Source of the DNA: Maribacter luteus
GTDB lineage: Bacteria > Bacteroidota > Bacteroidia > Flavobacteriales > Flavobacteriaceae
Reading direction: 5' to 3'
DNA: 64,000 nt
NCBI RefSeq assembly: GCF_009674825.1
Contig: NZ_WKJH01000002.1
Coordinates: forward strand, 62,001 to 126,000
The position numbers were made by a program, and so were the translations under genes. Positions within the stretch are counted from its first letter, which is position 1. Each line of letters opens with the position of its first letter. Positions 1-64,000 of the stretch are shown here, one piece after another. The notes under the pieces are model-generated. The model saw only the letters and a program-made list of their open reading frames with translations. It was not told the origin of the DNA and made no database searches.

Positions 1-111
1 TTGTCTTTGTTTAAATCTAGGATTCTTTTTGTTGATTACGTACAACCTGCCTTTCCTGCGTACTATTTTGCAATCGGCACTTCTTTTTTTTACTGAAGCT
101 CTAACTTTCAT
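1..111 (-). CDS. rpmJ: 50S ribosomal protein L36 (bL36), 3' end cut by window edge
   Basis: Too short for usual ORF cut-offs, but the reverse strand from the ATG at 109-111 reads [20 protein letters not shown] and runs to ...NPRFKQRQ at base 1. This is the whole bL36 protein except the last residue or so and the stop. bL36 is a small 23S rRNA-binding protein of the large subunit. Only one of the usual zinc ligands (Cys14) remains; the Cys/Cys/His partners of the zinc-ribbon form are replaced, so this is the zinc-free (C-minus) version common in Bacteroidota. It lies 9 bp after infA in the spc part of the operon. Confidence 0.95.
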
Positions 112-120
112 CTTACTTTC

Positions 121-336
121 TTAATATCTATATGTAATTCTCGCTTTGGTAAGGTCATATGGACTCATTTCCAATTTAACCTTGTCACCGGGAAGCAATT
201 TTATATAATGCATTCTCATTTTTCCTGAAATATGTGCTGTGACCACATGGCCATTTTCCAATTCCACTCGAAACATTGCATTGGAAAGGGCCTCTATAAT
301 AGACCCATCTTGTTCTATTGCTGCTTGTTTAGCCAT
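121..336 (-). CDS. infA: Translation initiation factor IF-1
   Basis: A 71-aa protein of standard IF-1 length with one S1/OB fold (about residues 5-70). Hallmarks are the early [17 protein letters not shown] strand, [18 protein letters not shown] in the middle, and the C-terminal [13 protein letters not shown]-1 binds the 30S A site during initiation and works with IF-2 and IF-3. It sits 3 bp after the secY stop and 9 bp before rpmJ, the usual bacteroidotal order secY-infA-rpmJ, so it is certainly co-transcribed with them. Confidence 0.98.
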
Positions 337-339
337 AAC

Positions 340-1683
340 TTATGCTACTTTCCTGTTTTTACCGGATTTCATAAGACCATCATAATGCCTATTCAATAAA
401 TACGCATTAACCTGTTGCACGGTATCAATGGCCACACCTACCATAATCAATAACGAAGTTCCACCATAAAACATGGCCCAACCGGATTGAACATCCATAA
501 GCTTAACCACTATGGCAGGTAATACCGCCAAAAGTGCCAAGAATACAGATCCAGGTAAAGTGATCAATGACATGATCTTATCTAAAAAATCACCAGTTTC
601 TTTTCCTGGCCTAATTCCGGGAATAAATCCTCCGCTCCTTTTTAGGTCATCGGCCATTTTATTCGTAGGAACAGTAATAGCCGTATAGAAGTAGGTGAAA
701 ATTATAATCAATAGTGCAAATAAAATGTTGTAAGCCAAACCGAATATATCCTGAAACTGAACTTCCATCCATTGCCCAACAGCAGTATCATTAAACGTTC
801 TACCTAACAAACCTGGTGCGAACATGATTGCTTGAGCAAAGATTATAGGCATTACACCCGATGCATTCAACTTTAAAGGAATATATTGCCGAGACCCCAT
901 AATGTTCTTTTCATACCCTCCAGACGCTGTTCTTCTTGCATATTGCACAGGTATCTGCCTTGTGGCCATGACCAATAATATACTGGCCAAAATCACCAAG
1001 AACCAAAGAATAACCTCAATTAAGATGAACATCAAACCTCCATTATTGTTGGCCGTTCTAGAAATAAACTCCTGAACGAAAGATTGTGGTAATCTAGCTA
1101 TAATACCAACCATGATCAATAAGGAAATACCATTACCAATACCTTTATCGGTAATTTTTTCACCCAACCACATGGCAAACACACATCCCGTTACCAATAT
1201 AATTACAGAAGGAACTATAAAATCCAATCCTTTTCCAAGAACGAAAGCACTATCAGGAACACCCAATGCACCAAGGCTATACAAATAAGCAGGTGCTTGT
1301 ACTATACAGATACCTATGGTCAACCATCTTGTAATCTGATTGATGGTTTTTCTACCACTCTCACCCTCTTTTTGCAATTTCTGCAAATACGGTATAGCGA
1401 TACCCATCAGTTGCACCACAATTGAAGCCGAGATATATGGCATGATACCCAATGCAAAAACGGAAGCATTGGCAAAAGCCCCTCCTGTAAATGCGTTTAG
1501 AATACCTAATATACCACTGTCCGTACTTGAACTCAATTCTGCCAATTGCGCGGTATCAATACCTGGAAGAACTATTTGACAACCAAAGCGGTATACCAAA
1601 AGAAGACCTAAGGTGATCATTATTCGATTCCTTAGCTCTTCAATCTTCCAAATATTGGATAGTGTCTCGAAAAATTTCTTCAT
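340..1683 (-). CDS. secY: Preprotein translocase subunit SecY
   Basis: A 447-aa polytopic inner-membrane protein forming the protein-conducting channel of SecYEG. It drives Sec export of the many signal-peptide and lipoprotein products elsewhere in this window. About ten hydrophobic helices are visible. The N-terminal LRNRIMITLGLLLVYRFG, the plug region GILNAFTGGAFANASVFALG, the cytoplasmic loop with RQIPVQYARR, and RPGKETGDFLDKIM near the C-terminus are typical. Length is normal. It follows rplO by 17 bp and precedes infA by 3 bp. The ATG lies in an A-rich context with no Shine-Dalgarno sequence. Confidence 0.98.
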   Translation of the reverse strand: MKKFFETLSNIWKIEELRNRIMITLGLLLVYRFGCQIVLPGIDTAQLAELSSSTDSGILGILNAFTGGAFANASVFALGIMPYISASIVVQLMGIAIPYLQKLQKEGESGRKTINQITRWLTIGICIVQAPAYLYSLGALGVPDSAFVLGKGLDFIVPSVIILVTGCVFAMWLGEKITDKGIGNGISLLIMVGIIARLPQSFVQEFISRTANNNGGLMFILIEVILWFLVILASILLVMATRQIPVQYARRTASGGYEKNIMGSRQYIPLKLNASGVMPIIFAQAIMFAPGLLGRTFNDTAVGQWMEVQFQDIFGLAYNILFALLIIIFTYFYTAITVPTNKMADDLKRSGGFIPGIRPGKETGDFLDKIMSLITLPGSVFLALLAVLPAIVVKLMDVQSGWAMFYGGTSLLIMVGVAIDTVQQVNAYLLNRHYDGLMKSGKNRKVA

Positions 1684-1700
1684 AGTAGTGTATTATCTGC

Positions 1701-2153
1701 TTATAAATTTATTGCTTCTCCGCCAGCTGCTTCAATAGCTGCTTTTGCAGTAGCTGTAAATTTATGTACTGATATTTTCAAAGAAGCCTTTAACTCTCCT
1801 CCTCCTAAAATCTTTACCAAATCGTTTTTCCTTACCAAACCGTTCTCTACAAGGTTATCAAAAGTAACTTCATCCTTGATGACCTTGTTGTCTACCAATT
1901 CCTGTAGTTTATCAAGATTGATCCCTTTATATTCTTTTCTGTTGATGTTGGTAAACCCGAACTTAGGAACACGTCTTTGCAAAGGCATTTGACCACCTTC
2001 AAAACCCATTTTCTTAGAATAACCGGACCTGGACTTGGCACCTTTGTGACCTCTGGTTGCAGTTCCTCCTTTACCGGAACCTTGACCTCTTCCTACCCTT
2101 TTGCCATCTCTATTGACAGCACCTTCAGCTGGTGTTAAATTACTTAAATTCAT
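1701..2153 (-). CDS. rplO: 50S ribosomal protein L15 (uL15)
   Basis: A 150-aa protein with the glycine- and arginine-rich N-terminal extension typical of L15 (GKRVGRGQGSGKGGTATRGH, about residues 17-36), which threads into 23S rRNA, then the globular domain with PLQRRVPKFGF. It assembles late into the central protuberance region of the 50S subunit. Order rpmD-rplO-secY is conserved; the gap to secY is 17 bp. Normal length, no oddities. Confidence 0.98.
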   Translation of the reverse strand: MNLSNLTPAEGAVNRDGKRVGRGQGSGKGGTATRGHKGAKSRSGYSKKMGFEGGQMPLQRRVPKFGFTNINRKEYKGINLDKLQELVDNKVIKDEVTFDNLVENGLVRKNDLVKILGGGELKASLKISVHKFTATAKAAIEAAGGEAINL

Positions 2154-2169
2154 TACACAGGTATGTATA

Positions 2170-2349
2170 TTAAGCTTCCTCTGTGGAAACTAAGTGTTTA
2201 ACTTTATCTATCATGCCAAGTATATTTGGCGTGGCATCATGTTCTACAATCTGGCCAATCTTATGTAGTCCCAAAGCTTCCAAAGTCCTTTTTTGGTTCT
2301 GAGGACGCTTTATACTACTCTTTAACTGTTTTACTTTAATCTTTGCCAT
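2170..2349 (-). CDS. rpmD: 50S ribosomal protein L30 (uL30)
   Basis: A 59-aa gene read directly from the reverse strand: ATG at 2347-2349, TAA at 2170-2172. The translation begins MAKIKVKQLKSSIKRPQNQK, continues with TLEALGLHKIGQIVEHDATP and ends KHLVSTEEA. This is a typical L30, with the SxIxRPxxQKxTLEALGL core that binds 23S rRNA. It sits 89 bp after rpsE and 16 bp before rplO, where L30 is expected. Confidence 0.97.
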   Translation of the reverse strand: MAKIKVKQLKSSIKRPQNQKRTLEALGLHKIGQIVEHDATPNILGMIDKVKHLVSTEEA

Positions 2350-2438
2350 TTTCTTTTTAGTATTTGGTATCTAGATCTTTGGTCATAATGACCCAATTAA
2401 AAACCTTATGGTTTCAACTATTTACCTATTACCCGAAT

Positions 2439-2963
2439 TTATCCTTTAAATACTTTTTCCAATGATACCCCTCTTTGTTTGGCTACCGTACTGGCTCCCC
2501 TTAATTGTAAAAGAGCATCGAAAGTAGCTTTAACTACGTTGTGTGGATTGGAAGAACCTTGGGACTTAGATAACACATCATGTACACCAACTGCCTCCAA
2601 TACCGCTCTTACGGCACCACCTGCAATTACTCCTGTACCATGGGATGCAGGCTGAATATAAACTCTTGCCCCACCAAATTTCCCTTTTTGCTCATGGGGA
2701 AGTGTATGTTTATCCAAAGGAATTCTTATAAGGTTCTTTTTAGCGTCCTCGATAGCTTTGGCAATAGCCGTGGCAACCTCTTTGGATTTACCCAAACCAT
2801 GACCAACCACGCCGGCTTCATCACCTACCACTACGATAGCAGAAAAGCCGAATGCCCTACCACCTTTGGTTACTTTGGTTACCCTTTGTACACCAACCAA
2901 CCTATCTTTTAGCTCTAAACCTCCTGGCTTAACAGTTTCTACGTTTTTGTATTTCTGGTACAT
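2439..2963 (-). CDS. rpsE: 30S ribosomal protein S5 (uS5)
   Basis: A 174-aa protein with the N-terminal double-stranded RNA-binding domain ([20 protein letters not shown] then [20 protein letters not shown]) and the C-terminal domain with [21 protein letters not shown]5 lies at the mRNA entry pore and affects decoding accuracy. Normal length. It follows rplR by 8 bp. The 89 bp between it and rpmD is one of the larger gaps of the operon; no clear hairpin or promoter was found there. Confidence 0.98.
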
Positions 2964-2971
2964 ACTATTTA

Positions 2972-3328
2972 TTAAAATTTTAGTCCTGCTTCCCTTGCTC
3001 CGTCAGCGAGTGATTTAACCCTACCGTGATATAGATTGCCACCTCTATCGAAAGCAACTTTATCTATTCCGGCGTTTACACATTTTTCAGCAATTGTCTT
3101 ACCGACCAATTTGGCTATTTCAGATTTGCTACCTTTAGCAGATGCCAAATCCTTATCTCTAGATGAAGCAGCACATAAAGTAGTTCCTTTATTATCATCG
3201 ATTACTTGGACGTAGATACCCGTATTACTTCTAAATACAGCTAATCTCGGCCTTTCAGCGGTTCCGAAAGAGACCTTTCTGATTCTCCTTCTAATTCTAA
3301 ATTTTCTCTGAGTCTTTGATAATCCCAT
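2972..3328 (-). CDS. rplR: 50S ribosomal protein L18 (uL18)
   Basis: A 118-aa protein of usual length. Signatures are [20 protein letters not shown] near the start, the middle strand [19 protein letters not shown], and the C-terminal [21 protein letters not shown]18 with L5 carries 5S rRNA into the central protuberance. It lies 11 bp after rplF and 8 bp before rpsE in the conserved spc order. Confidence 0.98.
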
Positions 3329-3339
3329 GACACTAATTA

Positions 3340-3882
3340 TTAAGCTGATTTACCTGCTTTTCTTCTTAATAGTTCACCTACGAACTTGATTCCTTTACCT
3401 TTGTAAGGTTCTGGTTTACGGAAAGAACGAATCTTGGCCGCTACCTGCCCTACCAACTGTTTGTCAAAAGAGGTAAGTTTTATGATCGGGTTCTTCCCTT
3501 TTTCAGAAGTAGTCTCAATTTTAACTTCAGGAGCAATATCCATAACGATATTATGTGAAAAACCTAAAGCTAAATCTAACTTTTGTCCTTGATGGCTTGC
3601 TCTATAACCAACCCCTACCAATTCCAATTCTTTGGTCCAACCTTTAGAAACACCTTCTACCATGTTCAAAACAAGCGATCTATAAAGACCATGCTTAGCT
3701 TTATGCTCTTTTGAATCAGATGGTCTTGTAACCCAAGCTTGTCCGTCTTCAATCTTTATAGCAACACCAGAAAAATCTTGGGTCAATTCACCCAACTTAC
3801 CTTTTACAGTAACAACATTCTCTTTAACATCTATAGTTACTCCTTCTGGAATTGCTATCGGATTATTACCTATTCTTGACAT
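3340..3882 (-). CDS. rplF: 50S ribosomal protein L6 (uL6)
   Basis: A 180-aa protein with two tandem L6 folds. It begins [17 protein letters not shown] and ends with the signature [21 protein letters not shown]6 binds helix 97 of 23S rRNA near the sarcin-ricin loop and supports elongation-factor binding. Length is standard. It is 22 bp downstream of rpsH and 11 bp upstream of rplR. Confidence 0.98.
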
Positions 3883-3904
3883 TTTTTTTACTCTTTATAT
3901 AGTA

Positions 3905-4303
3905 TTAATACACATAGCATAAAACCTCGCCACCTACGTTCTCTTTCTTGGCCTGCTTACTGGTCATTACTCCATGAGAAGTTGAAACAATCGCAATTCC
4001 CAAACCATTAAGTACCCTTGGCATATCGCTGGAATTCGCATATTTACGCAAACCTGGCTTACTGATGCGCTGTATTCTTTTAATCACAGGTTCTTTAGTG
4101 GCCTTGTCATATTTCAAAGCTATTTTAATAGAACCCTGTACTTGATCTTCTTCAAATTTATAACTCAAGATATATCCTTGATCGAACAATATCTTAGTTA
4201 TCTCTTTCTTAACGTTAGAAGCAGGAATCTCAACCACTCTATGGCCTGCCGAACTGGCATTTCTTACTCGTGTTAAATAATCTGCTATAGTATCTGTTAC
4301 CAT
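3905..4303 (-). CDS. rpsH: 30S ribosomal protein S8 (uS8)
   Basis: A 132-aa protein starting MVTDTIADYLTRVRNASSAG and ending with the S8 signature GIAIVSTSHGVMTSKQAKKE and GGEVLCYVY. S8 binds the central domain of 16S rRNA early in 30S assembly; in enterobacteria it also represses the spc operon by binding its mRNA near rplE. No such target could be recognised by eye here. It follows rpsN after 67 bp. Confidence 0.98.
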   Translation of the reverse strand: MVTDTIADYLTRVRNASSAGHRVVEIPASNVKKEITKILFDQGYILSYKFEEDQVQGSIKIALKYDKATKEPVIKRIQRISKPGLRKYANSSDMPRVLNGLGIAIVSTSHGVMTSKQAKKENVGGEVLCYVY

Positions 4304-4370
4304 TTTTATATTATTCGGTGACGGTTTTTAGCATTATTGCTAAACCTGAAACCAGTTTATTAATTTCTTA

Positions 4371-4640
4371 TTACCAGCTGGCCTTTTTAACTCCGGGTAT
4401 AAGACCTTGATTGGCCATTTCCCTGAAAGTTACCCTTGAAATACCAAATGTCCGCATATACCCTTTAGGTCTTCCGGTCAGTTTACAACGATTGTGCATA
4501 CGAACAGGAGAAGCGTTTTTTGGCAATTTTTGAAGTGCTTCATAGTCACCAGCTTCTTTCAAAGCTTTACGCTTTTCAGCGTATTTAGCAACTGTTCTCG
4601 CCCTTTTTCTTTCACGGGCCTTCATTGATTCTTTAGCCAT
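4371..4640 (-). CDS. rpsN: 30S ribosomal protein S14 (uS14), zinc-free form
   Basis: An 89-aa protein of the long (C-minus) S14 type. It begins [20 protein letters not shown] and carries [20 protein letters not shown]. The CxxC...CxxC zinc ribbon of the short form is absent; only one Cys is seen. S14 helps assemble the 30S head. It is 1 bp from rplE. With the zinc-free rpmJ product, this indicates that no zinc is needed for either protein. Confidence 0.98.
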
Positions 4641-4641
4641 A

Positions 4642-5193
4642 CTAATTCTTTTTAAAAGGTAATCCTAATTCTGTTAATAATGATTTTGCTTCTTTGTCGG
4701 TTGGCGCAGAAGTGACAAAGGTAATATCCATACCATTTATCCTGTTGATCTTGTCAATATTTATTTCCGGGAAGATAATTTGTTCGGTAACTCCCAAACT
4801 ATAATTTCCACGACCGTCAAAACCCGTTGCACGTATTCCTTGAAAATCCCTTACCCTTGGCAAAGCCGAGGTAACCAATCGATCTAAGAATTCATACATC
4901 TTCTCACCACGTAAGGTTACTTTAGCCCCAATAGGCATTCCTTTTCGTAATTTAAATGCAGCTACATCCTTCTTAGACATCGTGGAGACCGCTTTCTGAC
5001 CGGTAATCATAGTCAATTCATCAACAGCGTGATCAATCAACTTTTTATCGGCCACGGCAGCACCTACACCTCTACTTACCACGATTTTCTCTAATTTAGG
5101 CACTTGCATTACATTTTTGTAACCAAATTCCTCTTTAAGCGCATCTACGATACGCTCACTATACTCTTTTTTTAATCTTGCAACGTAAGCCAT
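4642..5193 (-). CDS. rplE: 50S ribosomal protein L5 (uL5)
   Basis: A 183-aa protein of normal length. It contains the N-terminal region [17 protein letters not shown] and the P-site tRNA contact region [20 protein letters not shown]. The C-terminal stretch [19 protein letters not shown] is typical. L5 binds 5S rRNA and contacts the P-site tRNA from the central protuberance. It is 2 bp downstream of rplX and 1 bp upstream of rpsN, which implies translational coupling. Confidence 0.98.
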
Positions 5194-5195
5194 AA

Positions 5196-5510
5196 CTAAA
5201 TTACTTCATTGGATTTTTTAGAAAACCTAACCTTCTTACCATCGCGAACTTCCAATCCTACCCTAGTAGTATCGTTCGATTTTGAATCGATCAACGATAG
5301 ATTGGAAATATGGATAGGAGCTTCCTTCTTCACAATACCACCTTGAGGGTTGTTCGCACTTGGCTTCTCATGCTTGGAAACCATGTTGGCACCTTCAACG
5401 ATAGCCTTATTTTTTTCGATAAACACCTTAGTAACTTTACCTTCGGTACCTTTATGGTCTCCGGCAATGATCCTTACGGTATCTCCTGTTCTTATCTTTA
5501 ACTTTTTCAT
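5196..5510 (-). CDS. rplX: 50S ribosomal protein L24 (uL24)
   Basis: A 104-aa protein with an N-terminal KOW motif ([20 protein letters not shown], residues 4-23) and the L24 signature that follows ([19 protein letters not shown]). L24 is an assembly initiator that binds the 5' end of 23S rRNA. Length is normal. It lies 14 bp after rplN and 2 bp before rplE. Confidence 0.98.
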
Positions 5511-5524
5511 CGTAGTCTTAAATA

Positions 5525-5893
5525 TTAAAGTACCTCTGGGGCCAATGATACAATTTTCATGAATTGCTTATCACGCAATTCCCTTGCAACAGGTCCAAAT
5601 ACACGTGTACCCCTCATTTCACCGGTTGGGTTCAATAATACGCAAGCATTGTCATCAAAACGAATATATGAACCATCCGGTCTTCTAACTTCTTTTTTCG
5701 TTCTTACCACAACCGCGGTAGAAACTGCCCCTTTTTTGATACCACCATTCGGCGTAGCCTCTTTAACGGCAACAACGATCTTGTCACCAATTGAAGCATA
5801 TCTTCTTTTTGTACCACCCAGAACTCTAATGGTCAAAACCTCTTTTGCTCCAGTATTGTCTGCTACCTTTAGTCTTGATTCTTGCTGTAACAT
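5525..5893 (-). CDS. rplN: 50S ribosomal protein L14 (uL14)
   Basis: A 122-aa protein with the highly conserved start [19 protein letters not shown], then the signature [20 protein letters not shown] and the C-terminal [20 protein letters not shown]14 lies at the subunit interface, contacts 16S helix 14 through bridge B8 and is the docking site of RsfS. It is separated from rpsQ by 1 bp, so the pair is probably translationally coupled. Confidence 0.98.
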
Positions 5894-5894
5894 A

Positions 5895-6152
5895 TTATTT
5901 AGCTCTTTCTAGGATTTCTACTAACCTCCAACATTTGGTCTTACTCATGGGACGGGTCTCCATAATCTTTACGGTATCACCAATATTGCAATCGTTTTTC
6001 TCGTCGTGGGCAACATATTTCTTTGTTTTCAACACGAACTTACCGTACATAGGGTGCTTAACTCTTTTTACTTCGGACACAACAATGGATTTTTCCATTT
6101 TGTCACTAGTAACAACCCCTACTCTCTCTTTTCTTAAGTTTCTTTTTTCCAT
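5895..6152 (-). CDS. rpsQ: 30S ribosomal protein S17 (uS17)
   Basis: An 85-aa OB-fold protein. It begins [20 protein letters not shown] and contains the S17 signature [21 protein letters not shown]17 binds the 5' domain of 16S rRNA early in assembly. Usual length; 13 bp after rpmC and 1 bp before rplN. Confidence 0.98.
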
Positions 6153-6165
6153 AAAGCAGAACCAA

Positions 6166-6357
6166 TTATTGGTTTTCCCTTTTAGTTAATTCAGTAGCTA
6201 ATTTTGCAACCGTTCTTCTTACTTTCCTGATCTGAAGTGGATTCTCCAAAGGAGTTACAAAATGTGCCATTTTTAAATCGGCATGCTGCTTCTTATACTC
6301 AGCTAGCTTCTCCGTAAGTTCTTCGACCGATAATTTTTGTACTTCTAAATTTTTCAT
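6166..6357 (-). CDS. rpmC: 50S ribosomal protein L29 (uL29)
   Basis: A 63-aa two-helix protein of typical length: [20 protein letters not shown], then the signature [21 protein letters not shown]29 lies at the peptide exit tunnel next to L23, where trigger factor and SRP dock. Gaps are 12 bp from rplP and 8 to 13 bp to its neighbours, consistent with a single transcript. Confidence 0.97.
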
Positions 6358-6369
6358 GATTCCTTACGA

Positions 6370-6795
6370 TTAATTCTGATCCGTATAATCCCTTGCAACA
6401 ACAAATTTCGTTTTTACAGGTAATTTCTGAGCCGCTAAACGCAAGGCTTCCTTCGCAATTTCTTGGCTTACTCCACCAACTTCGAACATAACCCTTCCTG
6501 GCTTAACCACAGCTACGAAATATTCAGGAGCACCTTTACCTTTACCCATACGTACTTCCAAGGGCTTCTTGGTAATAGGCTTATCTGGGAATATCTTTAT
6601 CCACAATTGACCTTCCCTTTTCATATACCTTGTTGCAGCGATACGCGCAGCTTCGATTTGACGGGAAGTCAAAAACGATGAATCCAAGGATTTAATGCCA
6701 AACATACCATTCGAAAGCTGATGACCCCTTCCGGAGTTACCCTTCATCCGGCCTTTCTGCATTTTACGAAACTTGGTTCTTTTCGGTTGTAACAT
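6370..6795 (-). CDS. rplP: 50S ribosomal protein L16 (uL16)
   Basis: A 141-aa protein starting [20 protein letters not shown]. It contains [20 protein letters not shown] and the signature [21 protein letters not shown]16 organises the A-site tRNA elbow region of the 50S subunit and is needed for peptidyl-transferase centre maturation. Length is as expected; 20 bp after rpsC. Confidence 0.98.
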
Positions 6796-6815
6796 TTCTT
6801 TAGTTCTTTAAAAAA

Positions 6816-7535
6816 TTACTTTCTACGACGTTGCTTTCTTTGACCGTCCTGTTTTCCACCTTTTCCACTTTGGCCTTTTTGCATTCCGACCAACGGGGAA
6901 AGTTCCCTCTTACCATAAACCTCACCTTTCATGATCCAAACTTTGATACCTAATCTTCCATAGGTAGTATGGGCTTCATGTAAAGCATAATCTATATCTG
7001 CTCTAAAAGTGGATAATGGAATACGACCATCTTTATAAGACTCAGACCTTGCCATTTCAGCACCGTTCAAACGTCCTGAAATCTGCACTTTAATTCCTTC
7101 AGCATTCATTCTCATAGCTGCAGCAATCGACATTTTAATAGCCCTTCTGAATGAAATTCTACTCTCGATCTGCCTTGCAATACTTGCAGCAACCAAATTC
7201 GCATCCACTTCAGGTCTTTTGATCTCGTAGATATTGATCTGAACCTCTTTATTGGTTATCTTCTTTAATTCCTCTTTAAGTTTATCAACTTCCTGACCAC
7301 CTTTCCCGATAATGATACCAGGCCTAGCAGTGGTAACCGTAATAGTAATCAACTTTAAGGTTCTTTCAATTATTACCCTAGACACACTTGCCTTTGAAAG
7401 ACGTGCATGTATGTACTTACGTATTTTGTCGTCTTCAGCCAGCTTATCACCATAATCATTTCCACCGTACCAGTTAGATTCCCATCCTCTGATAATTCCA
7501 AGACGATTTCCTATTGGATTTGTTTTCTGTCCCAT
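6816..7535 (-). CDS. rpsC: 30S ribosomal protein S3 (uS3)
   Basis: A 239-aa protein beginning [20 protein letters not shown]. It has an N-terminal KH type-2 domain with the GxxG loop in [16 protein letters not shown] and the S3 C-terminal domain with [16 protein letters not shown] lysine- and arginine-rich tail ([18 protein letters not shown]) ends the protein. S3 lines the mRNA entry channel. The start codon is 1 bp after the rplV stop. Confidence 0.98.
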
Positions 7536-7536
7536 T

Positions 7537-7944
7537 CTAGCTTGCTGTATTATTATTAGACCCCAAAACCAATGTCACATGGTTTGAACGTTTTCTTATT
7601 CTATGCGCTCTACCTTGTGGGGCTGGTCGCAATCTTTTCAACATAGTACCACTATCGACCCTTACTTCTTTGACGATAAGGTCAGCATCTTCCAAACTAG
7701 CATCCTCATTCTTAGCTTGCCAGTTAGCCAAAGCCGATAAAAGCAATTTCTCTAATTTTCGAGAAGCTTCCTTTGAGTTGAATTTCAAGATAGCCAATGC
7801 CTTCTCTACTTCAACCCCTCTAATTAAATCAGCTACCAATCTCATCTTTCTAGGTGATGTAGGACAGTTGTTCAATTTGGCGAAAGCCATTTGTTTTTTT
7901 TCAGCCTTGATTCTTTCGGCCATTTGTCTTTTTCGAACTCCCAT
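7537..7944 (-). CDS. rplV: 50S ribosomal protein L22 (uL22)
   Basis: A 135-aa protein. A basic N-terminal extension of about 20 residues, frequent in Bacteroidota, precedes the core [20 protein letters not shown]. The long hairpin that reaches the exit tunnel is at [21 protein letters not shown]22 lines the constriction of the nascent-peptide tunnel and is a macrolide-resistance site in other bacteria. It lies 3 bp after rpsS and 1 bp before rpsC. Confidence 0.98.
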
Positions 7945-7947
7945 AGC

Positions 7948-8226
7948 TTACTTTTTACCTTTATTCTTTGCCCCTGCATGACCCCTAAAAGATCTTGTCG
8001 GAGAAAATTCGCCTAATTTGTGACCTACCATGTTTTCAGTAACATATACTGGAACAAATTGTCTACCGTTATGTACTGCTATTGTCAACCCTACGAAATC
8101 CGGTGTAATCATTGAAGCCCTAGACCAAGTCTTGATAACGCTTTTCTTACCCGAGGATACACTTTGTTGGATTTTATTTTCCAAACTATAATGAACGTAA
8201 GGTCCTTTTTTTAATGAACGTGCCAT
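7948..8226 (-). CDS. rpsS: 30S ribosomal protein S19 (uS19)
   Basis: A 92-aa protein with the universal start [19 protein letters not shown] and the signature [20 protein letters not shown] near the C-terminus. S19 forms a complex with S13 in the 30S head and contacts the A-site finger bridge. Standard length; 12 bp after rplB and 3 bp before rplV. Confidence 0.98.
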
Positions 8227-8238
8227 TTCTTTTTCTTT

Positions 8239-9063
8239 TTATTTCTTTCTACGTTCTAATATATATCTATTCGTACTCTTAGTCTTAGAACGAGTCCTAA
8301 AGCCTTTAGCAGGAATTCCGTTTTTAGATCGTGGGTGACCTCCTGAAGCCCTACCTTCACCACCACCCATTGGGTGATCAACAGGGTTCATAGCTACCGG
8401 CCTTGTTCTTGGCCTTCTACCCAACCATCTACTTCTACCAGCTTTTCCAGACACCAATAACTGATGATCGGAATTCGAGATAGCACCTATAGTCGCCATA
8501 CACTCGGACAAAATCAACCTTGTTTCCCCAGATGGCATTTTAACGGTAACAAATTTACCCTCCTTAGCCATTAACTGAGCAAAAGTACCAGCACTTCTGG
8601 CCATTACAGCCCCTTGCCCTGGACGCAACTCTATACAAGAGATAATAGTACCTAAAGGAATATTCTTTAACGGCAATGCGTTTCCGATTTCCGGAGCCAC
8701 ATTATCACCGGAAGATACAGTTTGACCAACTTGCAAACCATTTTGGGCAATAACATATCGTTTCTCCCCATCCGTATATTCCAACAAAGCTAAAAATGCC
8801 GTTCTGTTTGGATCATATTGAATTGATTTCACAGTAGAAGCAACATCCTGCTTATCCCTTTTGAAATCAACAACTCGATACCTTCTTTTATGACCCCCAC
8901 CTCTATGGCGCATGGTCATTTTTCCTTGACTGTTTCTACCTCCGGACTTTTTTAACGGAGCGAGTAAGCTCTTCTCCGGCTTATCAGTAGTAATGGAGTC
9001 AAATCCATTTACTACTCTAAAACGCTGTCCTGGAGTGATTGGTTTTAATTTTCTAACTGACAT
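8239..9063 (-). CDS. rplB: 50S ribosomal protein L2 (uL2)
   Basis: A 274-aa protein of normal length. It contains the OB and SH3-like RNA-binding folds with [18 protein letters not shown] and [14 protein letters not shown], and the conserved C-terminal loop [20 protein letters not shown]. That loop contains the His close to the peptidyl-transferase centre. L2 is essential for subunit association and peptidyl transfer. Neighbours are rplW (9 bp upstream) and rpsS (12 bp downstream). Confidence 0.98.
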
Positions 9064-9072
9064 TTTTTGTCT

Positions 9073-9363
9073 TTATAGATTACTGTAAAAATCAATTATA
9101 TCACCTTCTACAACATCAACAATCGCTTTCTTAACTGCGTTTGTCTTTCCATGCTGAATTCCGGTCTTAGTATATCTCGTCTTTCTGGTAGGACCATAAT
9201 TCATGGTTCTTACCTTTTTGACAGAGACACCATAAGTTGCTTCAACAGCATCTTTGATTTGAATTTTGTTCGCCTTAGGATCCACAACGAAACCATAACG
9301 ATTATGCAACTCGCTATCCGCAGTCATTTTTTCCGTTATAATTGGCTTTATCAACACACTCAT
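9073..9363 (-). CDS. rplW: 50S ribosomal protein L23 (uL23)
   Basis: A 96-aa protein starting MSVLIKPIITEKMTADSELH with the core YGFVVDPKANKIQIKDAVEA. It lies at the tunnel exit, where trigger factor and SRP bind, next to L29 (rpmC). Normal length. It begins 6 bp after the rplD stop. Confidence 0.97.
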   Translation of the reverse strand: MSVLIKPIITEKMTADSELHNRYGFVVDPKANKIQIKDAVEATYGVSVKKVRTMNYGPTRKTRYTKTGIQHGKTNAVKKAIVDVVEGDIIDFYSNL

Positions 9364-9369
9364 GGCTTC

Positions 9370-10008
9370 CTATTTATTTAAGTTCGTTTCAATTCCTTCC
9401 AAAGAACCTTCCAACAATACGATATTATTTGCATTCAATATTTTGTAAGTACTTAATTCTGTGTTAGTTACAACTTCAGAGCGCTCCAAATTACGCGAAG
9501 ACAAATATACACCATTATTTGAATCACCCAACACAATTAAAGATTTTTTGTTTTCCAAGCCTAAAGACTTTAAAATTTGCACAAAATCCTTTGTTTTCGG
9601 GGTATCAAAATCAAAATCCTCAACAACCATTACAGAATTCTCTTTTGTCTTAAGACTCAAAGCGGATTTCCTGGCCAAACGTTTTAAATTTTTATTCAAT
9701 TTTTGAGTATAATCCTTAGGTCTTGGGCCAAATATACGACCACCACCTCTGAATATGGGAGATTTGATACTACCGGCCCTAGCGGTACCAGTACCTTTTT
9801 GTTTTTTAATCTTCCTTGTACTACCGGCAATCTCACCACGTTCTTTAGCCTTGTGGGTACCTTGTCTTTGATGCGCCAAATACTGCTTAACATCAAGGTA
9901 AATTGCGTGATTGTTCGGTTCTATGGCGAAAACAGTATCGGAAAGGTCTACCTTTCTACCTGTTTCTTTTCCTTTAATATCTAAAACTGCTACTTTCATT
10001 ACTGCCAC
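9370..10008 (-). CDS. rplD: 50S ribosomal protein L4 (uL4)
   Basis: A 212-aa protein. The extended loop that lines the exit tunnel is visible as [16 protein letters not shown], followed by [15 protein letters not shown]. In Escherichia coli L4 represses the S10 operon by stimulating termination in its leader. Here an intrinsic terminator lies just ahead of rplC rather than ahead of rpsJ, so any L4-type control would act at a different place (inference only). The start overlaps the end of rplC by 10 bp, indicating translational coupling. Confidence 0.97.
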
Positions 10009-10622
10009 CTTTTAATGGTTACATAAGCATTCTTATGACCAGGAACACAACCTTTAACTACTAAAAGATTTTTCTCTGGAACTACTTTTAAAACTTTCAG
10101 GTTCTGAACTGTCACTTTTTCACCACCCATTCTACCGGCCATTTTCATACCCTTGAATACTCTTGCAGGATAAGAAGCGGCACCGATGGAACCAGGAGCC
10201 CTTAGTCTGTTATGTTGACCGTGCGTAGCCTGTCCAACACCTCCAAAACCGTGTCTTTTAACAACACCTTGAAAACCTTTTCCTTTTGATGTTCCTATAA
10301 CATCAACAAATTCACCTTCTACAAACACATCAACACCTACGGTGTCCCCTAGTTTGTATTCACCTTCAAAACCTTGGAATTCAGCGACTTTTTTCTTGGG
10401 AGAAGTACCTGCTTTCTTAAAATGGCCCAGTTCGGCCTTGATTGCACGTTTTTCTGCCTTGTCATCGAAACCAAGCTGAAGGGCATTATACCCGTCGACC
10501 TCTTCGGTTCTGACTTGGGTAATTACGCATGGCCCTGCTTCAATGACAGTACAAGGAATATTCTTCCCGTTCTCGTCGAAGATGCTGGTCATACCTACTT
10601 TTTTACCTATTAACCCAGACAT
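9999..10622 (-). CDS. rplC: 50S ribosomal protein L3 (uL3)
   Basis: A 207-aa protein beginning [20 protein letters not shown], with the signature region [20 protein letters not shown] then [15 protein letters not shown], which reaches toward the peptidyl-transferase centre. L3 is one of two proteins that initiate 50S assembly. It is the first gene after the 231-bp break that follows rpsJ, and an intrinsic terminator ends 36 bp upstream of its ATG. Confidence 0.97.
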
Positions 10623-10658
10623 ATTATTACTATTTATTAATTACTATTAATTCTTTTC

Positions 10659-10690
10659 AAAAAAACAGGGCCAAAAATAATTCAGCCCTG
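10659..10690 (-). terminator. Intrinsic terminator or attenuator between rpsJ and rplC
   Basis: On the reverse strand CAGGGC (10690-10685) and GCCCTG (10671-10666) form a perfect 6-bp GC-rich stem with a 13-nt loop. It is followed immediately by seven Ts (10665-10659). This is the layout of a Rho-independent terminator for transcripts coming from rpsJ. All genes on both sides are on the same strand, so it should act as a partial terminator or attenuator rather than an operon end. Confidence 0.7.
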
Positions 10691-10742
10691 AATTTATCTT
10701 TGATTCCGTTTTTCCCTCGCACGCAGCTTGGGACATGTTACC

Positions 10743-10757
10743 CTGAACTTCATTCAG
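10743..10757. repeat. Small REP-like palindrome in the rpsJ-rplC gap
   Basis: CTGAA and TTCAG flank a 5-nt spacer, within a stretch reading ccctgaacttcattcagagt. The sequence resembles the short dispersed CCCTGAA...TTCAG intergenic palindromes that I recall from flavobacterial genomes. No second copy was noticed in this window, so the repeat nature is inferred. Confidence 0.35.
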
Positions 10758-10821
10758 AGTCCGTTTTGCAAATTTTAAGTCTTGAAACTAACAATTTACC
10801 TGAAATGTTTGCCCAACACCC

Positions 10822-10843
10822 TTCCTCTTAAAAAAAAGAGGAA
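10822..10843. promoter_or_regulatory. 8-bp perfect hairpin just after rpsJ
   Basis: TTCCTCTT (10822-10829) and AAGAGGAA (10836-10843) form a perfect 8-bp stem around six As. In the rpsJ transcript this is a U6-loop hairpin starting about 10 nt after the rpsJ stop codon. No T-tract follows on either strand, so it is not a classical terminator; it may stabilise or process the mRNA end. Confidence 0.5.
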
Positions 10844-10853
10844 TCTGTAATCC

Positions 10854-11159
10854 TTATACCTTGATCTCAACTTCAACACCACTAGGAAGCTCTAACTTCA
10901 TTAAGGCATCGATAGTTTTGGATGAAGAACTATAAATATCCAACAAACGCTTATAAGAGCTTAGTTGGAATTGTTCCCTTGACTTTTTGTTCACGTGTGG
11001 CGAACGCAACACGGTAAAAATCTTTTTATGTGTTGGCAAAGGTATTGGCCCTGTAACAACAGCACCCGTAGTCTTTACCGTTTTAACGATTTTTTCTGCA
11101 GACTTATCTACTAGATTATGATCGTATGACTTTAGTTTTATTCTGATTTTTTGACTCAT
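10854..11159 (-). CDS. rpsJ: 30S ribosomal protein S10 (uS10, NusE)
   Basis: A 101-aa protein starting [20 protein letters not shown] with the signature [21 protein letters not shown]10 belongs to the 30S head and, as NusE, to transcription antitermination complexes and to NusG-mediated coupling. It lies 10 bp after fusA and is the last gene before the 231-bp gap. Its antitermination role is of interest given the terminator downstream. Confidence 0.98.
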
Positions 11160-11169
11160 CTTCTTAAAA

Positions 11170-13302
11170 TTAAGCGGTTACGCCTTTAGCTGCTTTAATT
11201 ACTTCATCTGCAATATTAGAGGGTGTTTCCGCATAGTGCGAGAACTCCATAGTAGATGTTGCTCTACCGGATGAAAGTGTTCTCAAAGAAGTAACATAAC
11301 CGAACATCTCTGAAAGAGGCACAGTACCCTTTACAACTTTAGAACCGGCCCTATCACTCATATCTGAAATAGTACCCCTTCTTCGGTTTAAATCCCCAAC
11401 GATATCACCCATGTTTTCTTCAGGAGTCAATACCTCAAGCTTCATAATAGGCTCCATGATTACGGCACCAGCAGCTTTACCTGCCGCTTTATAACCCATT
11501 TTTGCAGCCAACTCAAAAGACAATGCATCCGAATCCACTGGGTGGAAAGAACCGTCTTTAAGCACAACCTTCATGGTATCCATTTCATACCCTGCAAGAG
11601 GGCCATTTTTCATTGCCGCGATAAAACCTTTCTCTACGGACGGTATAAATTCTTTTGGAATACGACCACCTTTGATTTCATCAACAAACTGAAGACCATC
11701 TCCTTCGAAATCCTCATCAGCAGGTCCCATTTCAAATACAATATCACCGAATTTACCTCTACCACCGGATTGCTTTTTATAAGTTTCCCTATGTGATGCA
11801 GTCTTGGTAAGTGCTTCTTTATATTCTACCTGAGGTTCACCTTGATTTACCTCTACTTTGAATTCACGTCTTAAACGATCAACGATAATATCTAAATGAA
11901 GCTCTCCCATTCCGGATATAATTGTTTGACCTGAAGATTCGTCGGTCTTTACTTGGAAAGTTGGATCCTCTTCAGCCAATTTAGCCAAAGCCATACCCAA
12001 TTTATCAACATCAACCTTCGTCTTAGGCTCAACAGCTATACCAATTACAGGATCAGGAAAATCCATACTTTCAAGTACGATAGGATGTTTTTCAGCCGAC
12101 ATGGTATCCCCGGTTTTAATATCTTTAAAACCTACAGCCGCACCTATATCCCCTGCTTCGATATAATCGATCGCATTTTGTTTATTGGAATGCATTTGGT
12201 AAATACGAGAAATTCGTTCTTTTTTACCAGACCTATTGTTCAAAATATACGAACCAGCATCCAATCTACCAGAATAAGTTCTAAAGAATGCCAACCTACC
12301 CACAAAAGGATCGGTCGCAATTTTGAACGCCAAAGCAGCAAATGGCTCCTTTACATCTGGCTTACGGGTTTCTGGCTTCTCCGTTTCGGGATTAATACCA
12401 ACGATATCATCCTTATCCAAAGGAGAAGGCAAATACCTACAAACGGCATCCAATAAAAACTGAACCCCTTTATTTTTAAATGAAGAACCGCAAATCATAG
12501 GAATAATTGCCCTATCCATAACGGCAGCCCTTAATGCAGCATGCACTTCATCTTCAGTAATGGAATCTTCATCCTCGAAGAATTTTTCCATTAAGTTTTC
12601 ATCATACTCAGCTACGGCTTCAATCAAGGCAGCACGGTATTCATGTACCTCTTCCTTCATCTCCTCTGGAATATCCACAACATCAAAGGTAGAACCAAAA
12701 TTCTCATCGTGCCAAACTATGGCCCTATTTTTGGCCAAATCAACGATACCCCTAAAATCAGCTTCTTCACCAATAGGCAAAACAATAGGCACAGCATTGG
12801 AACCTAACATTTCTTTAACCTGCTTGCTAACCATTAAAAAGTTAGACCCTTGACGGTCCATCTTATTAACGAAACCAATCCTTGGAACCTTATAGTTGTC
12901 AGCCAACCTCCAGTTCGTCTCTGACTGAGGCTCAACACCATCAACAGCACTGAACAAGAAGACCAACCCATCAAGAACACGCAACGAACGATTCACCTCC
13001 ACAGTAAAATCAACGTGTCCCGGAGTATCAATAATATTAAAATGATAAGGTTTTGTCTCATCAGTAACCTTACCATTCTTCATTGGGAAGTTCCATTCAC
13101 ATGTTGTCGCAGCAGAAGTTATGGTAATACCACGTTCCTGTTCCTGCTCCATCCAATCCATAGTGGCAGCACCATCGTGCACCTCTCCTATCTTATGACT
13201 AACCCCCGTATAAAACAAAATACGTTCGGTAGTCGTAGTTTTTCCAGCATCAATATGCGCTGCAATACCTATATTCCTTGTATATTTTAAATCTCTTGCC
13301 AT
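11170..13302 (-). CDS. fusA: Translation elongation factor G
   Basis: A 710-aa translocase GTPase of full length. G1 is [15 protein letters not shown] (about residues 15-29), switch II/G3 is DTPGHVDF and G4 is NKMD. Domain II, domain III ([20 protein letters not shown]), domain IV ([16 protein letters not shown]) and domain V ([20 protein letters not shown]) are all present. It catalyses GTP-dependent movement of tRNA and mRNA, and ribosome recycling with RRF. It sits 6 bp after rpsG and 10 bp before rpsJ in the str order. Confidence 0.98.
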
Positions 13303-13308
13303 TTCTGA

Positions 13309-13785
13309 TTAAAATCTAAAGTGAGAGAATGCTTTGTTTGCTTCGGCCATCTTGTGCGTATCAACCCTTTTCTTAACAGCAGCGCCTTCTTCTTTTGAAG
13401 CCGCCAAAATCTCAGCAGCCAATTTTTGGGCCATACCTTTCTCATTACGCTTACGCGCAAAACTGATAAGCCACTTCATTGCTGTGGAAATTTTCCTGTC
13501 CGGTCTGATTTGCATAGGAATCTGGAAGGTAGCCCCACCAACTCTCCTACTTCTTACCTCTACATGAGGCATAACATTGGAAAGCGCGTCTTTCCACAAC
13601 TCCAATGCCGTTTTCTCCTCATCCGTATTTTTAGATTCTACAATATCTATCGCATCATAAAATACACTGAATGCCACTGACTTCTTACCGTCCCACATCA
13701 TCATATTGACGAAACGAGTCACCAATTGATCGTTAAACCTAGGATCTGGTAATATCGGTCTTTTCTTTGCCTGTCTTTTTCTCAT
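13309..13785 (-). CDS. rpsG: 30S ribosomal protein S7 (uS7)
   Basis: A 158-aa protein with the S7 start [20 protein letters not shown] and the motif [21 protein letters not shown]7 nucleates assembly of the 30S head and contacts the E-site tRNA. In enterobacteria it autoregulates the str operon; no matching mRNA element was recognised here. The gap to rpsL is 24 bp and to fusA 6 bp. Confidence 0.98.
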
Positions 13786-13809
13786 TACTGTCTTTTAAAA
13801 AAGTTTAGA

Positions 13810-14184
13810 TTACTTCTTAGGTCTTTTTGCCCCATACTTAGACCTACGCTGGGTTCTTCCAGCAACACCAGCAGTATCCAAGGCACCTCGGACAATATGA
13901 TATCTAACACCTGGCAAATCTTTTACTCTTCCGCCTCTTACCAATACTATCGAGTGCTCTTGCAAGTTGTGTCCTTCACCTGGAATGTAAGCGTTCACTT
14001 CCTTTCCATTGGTCAACCTTACCCTTGCAACTTTACGCATTGCAGAGTTTGGCTTCTTGGGAGTAGTTGTATATACCCTAGTACATACACCTCTCCTTTG
14101 AGGACACGAATCCAAAGCAGCCGATTTACTCTTCTTGGTAATCGAGGCCCTTCCTTTTCGTACTAATTGTGAAATTGTTGGCAT
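13810..14184 (-). CDS. rpsL: 30S ribosomal protein S12 (uS12)
   Basis: A 124-aa protein. The open frame extends 27 codons further upstream, but the start at [14 protein letters not shown] (ATG at 14182-14184) gives the standard S12 length, and the upstream part overlaps the promoter. The decoding-centre loops [18 protein letters not shown] and [17 protein letters not shown] are conserved. The lysines equivalent to K43 and K88 of E. coli are both present, as in streptomycin-sensitive strains. It is the first gene of the superoperon. Confidence 0.98.
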
Positions 14185-14229
14185 ACTATATATAATGTAT
14201 AAATATTTTACCCTTCGTTTAAGGGCTGG

Positions 14230-14260
14230 CAAATGTAGTAATATTTCATTATAATTCAAA
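14230..14260 (-). promoter_or_regulatory. Bacteroidota-type sigma-A promoter of the ribosomal superoperon
   Basis: On the reverse strand TTTG (14260-14257), a 19-nt spacer and TACATTTG (14237-14230) match the Bacteroidota consensus TTTG-N19-TAnnTTTG exactly. It lies about 46 bp ahead of the rpsL ATG, giving a short leader. It also argues against the longer rpsL reading frame, which would run through it. Confidence 0.85.
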
Positions 14261-14598
14261 TACATATGGATTAATTTTGAAGTTTTTTTTGACCACGTTC
14301 TTCAATTGGCCTTGGCCCGTTTTCAGAACAACCTTGCCTTCCTTACTATTAACGCAAAATCACACGCTACATTAAATGCATATTTTATTGCACTTTAGCG
14401 TACTTTTTGTTGTGTTTTTCAATGTTTTTTATCATTTCATCAGTTTGTTTGGAATATTTTGAACTATCTCTATTTTATAACAATAATCATTGTATTAGTT
14501 GTATTATTTACAAGAAACCCAAAATATCATTTAAATAAACTTGCGTTATTAACTTTATATTAAGATTTTAGCCGCCAACTAATTCAAATATCATAAAA
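14261..14598. other. Divergent intergenic region with the first SusC upstream cassette
   Basis: This AT-rich region lies between the divergent rpsL and the first SusC gene. From 14420 to the ATG at 14599 it closely matches 19655-19834 upstream of the second SusC gene. The match is almost gapless (179 versus 180 bp) and about 85-90% identical by eye. The best-kept part is aactttatattaagatttt close to the start codon. No clear TTTG/TAnnTTTG pair was found on the plus strand, so the promoter may need another sigma factor. Confidence 0.6.
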
Positions 14599-14928
14599 AT
14601 GAAAACAAATTTAAGTGGAATCTTAACGCTGCTATTAGCGTTTGTAATGAACATTTCGTTCGCGCAGGAGAAAATGATTTCCGGTACGATTACAGACCAA
14701 GATGGTCTGCCGTTGCCAGGGGTCAATATTGTTGTACTTGGTACCACAACTGGAACACAGTCTGATTTTGACGGACTATATTCTATCAGTGCAGCAGAAG
14801 GACAAACGCTTCTCTTTACTTATGTAGGTCAGAAAGACATAAGAAAAGTAATCGGTTCGGGCAATTCACTAAACATTCAAATGGAAGATGATGCACAAGC
14901 ACTGGACGAGGTTATAGTTGTAGCTTAT
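14420..14928 (+). repeat. Direct repeat copy A: SusC upstream region plus 5' coding cassette
   Basis: Copy A of a block of about 510 bp that recurs at 19655-20164 in the same orientation. It covers about 180 bp upstream and the first 330 coding bases (signal peptide and N-terminal extension domain). Two perfect matches of 38 bp (14593-14630) and 37 bp (14676-14712) lie inside it. Beyond it the two SusC genes diverge strongly. Confidence 0.85.
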
Positions 14929-17802
14929 GGTACACAAAAAAGAGAATCTATTACAGGTTCAGTTAGCGTCATCAAATCAGATCAAATTGAAAATGCTACA
15001 TTCTCTAACCCCGTTAAAAGTTTAGAAGGTTTAGTATCAGGACTAAGAGTTATTCAAGCAAATGGACAACCAGGATCAGACCCATTGATTAGAATTAGAG
15101 GTTTTGGATCCATTAATGCTGATAGCTCTCCTCTTATTGTACTTGATGGGGTTCCGTATTCTGGAAGCCTAAGTAGTATAAATCCGCAAGACATTGAATC
15201 TACAACGGTTTTAAAAGATGCATCTTCGACATCATTATACGGTAATAAAGCATCCAATGGTGTTTTATTAATTACTACAAAAAGCGGTAAAAAGAATAGA
15301 AAACCAAAAATCAGTATAGATACTAGATATGGTTTGACCCAAAGGGCTACTAAAGAATATAACATTACCGAAACACCTCAAGAGTTTTATGAAGCATATC
15401 ACAGTGTATTAACCAACTCGGAGTTTTATAGTCAAAATGTAGCAGGCACCCCAATAACTATAGAACAAGCAAGACAATTTGCTTCAGATAATTTAATTGA
15501 TAGATTAGGTTATAATTTATATGATGTTGCTGATAATGTTTTAATTGACCCCACAACTGGTAAACTCAACTCTTCTGCTAATTTATTGGTTGATGATAAA
15601 TGGGAGGATGCGTTATTTAGAAACAATGCTTCTTTTAGCTCTACCAATTTGAATATATCCGGAGGATCAGAAAATATTGACTATTATTTCTCTTTGGGAA
15701 CTGAAGAAAATAACGGCTACACCGTAAGAAGCAATTTTAAAAGACACACCGCTAGATTAAAAGTAAACGCAACTAATATAGCTGATATTTTCACTTTAAC
15801 AGGTGACGTTGCTTATGCAAAATCCAAAAGTCAAGCTGTACCAAGTACTGTTGATGCAGCAGGTGTACCAACTACAAACTTTGCAAATGCATTTTTCTGG
15901 AATAGAAGAATTGCACCAATTTATCCTGTTTATCAATATGATGAAAACTGGAATCACATATTAAACCCAAATAACCCTAATGGTTATGCTTATGATTTTG
16001 GTCAGCCACAAATCTTTGCTGACGGCACAACTAGAGGCCCAAGAAACTATGCTCCAGGAGAGCACCCTCTTGCTGTAATTGAAAACTCAATAGACACAAA
16101 CGATAGAGATAACTTTAATGCAGCCTTAAGAGCTCAAGTAGACTTACCTTTCGGTTTTAAATTTCAATATGTAATGAACTACTTAACCGAAGTTGATAAA
16201 GGTATAGATTTCACCAAACCAGGAGCAGGGGCTTTTGCAGCTGCCAATAATGGTTTATTAACAAATAACAGAGATGATTTTTCTGCTTTTACCAATCAGC
16301 AATTATTGACTTGGAACAAAGAATTTGGAGCACATAGTTTTGATGTGCTTTTGGGCCATGAAACTTACGAAGAAAAATTCACTACACTTTCACTATCTAA
16401 AAGAAATATAATTGGAGACTTTAGTCCTGTTTTAGATAACACGTCCGTATATGCTTCAGCCAGCAACTACAATACAAATTACATTACTGAAGGTTACTTC
16501 TCAAGATTTATTTATGGTTTAGATAATACTTACTACGTAAACCTAACAGCAAGACATGATGCCTCATCAGTTTTCCATCCAGATGCACGTTGGGGTACAT
16601 TTTGGTCTGCTGGCGCTTCTTGGATGATTAGCAATGAGGATTTCTTAAGTGATTCTTCAACTATCAATTATGCTAAATTAGCCTTAAACTACGGGACAAC
16701 TGGAAACGATAGAATATTTTACGAAGGTACCGCTACAAGAAACTTGGTTGCCTATGAAAATCAATATGCAATTGATGAAAACAATGGACAGCTTACCCAA
16801 ACTCTTTATAGCCTAGGAAGTAAAGACATTACTTGGGAAAAAGCAGGGAGTCTTGACATTGCCTATGAAATGAGTTTATTCAATAGCCTCAATTTATCAT
16901 TAGGATACTATAGAAAAAAATCAGAAGACTTATTATTCAACAACCCATTACAATTATCTACAGGACAGGCTTCTAGACCAGAAAACTTTGGCTCTATGGT
17001 CAATAGCGGTTTTGAAGCTGAGGTTGCATGGAACGCTGTTAAAAAAGAAAAATTCAATGTTTCTTTCAATGCTAACGTTTCTACACTTAAAAATGAAATC
17101 ACTGAATTACCAAGGGATTCTATCCAATCTGGCAACTTCCGTAGAGTGGTAGGAAAAAGTATTTACGATTATTTCATGGTACAATCGGCTGGTGTAAACC
17201 CAGATAATGGTAACGCTCAGTATTACACTACTGACGAGACTACCAATGAAAGAATAATAACTGAAGATTATGCAGATGCCGCAAGCAATGGAAGAGCATT
17301 TTTAGATAAAACCGCTATACCGGACATTACAGGTGGTTTTGGCGCTAACATAGCATTAGGCAACTTTTCCCTTGGATTACAATTTGCTTACCAAATAGGC
17401 GGATACGGTATAGACAATGAGTATTATAGCTTGTTAGGTGCTACACAAAACGTAACAAACTTTGCCGACTATAACAAAACCTGGACCGTGGACAACCCAA
17501 CCGCTAGCTTACCAAGAGTTGACCCACTAAGTCCTGATCAATATAGATTATCCGACATGTGGCTTGTAGATCTTAGTTACTTAAGTTTGAATAACATAAA
17601 CTTGGGTTATACACTTCAAACAGAAGCCCTAAAAAAATATCACATAGAGAATATAAGACTATATGGAACAATCAACAACGCATTTTTGTTATACAGAGAT
17701 AGACAAGGTTATGACCCACGTCTTAACTCAGTAGGATCTTCTTCGGCTGAGTATGGAGCCAACAGAACTATTGCTTTTGGTGTCAACATAAATCTTAATT
17801 AA
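14599..17802 (+). CDS. SusC/RagA-family TonB-dependent outer-membrane receptor (pair 1)
   Basis: A 1067-aa protein: signal peptide 1-22 (ending NISFA), carboxypeptidase-D-like N-terminal extension about 24-97 (ITDQDGLPLPGVN, GTQSDFDGLYSI), TonB-box-like DEVIVVAYGTQKR, plug with IRIRGFGSI and SPLIVLDGVPY (about 115-215), then a long beta-barrel. SusC proteins import large ligands across the outer membrane using TonB energy, closed by a SusD lid. Its SusD partner begins 5 bp downstream. The last residues (FGVNINLN) lack the terminal aromatic residue seen in the other two SusC proteins here. The ligand cannot be told from the sequence. Confidence 0.93.
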   Translation: MKTNLSGILTLLLAFVMNISFAQEKMISGTITDQDGLPLPGVNIVVLGTTTGTQSDFDGLYSISAAEGQTLLFTYVGQKDIRKVIGSGNSLNIQMEDDAQALDEVIVVAYGTQKRESITGSVSVIKSDQIENATFSNPVKSLEGLVSGLRVIQANGQPGSDPLIRIRGFGSINADSSPLIVLDGVPYSGSLSSINPQDIESTTVLKDASSTSLYGNKASNGVLLITTKSGKKNRKPKISIDTRYGLTQRATKEYNITETPQEFYEAYHSVLTNSEFYSQNVAGTPITIEQARQFASDNLIDRLGYNLYDVADNVLIDPTTGKLNSSANLLVDDKWEDALFRNNASFSSTNLNISGGSENIDYYFSLGTEENNGYTVRSNFKRHTARLKVNATNIADIFTLTGDVAYAKSKSQAVPSTVDAAGVPTTNFANAFFWNRRIAPIYPVYQYDENWNHILNPNNPNGYAYDFGQPQIFADGTTRGPRNYAPGEHPLAVIENSIDTNDRDNFNAALRAQVDLPFGFKFQYVMNYLTEVDKGIDFTKPGAGAFAAANNGLLTNNRDDFSAFTNQQLLTWNKEFGAHSFDVLLGHETYEEKFTTLSLSKRNIIGDFSPVLDNTSVYASASNYNTNYITEGYFSRFIYGLDNTYYVNLTARHDASSVFHPDARWGTFWSAGASWMISNEDFLSDSSTINYAKLALNYGTTGNDRIFYEGTATRNLVAYENQYAIDENNGQLTQTLYSLGSKDITWEKAGSLDIAYEMSLFNSLNLSLGYYRKKSEDLLFNNPLQLSTGQASRPENFGSMVNSGFEAEVAWNAVKKEKFNVSFNANVSTLKNEITELPRDSIQSGNFRRVVGKSIYDYFMVQSAGVNPDNGNAQYYTTDETTNERIITEDYADAASNGRAFLDKTAIPDITGGFGANIALGNFSLGLQFAYQIGGYGIDNEYYSLLGATQNVTNFADYNKTWTVDNPTASLPRVDPLSPDQYRLSDMWLVDLSYLSLNNINLGYTLQTEALKKYHIENIRLYGTINNAFLLYRDRQGYDPRLNSVGSSSAEYGANRTIAFGVNINLN

Positions 17803-17807
17803 AAAAA

Positions 17808-19292
17808 ATGAAAAAGATGAAAAAAAATAAACTTACAAAAATGAATTTTAGCAAATACTTTGCTCTCTTCATCACCATAACACTTTTTATTTCGTGTGCA
17901 GATTTTGATAGAGATTTTGAAGAGGAAAGATACTACACTTCCTCACATGCTGAAGAAAACAACGCCGCTGGTGGTACCGTTGGTTTGCAAGCACTTGACG
18001 GCGCAATATTATCGTACCTAAGAGATGGAGAAAGTTCAACTGATGAATTTGGAATTAAAGCCGTTGACTTAGGAATGGATTTAAGGAGTAATGATATGGA
18101 CATGAGTACAAACACCTGGTTTGGTGCTTATAATAATTATGATAATATTATTCTCACTTCTAACGACAATGAATTCATCTGGGAGTTCTTCTACAAGGTA
18201 ATAAACAATGCTAACGGTATTATTAATACAATTCCGGAAGATTCCCCTGAAGAAACTTTAATTTTCAAATATAAATCGCATGCCTATAGGGCAATAGCAT
18301 ATTTCTACCTATTAAGAATTTACCAACACACAAGAGCAGATGATTCTACAGAAGCTATTCCTATTGATTTTGGTGATTTTGTTGGCCAGCCTAAATCTAC
18401 TGTAGGCGAAGTAAAGCAACTTATTTTAGAAGATTTATCTCTAGCCTATAACGGCTTAGAAAACCACGCAAGAGCATCAAAACAAGAAGTTGACGCTAGT
18501 GTAGTTGCTGCCTATCTAGCACGTTATTATTTAACATATGAAAACTGGACTGAAGCAGAAAAATATGCAGATATAGCAATGTCTGTAGGCAGTATAGAAA
18601 GTGATGTAATGCACGGTTTTGACGAACTTTCATTATCTGAAGTCATCTGGGGTGCCGAAGTTACGGAAGCAACAAGTGAAGTATACGCATCTTTCTTTTC
18701 TCACACAAGTCAAATAAACGATGGGTATAGTGGTTGGAATCACTTTAAAACCGTCAACTCTAACCTTTATAACATGATACCGGATACTGATGTTAGAAAA
18801 GGATGGTTTGCAGACCAAGAGTATGACCCTGGTGTAATTATAGTACCAGGTACTTGGGGGCACTATAACATAACCCCAAAGTATACTAGCTTAAAATTTA
18901 TTGCAGAACCAGGTCCTGGAGTTTTTATTGGTGATTATATTTATTTAAGAAATACAGAATTTTACCTAACTAAAGCAGAAGCCTTAGCGAGACAAAATAA
19001 AGATACCGATGCTCAGCAAGTTCTTTTTGACCTAAATTCTGTAAGAGATGAAAACTATACGTTATCCACTAAAACAGGTCAAGATTTAATTGATGAAATT
19101 TTAATGTATAGACGTATTGAATTATGGGGAGATGGCGTAGCTTCTTTTGATATGGCAAGATTGGGTACTGGACTGAACAGGCAAGATGGCAGGGAAAACC
19201 TAGTAATGCCCGGGGCAGATTTAGTTATTCCCGCTTTAGATGCAAAAATGATATACCAAATACCTATTGCAGAGGTTGATGCTGAAAACTAA
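17808..19292 (+). CDS. SusD/RagB-family nutrient-binding outer-membrane lipoprotein (pair 1)
   Basis: A 494-aa lipoprotein with a signal peptide ending at the lipobox LFIS-Cys30 when started at 17808. ATGs at 17817 and 17841 are also possible, and no Shine-Dalgarno sequence decides. The TPR-like SusD fold is suggested by HAYRAIAYFYLLRIYQH, DASVVAAYLARYYLTYENW and the late LRNTEFYLTKAEALARQN. The C-terminal LMYRRIELWGDGVASFDMAR is a common SusD motif. It acts as the ligand-binding lid of the SusC barrel encoded 5 bp upstream. A terminator follows at 19313. Confidence 0.92.
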   Translation: MKKMKKNKLTKMNFSKYFALFITITLFISCADFDRDFEEERYYTSSHAEENNAAGGTVGLQALDGAILSYLRDGESSTDEFGIKAVDLGMDLRSNDMDMSTNTWFGAYNNYDNIILTSNDNEFIWEFFYKVINNANGIINTIPEDSPEETLIFKYKSHAYRAIAYFYLLRIYQHTRADDSTEAIPIDFGDFVGQPKSTVGEVKQLILEDLSLAYNGLENHARASKQEVDASVVAAYLARYYLTYENWTEAEKYADIAMSVGSIESDVMHGFDELSLSEVIWGAEVTEATSEVYASFFSHTSQINDGYSGWNHFKTVNSNLYNMIPDTDVRKGWFADQEYDPGVIIVPGTWGHYNITPKYTSLKFIAEPGPGVFIGDYIYLRNTEFYLTKAEALARQNKDTDAQQVLFDLNSVRDENYTLSTKTGQDLIDEILMYRRIELWGDGVASFDMARLGTGLNRQDGRENLVMPGADLVIPALDAKMIYQIPIAEVDAEN

Positions 19293-19312
19293 TCTATTTT
19301 AATTTTTTAATT

Positions 19313-19354
19313 AAAGAGGTCATCCATTAACATCTTGGACGACCTCTTTTTTTT
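19313..19354 (+). terminator. Intrinsic terminator after SusCD pair 1
   Basis: AAAGAGGTC (19313-19321) pairs with GACCTCTTT (19341-19349), with a 19-nt loop, and the T-run continues to 19354. It ends the first SusC-SusD transcript, so pair 1 and pair 2 are separate units. Confidence 0.85.
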
Positions 19355-19654
19355 ATGACTTTTTGGTTTTATAATGATATGATTAAAATTTAATAGCTAA
19401 CCTATAAGTTTTCAATCACCCTCATCACAAACCCATAGATATTATTTAATTGGCCAAAAGACTTTTACCAGCCAGAACTCGAGCGGCACGCTCAAAGAAT
19501 TCCACCCTATCCCCAAACCAGTCCAAATTACTTCAATCAAATCCAAACTAGATTCATTTTTCAAAGATTCATATACTTCCGAAAATATCCTTAACCACGC
19601 ACTACATTTAATGTAAAACTCAAACCCATTCACTTCACTTTATTTCGTACTTCA
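19355..19654. other. Intergenic stretch before the second SusC cassette
   Basis: About 300 bp of AT-rich DNA with no convincing gene. A short reverse-strand open frame (19442-19633) has no recognisable features and probably is chance. Near 19600 the words cacgcactacatttaatg resemble cacgctacattaaatg ahead of the first SusC gene, so the duplication probably began further upstream and has decayed there. Confidence 0.5.
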
Positions 19655-20164
19655 CAATATTTTTTATCATTTCATCAGTTTGGTTGAATTTTTTTGAACT
19701 ATCCTTATTTTATAACAATTCGAACTATATTAGTTGCATTATTTACAACGAAACCTAAAATATTATTAAAATAAACTTGCATTATTAACTTTATATTAAG
19801 ATTTTAGCCACCAACTAATTCAAATATTATAAAAATGAAAACAAATTTAAGTGGAATCTTAACGCTACTCTTGGCGTTTGTTGTGCACATTTCGTTTGCA
19901 CAGGAAAAAACGATTTCCGGTACGATTACAGACCAAGATGGTCTGCCGCTTCCGGGGGTCAATGTTGTTGTACTTGGCACAACAACAGGAACACAGTCCG
20001 ATTTTGATGGACTTTATTCTATCAATGCGTCAGAAGGACAAACACTTCTATTTACTTATGTAGGTCAAAAAGACGTTAGAAAAGTAATTGATGCCAGTAA
20101 TACCATAAATGTTCAAATGGAAGATGATGCACAAGCCCTTGAAGAAGTTGTGGTAACTGCACAA
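19655..20164 (+). repeat. Direct repeat copy B: SusC upstream region plus 5' coding cassette
   Basis: Copy B of the block at 14420-14928, in the same orientation and 5.2 kb away. It contains the 180 bp before the ATG at 19835 and the first 330 coding bases. Perfect 38-bp (19829-19866) and 37-bp (19912-19948) matches to copy A are present. Recombination between A and B would remove SusC1 and SusD1 and leave a functional reading frame. Confidence 0.85.
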
Positions 20165-23068
20165 GGTCTTCAAAGAGAAGAGCGTTCATTGGGTTATTCC
20201 GTTAGTAAAGTTGATGGTGAAGATATAGAACAAAATGCACAACCTGATTTAGGCCGTATACTTTCCGGTAAAGCGGCTGGGGTGAACATTACTGCTACTA
20301 ACGGTGTTTCGGGATCTGGAACCAACATAATTATTCGTGGCTACACCTCTATTAGCGGAAGTAACCAACCTCTTTTTGTTGTTGACGGAGTTCCTTTTGA
20401 CGGTGGCACCAACAGTCAGACGAACTTTTTAGACGGAGCAACAGAATCCAGTCGATTTTTAGATTTGGACCCTAACTCCATAGAAAATGTTAACGTTCTT
20501 AAGGGATTGAGTGCAACTGTTTTATATGGTGAAGCAGGTCGAAACGGTGTAATCTTAATTACAACTAAAGGTGGATCATCAAAACAAGCTAATAAAAAGT
20601 TTGAAGTGAGTGTTACCCAATCGACTTTTTTCAGTTCCGCAGTACTTCCAGACTACCAAGATAATTATGGCGGGGGATTCCATCAGGACTACGGATTCTT
20701 TTTCAGTAACTGGGGACCAGGATTTGATGCAGATTTAAGGGAAAACCCAAATTTCAGGGGTATAGACACTGATGGCACAACCTTAGTTAATGGCCCCTTA
20801 CTTGGAATAGCCGATCAGACACTTGTTGCCGGTTTTGAAGAACTTGCTCAAGAACCATATCGCTACCAACCCTATGACAGTGTTGACGAATTCTTTAGAA
20901 CAGGAACGACAACAACAACCTCTATTGGGGTAAGCGGCAGTTCAGAAAACACATCATATAACCTGAACTACACCCATATGGAAGATAACGGAATTACACC
21001 AGGAAACAAGTTGATTAGAAACAACTTTGGAATTGGCGGAAGTGCCCAGCTTTCAAATAAATTTAAATTCCAAAGCACCTTGAACTATGCCTTAACCGGT
21101 TACAAATCACCACCAGTAGCCCCTAGTTTTGGATCTGGAACAGGTTTCGACGGAGCATCTGCCTTTGGTGACTTAATGTACACCCCGAGAAGTGTTAATC
21201 TATTTGGGCTACCATATCAGGCAGCTGATGGAAGAAGTATCTATTACCGTTCAGGAAATGACATTCAAAACCCAAGATGGACAGTTGAAAACGCTAAAAC
21301 AGAGCAAGAAGTCAAAAGGGTGTTCGGTAGTATGAGTGCCATATATCAACTCAATGACTGGCTAACAGCAACCTATAGATTAGGTCTAGACACCTATACA
21401 GAGACAAACTCTTATGGTCAGAACCGTGGAGGTGTAGATGGCGAAATAACAGGGATCTTCAGAACCTCAGATGTCAATAACACTATTTGGGACCATACTA
21501 TTTTGTTAACCGCAAATAAGGATTTGAATGAAAAGTTTAACCTAGGCCTTAACCTAGGAGCAACATCCAGACGTGAATTATTCAATAGAGAAGGAGTTGA
21601 AAGCACCCAACAGTTGGCTTTCGGAGTTTTAGAGCATTACAACTTTGTGAACCATACAACCGTGAACAGTTTCTCCAATAGCAATATTGGATTCCAAAGT
21701 GAAAGAAACACGTTGGGGATTTATGGTGAGGCAGTATTGGGGTATCAAGACTTCCTATACCTTAATGTTGCAGCACGTAATGATTGGACCTCTACTTTAG
21801 AAACTGACAATTTTTCTTTATTCTATCCAGGAGCAAGCCTTTCATTTGTACCGACATCTGCCTTTGACGGATTAACTTCTGACAAAGGGCTCAACTACCT
21901 TAAATTACGTTTAGGATTCGGTTCATCCGCAGGTTTCCCTCCAGCATACAGTACTCGTAACACCTTAGATTTGACCTCTAGAGCTTTTAATCTGGGTGAG
22001 GCCGGGGTTATCTCTGGAAATTCCGTTTCTGGACGTTTAGGAAATCCAAACTTAAAGCCTGAAAAAGTTGAAGAATTTGAATTAGGTGTTGACTCTCGAT
22101 TATTCAACAGAATGAACCTTAACGTGAGTGTTTTCAAAAAAACTACAACAGATTTAATCACGGACCAAGGTTTGGATGATGCCACCGGATTTAATGTAAC
22201 AAGAATAAATGCAGGTGAATTAGAAGTTAAAGGACTTGAAGTGGATTATGACATAGACTTGGTAAAATCCTTCGACAATGGCTTTAGTTGGAACGTTGGC
22301 GGTAACTTCTATGCCGATGAATCAACAGTAACAAAATTACCTGATGGTGTTGACCAAATATTGCTTACCAACGCAGTTATTGGCTATGCAGCAAATTATG
22401 CTGTAGAAGGCAGACCATATGGCACCTTTTTAGGAAGTACAGTACAACGTAATGACAATGGTGATCGGGTTGTTGGAAATGACGGAGTTTACCTAACTGA
22501 TGAAACTTTGGTAGAAATAGGTGACCCAAATCCAGATTGGACCACCTCCCTAAACAGTACCTTCAAGTATAAAGGATGGTCTCTTATGATGGACTGGCAG
22601 TACCGACACGGTGGAGATATTTTCTCGACCTCAGTTGGGGCATTGACAGGACGTGGTGTAGTAGATCTTGACAACCCTCTTGATCGCGAGGCATTGTACG
22701 TGCTTCCAGGAGTAAAGTCAGATGGCTCCGTAAATGATATTCAAATTACAGCCACTAACATGGGCTTTGATGTCTATGGTATTTCCGCGGCAAATGAATT
22801 TTGGGTTTTTGACGGCTCTACAATTCGATTAAACGAAGTATCTATCGGTTATAGTTTACCCTCTAGATTTTTAGATAAAACTCCTTTTGGAAGCATCACT
22901 TTTACCGCATCTGGTTTTAACATGTGGTATAAAGCGGTTAACTTCCCCGATAATATAAACTTCGACACCAACCAACTGAGTACAGGTGTTGGTAACGGAT
23001 TGGGGATAGACTTCATCACAGGTCCTAGCTTAAAAAGATATGGGTTTAGTGTCAAAGTCACGTTCTAA
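19835..23068 (+). CDS. SusC/RagA-family TonB-dependent outer-membrane receptor (pair 2)
   Basis: A 1077-aa protein. Residues 1-110 are almost identical to SusC 1 (signal peptide ending HISFA, N-terminal extension, TonB-box-like LEEVVVTAQGLQREERSLG). The plug (IIIRGYTSISGSNQPLFVVD, then NVLKGLSATVLYGEAGRNG) and barrel are of a different SusC subtype, closer to SusC 3. It ends with the aromatic membrane-insertion signal FSVKVTF. The SusD partner follows after 20 bp, then a surface lipoprotein. The pair presumably takes up a different ligand from pair 1; the ligand is unknown. Confidence 0.93.
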   Translation: MKTNLSGILTLLLAFVVHISFAQEKTISGTITDQDGLPLPGVNVVVLGTTTGTQSDFDGLYSINASEGQTLLFTYVGQKDVRKVIDASNTINVQMEDDAQALEEVVVTAQGLQREERSLGYSVSKVDGEDIEQNAQPDLGRILSGKAAGVNITATNGVSGSGTNIIIRGYTSISGSNQPLFVVDGVPFDGGTNSQTNFLDGATESSRFLDLDPNSIENVNVLKGLSATVLYGEAGRNGVILITTKGGSSKQANKKFEVSVTQSTFFSSAVLPDYQDNYGGGFHQDYGFFFSNWGPGFDADLRENPNFRGIDTDGTTLVNGPLLGIADQTLVAGFEELAQEPYRYQPYDSVDEFFRTGTTTTTSIGVSGSSENTSYNLNYTHMEDNGITPGNKLIRNNFGIGGSAQLSNKFKFQSTLNYALTGYKSPPVAPSFGSGTGFDGASAFGDLMYTPRSVNLFGLPYQAADGRSIYYRSGNDIQNPRWTVENAKTEQEVKRVFGSMSAIYQLNDWLTATYRLGLDTYTETNSYGQNRGGVDGEITGIFRTSDVNNTIWDHTILLTANKDLNEKFNLGLNLGATSRRELFNREGVESTQQLAFGVLEHYNFVNHTTVNSFSNSNIGFQSERNTLGIYGEAVLGYQDFLYLNVAARNDWTSTLETDNFSLFYPGASLSFVPTSAFDGLTSDKGLNYLKLRLGFGSSAGFPPAYSTRNTLDLTSRAFNLGEAGVISGNSVSGRLGNPNLKPEKVEEFELGVDSRLFNRMNLNVSVFKKTTTDLITDQGLDDATGFNVTRINAGELEVKGLEVDYDIDLVKSFDNGFSWNVGGNFYADESTVTKLPDGVDQILLTNAVIGYAANYAVEGRPYGTFLGSTVQRNDNGDRVVGNDGVYLTDETLVEIGDPNPDWTTSLNSTFKYKGWSLMMDWQYRHGGDIFSTSVGALTGRGVVDLDNPLDREALYVLPGVKSDGSVNDIQITATNMGFDVYGISAANEFWVFDGSTIRLNEVSIGYSLPSRFLDKTPFGSITFTASGFNMWYKAVNFPDNINFDTNQLSTGVGNGLGIDFITGPSLKRYGFSVKVTF

Positions 23069-23088
23069 TAAAATAAAAAAAAATAAAG

Positions 23089-24765
23089 ATGAAAATAACA
23101 TTTAAATTTATACAAACGTATTTCAAAAAGACCGCGGTCTTATTTGGAGCTCTAATTGCCTTCAGTGGATGTGAGTCCACCCAATTGGAAATACTGAATG
23201 ACCCTAATGCTCTAACTCCTGAACAAGCAGATATCGATCTTTTCCTAAATAATATTCAGTTAGGAACAGTATATTTCTTCGAATCTGACAATACTGACAA
23301 TTTCAATGGAGTAAGTGAAATGGGAGCAAAAGTAAGCCGATTGCTTGCTATGACCGCGGGAAATCAATATGTAAACGCCTATGTCCCTGAAAGTATGAAC
23401 GAAGTTTGGGAAGATGCATATTCAGATGTACTAATCGACGTTCACACAATGATTCCGCTAGCTGAAGAACAAGAGTTATGGACCCATATTGCCTATGCAC
23501 AGATACTAGAAGCTTATGTAACTATGACCCTAGTTGATTTCTTTGGAGACGTACCATACTTTACAGCTTTACAAGGTGCTGAAAATTTGAACCCTGCCGT
23601 AGATTCAGGTGCAGAAATTTACGCAGCGGTAGAAGAATTGCTTAATACAGCTATTGTTAATCTAAACAAAACGGAATTAGCAAGCCCCGCCAATGATATA
23701 TTTTATGACGGTGATGAATCCAAATGGATAAAATTGGCCAATACATTGAAATTAAAATTATATATTCAGACTAGACTTGTTGATAGTAGCGTTTCAAGTA
23801 AAATCAATGCACTTATTGCTGAGGGTAATTTAATTGAAAGCTCTGAGGATGATTTCTTTTTTCAATATTCCTCTGTTGATGCCAATCCTGATAGCCGCCA
23901 CCCTATATTTACCGATAATTTTGATGCTGGCAAAACAGATTACCAAAGTAATTGGTTTATGAATTTCTTATACTTAGATAAATCTGTTCCGGATCCACGA
24001 ATTAGATATTATTTCTATCGTCAAGAACTTGATTTTTCAGAAGCAGACAATCAAACCAAGGAATGCGTAAATGAATCAGCTCCTTCCCATTTTGACACAT
24101 CTGATGTCTTTTGCACCGTTGCAGATGGATATTGGGGACGTGATCACGGAGATGATGATGGTATCCCACCTGATGATGCTTTTGTTACCTTACATGGAGT
24201 ATACCCTGTAGGAGGGCCCTTTGACGATAACTCTGGAGATCCCGCATTGAATAGGACTTTTGGTCTTCAAGGAGCCGGTATATCCCCTATCATGATGTCT
24301 TCCTATGTAGACTTTATGTTAGCAGAATCCGCACTTACTTTAGGAACCACAGGTGATGCAAGGGTTTATTTGGAAACCGGTATTCGTGAGTCAATCGACA
24401 AAGTGATGAATTTTGGAGAAAGCCTAGCATCTGCTTCCCCTATATTCATGCCTACACAGGATAACATTGATACTTTTGTAGACGAAGTATTGGCTGAATT
24501 TGATGGTGCTGACAATGAAGGCAAACTAGAAGTGATTGTTGAGCAATATTTCACAGCACTCTTTGGGAATGGCGTAGAAGCTTATAACACTTATAGAAGA
24601 ACAGGATTTCCTGATATGCAACCGACCGTTTTACCAAATCCTGGTATTTTCATGAGGACTTTCCCATATCCTGCAAATTTGGTTGACCAAAATTCAAGTG
24701 TAAGCCAAAAACCAATCTCTGTTCAAGTATTTTGGGACAATAACCCTGGTGATTTTATTGACTAA
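23089..24765 (+). CDS. SusD-like (SusD_2 type) outer-membrane lipoprotein (pair 2)
   Basis: A 558-aa lipoprotein with signal peptide and lipobox AFSG-Cys28, then the SusD_2-type start LNDPNALTPEQADIDLFLNN. Typical helices are AYAQILEAYVTMTLVDFFGDVPY and ESKWIKLANTLKLKLYIQTR. It is longer than most members because of a loop near residues 320-375 with two Cys and acidic stretches (GRDHGDDDGIPPDDAF). It should cap the SusC barrel encoded 20 bp upstream and bind the ligand at the cell surface. Confidence 0.88.
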   Translation: MKITFKFIQTYFKKTAVLFGALIAFSGCESTQLEILNDPNALTPEQADIDLFLNNIQLGTVYFFESDNTDNFNGVSEMGAKVSRLLAMTAGNQYVNAYVPESMNEVWEDAYSDVLIDVHTMIPLAEEQELWTHIAYAQILEAYVTMTLVDFFGDVPYFTALQGAENLNPAVDSGAEIYAAVEELLNTAIVNLNKTELASPANDIFYDGDESKWIKLANTLKLKLYIQTRLVDSSVSSKINALIAEGNLIESSEDDFFFQYSSVDANPDSRHPIFTDNFDAGKTDYQSNWFMNFLYLDKSVPDPRIRYYFYRQELDFSEADNQTKECVNESAPSHFDTSDVFCTVADGYWGRDHGDDDGIPPDDAFVTLHGVYPVGGPFDDNSGDPALNRTFGLQGAGISPIMMSSYVDFMLAESALTLGTTGDARVYLETGIRESIDKVMNFGESLASASPIFMPTQDNIDTFVDEVLAEFDGADNEGKLEVIVEQYFTALFGNGVEAYNTYRRTGFPDMQPTVLPNPGIFMRTFPYPANLVDQNSSVSQKPISVQVFWDNNPGDFID

Positions 24766-24789
24766 TTCATATCATTAAACAAAAACATT

Positions 24790-25641
24790 ATGAAAAAAAT
24801 ATTTTTTATATTAACAGTAATTTGCTCAGGGGCATTACTCTTTACCTCTTGTGAGGACAAGGACAAGGATCCATGGGTTATTCATGAGGATAGTGCCAAC
24901 GATGGTATTTTCCTTACCGTTGCCAAAGAAACCATTGTAATAGACTTTACAGATCCAGCTTCTGCATTTTCTTTTACAGTTAATTCACCATCTAATAATG
25001 TAGCGAGCTATGATTTAGAGGTAACGAGAACCTCTGGAGGTGTTGTTTCGGATACGGTTTTGCTTTCGTCAGCTAGTTCATTTCCAGCAGAATTCAACAT
25101 ACTTTCATCTGATCTTGCCACCGCTTTTGGACTAAGTTCAAGTGATTTGGTTGCCGGAGATAGATTCGACTTTATCGGAACTGCAATCGGAACTAATGGA
25201 CAAGTAGCCGCTTTTGAAAACCTAAATGGCGATGCATCTGGTCCAGGCCAATTTAACGCTTTTTCATTTAACACCTATTTGTCGTGTCCGTTTAATCAGG
25301 CAGATGCAATCGGGACTTATTCAACCACAGTAGATGAATTTGGACTCGCAGTGGATACCTTTGAAGTTACAGCAGGACCAGATGCCAATTCAGTAATCAT
25401 CAGTGATTTAATTGAACCCGGTTTTTCGATGATCATGGAAGTTAATCCTAACACTGGAATTGGAAGTATCAGTAGAACTCCAATGGCCGCCAGTTATTAT
25501 GGTTATTCTGGAGGTAATATAAATACCACGGGCACACCAAGCTTCTTTTTCTCCTGCTCAGGAACTATAGCTGCTGTATTACAGTATACCGTTGACCTAG
25601 GAAGCTTTGGTTCTTATGGCTTTGAGGCTCAAAAACAATAA
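24790..25641 (+). CDS. Surface lipoprotein of SusCD pair 2, function unknown
   Basis: A 283-aa lipoprotein with lipobox LFTS-Cys21 followed by EDKDKDPW; an acidic run after the lipid-modified Cys resembles a surface-export signal. The rest is beta-rich with few charged residues and has no enzyme motif. Its place 24 bp after the SusD gene is where SusE/SusF-like surface glycan-binding proteins usually occur, so a ligand-binding accessory role is likely but not shown. Two Cys (SCPFNQ and SCSGT) could form a disulfide. A strong terminator follows. Confidence 0.8.
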   Translation: MKKIFFILTVICSGALLFTSCEDKDKDPWVIHEDSANDGIFLTVAKETIVIDFTDPASAFSFTVNSPSNNVASYDLEVTRTSGGVVSDTVLLSSASSFPAEFNILSSDLATAFGLSSSDLVAGDRFDFIGTAIGTNGQVAAFENLNGDASGPGQFNAFSFNTYLSCPFNQADAIGTYSTTVDEFGLAVDTFEVTAGPDANSVIISDLIEPGFSMIMEVNPNTGIGSISRTPMAASYYGYSGGNINTTGTPSFFFSCSGTIAAVLQYTVDLGSFGSYGFEAQKQ

Positions 25642-25680
25642 ATTTCAGGTATTTTAAAATATTTGATCTTTAAACTCAAA

Positions 25681-25715
25681 ACCACCTATCGAAAACTCGA
25701 ATAGGTGGTTTTTTT
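25681..25715 (+). terminator. Intrinsic terminator after SusCD pair 2 operon
   Basis: ACCACCTAT (25681-25689) pairs with ATAGGTGGT (25701-25709) around an 11-nt loop, followed by a T-run to 25715. It ends the SusC2-SusD2-lipoprotein transcript. Confidence 0.9.
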
Positions 25716-25776
25716 ATACCAGAACATTATTTCTCATCAAGGATGATTACCTTTATTACAAGAACTTAACGTTTAT

Positions 25777-27177
25777 ATGGTGAATTATTCAACAGATTTT
25801 CAAATATTTATAATATCCAAAATAAAGAATATTACTTTTTTCACACTTACCAGTATATTTCTATCTGCCTCTTCATGTGCCAAAGAAGAGCAAACGACAA
25901 TACCTAAAGAAACAATCGAGGAGCCTATCATAGAATTACCTTCTCTACCTAGTGTTAGCCAACCAATTTACGAAGGCCCCACAGGTAATGTATGGGTTTA
26001 CAAAAACAATAAAATTGATAACGGTTACGTACTTGTAAATGACGCGAGTGACAATAGGGTTTATCTAATGACCAAAGAAGCTAAGGTTGTTTACGAATGG
26101 AATCTTCCCGCCGGAATCGGAAATGACGCAGAACTAATGGATGATGGACGTCTTTTAGTCTCACTAAACGCCGAGAATGTTTTTTATGATATAGGAGGGT
26201 ATGCTGGTCGAATTCAATTAATAAACCCTGACAGATCTGTTGCTTGGGATTATCTATATTCTTCTCAGGAAAGTATTTCTCACCATGATGTTGAAATGTT
26301 ACCCGATGGCAATATACTTTTTCTAGCATGGCAAAAAAAAACCAAACAAGAGGCTTTACTAGCTGGTTATGACGGCAGCCCAGATAATGAAATACTTTTA
26401 CCGGAAAGCATTATTGAGATTAATCCGGAAACCGACCAAATTGAATGGGAATGGCATGCCTGGGACCATCTTATTCAAGATATTGATTCAACAAAAAGCA
26501 ACTATGGGTCAATATCAGACAATCCACAGAAAATAGACATAAATTATTACGATGATGAAAGAGGAGACCTAATGCATGCAAATGGCTTAGATTACGACCC
26601 TAACAGGGACCTGATTTTTCTTAGCGTGAACTTTTATAGTGAAGTTTGGGTATTAGACCATAGTACGACTAAGACAGAGGCCGCGTTAGAAACCGGTGGA
26701 AACTACAATAAAGGTGGCTCCCTAATTTATCGCTTTGGCAACCCAACTGCCTATAAAAATAACAAAGGAAATCGATTGTTTTTCAATAATCATTTTCCAA
26801 ATATTCTGAAAAACAATGAAATTGGAGCAGGAAATATACTGATTTACATGAATGGGAATGATGGTTCCGAGCAATCAAGAATATACGAACTAGATATGCC
26901 TGACGAATTTACCTTAAAACCAGACACAAATAACGAACCCTCAATACTGTGGGAGTTTACAGATTCAGAACTATACTCACCTCTCGTAAGCGGCGCAGTA
27001 AGATTACCTAATGGAAATACTCTCATCACAGAAGGAAGATATGGTTATTGGGAAGTAACCAACGAAGGGGAAGTAGTTTGGAAGTTCGAAGGAAATAAAC
27101 TGTTCTGGAGAGGATACACATACCCCATAGACCACCCTGGAGTCAAATTACTAAATCTAATAAACCTATCAGACTAA
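25777..27177 (+). CDS. Arylsulfotransferase (ASST)-like lipoprotein
   Basis: A 466-aa protein with a hydrophobic N-terminus and a probable lipobox SASS-Cys34. The body shows repeated propeller blades: NDAELMDDGRLLVSL, SHHDVEMLPDGNILFLAW, HANGLDYDPNRDLIFLS, SGAVRLPNGNTLITEGRYGY. This pattern and the Trp-rich strands (IEWEWHAWDH, VVWKFEG) are those of the ASST/ASST_2 family of PAPS-independent sulfotransferases. His169, His170 and His267 are conserved-looking, but which one would be catalytic was not established. A sulfate-transfer role is plausible yet many ASST_2 proteins are uncharacterised. It sits alone after the SusCD2 terminator. Confidence 0.7.
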   Translation: MVNYSTDFQIFIISKIKNITFFTLTSIFLSASSCAKEEQTTIPKETIEEPIIELPSLPSVSQPIYEGPTGNVWVYKNNKIDNGYVLVNDASDNRVYLMTKEAKVVYEWNLPAGIGNDAELMDDGRLLVSLNAENVFYDIGGYAGRIQLINPDRSVAWDYLYSSQESISHHDVEMLPDGNILFLAWQKKTKQEALLAGYDGSPDNEILLPESIIEINPETDQIEWEWHAWDHLIQDIDSTKSNYGSISDNPQKIDINYYDDERGDLMHANGLDYDPNRDLIFLSVNFYSEVWVLDHSTTKTEAALETGGNYNKGGSLIYRFGNPTAYKNNKGNRLFFNNHFPNILKNNEIGAGNILIYMNGNDGSEQSRIYELDMPDEFTLKPDTNNEPSILWEFTDSELYSPLVSGAVRLPNGNTLITEGRYGYWEVTNEGEVVWKFEGNKLFWRGYTYPIDHPGVKLLNLINLSD

Positions 27178-27205
27178 ACTAACCAGTTAGAAACCTTGTC
27201 TAATC

Positions 27206-27224
27206 AAAAAAAGACACTTTTTTA
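27206..27224. terminator. Weak bidirectional A/T hairpin between convergent genes
   Basis: AAAAAAG (27207-27213) pairs with CTTTTTT (27217-27223) around ACA. It lies between the ends of the convergent ASST-like and secreted-protein genes and could serve both strands, but the stem is nearly all A-T. Confidence 0.35.
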
Positions 27225-27232
27225 TACCCATT

Positions 27233-28000
27233 TTAAGTCAAGGTATTTATATAATAAAAAAGAGTTAACAAATCGCTTTCTTTTTTTAAATCAATTTTAT
27301 TCTTACGCATAAAGGATTTGATTCTATTTTTATAATCTTTGCCAAATAATGAAACAAATTTATTTTTATTATGCACTACTTTGTAAAGTTTTCCTGAATC
27401 TTCCTTCATAAAATAATAATCAATTTTATCAATAAATTTAGGTGATATGGCCGCAGTTAATGATGTAGGCGCCGATTTTCCTTTTTTAAACAATTTAACC
27501 CTTTTAACAAAAAGAAAATACTTCCCACTACTAACCAAAGTAGTAAAATATCCCCTCTTAAGATTTCCATCTGCATCTTTATATTCCAGAAACTTTAATT
27601 TTTTGCTATCAATAATACAATACAAGTCCGGATCTTTTAACAAGGCACCGAACTCCTCTTCTTCTAATTGTGTTTTCTTAATTTGTATTTCTTCAGAATA
27701 TGCATTGTAGCGTAAATATGATTCACCCATATAATCATTCTTGAAATAGACCGAACCTTTGATAAAGTTTTCATCAAAAAATGGAGAACCCTCTATATCA
27801 TTATTAAGGTCCAACAATCCGGTATTCCTCTTATTCTTGTCTTCTAAAGTCCTATAAAGGCTTTCCAATCCTCGGTTAAAACCCTGTTGTTTAGCAACTG
27901 CTTGTGAACCACCTCCTCCATTTGGCTGCGCGAAAATGCTAAAATTGATTACATACATCCATAGAACCAAAACAATGGACAGCAAGTATTTTTTATACAT
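27233..28000 (-). CDS. Secreted protein of unknown function (Bacteroidota family)
   Basis: A 255-aa protein with a signal peptide (hydrophobic residues 6-23, cleavage after SIFA) and then a Gly-rich stretch PNGGGGSQ. The segment IEGSPFFDENFIKGSVYFKN followed by LRYNAYSEEIQIKK resembles a family of exported flavobacterial hypotheticals that I recognise by pattern but cannot name. Expected in the periplasm or outside the cell. It stands alone on the minus strand between SusCD pair 2 and pair 3, converging on the ASST-like gene. No catalytic motif was seen. Confidence 0.75.
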   Translation of the reverse strand: MYKKYLLSIVLVLWMYVINFSIFAQPNGGGGSQAVAKQQGFNRGLESLYRTLEDKNKRNTGLLDLNNDIEGSPFFDENFIKGSVYFKNDYMGESYLRYNAYSEEIQIKKTQLEEEEFGALLKDPDLYCIIDSKKLKFLEYKDADGNLKRGYFTTLVSSGKYFLFVKRVKLFKKGKSAPTSLTAAISPKFIDKIDYYFMKEDSGKLYKVVHNKNKFVSLFGKDYKNRIKSFMRKNKIDLKKESDLLTLFYYINTLT

Positions 28001-29079
28001 ATTTTATAATAATTAAAAGTGAATTTTAAAAATAGGATAAAATATCCAGAGTTATGTTAAAATACAATCCAGATCATGAAATTTTCCGATTAATAAATTA
28101 AATTGATAATAGATAAACCATAAAGCTGATACAAGCTCACTATTTTGATCCCAAGCCATCAATGAACGATGTACTAAATCCACAAAAGATTATTATCTCA
28201 ATAAATAAGATAATTAAATTATAGTATACACTTTTTGAACATTACCCATATTTGTATATGATGATTAAAATCATCCTTACACCCTAACTACAAACTTACC
28301 GATAAGATTTTTTTGTTTAACTAAATTCTGGAATAACCTTGTTCTTCTTTGAAGATTTAACATCAAAAAAAATTGATAGACACACAAGTAATCTCTATTA
28401 AACAAAAATTGAAATAATTAACAAGTCCCTTGTATTACTTTTTCCAAATGCTATAACCAATACATCAGCCATTATTCACTTACAACAAAAACCAACCAAT
28501 TTAAACATGATGCCCAATTCAAAATTGTAATCAAAAGAAAATTTTTAAGCAACGATTTACAAAAACAAAAACCCCAACTACCTATTAAATAATTTCTCCA
28601 AAAAAGGCCATTTAAATTTCAACGGAAGATCATCTATAACTTGGATCAAATCAATGTTAAGCAGGAACAAAATACCAAGAACATAATTTACAAATCACCC
28701 GAACGAACACCCGACATTTCTGTATATTTTCATTATTAATGGAATATGATCATACATAACAACCCGATTCATACTTATTATTTTTTTTTGTTTAATTTTT
28801 GTGTTAATTTATTGTTTTATAATTATTTTATAAATTATTATATTCTCAACTATAATGCCTTGTTAATCAATTATTTATGTATATTCATAACATATAGCGT
28901 ATTTTTTTATAGTTTTTTCATTCAAATTGATATTTTTTAATTATTTCGCATTCTTAAACACTTTAAACTAATAATGCTATAATTATCATAACAATTACTT
29001 AATGTTTAACTAACATTTATAGGAATATTAACGTTGATTTGTGAATTTTGCCTTTGCTAAATCAAATAATTATAGAGAA
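28001..29079. other. 1.08-kb AT-rich intergenic region
   Basis: No convincing gene, RNA or mobile element was found. A 64-codon open frame at 28746-28940 is almost only Phe, Tyr, Asn, Ile and Leu and looks like translated AT-rich DNA. The last 100 bp ahead of the third SusC gene contain ttaactaacattt and attaacg words that recall attaactttatattaag ahead of SusC 1 and 2; this could be a shared control element. Confidence 0.5.
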
Positions 29080-32000
29080 ATGAAAACAAATTTAAGTGGA
29101 ATCTTCACGCTATTATTGGCGTTAGTTGTGCACATTTCGTTTGCACAAGAAAAAACGATTTCCGGTAATGTTACAGACCAAGACGGCCTACCTTTACCTG
29201 GAGTCAACATTTTAGTTAAAAGTACCACACATGGTACGCAAACCGACTTTGATGGTAATTACGTCATTAAGGCCAACGTAGGACAAACATTGGTTTTCTC
29301 ATACATTGGCTATAAGGACCAAAACCAAACTGTCGGTAGCGCAAACACAATTAGTGTTCAAATGCAAGAAGATGCCCAAGCTTTAGATGAAGTCGTAGTT
29401 ACGGCTTTAGGTATTTCAAGAGAGAAAAAATCACTCGGATATGCCACTCAAGAATTGGACAATTCAGAAGTTCAGTCTTCTTCTGATGCAAACTTCATCA
29501 ACAACCTTTCCGGTAAGGTTTCCGGATTGAGTATTAGGAAAAGTAACAACATGGGAGGATCTTCGAATATTATCATTCGAGGTTCAACTTCATTAACAGG
29601 TAGCAACCAAGCTCTATTTGTAGTTGATGGGGTACCTATTTCCAACGAGAACACTAACACATCCGATCAAAGGACCGGTGCAGGTGGATATGATTTTGGT
29701 AATGCTGCTGCAGACATCAACCCTTCAGATATTGAATCGGTCACAGTTCTTAAAGGTGCTGCCGCAACTGCACTTTACGGTTCAAGAGCAAGTACAGGGG
29801 CCATTGTCATTACTACAAAAAAAGGCAAAAGAGGTGACAAGATAGGTGTATCAATCAATTCTTCCATAACAATTGGTAAATACGACAAATCAACTTTCGC
29901 TGAATATCAAAAAGAATACGGCCAGGGTTATTATGGTAATTATTTTACCAAATACCTGGGTCGTGAAAACAACTTCCGTCAAGTTGATGTTGATGGTGAC
30001 GGCATATCTGACGACACAACCTACACAGGGCATGATGCCAGTATAGGTGAAGTATTCAATGGTCAACAAATTTACCAATGGGATGCCTATTACCCTCAAT
30101 TAAGTACTTACCAAACTTTATCCGAGTATAAATATGCAGACCATGACCCTTCTTATTTTTTCCAAAATTCCGCTACGTATGAAAACAACATTGCGGTGTC
30201 CGGTGGTGGTGAAGGATACAGCTTCAGAGGAGGCTTCGGAAATTTACAACAAGAAGGCATATTACCCAATAGTTTAATCAGAAGGAACTCTATGTTCTTG
30301 AATTCGGATTTCGATTTATCAGACAAGTTAAAAGCTTCCTTTAGGGGTAACTTCATTAAAACAGATGGTACTGGTCGTTATGGTACAGGTTATAATGACA
30401 ATAACCTCATGGGTAACTTTAGACAATGGTGGGCTACCAACGTAGATTTAAAAGATCTTAAAAATGCCTATTTCTCAACTGGTGATAATATCACCTGGAA
30501 CCTTAATGGTTATGATGCAGTTACTGGCGAAATGGATTTAACTCCCGCTTATTGGGATAACCCATATTGGACAAGATATGAGAATGCCTCCAAAGACACA
30601 AGAAATCGATTCATTGGAAGTGGTGCATTAAGTTACGATGCTTATGATTGGCTAAACCTAACCGCTAGAGCTTCTGTAGACACCTATGCTTCAATCCAAG
30701 AAGAATTCGTCGCCGTAGGCAGTCATGACATACCTGCATACGAAAGATTTAACTACAATTTTTCTGAATTCAACTACGATTTCCTAGCAACAGCTAATAA
30801 GCATTTAGGAGATAATTTTAATATAACAGGATTATTGGGTGCCAACTACAGACAGACTAAAATCAATAGCATAAGGGCAATAACAAATGGTGGGCTCGTA
30901 ATCCCTAATGTCTATGCCCTATCAAATTCTGTGAACCTAATCGAATCTCCTGACGAAACGCAAACCACTGAAAAAGTCTATGGGATTTTCGCGAATGCCT
31001 CGTTAGGTTATAAAGACATGTTATATTTAGATGTTAGCGCAAGGAACGATGTATCTTCAACTTTACCTGATGGGGACAATTCATATTTCTACCCTTCTGT
31101 ATCAACTAGTTTTTTATTCTCTAAATTAGTTGACAAAGATTGGATGAGCCTCGGAAAATTACGTTTAAACTATGCAGAAGTAGGGTCCAGCGCACCAACA
31201 TTAAGCCTTCAAAATGTATATATCGCAGAAGCTCCGTTTAACTCTTCTTCTTTATTCAGAAACCCTACCACTTATAACAATGCAGATTTAAAACCAGAAA
31301 GGACGCGCTCTTACGAAGCAGGTTTAGAAATGCGATTTTTACAGAATAGGGTTGGTTTTGACTTTTCTTACTATAACACGGAAAGTGACGACTTAATCGT
31401 ACCTGTTTCCATTTCTACTGCCTCTGGTGGTTATTATAAATATTTCAACACCGGTAAAATCACCAACGAAGGTTTTGAAATCTCAGCTAATCTAGTTCCT
31501 ATTCAAACCGAGAATTTTAAATGGGATATGATCTTGAACTGGTCAACAAATGATAATACCGTAAACAGTTTATTTGAGGACAACTCCAACTTGGTTATTG
31601 CAAGTCTTCAGGGAGGTGTATCCATTAATGCGACAGTAGGGCAACCATACGGTACTATAAGAGGTTCTGCTTACGACAGGGACGAAGATGGTAACAAATT
31701 AATCGATACGGAAACTGGAGGATACCAACTCGTGGATAATCAAGTTATCGGTGATGCCAATGCCGATTGGATGGGAGGAATCACCAACCAATTTACCTAC
31801 AAGAACGTTTCTTTTTCTTTCTTAATCGACATAAAACAAGGTGGAGACGTATTTTCATTAGATCAATGGTATGGTCAAGGATCGGGATTATACCCTAATA
31901 CCGCAGGTTTGAATGACCTTGGAAACCCACAAAGAGCTTCATTGGAAAATGGAGGAGGGGTTATTTTACCAGGTGTTAAACCTGATGGAACCGCAAATGA

Positions 32001-32322
32001 CATTAGATTGGATACCGGTGACGGTGCAACTAGTTTTATTTATGGCTATTACCAAGGTTACTTCCCTAACGAGGAGTATGTTTACGATGCCTCCTATGTT
32101 AAATTAAGAGAAGCGACACTAACCTATAAATTCCCTGAAAAGTTATTTAAAAAACTTGATGTATCATGTAGTCTTATTGGTCGTAATTTATGGATTATCC
32201 ATAAAAACCTACCTATGGCCGATCCAGAAGACGCTTTAAGCTCAGGAAATGTACAAGCATATCAATCCGGAGCATATCCTTCGGTTAAGGAATATGGTTT
32301 CAATCTAAAAATTGATTTTTAA
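29080..32322 (+). CDS. SusC/RagA-family TonB-dependent outer-membrane receptor (pair 3)
   Basis: A 1080-aa protein when started at the ATG at 29080. A GTG at 29041 would add 13 residues ahead of the signal peptide and is rejected because the other two SusC genes start at the same MKTNLSG. Signal peptide ends VVHISFA. The N-terminal extension carries VTDQDGLPLPGVNILVKSTT; then come LDEVVVTALGISREKKSLGYA, the plug IIIRGSTSLTGSNQALFVVD and VTVLKGAAATALYGSRAS, and a barrel ending FNLKIDF. The first 90 coding bases are close to SusC 2, the rest is not. SusD partner is 10 bp downstream. Confidence 0.93.
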   Translation: MKTNLSGIFTLLLALVVHISFAQEKTISGNVTDQDGLPLPGVNILVKSTTHGTQTDFDGNYVIKANVGQTLVFSYIGYKDQNQTVGSANTISVQMQEDAQALDEVVVTALGISREKKSLGYATQELDNSEVQSSSDANFINNLSGKVSGLSIRKSNNMGGSSNIIIRGSTSLTGSNQALFVVDGVPISNENTNTSDQRTGAGGYDFGNAAADINPSDIESVTVLKGAAATALYGSRASTGAIVITTKKGKRGDKIGVSINSSITIGKYDKSTFAEYQKEYGQGYYGNYFTKYLGRENNFRQVDVDGDGISDDTTYTGHDASIGEVFNGQQIYQWDAYYPQLSTYQTLSEYKYADHDPSYFFQNSATYENNIAVSGGGEGYSFRGGFGNLQQEGILPNSLIRRNSMFLNSDFDLSDKLKASFRGNFIKTDGTGRYGTGYNDNNLMGNFRQWWATNVDLKDLKNAYFSTGDNITWNLNGYDAVTGEMDLTPAYWDNPYWTRYENASKDTRNRFIGSGALSYDAYDWLNLTARASVDTYASIQEEFVAVGSHDIPAYERFNYNFSEFNYDFLATANKHLGDNFNITGLLGANYRQTKINSIRAITNGGLVIPNVYALSNSVNLIESPDETQTTEKVYGIFANASLGYKDMLYLDVSARNDVSSTLPDGDNSYFYPSVSTSFLFSKLVDKDWMSLGKLRLNYAEVGSSAPTLSLQNVYIAEAPFNSSSLFRNPTTYNNADLKPERTRSYEAGLEMRFLQNRVGFDFSYYNTESDDLIVPVSISTASGGYYKYFNTGKITNEGFEISANLVPIQTENFKWDMILNWSTNDNTVNSLFEDNSNLVIASLQGGVSINATVGQPYGTIRGSAYDRDEDGNKLIDTETGGYQLVDNQVIGDANADWMGGITNQFTYKNVSFSFLIDIKQGGDVFSLDQWYGQGSGLYPNTAGLNDLGNPQRASLENGGGVILPGVKPDGTANDIRLDTGDGATSFIYGYYQGYFPNEEYVYDASYVKLREATLTYKFPEKLFKKLDVSCSLIGRNLWIIHKNLPMADPEDALSSGNVQAYQSGAYPSVKEYGFNLKIDF

Positions 32323-32332
32323 AAAAAATAAC

Positions 32333-33757
32333 ATGAAAAAAATATTTATCTTATTAATGATTTTTACAGGAGCATTTTCCTGTACAGATGATATTACCGA
32401 TGTGAATGTCGACCAAAAAAACCCTGCTGAGGTGCCTGGTGAGTACACCTTTACCTATGGCACAAAAGAGTTGTTCGATCAAATGGTAAACACCAATACG
32501 AACCTAAATCCATTTAGGCTTCTTTCGCAGCAATGGACAGAAGTACAGTATACGCAAGAAGCCAACTATCAATTCAGTGATAGGGATGTTATGGGAAACC
32601 ATTGGAACCGTCTTTACGCCAGGGCCTTAGGAAATTTAAACTCTTCGATTTTAACCCTCGAAGAAGAAGGTGTACAAGCAGGTGATCAAGATGAAGCCGC
32701 AAGACAAAATCAAATTGCTATGGCCATGACCTTAAAAGTATATTCCTATCAAGTCTTAGTTGACACTTTTGGCAATATACCTTTCTCTGAAGCTTTGGAT
32801 TCAGAAAATGTCACACCTATTTATGACGATGCCGCTACTATTTATTCGAGTTTGCTTTCTCAAATAGATGAAGCCTTAGGAAAATTTGATTCTGCAAACG
32901 GTATTTATGGAGGGGACCTTATTTATAGTGGTGATATCGCCAAATGGATTAAATTCGCCAATAGCCTTAAACTTAGAATGGCGATTAGGCTAGCGGATGT
33001 GGACCCTGCAATATCCAAATCCATGGCCGAAGCAGCCATAACCGATGGAGTAATGACCTCTAATGATGACAACGCCACCATTACGTATGAATCTGCTTCA
33101 CCAAACACCAATCCATTATGGGAAGACTTGGTTGAAAGTGGACGTGATGATTACGCACCAGCAAACACCATTGTTGATATTATGAATGATTTAGATGATC
33201 CGCGTAGAACCGTATATTTCACTGATTTAGATGGAGAATACGTTGGTGGCGAGTATGGATTGGTTTTAGATTATGGAACTGTCTCCCATATAGGTACGCT
33301 ATTCTTAGACCCAGAACTTCCAGGAGTAATCATGGATTATAGCGAGGTAGAGTTCCTTTTGGCCGAAGCAGCAGCTAGAGGCTACTCAACCTCTTCTGAT
33401 GCTACTGTTCATTACGAAAATGCAATTAGGGCCTCTTTTGATTTCTGGGACCTTTCCGATGAGGCCGATGCATATCTCTTAAATGGAGATGTAGCATATG
33501 ATGCCGCCAACTGGAAAGAATCTATTGGCACTCAAAAATATTTGGCACTTTACAATAGAGGTTTCGAAGCTTGGTCTTCATGGAGAGCTTTGGATTATCC
33601 AGTATTGAATCAAGCTGCCGGAACACCATTACCCGTACCAGTAAGATTGGTATATCCTTTAGACGAACCACTAGTTAACGGTGAAAATTATGACCAAGCA
33701 AGTTCAGCTATTGGAGGTAATGAATACGACACCAAATTATTCTGGGACATAAACTAA
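32333..33757 (+). CDS. SusD-like (SusD_2 type) outer-membrane lipoprotein (pair 3)
   Basis: A 474-aa lipoprotein when started at the ATG at 32333 (MKKIFILLMIFTGAFS-Cys17). An in-frame upstream ATG at 32312 lies inside the SusC stop region and would add seven polar residues, so it is less likely. Features include VNVDQKNPAEVPGEY after the Cys, AMTLKVYSYQVLVDTFGNIPFSEAL, and AKWIKFANSLKLRMAIRLAD. The C-terminal FEAWSSWRALDYPVLN is typical. It is the binding lid for SusC 3. A terminator follows 26 bp after the stop. Confidence 0.9.
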   Translation: MKKIFILLMIFTGAFSCTDDITDVNVDQKNPAEVPGEYTFTYGTKELFDQMVNTNTNLNPFRLLSQQWTEVQYTQEANYQFSDRDVMGNHWNRLYARALGNLNSSILTLEEEGVQAGDQDEAARQNQIAMAMTLKVYSYQVLVDTFGNIPFSEALDSENVTPIYDDAATIYSSLLSQIDEALGKFDSANGIYGGDLIYSGDIAKWIKFANSLKLRMAIRLADVDPAISKSMAEAAITDGVMTSNDDNATITYESASPNTNPLWEDLVESGRDDYAPANTIVDIMNDLDDPRRTVYFTDLDGEYVGGEYGLVLDYGTVSHIGTLFLDPELPGVIMDYSEVEFLLAEAAARGYSTSSDATVHYENAIRASFDFWDLSDEADAYLLNGDVAYDAANWKESIGTQKYLALYNRGFEAWSSWRALDYPVLNQAAGTPLPVPVRLVYPLDEPLVNGENYDQASSAIGGNEYDTKLFWDIN

Positions 33758-33783
33758 CATTCTTCCCTATTAATATTAAACAA

Positions 33784-33810
33784 AACCACCTCAATCGAGG
33801 TGGTTTTTTT
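33784..33810 (+). terminator. Intrinsic terminator after SusCD pair 3
   Basis: AACCACCTC (33784-33792) pairs with GAGGTGGTT (33797-33805) around AATC, with the T-run ending at 33810. It shares the ACCACCT/AGGTGGT arms with the terminator at 25681. The rlmB promoter starts 3 bp later. Confidence 0.92.
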
Positions 33811-33813
33811 ATT

Positions 33814-33821
33814 TACCTTTG
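33814..33821 (+). promoter_or_regulatory. Candidate -7 element of rlmB, near-leaderless
   Basis: TACCTTTG matches the Bacteroidota -7 consensus TAnnTTTG and ends 4 bp before the rlmB ATG. No TTTG is found at the -33 position, which falls in the terminator stem. If it is used, the mRNA would start at or very near the start codon. Confidence 0.4.
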
Positions 33822-33825
33822 CCAC

Positions 33826-34563
33826 ATGCAAAAACCCACTCAAATTTACGGCATTAGGGCCATCATCGAAGCGATCAATGCAGGTGAGGCCATTGATAAG
33901 ATCTTTATACAAAAAGGGCTTAAAGGTGATTTATCAAAAGAATTGGAAGGCCTAATCCGTAAGAACGGGATAAATGCATCGTACGTTCCACCAGAGAAGC
34001 TATATAAACTCACCAAGAACAACCACCAAGGGGTTATCGCGAATATTTCACCGATTACCTTTTACGAGCTTGAAACCCTTGTCGAAAAGGTAATAGAAAA
34101 CAAAGAGGCCCCTTTGTTCCTGTTGCTCGACCAACTTTCCGATGTGCGAAATTTCGGGGCCATTATCAGAACGGCTGAATGTACAGGTGTTGATGGCATA
34201 ATCATCCAAAAGAAAGGTGCGGCACCCGTAACCGCGGACACCATCAAAACTTCTGCCGGTGCTGCCTTTAAAGTGCCTATTGCGAAAGTGGACCATATTA
34301 AAGACGCGGTCTATTACCTCCAAGCTTCCGGAATATCAGTTACGGTAGCAACAGAAAAAACCAATGACACCATATATGATGTTTCCTTTAAGAAACCTTC
34401 TGCCATTGTTATGGGATCTGAAGATAAAGGTGTTTCACCTTCAGTCATTAAAGCGGCGGATCATACAGCAAAACTACCGTTATTGGGTGAGATAGAATCT
34501 TTGAACGTTTCGGTCGCATGTGGAGTTTTTCTTTACGAGGTTGTTCGCCAAAGAATGGATTGA
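33826..34563 (+). CDS. rlmB: 23S rRNA (guanosine(2251)-2'-O)-methyltransferase RlmB
   Basis: A 245-aa SpoU/TrmH-family SAM-dependent RNA methyltransferase. It has an N-terminal substrate-binding domain (IYGIRAIIEAINAG, NNHQGVIANISP) and a C-terminal trefoil-knot domain with motif 1 NFGAIIRTAEC, motif 2 IVMGSEDKGVSP and motif 3 SLNVSVACGVFLYEV. RlmB methylates the ribose of G2251 in the P loop of 23S rRNA. TrmH-like tRNA enzymes are an alternative, but the N-terminal domain and length favour RlmB. Its stop abuts the stop of the convergent rhomboid gene. Confidence 0.9.
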   Translation: MQKPTQIYGIRAIIEAINAGEAIDKIFIQKGLKGDLSKELEGLIRKNGINASYVPPEKLYKLTKNNHQGVIANISPITFYELETLVEKVIENKEAPLFLLLDQLSDVRNFGAIIRTAECTGVDGIIIQKKGAAPVTADTIKTSAGAAFKVPIAKVDHIKDAVYYLQASGISVTVATEKTNDTIYDVSFKKPSAIVMGSEDKGVSPSVIKAADHTAKLPLLGEIESLNVSVACGVFLYEVVRQRMD

Positions 34564-35313
34564 TCAATCCTTTGCCGCATTCCCTCCATCTTTCGTCTTG
34601 TAGTGATAGGTTATCCGAACGGGTTCATCTTCTTGATGGATTTCTTCCGGTTTTCTTTCAATAAAATTACCGTCTTCATCAAAATGCCTTAAGAATTCGT
34701 CGGCATCCTCATTATAATCTTCATGTTCCCAATCGAACTTTTTGGATGATGGGGTATTCGCTTTTACGAAAAAGGCAAGTAGAAGTCCAGCTAGAAAACC
34801 TCCCAAATGTCCTTCCCAGGAAATACCATCCTTGATGGGAAAAACATACCAAAGAAGGCTTCCGTAAATAAAAACCACTACCAATGACAATGCAACCAAC
34901 CGATAATATTTTGAAAAAATACCCTTGAAAAATATAAAACTGGCCAATACATAGATAATTCCACTTACCCCAATATGGTAAGAAGGCCTTCCTACAGCCC
35001 AAGTAAACAGCCCGGAGAACAACAAGCCATATACCAATACTTTTATGGCGATATCTTTGTAAAAATAAAACAGGGAGGCGGTTAATATGGCCAATGGTAT
35101 GGTGTTGTTATACAAATGTTCAACAGAACCATGGATAAACGGGCTGAATAAAACCCCTCTCAATCCTTTCAATGATCTGGGGTATACCCCAAAATGGTTA
35201 AAATTGGTATGCAACTGCAGCTCCAACCAAAAAACGGCCCATATCAATATTACCCCTATCAAAGGGGCAACCACTACCGAATTGGTGAACTTAAAATAGT
35301 TGTTTTCAGACAT
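34564..35313 (-). CDS. Rhomboid-family intramembrane serine protease
   Basis: A 249-aa inner-membrane protein with about six transmembrane helices. The catalytic dyad is visible: Ser117 in HIGVSGIIYVLA and His169 in WEGHLGGFLAGL. The oxyanion-region residues lie in HGSVEHLYNN (about 61-70). A soluble acidic tail (about residues 190-249) follows the last helix. Rhomboids cleave transmembrane segments of client proteins; the client is unknown. The gene ends base to base with convergent rlmB, so no terminator fits between them. Confidence 0.93.
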   Translation of the reverse strand: MSENNYFKFTNSVVVAPLIGVILIWAVFWLELQLHTNFNHFGVYPRSLKGLRGVLFSPFIHGSVEHLYNNTIPLAILTASLFYFYKDIAIKVLVYGLLFSGLFTWAVGRPSYHIGVSGIIYVLASFIFFKGIFSKYYRLVALSLVVVFIYGSLLWYVFPIKDGISWEGHLGGFLAGLLLAFFVKANTPSSKKFDWEHEDYNEDADEFLRHFDEDGNFIERKPEEIHQEDEPVRITYHYKTKDGGNAAKD

Positions 35314-35417
35314 TATCCTAAAATAATTCTATTATAAACAAAAAACCTACCGTAATCGATAAACATGATAAATTGTCATTTATTCCCTATTGTCACCTTC
35401 AATTGTTTACAATACTA

Positions 35418-35448
35418 TATGGTAAGAAACGGATCAATCGTAACTTTG
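35418..35448 (+). promoter_or_regulatory. Promoter of rarA
   Basis: TATG (35418-35421), a 19-nt spacer and TAACTTTG (35441-35448) fit the Bacteroidota sigma-A consensus with one mismatch at -33. The rarA ATG is 15 bp downstream, giving a very short leader. Confidence 0.65.
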
Positions 35449-35463
35449 TTTTAAATTTACCCC

Positions 35464-36741
35464 ATGAATGAACCATTGGCAGAAAGGGTACGCCCTAAAA
35501 CCTTAGATGAGTATATTAGTCAAAACCATTTGGTTGGGGAGCAGGGTTCATTGACCCATCAGATAAAAAAAGGGATTATTCCGTCGTTGATTCTTTGGGG
35601 ACCACCAGGAACAGGAAAGACCACACTGGCCAATATCATAGCCCAAGAGAGCAAAAGACCCTTTTATACCCTTAGTGCCATAAACAGCGGGGTAAAGGAT
35701 ATTCGTGAAGTCATTGACAAGGCCAAACAAAGTGGTGGACTCTTTACTTCTAAAAACCCCATTTTATTTATTGATGAAATACATAGGTTCAGTAAATCGC
35801 AGCAAGATTCCTTATTAGGCGCTGTTGAAAAAGGATGGGTGACTTTGATCGGGGCCACTACCGAAAATCCCAGCTTTGAAGTAATTCCGGCTTTATTGTC
35901 ACGTTGCCAAGTCTATGTCTTGAATGCCTTTGGCAAAGAAGATCTTGAAGCGCTTCTATCAAGGGCCATGCAGCAGGATGCTGTATTAAAATCAAAAAAA
36001 ATAATACTTCAAGAAACAGAGGCTTTACTACGTTTATCGGGTGGTGATGGGCGTAAACTATTGAACATCTTTGAATTGGTCGTAAATTCGGAACAATCCG
36101 ACAGTATTACAATCACGAACGAGTTGGTTTTGGGCAAAGTACAAAGCAACACCGTTCTTTATGACAAAACCGGGGAACAGCATTATGACATTATCTCGGC
36201 CTTTATCAAATCGATACGCGGTAGTGACCCCAATGGTGCGGTATATTGGTTGGCACGAATGATCGAAGGCGGGGAAGACCTAAAGTTCATAGCCCGTAGA
36301 ATGTTGATTTCCGCATCGGAGGATATAGGATTGGCAAACCCTACGGCATTGGTCATTGCCAACAATACTTTTCAGGCGGTTACGACAATCGGCTATCCGG
36401 AAGCTCGGATTATCTTAAGCCAATGTGCCATTTATCTTGCCACTTCGGCAAAAAGCAATGCCAGCTATATGGCTATCAATACGGCTCAACAGACCGTTAA
36501 ACAGACAGGCAATCTATCGGTTCCGCTTGCCTTACGTAATGCCCCGACAAAATTAATGAAAGATTTAGGGTATGGCAAAGACTACAAATATGCCCATGAA
36601 TATGAAAACAATTTCGTGGATGAGGAGTTTTTACCAGAAGAACTAACCGGAACCAGTTTCTACAAACCCGGTAAAAACCCACGTGAAAACGCCATCGATG
36701 AGTTTTTGAAAAAACGATGGAAAGGCAAATATGACCTTTAG
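35464..36741 (+). CDS. rarA: Replication-associated recombination protein A (RarA/MgsA), AAA+ ATPase
   Basis: A 425-aa clamp-loader-like AAA+ ATPase. Walker A is GPPGTGKT (46-53), Walker B is LFIDEIHRF with DEIH at 104-107, and sensor 1 is LIGATTENPSF. The C-terminal part has the RarA-specific AFIKSIRGSDPNGAVYWLAR and RRMLISASEDIGLANP. RarA acts at stalled replication forks on ssDNA ends together with SSB and RecA. It starts divergently from the rhomboid gene. Its stop overlaps the end of the convergent gene at 36738 by 4 bp. Confidence 0.96.
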   Translation: MNEPLAERVRPKTLDEYISQNHLVGEQGSLTHQIKKGIIPSLILWGPPGTGKTTLANIIAQESKRPFYTLSAINSGVKDIREVIDKAKQSGGLFTSKNPILFIDEIHRFSKSQQDSLLGAVEKGWVTLIGATTENPSFEVIPALLSRCQVYVLNAFGKEDLEALLSRAMQQDAVLKSKKIILQETEALLRLSGGDGRKLLNIFELVVNSEQSDSITITNELVLGKVQSNTVLYDKTGEQHYDIISAFIKSIRGSDPNGAVYWLARMIEGGEDLKFIARRMLISASEDIGLANPTALVIANNTFQAVTTIGYPEARIILSQCAIYLATSAKSNASYMAINTAQQTVKQTGNLSVPLALRNAPTKLMKDLGYGKDYKYAHEYENNFVDEEFLPEELTGTSFYKPGKNPRENAIDEFLKKRWKGKYDL

Positions 36742-37592
36742 AATTTTATATTCAATTCCTCAGTTGTCATCTTACCGTTTGTATTATACTCCAAATACCA
36801 TTTACCATCTTTTTTGAACACCATACCATTGGCCCCATTTTCATTGGCAACTGAAAAAACATCGGGCATGGAAGTCCGATATATTTTTAAACGTATTTTA
36901 GGGGTGCTATCTACAAGCTGATAACCGTTTTCTATTTCCTGAGCGTAAAGTATACCGGAATAATCTTCCTTTTCAGCCATAACCACCGATTCAACAGGCT
37001 CTGATTTTTTAATAGTCGACGTTACAGGCTCCTTGCTTTTGTACGATTGATTTTCGGGGGTGGCAACCTGCTGAACAACCGTAACATTCGGCTTGTTCTT
37101 CGGCACAACCGGTTTATCCCCTACCTCAGCAGGAACAACCATTGCGGAAACCATCTCCGTTCCCGACGGGGAATACTTATAATTAGAGTCTTTAATAGTT
37201 GAAAAAGCTTCTGTCAATGCTTCCCTATAGGAACTCTCATATTGTTTCTCCTTGCTAGTTCCCATAATGGTCGTAAGCACCTCTTTCGAAGCACAGTCTT
37301 TCAAAGTAATCGATGTTTTTGTGGTGAACATCGAGGACTCATCATTTATAAAAACCTGCAATCCCAAACAGCGATTACGCTCCAGATCAGGAGGCATGGC
37401 ATCATCATAAACAGCATCGAAGCCATTCTGGGTGAAGAGATACTTAACCAAGGTACTGGTTTTATATTGGTTCTCCTTTTTAAAAGCATCGAACTTTTTG
37501 GGTACGATGACATATTTATAGGCGTTTAAATTTTCTTGGGAATACCCATAGGATATACCAAAAACAACAAGCAATACGATAAGTTTTTTCAT
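36738..37592 (-). CDS. Exported protein of unknown function
   Basis: A 284-aa protein with signal peptide MKKLIVLLVVFGISYGYS, a conserved-looking N-terminal domain (YKYVIVPKKFDAFKKENQYK, LVKYLFTQNGFDAVYDD, about 24-135), a low-complexity linker rich in Val, Pro, Lys and Thr (about 150-205), and a C-terminal beta domain with GKWYLEYNTNGKMTTEELNI. No catalytic motif was seen. It is the last gene of a group with the DUF5723-type outer-membrane protein (14 bp) and a lipoprotein, so a role in the cell envelope is inferred. It overlaps the convergent rarA by 4 bp. Confidence 0.75.
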   Translation of the reverse strand: MKKLIVLLVVFGISYGYSQENLNAYKYVIVPKKFDAFKKENQYKTSTLVKYLFTQNGFDAVYDDAMPPDLERNRCLGLQVFINDESSMFTTKTSITLKDCASKEVLTTIMGTSKEKQYESSYREALTEAFSTIKDSNYKYSPSGTEMVSAMVVPAEVGDKPVVPKNKPNVTVVQQVATPENQSYKSKEPVTSTIKKSEPVESVVMAEKEDYSGILYAQEIENGYQLVDSTPKIRLKIYRTSMPDVFSVANENGANGMVFKKDGKWYLEYNTNGKMTTEELNIKF

Positions 37593-37605
37593 GAAATCCG
37601 TTCTA

Positions 37606-39039
37606 TCATTTCTTACCCCAAGATATGATATTTAATCCGAATTGAAAAGATGTATAATTACTATCTGCTATATTACTATAAGCGAGTAAATTATCTGCCA
37701 TTAGATAGAAATTAACAGGACCAGCTTGGATGCTTGCCCCTAGCCCAACATTGGTAAATGTGAATTTATCGGCGGTATAAGTCGCTTTTATGGTCATAAA
37801 GTTGCCGAATCTTCTTTGATAAAAAGCTGTAATCGCACTTTGGGGACCCCTTGGCCTATTGATCATATAAAGCTGACCTCCGATGCTATTCCTGTATTTG
37901 ATAATGTTACGACTTTTACCACCTGTTCGGTAATCACAATCGCATGATGCGGCCCCTTGCATGGGTTCCCCAAAATTATACCTAATGGAGCCATATAGTT
38001 TTGTTGGCCTAAAAGTAACATAAGAGCTATACTCTTTTTCAAAAGGAATGAATTCCTCTACATCATCTACTAAATTTTGCCAAAAATCCTGATTTGGATC
38101 AACCAGGGCATCGGGCAATATGATCTCCATACCTTCAATAGTCGCCTCACCTTGCAAAGTAAAATTCTCAACATCATTGGCATGGTATATAAATCCAAGA
38201 TCCAACAAACTACCGGTAACGACCGTTTGGGCATTTAAATAATAGGTAAAACCCAAATCGACACCTAAGCCGAGATTACCCCCGAACAAACCTCTTTCTA
38301 TAATCGTTGCGGCAACATTGTCATCATCCAATGCATGGTCGATGGCATTTACCCCAGATGTACGTAATTCCATATCGGCATTCAAAGTACTGGCATAAAT
38401 ATTGTTTTCACCTTCGGTGGTTACAAAATACCCATCATTATGTACTGAGTTGAAATCAAAAATACTGGAATATAATTTCCCCCTAGCCCCAAGGATCAAA
38501 TCCTTGCTCATCTGTTTATTGACACCAAAATGAAATACATTGAGCATTTCACCCCTTGTTTTCAAATGACTCAGATCAAAACGTTCATTAAGTCGGTCCG
38601 CGTTACCGTCATAACCTAAAATGGCATAATCACGAAACCAATACCCTATGGCATCCCCTTCATTATATAACCCGAAAGAATAAAATACACTGGGGTCTTT
38701 ACCGCGAAACCCGCCACTGAATATTTCCAATTGATAGGTACCGCTCAACTCATCCCGAACGGACATACCGTAAATGGCCCGGTCACGAACCTTATCATTG
38801 ATATCGAGTCCATCATCGGCAAAAATATCATTGACAGAAATTCCACTGGATCCAGCTTGAAAAGAAATACCGGATAAGGCCGGGATACCTGCATACCAAG
38901 AAAAATCGGTTTCCATTCCGGGATTGATCATCAAAGCCTGGGGAACCTCGTTAAAATCATATAACAACTGTTTGTTTTGGGCATGCATACTTATACCGGC
39001 CAAAAACAGGGTTATGACTAAAAATCTCTTTATTATCAT
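37606..39039 (-). CDS. DUF5723-like outer-membrane beta-barrel protein
   Basis: A 477-aa protein with a signal peptide (ending GISMHA), then NKQLLYDFNEVPQALMINPG, the typical start of DUF5723 proteins, which are distant relatives of the PorP/SprF family. Alternating hydrophobic strands and the C-terminal LADSNY...SFQFGLNI are consistent with a barrel. It has a Cys-rich loop (ASCDCDYRTGGKSRN). Overlap of 4 bp with the upstream lipoprotein gene suggests coupled translation and a shared complex. Function is unknown; type IX-linked roles have been proposed for relatives, but this is inference. Confidence 0.78.
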   Translation of the reverse strand: MIIKRFLVITLFLAGISMHAQNKQLLYDFNEVPQALMINPGMETDFSWYAGIPALSGISFQAGSSGISVNDIFADDGLDINDKVRDRAIYGMSVRDELSGTYQLEIFSGGFRGKDPSVFYSFGLYNEGDAIGYWFRDYAILGYDGNADRLNERFDLSHLKTRGEMLNVFHFGVNKQMSKDLILGARGKLYSSIFDFNSVHNDGYFVTTEGENNIYASTLNADMELRTSGVNAIDHALDDDNVAATIIERGLFGGNLGLGVDLGFTYYLNAQTVVTGSLLDLGFIYHANDVENFTLQGEATIEGMEIILPDALVDPNQDFWQNLVDDVEEFIPFEKEYSSYVTFRPTKLYGSIRYNFGEPMQGAASCDCDYRTGGKSRNIIKYRNSIGGQLYMINRPRGPQSAITAFYQRRFGNFMTIKATYTADKFTFTNVGLGASIQAGPVNFYLMADNLLAYSNIADSNYTSFQFGLNIISWGKK

Positions 39040-39584
39040 CCTTTAATGCGAACAGTGAATTTACCGCTACTCTTTAAGGTTACCATGGGATCGTCTTGCG
39101 AAGAAGTGCTTACATTATCCCCATTATTGGTAGCGGTCACAGAAATACTCGAAGTATTTCGGATTATATTTAAGCTACGGCCAGAAGGGCCATAGGCTAT
39201 TTCCCTTTGTAAAACAGCCGTGGGCTCAGGACCTAAAACAAACTGCTCGGTGTCCAAGACCGTACCTGCTTCATCTAAAAATTCTATTTCTATTTCCAAA
39301 GGTTTGCTGGTAGTGTTCTCAACATAATACGTTAGAACACCTTCCAATACCCTATCTGCGAAAATATCCTCGCTGAAAGCATCGAAATTAAAATCTTGTG
39401 AATACGAATAACCTGAAGGCAGAAGATTTATCGCACTTTCCGGAACCTCTAAATAAAGCACACTGGCCTCATAGGTCGGGGTTACACTAAGATCATCATA
39501 TTGATTGAAATCTTGTTCCTCAACACAGGAAAAAAGTAGCATTGCAGCAAGAACAACATATAAATACCTACCTGACTTTTTCAT
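39036..39584 (-). CDS. Lipoprotein of unknown function upstream of the DUF5723 gene
   Basis: A 182-aa lipoprotein with lipobox LLFS-Cys20 and then VEEQDFNQYDDLSVTPTYEA. The rest is predicted beta-sandwich (VLEGVLTYYVENTTSKPLEI, FLDEAGTVLDTEQFVLGPEP), ending in VTLKSSGKFTVRIKG. I do not recognise a named family. The stop codon overlaps the start of the DUF5723-like gene by 4 bp, so the two products probably work together at the outer membrane. Confidence 0.78.
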   Translation of the reverse strand: MKKSGRYLYVVLAAMLLFSCVEEQDFNQYDDLSVTPTYEASVLYLEVPESAINLLPSGYSYSQDFNFDAFSEDIFADRVLEGVLTYYVENTTSKPLEIEIEFLDEAGTVLDTEQFVLGPEPTAVLQREIAYGPSGRSLNIIRNTSSISVTATNNGDNVSTSSQDDPMVTLKSSGKFTVRIKG

Positions 39585-39637
39585 TGTTCATAACCTTTTA
39601 TCGACAAAAAGCATATAATGTTATACTATGTATAACT

Positions 39638-40327
39638 CTACAAATAACTTTTTATTTCACCCAAATCATGAATCATTTGACAAATTTCGTGGTCTGGCTC
39701 GTTATGTGCGTTAAAGTGTAAGGTTTGGAGCCCTACCGCCTTGGCCCCAAGGATATCGGCCTCTAAACTATCACCGATCATCACGGCCTTTTCTGAGGTG
39801 GTTTTTGCCTTTTCCAATGCCAGTTCAAAAATCAATGGATTCGGTTTTTTAACTCCGGCCATTTCCGAGTTCACTACCTGATCGAAAAAATCACGGATAT
39901 GGGCGTTCTTCAGCTTCCTTTCCTGTACTTCATGAAACCCGTTCGTAATAATATGCAATTTGTATTTTGGCTTCAAATACTCGAGCACCTCGATCGCATT
40001 GGGAAAAAGATGGTTGAAAGTCGAGAGGTTTTCTATATAATCTATTGCCAGTTGATCGATCGTATCATCTGACACCCCATATTTCAATTTATCGAATACT
40101 TTTTTCAATCGTTGGTATCGCAATTCTGATTTGGTGACTTTTTCATCCCTATAGAGTTTCCAATAAGCAAGGTTTATGGGGATATATATCTCAAGAAAGT
40201 CATTAAGGTCAACATCGACCTGATTGGCTTTCAAGATTCGCTCAAAAGTAAGTGCCGAATTCTTTTCAAAGTCCCACAGGGTATGATCCAAGTCAAAAAA
40301 AACATCTGAAACCTTTTCGTTATACAT
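39638..40327 (-). CDS. HAD hydrolase, YjjG-type noncanonical pyrimidine nucleotidase
   Basis: A 229-aa HAD-superfamily phosphatase. Motif I is VFFDLDHTLWDF with Asp12 as nucleophile and Asp14 as acid; motif II is LHIITNGFHEVQ; motif III Lys and motif IV are in GVKKPNPLIFELAL and VMIGDSLEADILGA. The alpha-helical C1 cap fits the YjjG group, which dephosphorylates pyrimidine mononucleotides including modified ones. Other HAD phosphatases with this cap cannot be excluded. The start overlaps the preceding gene by 8 bp. Confidence 0.85.
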   Translation of the reverse strand: MYNEKVSDVFFDLDHTLWDFEKNSALTFERILKANQVDVDLNDFLEIYIPINLAYWKLYRDEKVTKSELRYQRLKKVFDKLKYGVSDDTIDQLAIDYIENLSTFNHLFPNAIEVLEYLKPKYKLHIITNGFHEVQERKLKNAHIRDFFDQVVNSEMAGVKKPNPLIFELALEKAKTTSEKAVMIGDSLEADILGAKAVGLQTLHFNAHNEPDHEICQMIHDLGEIKSYL

Positions 40328-41615
40328 GGTAGTTCTTTATTATTTCCTCATAGGTTTCTTTCCAATCTATATGGTGTTCATCACCTAAAATCTCGTTAGA
40401 AAATACCGTAATCAATGCTCCATTTACTTTTTTCACTTCTTGGTACAATGCCTTTACCTTCTCTAAAATACTATGTAAAGACGCTTCATCCTGAAGGGCG
40501 TAATCCTGAAATGCAAAAGAATGTACCCTAATAGGCTGTTGTAATTCCATATTGATATCATACAGATAAAAAGGAAATGAAGTACCGGCCCTAAAGCCTA
40601 TTTCATGGGTATATCCCATGGTAAAATCGTCAGTGAACTCAGCATCGACCAAATTTCTATAGGTCTGTGGCACATCTACCCTATTATATCGCATCCTCAC
40701 ATAATCAACCTGCCTATTGATTACGTTCGAAAGGTCCTTTTTCTCTTTCCTCAATAATTCAACATCATTGAACGAACTATAGCTTGCAGCCAACGAAACC
40801 TTACAATAATCGGCTATTGATTTTATCAAAAAGCGAAAATTGTTATTATTGGGGGAAACGTTCTTGTCATAGGTGGAATATGAAGCGAACTGAAAAAAGA
40901 ACTTACAGTTAAGATCGTATTCCTTTCTTTTTTGAATAAGGAAATCAAAATTATCATAAGGATCTTTCTTAGGATTGAACCAGACCACGACCCTTTCATA
41001 TAAACGTTTTAGCCTAAAATTGGCCAAATCGAGTAAAAAACCTGCAAGACTGCGGGTAAATCCACGGTGCGCATAGCAATGGGAAGTGGTAACATCGATG
41101 ATCGAAGTGTATTTATAGGTTGGTTTTTTGACTTCCATATCAGGAAAACGCTCGAGTAACCTATCCAATAATTTATTCGCCCAAATATCTACAACAGGAA
41201 GGGTAAGGAAATTATTTTGGTACGCTAAACTATCCTTTGGGGAAAACCTACCATGCATATCCTTTACATGGGGCAAGTACTCCTCATACCTTGACAGCAA
41301 ATAGAAACTGGCAGAAAATATGTCGAAAGGCAGGGCACTGTTCTCACCCGTAGAAAAAAAACAGGGAACACCTTCCCAATCGGAAACATTGATTTGGATA
41401 TCATTGATACCTTGTTCAAAAAGAAGATCGTTGCTCCTCACAAAGAACTCGTTTTGCAAAGGTTGTTTGGTATAGGTGATCTTAGCCCCTGAATGCTTGA
41501 TAAAGTCTTCGACCTTTGTGGTATAGGATACCTTTATCCCAAGTATCCTGGTAAATACCTGGCGCATAACGTAACTAAACCGTGGTGTAATTTTATGCGT
41601 ATAGATCAGTAACAT
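40320..41615 (-). CDS. Polysaccharide deacetylase-like protein with DUF7033-type N-terminus
   Basis: A 431-aa protein without a signal peptide, resembling a Bacteroidota family with an N-terminal domain (IYTHKITPRFSYVMRQVFTR, about 1-150) and a NodB-like barrel. Barrel landmarks are YKYTSIIDVTTSHCYAHRGF, KFFFQFASYSTYDKNVSPNN, SLAASYSSFNDVELLRKEKK and GYTHEIGFRAGTSFPFYLYD. The NodB metal Asp/His/His triad is not fully evident, so deacetylase activity is uncertain. It is followed by the HAD gene with an 8-bp overlap and preceded by radC at 15 bp. Confidence 0.75.
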   Translation of the reverse strand: MLLIYTHKITPRFSYVMRQVFTRILGIKVSYTTKVEDFIKHSGAKITYTKQPLQNEFFVRSNDLLFEQGINDIQINVSDWEGVPCFFSTGENSALPFDIFSASFYLLSRYEEYLPHVKDMHGRFSPKDSLAYQNNFLTLPVVDIWANKLLDRLLERFPDMEVKKPTYKYTSIIDVTTSHCYAHRGFTRSLAGFLLDLANFRLKRLYERVVVWFNPKKDPYDNFDFLIQKRKEYDLNCKFFFQFASYSTYDKNVSPNNNNFRFLIKSIADYCKVSLAASYSSFNDVELLRKEKKDLSNVINRQVDYVRMRYNRVDVPQTYRNLVDAEFTDDFTMGYTHEIGFRAGTSFPFYLYDINMELQQPIRVHSFAFQDYALQDEASLHSILEKVKALYQEVKKVNGALITVFSNEILGDEHHIDWKETYEEIIKNYHV

Positions 41616-41630
41616 TTATGTCCTAAGTAT

Positions 41631-42329
41631 TTATAAAATAGATTGATCGGCAAAACTAAAGTAATCCTTTTGGGTAATGATCAAATGGTCCAATATTTTT
41701 ATATCCAAGGCCAAGGCGGCATTCTTAAGTTTTTGTGTCAATTGTTTATCGGCATTACTCGGTTTTAACCCCCCAGATGGGTGGTTATGTGCCAAAATAA
41801 GTCCGACAGCCCCTAACTCCAATGCCTGTTTCATGACCAAGCGAACATCTACCAATGTTCCCGTAATACCCCCTTTGCTCAATTGTGCCATGTGAATTAC
41901 TTTATTGGAATTGTTCAGGTACACGATCCAAAATTCCTCATGGGGCAATTCGCCCAAATGGGGTTGTAAAAGTTCAAAAGCATCCTTACTACTGGATATT
42001 TTTGTGATTTTCTGGGCATCTTCCCCTCTTCGTCTTCGGCCTATTTCCAAAGCGGCGGCAATGGTAACGGCTTTAGCTTCCCCAATTCCCTTGAATTGCA
42101 TCAACTGTTTAATGGAGAGTTTCCCCAATTCATTAAGGTTATTGTTCACAGAAGCCAATATTCGTTTTGAAAGCTCAACTGCACTTTCATCCCTACTACC
42201 CGACCCGATCAAAATAGCGATCAGTTCAGCATCGGATAAAACGGATTTACCCTTTTGAACCAATTTTTCCCTTGGCTTATCATCATCTGACCAGTGCTTT
42301 ATGGAAAAGGAAGTTGGCTTGTCTTGCAT
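41631..42329 (-). CDS. radC: RadC family JAB1/MPN-domain protein
   Basis: A 232-aa protein of full RadC length. The N-terminal helix-hairpin-helix region contains LMQFKGIGEAKAVTIAAALE. The MPN/JAB core has the zinc motif HNHPSGGLKPSNAD (His-x-His...Ser...Asp) near residue 180. Long called a DNA-repair protein, RadC is actually of uncertain function; the metal site suggests a metalloprotease-like or nuclease-like activity. It is complete and chromosomal, with no phage genes nearby. Confidence 0.94.
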   Translation of the reverse strand: MQDKPTSFSIKHWSDDDKPREKLVQKGKSVLSDAELIAILIGSGSRDESAVELSKRILASVNNNLNELGKLSIKQLMQFKGIGEAKAVTIAAALEIGRRRRGEDAQKITKISSSKDAFELLQPHLGELPHEEFWIVYLNNSNKVIHMAQLSKGGITGTLVDVRLVMKQALELGAVGLILAHNHPSGGLKPSNADKQLTQKLKNAALALDIKILDHLIITQKDYFSFADQSIL

Positions 42330-42384
42330 TTGTTAAAGATAGTCAACAAATAATTTCGATACGAAAATACCTGTAAAAAGATAT

Positions 42385-43746
42385 TTAATGACCTTGAACC
42401 AATGCTTTTACCGATGAGAGATCCAGCCCACCATAATTACCCGAACTCATCAATAATAAAACGGAATTATCATAATCCTGACCAAACACGAAATCTTTAA
42501 AGGCCTCGGATTCGGTGAAGATTTTTAAATCATCCCGATCAAAAGCTTCTGAAATTTGTTCCGGAGTAACTTCTTTCAGTTTTTTGATCTTTACCGATTC
42601 CGGTAAAAAGAAAACAACCGCTTCATCGGCAGCATCCAACGCTCCTTTATATTCCTTTAGAAAACCGGCATTGAAGCTACTATAGGTATGCAGTTCCAGA
42701 CAAGCGATTACCTTTCTATCCGGATACTGCTCCTTTACCGCATTGGTAGTGGCCATCACCTTACTAGGTGAGTGTGCAAAATCCTTATACACAACCGCTG
42801 TATTTGATTCGGCAATTTTTTCCAAACGTTTAGATGCCCCTGAAAACGTACCGATGGCCTCATAAAAATCATCCTCATCGACCCCCATGTTCTGACAGAT
42901 CCACTTAGCACCGGCCAAATTACTCAGGTTATGCTTCCCGAATACCTCTATAGGCATAGGACCTTCCGGTGTTTCAAGCAGTGTTTGCCCATCTTCTACG
43001 GAATACTCCGGAGTACGGTAAGGTAACTTTCTGATTGTATTTTCTGAGGCTTCGACTACCTTTTTCACTTCAGGATCCTCCTCATTATATGTAACACTTC
43101 CTCCCTTAACGATACTATCAACGAAAATCTGAAATTGTTCCACGTAGTTCTCAAAAGTAGGAAACACGTTAATATGGTCCCAAGCAATACCACTCAACAA
43201 AACGATATTAGGTTTGTAAAGATGGAATTTAGGCCTTCTGTCTATTGGTGAGGAAAGGTACTCATCCCCTTCCAAAACAATGAAATCGTTCTCCTCGGTC
43301 AAATGTACCATACGGTCAAACCCATCCAATTGGGCACCGACCATATAATCGACTTCGATACCATGATAATTCAATACATGTAAGATCATCGAGGTAATGG
43401 TCGTCTTCCCATGACTGCCCCCAATGACCACACGGGTTTTGTTCTTTGATTGCTCATATAGGAATTCAGGATAGGAATAAATGGTAACACCTAATTCCTG
43501 TGCCTTTAATAACTCAGGGTTATCCGGTTTGGCATGCATCCCAAGAATAACGGCATCCAATCCCGTATGTATTTTATCAGGAAACCAACCAAACTCCTTC
43601 GGGAGTAGATTTTTTTCGGCCAACCTGGTTTTTGAAGGTTCAAAAATGATATCATCACTTCCTGAAATGATATATCCTTTATGGTGAAGCGCTAAGGCAA
43701 GATTGTGCATGGCACTACCTCCTATGGCGATAAAATGTATTTGCAT
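42385..43746 (-). CDS. mpl: UDP-MurNAc:L-Ala-gamma-D-Glu-meso-DAP ligase (murein peptide ligase)
   Basis: A 453-aa Mur ligase. It has the N-terminal Rossmann domain (MQIHFIAIGGSAMHNLALAL), the ATP-binding loop VVIGGSHGKTTITSM (about residues 103-117), the central motif ENDFIVLEGDEYLS and the C-terminal KDFAHSPSKVMATTNAVKEQ. Mpl attaches recovered tripeptide to UDP-MurNAc in peptidoglycan recycling. The HKGYxISGSD start separates it from MurC. It is monocistronic as far as seen, with its own promoter on the 5' side. Confidence 0.93.
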   Translation of the reverse strand: MQIHFIAIGGSAMHNLALALHHKGYIISGSDDIIFEPSKTRLAEKNLLPKEFGWFPDKIHTGLDAVILGMHAKPDNPELLKAQELGVTIYSYPEFLYEQSKNKTRVVIGGSHGKTTITSMILHVLNYHGIEVDYMVGAQLDGFDRMVHLTEENDFIVLEGDEYLSSPIDRRPKFHLYKPNIVLLSGIAWDHINVFPTFENYVEQFQIFVDSIVKGGSVTYNEEDPEVKKVVEASENTIRKLPYRTPEYSVEDGQTLLETPEGPMPIEVFGKHNLSNLAGAKWICQNMGVDEDDFYEAIGTFSGASKRLEKIAESNTAVVYKDFAHSPSKVMATTNAVKEQYPDRKVIACLELHTYSSFNAGFLKEYKGALDAADEAVVFFLPESVKIKKLKEVTPEQISEAFDRDDLKIFTESEAFKDFVFGQDYDNSVLLLMSSGNYGGLDLSSVKALVQGH

Positions 43747-43764
43747 GAAAATCTAATTATGAGG

Positions 43765-43795
43765 CAAAGATAGGCATTGCCGTCCCGAAAAAAAA
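43765..43795 (-). promoter_or_regulatory. Promoter of mpl
   Basis: On the reverse strand TATCTTTG (43772-43765) is an exact -7 element. TTTT sits at -33 (43795-43792) with a 19-nt spacer, one mismatch from TTTG. The mpl ATG starts 18 bp further downstream. Confidence 0.65.
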
Positions 43796-43957
43796 CCTCA
43801 AAACCTACTCCTGTACATCTATTCAAATTACCCCCAAAACCGACCTTTTTTCGATGAAATACACAAATTTTAAAAAATCTAGCTACTGTTTTTGTAAGAT
43901 TCACCCTTCATATGCATTCGTTTACAACATTTATTAGACCACACTTAATCACCGATA

Positions 43958-43965
43958 TACATTTG
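43958..43965 (+). promoter_or_regulatory. Candidate -7 element of the gliding-CTD/PorP/OmpA operon
   Basis: TACATTTG is an exact match to the Bacteroidota -7 consensus 38 bp ahead of the ATG at 44004. No TTTG lies 17-21 bp upstream, so the -33 box is weak or absent. Confidence 0.5.
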
Positions 43966-44003
43966 TTCTTGGGTAAAATCCATTTTACCATTAACAACAT
44001 AGA

Positions 44004-46889
44004 ATGACCAATTTAAATTTTATGAGGACCATATTGCAATTAGCTTTCGTGCTTTGCATATTGCTCTTCTCAACAAAAACCATGGCACAATGCGCAGGTA
44101 CCGACAACACGGTGACCATATGCACAAAAGATGCCGATGAGACCAACAAAACATTTGACCTTTTTACCCAATTAGGAGGTAGTCCCACTACCGGAGGCAC
44201 ATGGTCTACGAACGATCCCGCTAATTTTTATGCGTTAGACCGAAACACCGGTATCCTAAATCTTTGGGATGTTAAAAATTCTGGCCAACATGAGTTCACT
44301 TATACGAATGATTGTAGTGGAAGCGTGGAATCCGCAACCATTACGATCAATTTGGGCGGATACCCCGGGGAAGACAATATCGATGGTTCAGCAGATGCAT
44401 GTGGTGACGACCCCAGAGTAAATCTACACGGTTATATTGGTGATGAAACAGAAGGTAAATTCCAAGATTTCAATGGTACGTGGGATGCCGTGACACCAGA
44501 AGCGGCCCCTTATTTATCACTCAACTTTTTCGATGCGGCATCGGCTGGTCCTGGTATATACGAATTTACGCATACCGTACCCGCTGTTGGTCCTTGTCCT
44601 AGCCGTCAGGCACGATTAATTTTAGAAGTACAAAGACCTGCCAATTCAGGTATCGGTTCAAATCTAACGGTCTGTACAACAGATGACCTATCAGGTTATA
44701 CGGATTTTAATTTAAATGGCCTGCTTGAAGACGAAGATATAAACGGGACTTGGTCCGAAGGACCAAATACGGATCAATTATCCGACCTTACCGACCAAAA
44801 TATAGACATACAAGCGATTAGGGATCGCCATACTTATGGCACTTTCACTTTCACTTACACCGTTTACCCTTCACATGCGGTATGCGACATTCATAGAACC
44901 CAAGTAGAAATAACGATACTGCCTACATTGATCGCAACAATGAACGCATCCAATTTCTGTTCGGGCGACACTAAATATCGAATAGATATCACCGATTATG
45001 ACGATACCTTGATCGGCAATGGCACCTATTCCGTCACTTACGGATTAAGTTCCGCAAGTGGAACAAATTCGGAAACCACTGCCTTGATACTGAACAATGA
45101 CAAAACCGGCTCATTTCAAATTGATGCCATTCTTGTACAGACGAACGAGACCACTACCCTTTCCATTATATCTTTAGGAGAGGATGTTTGTCCGGACATT
45201 CAGGTATCGCCCATACAGTTCATTGAAACGGACCCCATGGTAGATGTAACCGATGCTTGTGAAGCAAATTCCGTTTCAGTTATCTTGAGCGATATCTTTG
45301 ACCCGTCATACAATTTGGCCAATGGCACCTATGATGTCAATTATACGATAACCGCACCAAGTGGCACTGAAACCGTGCACCAAGCGAATGCCATCGCTTT
45401 TAGTTCTGGTCGTGCGAACTTCACCGTTCCTGCTACCCAAATTCTGGAAACTGGGGAACACACTTTTAATTTTGAGGTGGAAAACGGTTTTCCATTGGAT
45501 TGTGAAATAACCGATTCGGCAATGATCACGGCCATACCCGAAGCAATTGATTTGAATCTTCTGGTCGATAATTCTTGCAATGCTACCAGTATAGATGTAA
45601 TGGTCAGTGCCCCTACTCTGGATGACGGTGCATATGAAGTGACCTACGAAGTAATCTCCCAAGAGACAAATACCGTACTTATTAATAACTCGATAAATTT
45701 TAATGGTGGTACCGCGGACTATGAAATTGATGTTACCACCCTTGAACAGGGCAATTATACGGTAACCGTAAAGAGCACGCAGAACGATACCACTCCATGT
45801 AGAACGGAATTTGATTTTGAGATAAGTGAAAAATTTGCCGTTGAAGGTGTGCCGGCCTTACCTGAAGCCGAAGCTGTACAAACATTTTGTTTGGCCGAAT
45901 ATTCACCAGGATTACCAACCCTACAGGATATCATAGTAAGCGCCAATGGTGAAATGTTATTTTATGACACTGCTACCGATATGGATATTCTTCCGTTGGA
46001 TACCGAACTTGTCGATGGTGAAGATTATTTTATATCGAACATAGACCCGAACAACAACTGTGAAGGTTCTGACAGAATTCAAGTTACCGTTAACCTTTCT
46101 GACCCGGAATCGCCCACCTTACTGGTTGGAAACCCTACTTTTTGTGGTTCTGAAAATCCGACAGTGACCGATTTGATTACCAGCGTATCCAGCAGCGGGG
46201 AAATTGTATGGTACGAATCCGCCAACGGCGGAACAGCACTGAGCAATGACACCGCCCTTACCAATGGAAAAAGTTACTATGCCGCAACAGAAATTAACGG
46301 GCTTTGCCAAAGTTCGGAGAGAATAGAGATCATACCCACTGTATATGAACTTGAAGCGGCCACTTTGGAATTTTCCACATTGCCGCTTTGCGGATTGGAC
46401 GATCCTACGATTACAGATTTACGTGAAGCCGAGAGCGATTCTTCTTATACCGTGCTTTGGTATAATACACCCGAAAATGGCACTCCTTTGGACGATAGCA
46501 CTTTATTGACTACAGGTACTACGTATTATGCGGAAAGCTACAATCCGGATACGGGTTGTATGAACCCTGAACGAATGGCCATTACCATTGACCTTACGAA
46601 CTGTGAACCCGAGGATTACGGTTTTTTCATCCCTGACGGATTTTCACCAAACGGAGATGGCCGCAATGATACTTTTTTCGTACCAAACATCGAAGTCATC
46701 TTTCCCGAATTCACCTTGGAAATACTAAACCGCTATGGCACATCCTTGTTCAAAGGAGATAGGAACAAACCCGCTTGGAACGGGAAAAACGGAAACAACA
46801 CCGCCCCGAACGGCGTGTATTTCTACATTATTGACTATAACAAAGAAGGTCACACCCCAGTTCAGGGCAGATTGTACCTCAACCGCTAA
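44004..46889 (+). CDS. Gliding motility-associated C-terminal domain adhesin (type IX secretion cargo)
   Basis: A 961-aa secreted protein. The signal peptide is LLFSTKTMA at its end; a second ATG at 44022 would also give an intact signal. A series of Ig-like beta domains rich in Thr, Asp and Asn with paired Cys follows (about 30-620). Then come three tandem repeats of about 82-85 aa (about 627-865) and the type B CTD with FFIPDGFSPNGDGRNDTFFV (about 873-961). The CTD directs export through the type IX system and partnering with PorP/SprF proteins. Adhesin or structural role at the surface is inferred; no enzyme motif. Next gene starts 3 bp later. Confidence 0.92.
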   Translation: MTNLNFMRTILQLAFVLCILLFSTKTMAQCAGTDNTVTICTKDADETNKTFDLFTQLGGSPTTGGTWSTNDPANFYALDRNTGILNLWDVKNSGQHEFTYTNDCSGSVESATITINLGGYPGEDNIDGSADACGDDPRVNLHGYIGDETEGKFQDFNGTWDAVTPEAAPYLSLNFFDAASAGPGIYEFTHTVPAVGPCPSRQARLILEVQRPANSGIGSNLTVCTTDDLSGYTDFNLNGLLEDEDINGTWSEGPNTDQLSDLTDQNIDIQAIRDRHTYGTFTFTYTVYPSHAVCDIHRTQVEITILPTLIATMNASNFCSGDTKYRIDITDYDDTLIGNGTYSVTYGLSSASGTNSETTALILNNDKTGSFQIDAILVQTNETTTLSIISLGEDVCPDIQVSPIQFIETDPMVDVTDACEANSVSVILSDIFDPSYNLANGTYDVNYTITAPSGTETVHQANAIAFSSGRANFTVPATQILETGEHTFNFEVENGFPLDCEITDSAMITAIPEAIDLNLLVDNSCNATSIDVMVSAPTLDDGAYEVTYEVISQETNTVLINNSINFNGGTADYEIDVTTLEQGNYTVTVKSTQNDTTPCRTEFDFEISEKFAVEGVPALPEAEAVQTFCLAEYSPGLPTLQDIIVSANGEMLFYDTATDMDILPLDTELVDGEDYFISNIDPNNNCEGSDRIQVTVNLSDPESPTLLVGNPTFCGSENPTVTDLITSVSSSGEIVWYESANGGTALSNDTALTNGKSYYAATEINGLCQSSERIEIIPTVYELEAATLEFSTLPLCGLDDPTITDLREAESDSSYTVLWYNTPENGTPLDDSTLLTTGTTYYAESYNPDTGCMNPERMAITIDLTNCEPEDYGFFIPDGFSPNGDGRNDTFFVPNIEVIFPEFTLEILNRYGTSLFKGDRNKPAWNGKNGNNTAPNGVYFYIIDYNKEGHTPVQGRLYLNR
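45882..46600 (+). repeat. Three tandem Ig-like repeats in the gliding-CTD protein
   Basis: Three protein-level repeats start at 45882, 46137 and 46383 (periods 255 and 246 bp). Each runs: Cys at the start, then PTxxDL or PTLQDI, a short strand with FYDT, WYES or WYNT, then LxxGxxYY(A/I) and a Cys ahead of SxR or PER. They resemble the Ig-like domains that often precede gliding-motility CTDs. Confidence 0.8.
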
Positions 46890-46892
46890 ACC

Positions 46893-47831
46893 ATGAAAAA
46901 AATACACCATTATTTTATTTTCCTGATATTAGTGTGTGCCATGGGCTATGGGCAACAAGACCCTCAATACACACAGTACATGTACAACATGAGCGTTGTA
47001 AACCCAGCCTATACCACCAATGAAGTGGGTATGCTCAATTTAGGTGCACTATACCGATCACAATGGAAAAATGCCGTGGGCAGTCCCAAAACACTTACAT
47101 TTTTCGCACATGCCCCTATGAACGATAAAATTGAAATGGGCCTTTCTTTCATTACTGACGATATCGGTGATGGTGCCCTAAAGGAAAACAACATCTATGC
47201 TGATTTTGCTTATATATTGAAATTGGATGAAAAAAGTAATCTCTCATTGGGCCTTAAAGGTGGTATTACCACTTTTGAGACCAATTTCAACGGTTTTATG
47301 CTTCCTGAATTTCAGGATGACCCCGCTTTCAATGAAAACATGAACAGCACTTTCCCGAATATTGGTATCGGTGCTTTTTACCATCGTGAGCATTTTTATG
47401 CAGGAATCTCCGCCCCCAACCTGCTAACCACAAAACATCTAGAGAACAAAAACGGCATTAATCGTATTGGTTCAGAGAACATCCATGTTTTTATGACCTC
47501 TGGTTATGTTTATGAATTGAATACGGACGTGAAAATAAAAACTTCGGTACTCGCTAAAATGGTACAAGGTTCTCCATTGACTTTCGATGTTTCACTCAAC
47601 GCTCTTTTCTTGGACCGTTTTGAAGGCGGATTATCCTATCGTTTGGAAGATTCGGTAAGTGCCATGTTCAATATTGCGGCCACACCGGGATTACGAATAG
47701 GCTATGCTTATGATTACACACTATCGAACCTGAGTACGTACAGTTCCGGTTCCCACGAAATATTTGTTCTTTTTAACCTCGATTTACTTGGCCTAGGCAA
47801 AGGATACGACAAATCACCAAGATTCTACTAA
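46893..47831 (+). CDS. PorP/SprF family type IX secretion outer-membrane protein
   Basis: A 312-aa protein with signal peptide (ending CAMGYG) and the family start QQDPQYTQYMYNMSVVNPAY, followed by LGALYRSQWKNAVGSPKTLTF. The alternating strands and GLRIGYAYDYTLSNLSTYSSGSHE region are typical of PorP/SprF 14-strand-like barrels. These proteins receive or anchor type B CTD cargo at the outer membrane. The gene lies 3 bp after the CTD protein and 2 bp before the OmpA-like gene, the conserved trio. Confidence 0.94.
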   Translation: MKKIHHYFIFLILVCAMGYGQQDPQYTQYMYNMSVVNPAYTTNEVGMLNLGALYRSQWKNAVGSPKTLTFFAHAPMNDKIEMGLSFITDDIGDGALKENNIYADFAYILKLDEKSNLSLGLKGGITTFETNFNGFMLPEFQDDPAFNENMNSTFPNIGIGAFYHREHFYAGISAPNLLTTKHLENKNGINRIGSENIHVFMTSGYVYELNTDVKIKTSVLAKMVQGSPLTFDVSLNALFLDRFEGGLSYRLEDSVSAMFNIAATPGLRIGYAYDYTLSNLSTYSSGSHEIFVLFNLDLLGLGKGYDKSPRFY

Positions 47832-47833
47832 AC

Positions 47834-49954
47834 ATGAAAAAAACACTCTTCATATTGTTTATTCTGGGTCTTACGGTGCAAACCTATGGCCAACAAGAAC
47901 TTAAACGGGCAAACACTTATTTTGAACGCGCTTATTATAGCGATGCCATTCCACTTTATGAGCAATTGCTCCCGAGAAACAAAAGCTCAAAACTCATAAA
48001 AAACCTGGCGGATTGTTATTACCATACGTTCAACATGAAGGCAGCGGCCCGATGGTACGGCTATCTAACTTCCAATTATGGTGAGAGTATTGATGAAAGC
48101 TATTATTTTAAACTGAACCAATCCCTCAAGGCAATAGGTGAATACGAAAAAGCAAACAATACGCTCATCGATTTTTATACGGTAAAAGGTAAGCCTGACA
48201 AGGTTCTTACTTCGCAGGAAGACTTCAACTATATTGAAAACGTACGTGCCATCGGGGAACGATTCAACATAGAAAATCTCAACATAAATACGTCTACATC
48301 GGAATTCGGTGCGGCACGCATAGATGCCAACTTGGTGTATAGTGCATCCCGAAAACACGCAATAGGTCTACCGAAATTATATCGCTGGAACAACGAAAAA
48401 TACCTTGATATTTACAGTCATCCCATAGACAAACTAACCATGGGGGATAGTCTTAGCGTTTCATTGAGCAGTACCATCAATTCAAAATTGCACGAGGGTA
48501 CCTATGCGATTACCAAAGACCGTAAAACAATCTATTTTACCAGAAACAGCAAGCAAAAAACCGAGGACGATAAGATAAGCAACCTTAAGATCTATCGTGC
48601 GGAATTTATTGAGGGGGCTTGGAAAAATGTTACCCCTTTACCTTTTAACGGTGATGATTTCTCCACGGAACACCCTGCTTTGAGTCCTGACGGAACAAAA
48701 CTCTATTTCGCATCGGATCGTAAAGGAGGTTTCGGGTCTTTTGATCTTTATGTCGTAAGTATTCAAAAGGATGGTTTCTTCGGAACCCCGCAAAATCTAG
48801 GTAAGAAAATCAATACCGATAAAAAAGAGCAATTCCCATTTATTGATGAAAACGGCAATCTATATTTTGCCTCTAACGGCCACCCAGGTTTTGGATTGTT
48901 GGATGTTTTCTTATCTAAATCCAAAAATGGAAACTTTAAGAAACCCGATAACCTAGGATTACCGGTGAATAGCGGTTATGATGATTTTTCATTGTCACTG
49001 GATCCTAATTCGAATACCGGATATTTCTCATCTAATCGCCCCGGTGGAAAAGGTAGTGATGACATTTATTCCTTCTCGGAAACCAAACCGCTCATCATCG
49101 AAGATTGCAAACAGTTCATTGCCGGAATCATTACCGACAAAACAACAAAAATTCCATTAGCCAATGCAACCATAGAACTTAAGGATGCTGATGGAAATCT
49201 AATTGAAAAGATAACTACCACTACTAATGCTTCTTTCAAATTCGAAGTATCGTGTACCTCTGAATATCAATTAAAAGCTTTTAAGGAAGGTTATGAAGAC
49301 AATTCAAAGACTATTATCACCGATACCGAAAGGGATGCGACAAAAGACGGCTCATTAGCGCTCTATTCCATTCAAAAACGGGAAGCCCAAAAAGAGGCGG
49401 CGGAAAAAGAGGCATTGACAGAGAAAAAAAGACTGGAAGAACAAGAGAAAGTCGCCGAATTGGCACGCCTTCAAAAAGAGAAAGAAAATACCATTAAACA
49501 AAAGGCCGAACAAGCACAAAAGGAGCGTGAGCGCCTCAAAAAGATTGATGCCATAATTGCCAAAGAAGATGCCATTGTTAAGGATAAAGAACGGATTGTC
49601 ATCAAAACAGAAGAAATCCATTTCGATTATAGCCTTTGGTATTTACGGCGCGAATCGCGGGAGCGATTGGCGAAAGTCATTACCATAATGAAACAAAACC
49701 CTGGCATGGTCATAGAAATAGGCACACATACCGATATTCGAGGCAATGCGGAATACAATCGTGATCTTTCGCAGAAACGGGCCGACTCTGCCAAGGAATT
49801 CATGGTCAAAAACGGAATTGCGAAAGAACGTGTCATCGCAAAAGGATATGGGGAATCACAACCTATCGTAAAATGTGAAACCGAGGAAAGCTGTTCTGAA
49901 GAAGATCATGAATGGAACAGAAGGTGTGAACTCATAGTGGTCAAATGGGAATAA
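47834..49954 (+). CDS. OmpA-family peptidoglycan-binding protein (PorE-like) of the type IX cassette
   Basis: A 706-aa exported protein. In order: signal peptide 1-20 (ending VQTYG), TPR-like helices (about 21-125), WD40-like/PD40 repeats (STEHPALSPDGTKLYFASDR, EQFPFIDENGNLYFASNGHP, about 200-400), a carboxypeptidase-D-like domain (ITDKTTKIPLANATIELKD, about 430-510), a charged coiled coil rich in Lys and Glu (about 512-590), and an OmpA domain (IEIGTHTDIRGNAEYNRDLS, about 595-706). It should anchor the PorP/SprF barrel to peptidoglycan. It ends the cassette; a strong terminator follows. Confidence 0.93.
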   Translation: MKKTLFILFILGLTVQTYGQQELKRANTYFERAYYSDAIPLYEQLLPRNKSSKLIKNLADCYYHTFNMKAAARWYGYLTSNYGESIDESYYFKLNQSLKAIGEYEKANNTLIDFYTVKGKPDKVLTSQEDFNYIENVRAIGERFNIENLNINTSTSEFGAARIDANLVYSASRKHAIGLPKLYRWNNEKYLDIYSHPIDKLTMGDSLSVSLSSTINSKLHEGTYAITKDRKTIYFTRNSKQKTEDDKISNLKIYRAEFIEGAWKNVTPLPFNGDDFSTEHPALSPDGTKLYFASDRKGGFGSFDLYVVSIQKDGFFGTPQNLGKKINTDKKEQFPFIDENGNLYFASNGHPGFGLLDVFLSKSKNGNFKKPDNLGLPVNSGYDDFSLSLDPNSNTGYFSSNRPGGKGSDDIYSFSETKPLIIEDCKQFIAGIITDKTTKIPLANATIELKDADGNLIEKITTTTNASFKFEVSCTSEYQLKAFKEGYEDNSKTIITDTERDATKDGSLALYSIQKREAQKEAAEKEALTEKKRLEEQEKVAELARLQKEKENTIKQKAEQAQKERERLKKIDAIIAKEDAIVKDKERIVIKTEEIHFDYSLWYLRRESRERLAKVITIMKQNPGMVIEIGTHTDIRGNAEYNRDLSQKRADSAKEFMVKNGIAKERVIAKGYGESQPIVKCETEESCSEEDHEWNRRCELIVVKWE

Positions 49955-50013
49955 CGCATCCCAATTGCCGAGTCCTGGAATAAAACAATAAGATAACATT
50001 CACCCCGGATTTT

Positions 50014-50046
50014 GCCCCAAGTCATATATGGCTTGGGGCTTTTTTA
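50014..50046 (+). terminator. Intrinsic terminator after the type IX cassette
   Basis: GCCCCAAG (50014-50021) pairs with CTTGGGGC (50032-50039) around a 10-nt loop, followed by a T-run from 50040 to about 50045. Perfect GC-rich 8-bp stem. Confidence 0.93.
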
Positions 50047-50065
50047 TTTCTTTCGGTATTCTTTA

Positions 50066-50073
50066 TATCTTCG
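50066..50073 (+). promoter_or_regulatory. Candidate -7 element ahead of the orphan membrane protein
   Basis: TATCTTCG differs by one base from TAnnTTTG, and TTTA lies 19 bp upstream at the -33 position. It is 34 bp before the TTG start of the next gene. Weak match. Confidence 0.3.
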
Positions 50074-50107
50074 TTAGTGAATAAATACAAATAAACCTCA
50101 CAGAAAA

Positions 50108-51160
50108 TTGTCTAGACTAAGAATTGGATTTAGAAGCGTTTTTAAGAAAAAATATGAAATTGAACTGTTTGACTTTCTACTTGAGAATACAGATGAATTC
50201 AACATACCATTTACTGGTCTTGATTTATGGAATAGTAAAAAATCGGATATAAAAGTTCTTCAAGTTGAAAAACGAATTGAGTATTTTCATTTTATGTACA
50301 TTCCGATTTTTCCAATTGGAAAGATATGGACATTAAGAAAAAAGGACGGAAAACTATATGATATCAACTCTGTTAAATACAAAATAGAAAGTAGAATTAA
50401 AAAAACCAATTACCCAATTTATACTTTTTCCTTTCCAATTTTAATCTTTCTTTCGATTTCCACCTATTTATTAATTACCTATGGTAAATTCTATTACAGA
50501 GATTATAAAAGCAAAAAATCCAAACAAGAAAAAATATTAGTTCTTAAGGAAAAATTGAATAAATTGAATCCTCCTTTTTATCTTATTATCAACCAGAACA
50601 AAAGTCCTTCAAAGTCCTTTAGACGAGTTGACTCAATAGTAGATGAAGTGTACTATTTAAGTAAATTACCAAAAAAATTAGACACATTTACGACTAGTAC
50701 ATTAGACAATGTTTTCTATAGTACGTTTGCTCAAAATAAATTAGTTCGGTCAAAAATATCAAAGAACAATTTAGATACATTAATATCAAATATAAATGAA
50801 TTTAGAGCTAAACGGTTGGTAAATATCTTGACAAAAGATGAACTAGAAGCACCAAAACTTGAAATTGATTTCCATATTCACGGACTTAGCATCATCAATA
50901 ATGGAAAACCTATAACCTTCGAAGGCTATATTGAAAATAATAATTTAAACAACCAATGGGTATTTCCTAAAGACAGTCTTTTACTAACCGGAAAAAGAAT
51001 AGACGCTAGTTATATCGCTAAAAAAAATGGAGATACTTCTAATTTAACACTATTATTTACTGACAGCCAGAAATCATATAAATATCAAGTAATAGGCACA
51101 TATATTAATTCACAAGGAACTATTGCATTTATTGACAAATCAATTAAAAAATTGAATTAA
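50108..51160 (+). CDS. Orphan membrane-anchored protein of unknown function, TTG start
   Basis: A 350-aa open frame starting with TTG at 50108; the next in-frame ATG is about 60 codons on. An N-terminal soluble part (about 1-112), one transmembrane helix (YTFSFPILIFLSISTYLLIT, about 103-124), a Lys-rich coiled segment (about 130-152) and a C-terminal extracytoplasmic domain with IDFHIHGLSIINNGKPITFE can be seen. I do not recognise a family. It is markedly richer in A/T, Lys, Asn and Ile than its neighbours and stands alone between a terminator and the cupin gene, so recent gain is possible. The true start is uncertain. Confidence 0.6.
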   Translation: MSRLRIGFRSVFKKKYEIELFDFLLENTDEFNIPFTGLDLWNSKKSDIKVLQVEKRIEYFHFMYIPIFPIGKIWTLRKKDGKLYDINSVKYKIESRIKKTNYPIYTFSFPILIFLSISTYLLITYGKFYYRDYKSKKSKQEKILVLKEKLNKLNPPFYLIINQNKSPSKSFRRVDSIVDEVYYLSKLPKKLDTFTTSTLDNVFYSTFAQNKLVRSKISKNNLDTLISNINEFRAKRLVNILTKDELEAPKLEIDFHIHGLSIINNGKPITFEGYIENNNLNNQWVFPKDSLLLTGKRIDASYIAKKNGDTSNLTLLFTDSQKSYKYQVIGTYINSQGTIAFIDKSIKKLN

Positions 51161-51281
51161 CTGTTTACAGCAATACGTAAACTTAATGAAGACTCTAGCG
51201 CAAAATCGAAAGGCAAGTGAATATGAATTAATCTACTAATACTTTTAGATTTAGCCTTTAAAGTAGAAAAGAAAAATCAAT

Positions 51282-51596
51282 ATGAACCTATCCAATATCC
51301 CTTCCAAAGAAATAATGCCCGGTTACCATGGTAAATTGGTGCACTCCGAAAACATGTCCATCGCCTTTTGGGAAGTGGAAAAAGATGCGGAAGTACCCGA
51401 GCATTCCCATATGAACGAACAGATCATGCATGTTATCGAGGGTACCTTTGAATTTACTTTAGATGGAGTTACCGATGTGTATATTCCAGGAGATTTGGTA
51501 ATCATTGCCCCGAATGTACCCCATAGCGGCAAGGCATTGACACCTTGTAAACTAATGGATGTTTTTAGCCCCACACGAGAAGAATATAAAATTTGA
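51282..51596 (+). CDS. Small cupin-domain protein
   Basis: A 104-aa single-domain cupin. Metal motif 1 is EHSHMNEQIMHVIEG (His, His...Glu-type spacing) and motif 2 is PGDLVIIAPNVPHSG. Such proteins range from dioxygenases to sugar-binding or regulatory proteins; the substrate cannot be deduced. No signal peptide, so it is cytoplasmic. It lies 10 bp before the prolyl-oligopeptidase gene and is probably co-transcribed with it. Confidence 0.88.
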   Translation: MNLSNIPSKEIMPGYHGKLVHSENMSIAFWEVEKDAEVPEHSHMNEQIMHVIEGTFEFTLDGVTDVYIPGDLVIIAPNVPHSGKALTPCKLMDVFSPTREEYKI

Positions 51597-51606
51597 AAAT
51601 TAACTT

Positions 51607-53685
51607 ATGAATAGATTTTTATTTTCCTTATTTTCTTTCTGTTTATTATTGTCCTGTAAACAAGAAATTTCTAAAACAATAAACTATCCTAAGATAGATA
51701 ACAGTAGAACAGATGTTGAAGAATTCGGTATCAAATATAATAACGACTACTCCAATTTAGAAGACATCAAAAAAGAGGTTAACCAAAATTGGTTCCTGAA
51801 ACAAGACAGTCTTACGGCCGATTATTATAAATCTGTGGATAGAGAGAGCGCCTTCAATTATTTTAGCGATCTATATGTAGGGGATGATTACAATCGTTAC
51901 TGGTACGAAGCATACAAAGAGCATAATTTTTATTGGTTGGACAACGATAGCACACAGGTGCTATTTAAAAGTGATTCTTCAGGTAAGGGTGAAATACCGG
52001 TTTTTTCCACCTCAATGGACAATACCGTCCATTTTTATTCCCCCCACCCCGACGGTTCAAAATTCATACTTTTCATCAGTGATGAAAAGGGGGATTTTTT
52101 AAAGGTGATCTCCACCGAAAGCGGCGATACATTATTCCAAACGGACAAGGACATGAACATGCAGCAGGCCTCTTGGGCCGTATGGGCCTCGACGGACCAT
52201 ATCGTATATACCGGATGGCCGCACACTGAAGATACACGGAATTCCTATATAGCCATGGCCGATATCCGTACCGGGGCCATAAAGGTCATATTCGACGGGG
52301 GTCAGGTCAAAGATTATGATCCCGAGGATTTTTTACGCCCGGACATATCCGTCGGATCGAACAAACTACAGGCGTTCGTCATTACCGCAAGCGAACATTT
52401 TACGGGATATAGCGCGGATATTTCCAATATAGAATCGGATTATACCTGGGAATATATATATGGCCAAAAAGACAGCATATTATATTGGCCAAAACAAAGG
52501 GGTGACAATATGTATTTCCTTAGATATAAGGGAGGAAAAAAAACATTGGTGAGATCAACATTGGAATCAATGGGCGACCCCACCAAGGACGTGGTTCTAT
52601 TCAAACCGGAAAAAGAAGAGATGACCATTACCGATTATGCGGTTTCCGAAAAAAATGTTTATGCCATTACTTCGAAAAACGGGTCGGATGAGACTTTATA
52701 TTATGTAGATAACCAAGGGAAATCTGAAATAATAGAACTGGATTACCCTATTTCCGATATTCAATTTTACCATACATCCACCACGTCAAATGAAATAACA
52801 ATAATTAAGAACGATTGGAAATACGACCTTTCCTTTTTAAGTATCAACGATTCATTGGAGATAAAGCCCCTTGATAACCTAACCAGGCAAACCCCTGAAT
52901 CCTTTAACGATATCATTACGGAGATCATAGAGGTAGAATCCCATGACGGTACTATGGTCCCGATGACCATAGTCAGAAACAGGGGGAAAAAACAGGACAG
53001 CAAAGGTAAGGGGGTCGTTTATGCCTATGGGGCTTATGGTTTCTCAGTGGAACCTTTTTACGAAATGCCCCTTTTGGATTTCGTTTCCAAGGGAAACGTT
53101 TTCGCTGTTGCCCATGTAAGGGGCGGGGCGGAAAAAGGACTGAAATGGTATAAAGACGGAATCAAGGAAAAAAAATCCAATTCTTGGAAGGATCTCTTGT
53201 GGTGCTCCCAATATTTAAAGGACCAAGGTTATGTCGACAAAGACAGATTGGGGGTGTGGTGTTCCAGTGCCGGGGGCATTACCGCGGGAATGGCAGTTAA
53301 CGAAAACCCTGATATGTTCAAGGCCTTTGTCGGGGCAGTTCCCACTTTAAACCCCTTGAGATTGGCGTATCAAAAAAACTATGATGCCAGTGACCACGAT
53401 TATGATTTCGGTGACATGAAAACCATTGAGGGATTCAAATCACTCATGGCGCTTGACCCTGTAATTAATTTTAAAAAGAACACAGTTTACCCAAGTACGT
53501 TGATGATGTCAGGAGCATTGGACGAACAAATTCCTCTGTACGATACGGCCAAGTATATTGCATTGTTGCAGAATTACTACCCCGATCCAAAACGTACCTA
53601 TCTCTTGGATGTTTACGAGGACGAAGGGCACTATATTCCACTAGAAACTTTTTCGGCAATGCTCTTTTTCAACAATGAATTATAA
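51607..53685 (+). CDS. Prolyl oligopeptidase-family (S9A-like) serine peptidase lipoprotein
   Basis: A 692-aa lipoprotein (lipobox LLLS-Cys17). Residues about 60-420 form the seven-bladed propeller region that gates the active site; about 440-692 form the alpha/beta-hydrolase domain. Triad candidates are Ser554 in WCSSAGGITAG, Asp639 in GALDEQIP and His675 in EDEGHYIP. The first Gly of the usual GxSxGG is Cys here, and the usual HGxxD motif is GALD, so it is a divergent member. YAYGAYGFS provides the expected oxyanion region. Predicted to cleave short proline-containing peptides at the cell envelope. Confidence 0.88.
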   Translation: MNRFLFSLFSFCLLLSCKQEISKTINYPKIDNSRTDVEEFGIKYNNDYSNLEDIKKEVNQNWFLKQDSLTADYYKSVDRESAFNYFSDLYVGDDYNRYWYEAYKEHNFYWLDNDSTQVLFKSDSSGKGEIPVFSTSMDNTVHFYSPHPDGSKFILFISDEKGDFLKVISTESGDTLFQTDKDMNMQQASWAVWASTDHIVYTGWPHTEDTRNSYIAMADIRTGAIKVIFDGGQVKDYDPEDFLRPDISVGSNKLQAFVITASEHFTGYSADISNIESDYTWEYIYGQKDSILYWPKQRGDNMYFLRYKGGKKTLVRSTLESMGDPTKDVVLFKPEKEEMTITDYAVSEKNVYAITSKNGSDETLYYVDNQGKSEIIELDYPISDIQFYHTSTTSNEITIIKNDWKYDLSFLSINDSLEIKPLDNLTRQTPESFNDIITEIIEVESHDGTMVPMTIVRNRGKKQDSKGKGVVYAYGAYGFSVEPFYEMPLLDFVSKGNVFAVAHVRGGAEKGLKWYKDGIKEKKSNSWKDLLWCSQYLKDQGYVDKDRLGVWCSSAGGITAGMAVNENPDMFKAFVGAVPTLNPLRLAYQKNYDASDHDYDFGDMKTIEGFKSLMALDPVINFKKNTVYPSTLMMSGALDEQIPLYDTAKYIALLQNYYPDPKRTYLLDVYEDEGHYIPLETFSAMLFFNNEL

Positions 53686-53771
53686 ATTTTAAATATCCAA
53701 TACTCCTGCAGTAGAGCTTTTAAAAATATTCAATCTAACTTATACTTATATTCAATAAATTAATTGCTTAT

Positions 53772-54557
53772 ATGAACATTTCACTAATAGGTAAAAACGC
53801 ATTGGTCGGCGGCAGTAGCCGAGGAATAGGAAAGGCCATTGCAGAACAATTGGCCAATAGCGGTGCCCGTGTAACACTAATGGCAAGGACCGAGGAAAAA
53901 TTGAAGGATATCATTGCTTCATTGCCCACCCATAACGGCCAACACCATGATTATCTAGTGGTAGACTTCAATGATCTTGAAGCATATAAAACCACTATTA
54001 CACGTTATTTTCAAAACAATACCATTGATATTTTGGTCAATAATACACAAGGACCCAAAGCCGGTGGGGCAATGGACGTGCATATAGATGATTACCAAAC
54101 AGCGTTCGACCTGCTTTTCAAAAGTGTCGTTTTTACAACGGAATTGGCCTTGGAGCATATGATCAAGAACCGATGGGGCCGTATCATCAATGTAGCTTCG
54201 GTTTCGGTTAAGGAACCCCTAAGTTATTTGGCCCTATCAAATTCCATTAGGGCGGCATTGGTTACATGGGCCAAAACCTTGGCTTCGGATGTAGGCCCAT
54301 ATCAAATTACCGTGAACAGCGTTCTTACGGGTTATTTTGATACCGAACGCATAGCCCAATTAAACGCTAAAAAAGCGGAACAGCTAGGTATTCCCGAGAA
54401 TGAAGTCCTTGCTGAAATGGAAGCCAGAGTACCGGTCAGGAGAATCGGGGACCCAAAGGAATATGGATTCCTTGCCACCTTCTTAGCTTCAGATCAAGCC
54501 GCATATATAACAGGTACCCAAATCCCGATTGATGGGGGACTATTGAAAAGTCTATAG
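53772..54557 (+). CDS. SDR-fold protein with rewritten catalytic motif
   Basis: A 261-aa short-chain dehydrogenase/reductase-fold protein, similar to 3-oxoacyl-ACP reductases. The cofactor loop GGSSRGIGKAIAEQL (14-28) and Arg39 (ARTEEK) favour NADP(H). The NNAG motif reads NNTQG. By alignment with WAKTLASDVG downstream, the YxxxK motif is replaced by Ser156-xxx-Arg160, while the catalytic Ser143 remains; a Tyr is present at 152. The C-terminal YITGTQIPIDGG is standard. A distinct SDR subgroup with LSNxxR at this place exists as I recall, so this is likely inherited rather than a broken gene. Substrate unknown. Confidence 0.88.
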   Translation: MNISLIGKNALVGGSSRGIGKAIAEQLANSGARVTLMARTEEKLKDIIASLPTHNGQHHDYLVVDFNDLEAYKTTITRYFQNNTIDILVNNTQGPKAGGAMDVHIDDYQTAFDLLFKSVVFTTELALEHMIKNRWGRIINVASVSVKEPLSYLALSNSIRAALVTWAKTLASDVGPYQITVNSVLTGYFDTERIAQLNAKKAEQLGIPENEVLAEMEARVPVRRIGDPKEYGFLATFLASDQAAYITGTQIPIDGGLLKSL

Positions 54558-54625
54558 ACATTGGCCAAACTATGGTAGGTGATTCCTATTCCCTAACGTA
54601 ATAGTATCATTCCCTCATTTATCAT

Positions 54626-54655
54626 TTTGATTGGCATTGATTTTGCTCAGTTTTG
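54626..54655 (+). promoter_or_regulatory. Promoter of the alpha-2-macroglobulin gene
   Basis: TTTG (54626-54629), an 18-nt spacer and CAGTTTTG (54648-54655) match the Bacteroidota consensus with one mismatch. The alternative upstream start codon at 54653 lies inside this -7 box, which supports the ATG at 54674. Confidence 0.65.
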
Positions 54656-54673
54656 TTCTGTAATTTTATACTT

Positions 54674-57600
54674 ATGAAAAATCTCATTGTAGTATTAACG
54701 GTAATCTTGTTTTCACAAATGACGCACTCCCAAAAAAATAATGAATCGTACGATGTGTTATGGGGGGATGTTGCCCAATTCGAAAAGGAAGATTTAACCA
54801 AATCTGCCTTGGAAGTCGTACGGAAAATATCGAAAAAGGCGAAAAAAGAAAACAATTCCGGTCAAATCATAAAGTCACTCTTATATACCTCCAAATACGC
54901 ACTTACACTCGAGGAAGATGCCCAATTGACAATTATCAATGATTTCAAACAGGAAATATCGAAGGCGGAATCCCCCACCAAAAATGTTTTGGAAAGCTAT
55001 TTGGCCAATCTATATTGGCAATATTTTCAACAAAACAGGTATCAATTTTACAATAGGACCAAGACTGAAACCAAAATAGATTCGGTGGATTATAGAACGT
55101 GGGATGTTACGACTCTTTTTCAAGAGATAAAACATCACTTCGGTAATTCCCTGACTAATCCCAAGGCCTTACAAGAGATTGGAGTCGAAAGTTTTAAAGA
55201 GATCATAAACGACCAAAAAGGTTCGGAAACCTATCGCCCTACACTATTTGATATTCTGGCCCATACGGCGTTGGAATTTTATAAGACACAAGAAACGAAC
55301 ATCACCCGACCTGCGTACAAATTTGAAATCAGTGATCCTTCCCTTTTATGTGAGGCCCATGAATTTATAAAAGTAAAGGTAAACACAGAGGACAAAACCT
55401 CCCTACAGGCAAAAGCGCTTGAAGTATACCAGAAATTAATTGGTTTTCACCTCAGCAATAACAATCTAATGGCAATGGTCGATGTAGATATTGAACGCCT
55501 TAAATATGTACATCAAAATGCGATTTTCCCAGATAAAGAATTACACTATCTGGAAGTTTTACAGAATTCTTCCTCCGGAATCGCCAACGTTAAGGTTGCA
55601 AATCTTTACCAATATGAAGTCGCTTATTTGTACCAACAATGGGGAAGAACGTACCAAGCCAAAACCAACAATGAACATCAATGGAAATTGAAAGAGGCCG
55701 TTGCCATATGCGATGACATCATAAAGGAATCCCCAAAAGGCAAAGCAGCCGATAAAGCCAAGGACCTTAAGTCCAACATTCTTGAAACCAACCTACAACT
55801 AACGGCGGAACGTTTTATCCCCATTAACCGACCAGCCCGGATATTGGTCAATTACAAAAACATTAAAGGGTTAAAACTTTCTGCCTATACGATTACCGGC
55901 TCAGATCTGGAAAAACTGAATTCATTGTACCCAGAACCCAAGAAACTTGACTTCATCAAAAAATTGAAATTGGTGAAATCATGGGATACTGATTTAAAAA
56001 ACGAGGGCGATTATCAAAACCATAGTACTGAGGTTCTTATCCCTGAGCTGAACAACGGCATTTACGTTGTCCTGGCAACACCAAAAGATGAAAGTACTTC
56101 ATTTGCCTATTCCGATATTCAGGTTACCGATTTGGCCTTGGTCGAGACCCGCTCCACATCCGAACATCGTTTTCAAGTTATCGACAGGAACAATGGCCAA
56201 CCCAAAAAACAGGTAAAAGTAAAGTTTTCTTATCGAGAAAATTACGACGGAAAAACCTTGACAAAATCCTTCGTCACCGATGATCAGGGCCAAGTGAAAA
56301 TTGCGTTACCCAATAAACAATGGACCCGCATTCATACCACGATAACCTCAGGGGATGATACAGCGTATTTTGGGGAGTATTTTATCAATCAAAAAAGAAA
56401 TACAAGCAACAAGTCGAATATAAATTACAATGCCTTTTTATTTACCGATAGAAGCATCTATAGACCGGGGCAACCCTTATTTTATAAGGCTATTGCCATT
56501 TCCGGACAAAATGGTGAATCCAAAATACAACCGAATACAACAATAACGGTTGCATTGCGTGACGCCAATTACCAAGAGATAAGCTTACAAGAATCAACGA
56601 CCAATGAATTTGGTTCATTTACGGGGGAATTCATCCTACCCAATAACGGACTCACTGGTAATTATTCTCTGCAAGTACGTTCAAAGGCCATTAATATAAA
56701 TGGAGCTGTGAATTTCTCTGTGGAAGAGTACAAACGCCCAAAATTCGAAACGTCTTTTAACCCAATAACCACATCGGTAAAAGTCAATGATAGCGTAGTG
56801 GTTTCAGGGAAGGCCATGGCCTATGCCGGAAGCGCTATAACCGACGCCAAAGTAACCTATAGGGTAAAACGTATCGTGAATTTCCCGAGATGGTATTATT
56901 GGTTCCGACCTTATTTCAATAGCTCTCCCCAAGAAATAACCCATGGAGAAACGACTACTGATGCTTCCGGGAACTATGAAGTTAAATTTATGGCCATTCC
57001 CGACAAATCGGCCGATAGGGAAAGTATGCCCGTTTTCAATTATGAAATAAGCGCAGACGTTACCGATATTAACGGGGAAACACATAGTGCTACGACCACT
57101 GTCCGCGTAGGGTACCATACGTTAACCGCTAACATCGTGGTTGGCGAAACCATGGATAAGGATAAAAAAGACCATACAATTACCGTATACACCCATAACC
57201 TTAACGGTCAATCCGTACCTGCAAAGGGGACCCTGAAAATATACAAGCTAAAATCCCCTGCCCACGTATTGCGAAATAGGCCTTGGGAAGCCCCGGATTA
57301 TGCCGGTTTCACCGAAGAGGAATTTAGAAGGCTTTATCCGCATGATGCTTATACAAACGAAAATGACCAGACCCAATGGAAAAACGGGCAATTGGTAATG
57401 GGAAAATCTTTCGATACAGGTTCTTCCAATGAAATAAACCTTGGCAGCATTAAAAAATGGATTTCGGGGAAATACCGAATAACCCTTGAAACCAAGGATA
57501 AATTTGGACAAACGGTAAAAGACCTTACCCATACGACCCTTTTCAGTGAAAAGGACAAAACACTGGCAGACCATCAACTTTTCAGGATCAATACCAATAA

Positions 57601-60600
57601 GGATCAATACGTAATCGGGGAAACAGCTACCATAACGCTATCATCAAGTGCGGAAAATTTGGCGGTAACATTGGCAATAGAGAAAGACCGAAAGATTATC
57701 GACACCCGAATAATTCGCCTCAACAACAATTCAAAAACCATTAAAATCCCAGTTGAGCATGGCGATTTAGGCGGATTTTCAATTAACTATGGTTTTTCAG
57801 CCTACAACTCCTTTATTTCGAACACCCTGCCCATTACGGTTCCTTATCCCAAAACCGATTTGGAAATAGAAACCTTGACCTTTAGGAACAAGATAAAACC
57901 AGGAACCGATGAAACATGGAGTTTTAAAATAAAAGGACCCGAAGGAGAAAAGGTATCTGCCGAAGTTCTGGCCAGTATGTACGATGCCTCTTTGGATACT
58001 TTTAGAAGCCACTACTGGAGTTTTTATCCCATACATAAGCCCTACTATTATTCTAACTATAACAGTAATGCATACCAAAGTTTTGGGAATGCCTCATTTT
58101 TGGTCCACAACGACCAATCCCATGAAAATTGGTATACCCCCCAACACTATGACTCCTTTAATTGGTTTGGTCTGCATTTTGGGTATAACTATGGTATGTA
58201 CCTTCGAAAAAAGGTTATGAGAAGTGCCGCTCCCATGATGGCAATGGACATGGCCGAAGGGGAAGCTTTGAATGAGGAAATTGTGGCTGAATCCGATCTA
58301 GCCGGTTATGCTGCAGGTATTGAAGAAATAAACGCACCTGAAGCAAAAAGCAAGGAAAAAGAAAAGGAAGATGTCCAAGTACGAACAAACCTGCAGGAAA
58401 CGGCATTTTTCTTTCCCCAATTGCAAACCGACGAGGAGGGCAATGTATCATTCAGCTTTACCACACCCGAAGCTTTGACCCAATGGAAATTACAACTCTT
58501 GGCCCATACCAAGTCCTTACAAAGTGCGATGAGCACCTTGAAGACCGTTACTCAAAAGGAATTAATGGTTACACCCAATGTGCCCCGTTTTCTTCGTGAA
58601 GGGGACAAGATTACCATAAGTACCAAAATCGCCAATCTTACTGAGAGCAAATTGGAGGGACAGGCATTTATAGAACTGATCGATGCCATTTCCGGAAAAG
58701 AAATTTCTACAGAACTTTTACTTTCCGACTCAAAAACAGGAACAAAACAGGTTTCTTTTTCGGTGGATTCACTGGGGAACACCCAAGTTTCTTGGCAGCT
58801 TAAGATTCCTGCAGACCTGCAGGCCCTACAATTTAAAATCATTGCAAAAGCCGGTGATTTCAGTGATGGAGAACAAAATATGCTCCCGGTTTTGACCAAC
58901 CGTATGCTCGTAACCGAAACCTTACCCATGTGGGTTCGAAGCAACCAAACCAAGACTTTTACTTTGGATAAATTGAAAGACAATACCTCAACTACGCTCA
59001 AAAACCATAAACTTACCTTAGAAATAACCTCTAACCCTGCATGGTATGCCGTTCAGGCACTCCCCTACCTTATGGAGTACCCTTATGATTGCAACGAACA
59101 GGTTTTTTCAAGATATTACGCGAACTCATTGGCCAGTCATATCGCAAATAGTTCACCACGTATTCGTGAGGTTTTTGACCAATGGGCCAATTCAGATGCG
59201 TTATTGGGTAATTTGGAAAAGAACCAAGAATTGAAGGCACTCTTGATTCAGGAAACTCCCTGGCTACGGGATGCCCAATCGGAAACCGAACAGAAAAAAC
59301 GCATTGCCCTATTGTTCAATATGAACAAGATGAAAGAAGAACAAGCCAATGCCTTGAACAAACTCCGACAAAACCAAATGTCCAATGGGGCATGGGCATG
59401 GTTTAAAGGTGGAAGGGAAAACCGTTTTATAACACAACATATCATTACAGGTCTTGGTCATTTAAAAAGGCTTTCGGTAGTAACCAATGAAGACAAAAAG
59501 CAGCACGAAATGGTTATTAAGGCCGTTCGCTATTTAGATAATGAGTTCCTTGAGGAATATGAACAAATGAAAAAATATGCGACCGATATCAATGATGATC
59601 ACTTGAGCTATACACAATTGCATTATCTGTACATGCGAAGTTTCTTCGATGATATCAAAACCTCCAAAAAGGTTGCGAATATCATGGAATATTACAATGG
59701 TCAGGCCAAAAAGTATTGGACCAAAAGAAGTCTATATGCCAAAGGGATATTGGCTTTGGTGTTACACAGGAACAATGAACGATCAACTGCTGCCAAAATT
59801 CTACGTTCCCTGAAGGAAAACAGTATAAATTCAGAGGAAATGGGTATGTACTGGAAAGAAAATACTGGATCTTGGTATTGGCACCAAGCCCCAATTGAGA
59901 CCCAGGCATTACTGATTGAAGCATTTTCGGAAATCGAAAATGACATTACCACCATCGACAATCTTAAAATATGGTTATTGAAGAACAAACAGACCAATCA
60001 ATGGAAAACCACCAAAGCAACGACCGATGCAGTTTACTCCCTATTACTCCAAGGTAGTGATTGGCTCCCGGTCACAGATGCCGTGGATGTTTTGGTCGGT
60101 GGTAAAAAAATAGAACCTTCAAAAATGGAAAATGTACGTGTTGAAGCCGGTACAGGTTATTACAAAACATCCTGGGCCAACAATGAAATCACCTCAGATT
60201 TAGGAAGCGTACAACTTACCAAAAAAGGGAAGGGTATTGCTTGGGGCGCACTTTACTGGCAGTATTTTGAGGACTTGGATAAAATAACATCGGCCAAAAC
60301 CCCTTTACAACTAAAAAAGAAATTGTTTTTAAGGAACCATACCGATACCGGTGAGGAAATTTCAGAAATAACCCCTAAAACAGCTTTAAAGGTAGGGGAT
60401 CTTGTACGGGTACGTATAGAGCTGCGCTCTGACCGGAATATGGAATTCGTTCATATGAAAGATATGCGAGCAGCCGGTCTGGAACCTACAAATGTACTTT
60501 CCCGATATAAATGGCAAGATGGACTCGGCTATTATGAAAGCACGAAAGATGCAAGTACCAATTTCTTTTTCGACTATTTACCAAAAGGTGTTTATGTATT

Positions 60601-60724
60601 CGAATATGATCTTAGGGTGAACAATGCCGGTAACTTCAGTAATGGGATTACGACCATCCAAAGCATGTATGCCCCTGAGTTCAGTAGCCATTCGGAAGGG
60701 ATTCGTATTGAGGTGGACAATTAG
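54674..60724 (+). CDS. Alpha-2-macroglobulin family protein (bacterial protease trap)
   Basis: A 2016-aa exported protein. Start chosen at 54674 because MKNLIVVLTVILFSQMTHS is a clean signal peptide and the upstream ATG lies in the promoter. An N-terminal helical region (about 20-370) precedes macroglobulin beta domains (FTDRSIYRPGQPLFYKAIAI, VEEYKRPKFETSFN). A bait-like segment follows around 1110-1240: aromatic (YYYSNYNSNAYQSFGN), then Met/Ala-rich (MRSAAPMMAMDMAEGEA) and Lys/Glu-rich. The complement-like helical domain carries the thioester motif Cys1473-Asn-Glu-Gln in YPYDCNEQVFSRYYA. It should entrap attacking proteases in the periplasm or at the surface. No pbpC lies beside it. Longer than enterobacterial relatives (about 1650). 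Confidence 0.92.
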   Translation: MKNLIVVLTVILFSQMTHSQKNNESYDVLWGDVAQFEKEDLTKSALEVVRKISKKAKKENNSGQIIKSLLYTSKYALTLEEDAQLTIINDFKQEISKAESPTKNVLESYLANLYWQYFQQNRYQFYNRTKTETKIDSVDYRTWDVTTLFQEIKHHFGNSLTNPKALQEIGVESFKEIINDQKGSETYRPTLFDILAHTALEFYKTQETNITRPAYKFEISDPSLLCEAHEFIKVKVNTEDKTSLQAKALEVYQKLIGFHLSNNNLMAMVDVDIERLKYVHQNAIFPDKELHYLEVLQNSSSGIANVKVANLYQYEVAYLYQQWGRTYQAKTNNEHQWKLKEAVAICDDIIKESPKGKAADKAKDLKSNILETNLQLTAERFIPINRPARILVNYKNIKGLKLSAYTITGSDLEKLNSLYPEPKKLDFIKKLKLVKSWDTDLKNEGDYQNHSTEVLIPELNNGIYVVLATPKDESTSFAYSDIQVTDLALVETRSTSEHRFQVIDRNNGQPKKQVKVKFSYRENYDGKTLTKSFVTDDQGQVKIALPNKQWTRIHTTITSGDDTAYFGEYFINQKRNTSNKSNINYNAFLFTDRSIYRPGQPLFYKAIAISGQNGESKIQPNTTITVALRDANYQEISLQESTTNEFGSFTGEFILPNNGLTGNYSLQVRSKAININGAVNFSVEEYKRPKFETSFNPITTSVKVNDSVVVSGKAMAYAGSAITDAKVTYRVKRIVNFPRWYYWFRPYFNSSPQEITHGETTTDASGNYEVKFMAIPDKSADRESMPVFNYEISADVTDINGETHSATTTVRVGYHTLTANIVVGETMDKDKKDHTITVYTHNLNGQSVPAKGTLKIYKLKSPAHVLRNRPWEAPDYAGFTEEEFRRLYPHDAYTNENDQTQWKNGQLVMGKSFDTGSSNEINLGSIKKWISGKYRITLETKDKFGQTVKDLTHTTLFSEKDKTLADHQLFRINTNKDQYVIGETATITLSSSAENLAVTLAIEKDRKIIDTRIIRLNNNSKTIKIPVEHGDLGGFSINYGFSAYNSFISNTLPITVPYPKTDLEIETLTFRNKIKPGTDETWSFKIKGPEGEKVSAEVLASMYDASLDTFRSHYWSFYPIHKPYYYSNYNSNAYQSFGNASFLVHNDQSHENWYTPQHYDSFNWFGLHFGYNYGMYLRKKVMRSAAPMMAMDMAEGEALNEEIVAESDLAGYAAGIEEINAPEAKSKEKEKEDVQVRTNLQETAFFFPQLQTDEEGNVSFSFTTPEALTQWKLQLLAHTKSLQSAMSTLKTVTQKELMVTPNVPRFLREGDKITISTKIANLTESKLEGQAFIELIDAISGKEISTELLLSDSKTGTKQVSFSVDSLGNTQVSWQLKIPADLQALQFKIIAKAGDFSDGEQNMLPVLTNRMLVTETLPMWVRSNQTKTFTLDKLKDNTSTTLKNHKLTLEITSNPAWYAVQALPYLMEYPYDCNEQVFSRYYANSLASHIANSSPRIREVFDQWANSDALLGNLEKNQELKALLIQETPWLRDAQSETEQKKRIALLFNMNKMKEEQANALNKLRQNQMSNGAWAWFKGGRENRFITQHIITGLGHLKRLSVVTNEDKKQHEMVIKAVRYLDNEFLEEYEQMKKYATDINDDHLSYTQLHYLYMRSFFDDIKTSKKVANIMEYYNGQAKKYWTKRSLYAKGILALVLHRNNERSTAAKILRSLKENSINSEEMGMYWKENTGSWYWHQAPIETQALLIEAFSEIENDITTIDNLKIWLLKNKQTNQWKTTKATTDAVYSLLLQGSDWLPVTDAVDVLVGGKKIEPSKMENVRVEAGTGYYKTSWANNEITSDLGSVQLTKKGKGIAWGALYWQYFEDLDKITSAKTPLQLKKKLFLRNHTDTGEEISEITPKTALKVGDLVRVRIELRSDRNMEFVHMKDMRAAGLEPTNVLSRYKWQDGLGYYESTKDASTNFFFDYLPKGVYVFEYDLRVNNAGNFSNGITTIQSMYAPEFSSHSEGIRIEVDN

Positions 60725-60760
60725 CTATTGGCTGCTAGCTATTGGCTGTTGGCCATTAGC
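60722..60760. repeat. Short degenerate tandem repeat after the macroglobulin gene
   Basis: The unit tagctattggctg occurs twice in a row (60722 and 60736) and is followed by diverged copies (ttggccattagct). It begins in the stop codon of the macroglobulin gene. Low-complexity repeat of unknown meaning. Confidence 0.6.
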
Positions 60761-60826
60761 TTTTGGGTAATGGTTTTTGGCAGTGAACCGTTTAAAAAAA
60801 TTTATAAACAGAACTTGAATTTGGAC

Positions 60827-61558
60827 CTATAAACTCATTCGATCTTTGAAAAGATAAGATTGCCTTCGTGATACTTCCACTTCTTCACCGTTATGCATGG
60901 TCAATTTTAATTTACCGTTGAACCAAGGCACCAATTCTTGGATAAAATTGGTATTTATAATCTGCTGGCGATTTGCTCTAAAGAAGTGTTTTTCGGGAAG
61001 TTTTCCCTCTATTTGATTTAAAGATTTGTACAACATGGGCCTTTGATCTTGAAAGAATACACGGGTGTAATTACCCACAATTTCCAAATGGGAAATATCG
61101 CCGATTTTTATCAACCAACACTTTTCTCCATCCTTTATGAATATCTGACTACTTCCCGTCAATCGCTCTTCGTTAACCACCGTCTCGCTATTCGATGCTT
61201 CTAATTTAACCTTCACTTTATCAATGGCCAATTCAAAACGCTTTTCATTGATAGGTTTCAAAAGGTAATCGAGTGCATTATATTCAAAAGATTTTATCGC
61301 ATACTCGTCATAAGCCGTAGTAAATACCGTAATAGGCACTTCATCAAGCATTTCCAAGAGTTCAAAACCATCTTTTTCGGGCATATTAATATCCAATAAC
61401 AAAAGGTCGGGTTTTACTTCCTCGATTAATTCTACACCATCATCAACGTTCTCAGCTTCACCGACCATATCAATTTCCGGATGGTTTTTTATAAGTTCTT
61501 TTAATTCATTACGTGCTAATCTTGAATCTTCAACGATTACGGTTTTTATGCGTTTCAT
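60827..61558 (-). CDS. LytTR-family DNA-binding response regulator
   Basis: A 243-aa regulator. The receiver domain (1-125) has acidic Glu10 and Asp11, phospho-acceptor Asp56 in LLLLDINMP, the Thr of FTTAYDEYA and the Lys of LLKPINEKR. The LytTR DNA-binding domain (about 137-240) shows ISHLEIVGNYTRVFF, FFRANRQQIINTNFI and EVSRRQSYLFKDR. It should bind direct repeats upstream of target genes when phosphorylated by the adjacent LytS-type kinase. Its start overlaps the kinase stop by 4 bp. Targets are unknown. Confidence 0.95.
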   Translation of the reverse strand: MKRIKTVIVEDSRLARNELKELIKNHPEIDMVGEAENVDDGVELIEEVKPDLLLLDINMPEKDGFELLEMLDEVPITVFTTAYDEYAIKSFEYNALDYLLKPINEKRFELAIDKVKVKLEASNSETVVNEERLTGSSQIFIKDGEKCWLIKIGDISHLEIVGNYTRVFFQDQRPMLYKSLNQIEGKLPEKHFFRANRQQIINTNFIQELVPWFNGKLKLTMHNGEEVEVSRRQSYLFKDRMSL

Positions 61559-62607
61559 GACAATGGAATTTTTATGTTGGCTACGACCTCACCTTCAACC
61601 TCCTCTAAGGAAAAAGAAGCTTTATGACCATGTAAAAGGCGAAGGCGCTGTTTAATATTTTTAAGTCCTAATTGGGTGGAATCTTGAGCAATTCTCAATT
61701 TGCCCGTATTGGCTACGTTTATAAAAAGATCCTGGCCCTCTTTCTTTATCTTTAATGATATTGTACCACCTCCTTTTAAATTTGCGATACCATGTTTAGC
61801 GGCATTTTCTACCAACAACTGCACAATCATTGGTGGTATCAGCAGATTACGTGTGTCCGGATCTATATCCTCAACATACTGTAATCGATCCTCCATCTGT
61901 ATTTTCGAAAGGGCAATATAGTTTTCCACCATTTCCAACTCTTCGTTCAAGGGTATGGCGTCTATCGTATTCTTTTCCTGTGCAAATTCCAACATCTCTG
62001 AAAGCTTACCGATCACATCCCTTGATCTCTCAACATCTTCCAACATTAAACCCCTGATATTATTCAGGCTATTGAACATGAAATGGGGGTTTACCTGTCC
62101 TTTTAAAGTATTTAGTTGGGCTTCTCGCAGTGTAGCGTTCAATTCTAAATTTCGTAGATTATTCTTATTCGCCTCTAAAACGAATTTTACGACAAAGTAA
62201 ATCATGGTCCATCCGAAAATAGTAACCATAATATCGAAAATATTATAAAAGAACCCTGTATTTTCAGCAATCCATTCTAACTCTGATTCGGTCCTTGTCC
62301 AATATAAATCATAAATTTCAGTCGATATCGAGTCCAATGTATAGAATAACAAACTACAGCCGAGAAAGGCAATCAATAAACGGATGATACTTTTACGACC
62401 AAAAACTTCCGTATCTATATTATGCTTTAAGTAGACACGATAAATAGAGGTAACAACGACCCCTATTATTCCGCCAACAATCAAACTGTATACTTTAAGG
62501 GTCGTACTGAATTCAGAAATAATCAAAACAAAACTACTAACGGCATACCAACCTACAAACTGTAAGGACCAAAACAAAATCTCTTTTTTCGAATTATCCG
62601 TTATCAT
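61555..62607 (-). CDS. LytS-type sensor histidine kinase, intact
   Basis: A 350-aa membrane kinase with four predicted transmembrane helices (about 10-150) and no large sensor domain, a coiled linker (FVLEANKNNLRNLELNATLR), and a His_kinase domain with the phospho-acceptor His175 in QVNPHFMFNSLNNIRGL. The ATPase part has the N-box LLVENAAKHGI and G-box QLGLKNIKQRLRLLHG. All expected catalytic signatures are present. It overlaps the response-regulator gene by 4 bp and the upstream paralogue by 4 bp, so all three are translationally coupled. Confidence 0.94.
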   Translation of the reverse strand: MITDNSKKEILFWSLQFVGWYAVSSFVLIISEFSTTLKVYSLIVGGIIGVVVTSIYRVYLKHNIDTEVFGRKSIIRLLIAFLGCSLLFYTLDSISTEIYDLYWTRTESELEWIAENTGFFYNIFDIMVTIFGWTMIYFVVKFVLEANKNNLRNLELNATLREAQLNTLKGQVNPHFMFNSLNNIRGLMLEDVERSRDVIGKLSEMLEFAQEKNTIDAIPLNEELEMVENYIALSKIQMEDRLQYVEDIDPDTRNLLIPPMIVQLLVENAAKHGIANLKGGGTISLKIKKEGQDLFINVANTGKLRIAQDSTQLGLKNIKQRLRLLHGHKASFSLEEVEGEVVANIKIPLS

Positions 62608-63680
62608 ACAACTGTAGTTATTTCATTTTGAATTATTGAAGGAATCATCATTGCCCATACATGCCGCCCATTGCGCAAGCCATTTTTCAAAAGTGCATTA
62701 TGGCCATACAACAACCATAATCGTTGTTCAATACTTTTCCGAATTAAATTACCTTCTTTTTCAGATATATTTTGATTTCCCCCCTCAACTTCAAAAAAAA
62801 GCATTCCGTTTTCCAAGGTAATATGCATTTCACTTGGTTTATCCCCCAACCATAGTTCTTTGCTGCATAACTCCACAAAGTTCAACAATAGCATTGGTGG
62901 TATCCCCAGATGAAGTATAGATTCATCCTTGTTGGGGTCAACAAATAAATTAAAGGGTTTATCCAGATTAGTCAAATCGATAAAAATCCGAACCATCTCA
63001 AGTTCCTCATTCAATTCTACTGTATCGACAGTATTTTTAGTTAAGGAATAACGGAGCAGTTCCGATAATTCGGTAAGCATTAGTCTAGATTTCTTTACAT
63101 CGACCAACATCAACTCTTTGATACAATTTAATGTGCGGGCCATAAATTTGGCATTAACATGCCCTTTTAAGGTGTTTAATTGTGCTTTTTTCACCTCTTC
63201 CCTAAGTTTTAACCTATGTATTCTAGCGTTATTGTAATTCACAAAAGTTTTGATTCCAAAATACAAGACGGTCCAACCCAATAATATTATAAAGGGTATA
63301 ACAAAGAAAATAGCCTTTGCGAATTCATTGGGTTTTTCCTTACTTATCGCTTTTGGTACCTCAAAAGCGGTAAGCAAATAACCGGAGAGCGCGGCAAAAC
63401 CCATAAACAAACCGGTATAAATTAAACTAGATAGAAGCACCAGCCCGATTGTAATAAAGACCTTTTTTAAATCAAAAGACCCAAACCCGATCCATTTTCT
63501 AAGAAACCAACGATGTAATGAGGTTGCTAAAAGCCCAGATAAAAACACGGTAAGAACCATAAACAATTTATCCAATGGGTGGTCATGATTATCCCCTTGG
63601 GATAAAACAATCAGCCCTATAAGCCCCCAAGCGAAAAACTGTATGACCCAAAATATATGTTTGACAAAAAATCTTACCAT
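62604..63680 (-). CDS. LytS-type histidine-kinase paralogue lacking catalytic residues (pseudokinase)
   Basis: A 358-aa protein when started at the ATG at 63680 (MVRFFVKHIFWVIQFFAWGL). A longer frame to 63794 exists but would overlap the upstream gene and adds polar residues. Four transmembrane helices and the same linker as the intact kinase (KAQLNTLKGHVN) are kept. The H-box reads NAKFMARTLN, with Lys178 in place of His. The N-box reads LLNFVELCSKELWLG, without Asn, and the G-box is NLIRKSIEQRLWLLYG, without the GxxN motif. It therefore cannot be an ordinary autokinase. The frame is intact and coupled (4 bp overlap) to the intact kinase, so it is probably a maintained regulatory partner. 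Confidence 0.85.
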   Translation of the reverse strand: MVRFFVKHIFWVIQFFAWGLIGLIVLSQGDNHDHPLDKLFMVLTVFLSGLLATSLHRWFLRKWIGFGSFDLKKVFITIGLVLLSSLIYTGLFMGFAALSGYLLTAFEVPKAISKEKPNEFAKAIFFVIPFIILLGWTVLYFGIKTFVNYNNARIHRLKLREEVKKAQLNTLKGHVNAKFMARTLNCIKELMLVDVKKSRLMLTELSELLRYSLTKNTVDTVELNEELEMVRIFIDLTNLDKPFNLFVDPNKDESILHLGIPPMLLLNFVELCSKELWLGDKPSEMHITLENGMLFFEVEGGNQNISEKEGNLIRKSIEQRLWLLYGHNALLKNGLRNGRHVWAMMIPSIIQNEITTVV

Positions 63681-63712
63681 TGTTCTTCCATAATCTTGTT
63701 TTCTGTTTGAAC

Positions 63713-64000
63713 TTAAACCGTTATGATTCTTTTTCGTGTTAAAGCATAATAAATAACATAGCCCCAACCCAATAAACCATGGACAAGCACCCATTTAAAT
63801 GGATTTTTTTTCTCCAAAGAAGCAATTAGGGCAAAGATAGTACCAAAAAACAGTCCGCTTTTAATATAGAACACAAGTAGCATCCCAATAGAGTATCCTA
63901 AATAATAACCCCATTTATATGCAGGACCCAAAGCTGTATTATCCCCGACTTCTTCTAAAAAACCTAGATGGGCAACAGAACCAATGATAAGAATCAATAC
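63713..64000 (-). CDS. Small membrane protein, 5' end beyond the window
   Basis: The reverse-strand frame is open to the window edge, and the only start inside is a TTG at 63997, so the true start is probably outside. At least 95 codons are visible, with two or three hydrophobic helices (AYKWGYYLGYSIGMLLVFYI, SGLFFGTIFALIASLE, VLVHGLLGWGYVIYYALT). No family was recognised. It lies 32 bp upstream of the pseudokinase and probably belongs to the same operon. Confidence 0.65.
   Translation of the reverse strand, partial: VLILIIGSVAHLGFLEEVGDNTALGPAYKWGYYLGYSIGMLLVFYIKSGLFFGTIFALIASLEKKNPFKWVLVHGLLGWGYVIYYALTRKRIITV

Follow-up and report, generated by a model that had tools for sequence, protein, structure and literature searches.

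The window analyzed here, a 64,000-nucleotide stretch of the Maribacter luteus genome, ends in a row of minus-strand genes that encode a small membrane protein (family c15), a pseudokinase, a partner kinase, and a LytTR response regulator, in that order (Table 1). The pseudokinase and partner kinase genes overlap by 4 bp, as do the partner kinase and regulator genes. In line with the preliminary description of this DNA, the pseudokinase frame is full length and its overlap with the partner kinase gene is real, and the receiver aspartate of the regulator is D56. The open frame of the pseudokinase could also start at position 63794 (396 aa), but it would then overlap the upstream gene, and most aligned relatives start near position 63680.

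Table 1. Features of the operon at the window end and candidate regulator sites beside it. Positions are those of the window, except those marked L009, which belong to the M. luteus locus and lie just outside the window.
Feature	Position	Strand	Remarks
Pseudokinase (358 aa)	62604..63680	-	Membrane helices (predicted), hairpin resembling DHp, degenerate CA domain
Partner kinase (350 aa)	61555..62607	-	NPHF H-box; N-box and G-box present
LytTR response regulator (243 aa)	60827..61558	-	Receiver Asp56 at 61391-61393
Small membrane protein, family c15 (122 aa)	63713..64000	-	Runs past window end
Pseudokinase His174 (kinase position 171)	63159..63161	-	One helical turn before lost His
Pseudokinase Lys178, replacing phospho-accepting His	63147..63149	-	Alignment with partner His175
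Pseudokinase Arg210-Tyr-Ser212 (kinase positions 207-209)	63045..63053	-	Invariant in 23/23 pseudokinases
Pseudokinase Leu271, replacing N-box Asn	62868..62870	-	Alignment
Partner His175, phospho-acceptor by family	62083..62085	-	Alignment
Partner Glu207-Phe208-Ala209, replacing Arg-Tyr-Ser of single kinases	61981..61989	-	Alignment
LytTR-like direct repeats (candidate)	L009 10658-10747		Before ankyrin gene
LytTR-like direct repeat, weaker (candidate)	L009 9659-9696		Before 116-aa c15 membrane protein gene

Both kinase-like proteins, which account for two of the 12 PF06580 matches in their genome, scored well above the curated cut-off of this profile (25.2 bits). The partner reached 77.6 bits and the pseudokinase 48.2 bits, so the homology of the latter is not due to chance. 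Among the pseudokinases of one alignment (A1), 18/18 matched PF06580 at E values up to 0.1, while HATPase_c was matched at this threshold by 16/27 kinases versus 0/18 pseudokinases. Within the window pair, only the partner kinase matched HATPase_c, with 19.1 bits, under the cut-off of 26.4. Alignment of the two proteins confirmed the catalytic losses that had been read from the sequence: Lys178 of the pseudokinase stands at the place of the kinase His175, Leu271 at that of the N-box Asn (FVELCSKELW versus LVENAAKHGI in the partner), and no G-box glycine is present (GNLIRKSIEQR versus TQLGLKNIKQR). Across 23 pseudokinases, the H-box His was found in 0/23, the N-box Asn in 1/23, and the G-box Gly in 0/23 (21 of these being alignment gaps), and all three residues were present in 23/23 partners. 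No Pfam sensor domain scored above its cut-off in either window kinase, and 5TM-5TMR_LYT (PF07694), the mark of LytS proper, gave no match in either at E values up to 0.1. The AlphaFold models of both proteins predict four long helices before and into the DHp domain, which agrees with the four-helix membrane part described earlier. Confidence was higher for the partner model (pLDDT, 81.4; pTM, 0.51; pLDDT of the H-box stretch, 62-67) than for the pseudokinase model (pLDDT, 76.9; pTM, 0.48), and the latter matched kinase structures such as GanS weakly (TM-score of 0.35 over the query).

The gene order seen in the window (pseudokinase, kinase with intact His, LytTR regulator) recurs in relatives. 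The tandem pseudokinase-kinase order was found at 23 loci in 23 Flavobacteriaceae genomes, with the regulator also present at 23/23; order and strand do not vary among the 23 pairs, whose intergenic gaps are -46 to +7 bp when the leftmost start is used. In all, 70 loci were examined, 23 tandem and 47 with a single kinase. In a search of 397 genomes of the family with the pseudokinase, in which up to five candidates per genome were scored, at least 174 genomes had a match at an E value of 1e-10, and the best 44 loci (44 genomes) of these 174 matched genomes were examined together with the M. luteus locus. An NPHF kinase was present at 45/45 of these loci, a regulator at 44/45, and an upstream paralogue without the His at 7. 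These counts cover the 45 loci; among the 129 other matched genomes (E values of about 1e-16 or weaker), a more diverged pseudokinase could be present. The one locus without a regulator (L071) is cut by a contig end, and at two others (L053 and L072) the regulator lies nearly 1 kb away. A search of 395 genomes at the level of the order with the pseudokinase profile, again with up to five candidates per genome, gave at least 26 matches in 21 genomes at an E value of 1e-40; beyond the pairs of M. luteus and of three known carriers, these 26 loci held only NPHF kinases.

Carriers are unevenly spread, with 1/12 genomes in the genus of M. luteus and 5/10, 3/9, 10/18, 1/1, and 3/8 genomes in five other genera. 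In the other 11 genomes of the genus, three of which are less than 90% complete, the best match to the pseudokinase query had an E value of 2e-15, and two matches in this range were other kinases. Since the same query found the M. luteus partner kinase at an E value of 1e-37, the partner kinase seems to be absent from these congeners too, and this pattern of matches suggests loss or transfer of the operon. We also observed, tail to tail with the operon, a gene for a 2023-aa protein (window positions 54653-60724, plus strand), which we take to be alpha-2-macroglobulin-like; its cluster (c4) was also present at 19/23 tandem and 20/47 single loci.

A tree was built from 93 rows; in it, one branch (100/100) separated all 23 pseudokinases from the rest, and another (100/99) did so for the 23 partners. 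The pseudokinase clade is of single origin; its inner order is unsure because some of its branches are long and the long ones are joined. The free tree did not contain a clade made up of pseudokinases and partners, and such a clade was not rejected (p-AU, 0.419), so that the pseudokinases may descend from a duplication of the partner lineage. Pseudokinase and partner distances were correlated (Mantel r, 0.869; 0/9999 permutations as high). The two proteins are co-inherited, and this correlation reflects shared descent, not contact.

The preliminary description had held that an intact kinase at this position in close relatives, together with an eroding copy, would mean simple decay. No such relative was found among the 23 tandem loci, where none of the upstream copies carries the His and 23/23 frames are full length. 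dN/dS was attempted on 13 pairs and was computable for 10 pseudokinase, 9 kinase, and 10 regulator comparisons, the rest being saturated; pseudokinase omega in 10/13 pairs ranged from 0.073 to 0.206, although several computed pairs had a dS near 2 and are unreliable. In six comparisons among four close genomes, the pseudokinase had an omega of 0.138-0.206, the kinase one of 0.055-0.081, and the regulator one of 0.024-0.071; the pseudokinase is thus genuinely constrained, though less so than its neighbors. When the pseudokinase was split by domain in four pairs, omega was 0.13-0.40 in the membrane part, 0.04-0.08 in DHp, and 0.12-0.20 in CA (computable in three of the four). Within one pair of loci (L130 and L132), dS differed between genes (0.20, 0.53, and 1.21), which may be due to recombination. 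Decay of a duplicated kinase would fit the long pseudokinase branches, and it would fit the six comparisons, in which omega was roughly two- to fourfold higher than for the partner. However, with full-length frames throughout, computable omega values of at most 0.21, no upstream His, and a strictly conserved DHp helix 2, we regard simple decay as wholly improbable and reject it.

Residue conservation was compared among the 23 pseudokinases, 23 partners, and 47 single kinases, with residues numbered by their position in the partner. The phospho-accepting His175 was present in 23/23 partners and 47/47 single kinases and in 0/23 pseudokinases, which have Q, E, K, N, D, or T in its place. In DHp helix 2, the pattern was the opposite: Arg207 was kept in 23/23 pseudokinases and 47/47 single kinases but in 0/23 partners (17 Gln, 6 Glu), and Ser209 in 23/23 pseudokinases and 47/47 single kinases but in 1/23 partners. 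Among positions at least 95% conserved in single kinases, no others combined retention in at least 90% of pseudokinases with retention in less than half of the partners; 21 such positions showed the reverse. Averaged over positions at least 90% conserved in single kinases, retention in pseudokinases versus partners was 0.67 versus 0.95 in helix 1 (27 positions), 0.93 versus 0.74 in helix 2 (12 positions), and 0.50 versus 0.98 in CA (36 positions). A Mann-Whitney test of helix 1 against helix 2, which treats positions as independent and disregards relatedness, gave a P value of 0.002.

The equivalent of Arg207 was also found in 32/32 PF06580 kinases from the 30 top-scoring loci of a search of 118 genomes of the phylum, in 8/8 other PF06580 kinases of the M. 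luteus genome (two further ones were left out), and in the aligned GanS chain 6swj. A search of named genomes with the single pseudokinase protein found no relative, and a search with the pseudokinase alignment found 160 relatives, the best 80 of which comprised 69 single and 11 tandem loci. The tandem loci included those of Cellulophaga baltica DSM 24729, two uncultured Croceitalea, and one uncultured Maribacter. All 11 show the residue pattern described above, and ten of them look already counted; the search patterns included the helix 2 motif, which biases the pseudokinase and single rows toward this motif but not the adjacent partner rows.

A further difference lies one turn of the helix ahead of the lost His. 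Among the pseudokinases, 22/23 have His at position 171 (L047 has Gln), and 23/23 partners and 47/47 single kinases have Gln there, so that many pseudokinases read GHINPQF in place of GQINPHF; among the 32 kinases from across the phylum, this position is Gln in 27, Lys in 4, Arg in 1, and His in none. Separately, two loci from other families of the same phylum (L276 and L283) hold other tandem PF06580 pairs, in which both copies keep the His and the Arg and one copy has an altered N-box (VEDALRD and VQNAVKH, respectively); such pairs may mark a separate beginning of a kinase-dead partner.

Because the partner has lost Arg207 and Ser209 and the pseudokinase strictly keeps both, the losses are reciprocal. 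The original picture of an intact kinase with a dead paralogue thus holds for the paralogue but not for the kinase, and a reading in which an intact kinase is merely modulated is incomplete. The reciprocal loss sits on two clades and therefore represents essentially one ancient event in each, followed by long conservation, rather than 23 independent events.

These patterns make it probable that the pseudokinase and its partner make up an obligate heterodimeric sensor that has a single composite site for phosphotransfer. In the arrangement that we infer, which comprises dimerization, action of Arg207 at the His site, phosphotransfer, and DNA binding, the partner would supply the phospho-accepting His on DHp helix 1 and the ATP-binding domain, and the pseudokinase would supply DHp helix 2, with its Arg and Ser opposite the His, as well as the other half of the membrane sensor. 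A symmetric dimer has two phosphotransfer sites; here the one made of partner helix 1 and pseudokinase helix 2 would be complete, and the second would be dead on both sides. Phosphate would pass to Asp56 of the LytTR regulator, which would act on direct-repeat sites before neighboring genes. In the single-chain model of the partner, His175 and position 207 are predicted to lie 16 residues either side of the DHp hairpin turn. If Arg207 and Ser209 served the His of their own chain, their loss from the partner and their retention in a protein without the His would be hard to explain. If they served the His of the other chain, a heterodimer would keep one complete site and lose the other on both sides, as seen.

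Other readings of the same residues were considered. The changes of His to Q/E/K and of Arg to Q/E might do no more than block self-pairing, so that the heterodimer arose by specialization of the interface and Arg207 has a structural role outside the active site. Consistent with this, the replacements change charge at positions level with each other, and an acidic pseudokinase residue 175 was found with 0/6 Glu207 partners and 8/17 Gln207 partners, a charge match that comprises two independent changes and is too small for significance. However, the invariance of Arg207 in 47 single kinases and in 32/32 kinases across the phylum is as expected of a catalytic or docking role, and Ser209 was lost too, which makes a purely interfacial explanation unlikely. 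The conserved His at position 171, found in 22/23 pseudokinases where 70/70 partners and single kinases have Gln and 0/32 kinases across the phylum have His, could be a shifted phospho-acceptor (His174 in pseudokinase numbering) that the partner phosphorylates in trans and that contributes to phosphotransfer. Its absence from the L047 pseudokinase and the altered geometry that a shift of one turn would bring leave this idea very improbable.

Alternatively, a kinase homodimer might work by itself, with the pseudokinase tuning it through inactive or altered complexes, as RetS and DivL do, or sensing a second signal. Pseudokinases that tune another kinase are known (DivL and RetS; PMC9491836), RcsD, with its inactive kinase domain, forms homodimers (PMC13317618), and in 3/4 of the domain-split pairs the fastest-evolving region of the pseudokinase is its membrane part (in the fourth, the CA omega was not computable). 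This account leaves unexplained why the partner lost Arg207 and Ser209 while 23/23 pseudokinases kept them, and we consider it quite unlikely. Of the two roles first proposed for the pseudokinase in a sensor with one kinase subunit, dimer partner or signal-sensing modulator, a dedicated dimer partner is accordingly the best reading, and that of a modulator beside an intact kinase falls short in view of the reciprocal loss.

The surroundings of the operon were compared between tandem and single loci. A small membrane protein (c15) was encoded near 13/23 tandem versus 0/47 single loci, an ankyrin-repeat protein (c7, with secretion judged by eye from its N-terminus) near 14/23 versus 0/47, and a family without a Pfam match over the cut-off (c9) near 15/23 versus 1/47. 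Full-length c15 was found in 5/397 genomes of the family, all five of them pseudokinase carriers; 2/7 carriers in this set have no full-length copy, and partial C-terminal matches occur in 9 further genomes. Immediately upstream of the pseudokinase in the M. luteus locus (L009 7714-9582), a CAAX-protease-like gene (PF02517) lies between two genes for c15 membrane proteins that share 27% identity.

A direct repeat with a 21-bp period, around ACCGTTGGTCATA, lies upstream of c7 in the 11 loci examined of the 14 (at most one mismatch). Its first half is more variable, reading CCGTTCG in many loci and CCATTTG in M. luteus. A matrix built from the 11 c7 sites gave 77 matches in 23/23 tandem loci and 55 in 32/47 single loci, and three shuffles of the tandem loci gave 0 matches each. 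When the M. luteus site was left out of the matrix, 23/23 tandem and 29/47 single loci were still matched; two runs of Markov controls for the tandem loci produced 1 match each, and one run for the single loci produced 0. Above 14 bits, the M. luteus locus has three matches: the ankyrin gene is preceded by one at 33.2 and one at 16.4, and the 116-aa c15 gene by one at 15.7. A single match of this strength turned up across ten Markov controls of the locus, so the two weaker sites are not firm alone. The direct-repeat pattern had 0 matches within the window and 2 in the M. luteus locus. Single-kinase loci often carry the motif before the kinase or neighboring genes, and it is therefore not peculiar to the tandem arrangement. 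Judged from these sites, the ankyrin and small membrane protein genes are probable targets of the regulator. In four other loci, the ankyrin gene forms head-to-tail arrays of 5 (L130), 7 (L132), 5 (L133), and 4 (L134) copies; among the matches listed, a regulator-like direct repeat precedes at least 20 of these 21 copies.

Most histidine kinases are symmetric homodimers, and it is consequently hard to tell which subunit gives which residue to each phosphotransfer site. In the present pair, evolution has seemingly split the site between two genes, so that the contribution of each subunit could be tested by single replacements in either gene. The pair also points to the very highly conserved helix 2 Arg as a residue worth testing in PF06580 kinases, and it connects a dead kinase with a candidate site of regulation and with target genes. 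More tentatively, it may represent a natural kinase with a single composite site, built from helix 1 and the ATPase domain of one protein and helix 2 of its dead paralogue, possibly with the shifted His taking part. No description of this kinase/pseudokinase pair was found in the open-licence literature searched.

Among known systems, FasB and FasC are AgrC-like kinases that are not known to belong to PF06580, and FasA is a LytTR regulator. By analogy of arrangement, FasB/FasC of group A Streptococcus is the nearest working analogue of the pseudokinase/partner pair: as at 23/23 tandem loci, two adjacent kinase-like genes accompany one response regulator, and two-hybrid assays show hetero- but not homodimers (PMC12675982). 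In the passages cited, its authors propose that FasB gives the kinase domain and FasC the key His, H246 (PMC12675982), whereas in the division proposed here from sequence the His and the kinase domain would lie in one subunit and the helix 2 residues would come from the other. DivL and an evolved ChrS pseudokinase of Corynebacterium glutamicum, which are non-catalytic kinase relatives, and RetS, an inhibitory kinase relative, act on another kinase; we liken them to the present pseudokinase by description, not by sequence, and the cited account of them does not describe a reciprocal loss in the partner (PMC9491836). RcsC/RcsD likewise combines an active kinase with a homologue whose kinase domain is inactive in one pathway, although RcsD carries an Hpt domain, unlike the pseudokinase system of the window. 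The authors observed RcsD homodimers and dispute a 1:1 heterodimer with RcsC (PMC13317618, a preprint), which makes this pair, by analogy, a counter-example to the heterodimer reading.

BtsS/BtsR (PMC10653868) and YpdA/YpdB (PMC5552118) also join a LytS-type kinase to a LytTR regulator, and BtsS dimerizes and is phosphorylated on His382. As described in these sources, however, each has one kinase gene with 5TM-5TMR_LYT and GAF input, in contrast to the window kinases with no Pfam sensor match above a cut-off. AlgZ/AlgR of Pseudomonas aeruginosa is close in kinase architecture, AlgZ having 358 aa, four predicted membrane helices, and a PHFLFN H-box, but the passages cited describe one kinase gene and mention no pseudokinase (PMC4064291). 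The AlgR site given there (PMC4064291), CCGTTCGTC, resembles the direct repeat upstream of c7, with its half-sites CCGTTCG and CCGTTGGTC.
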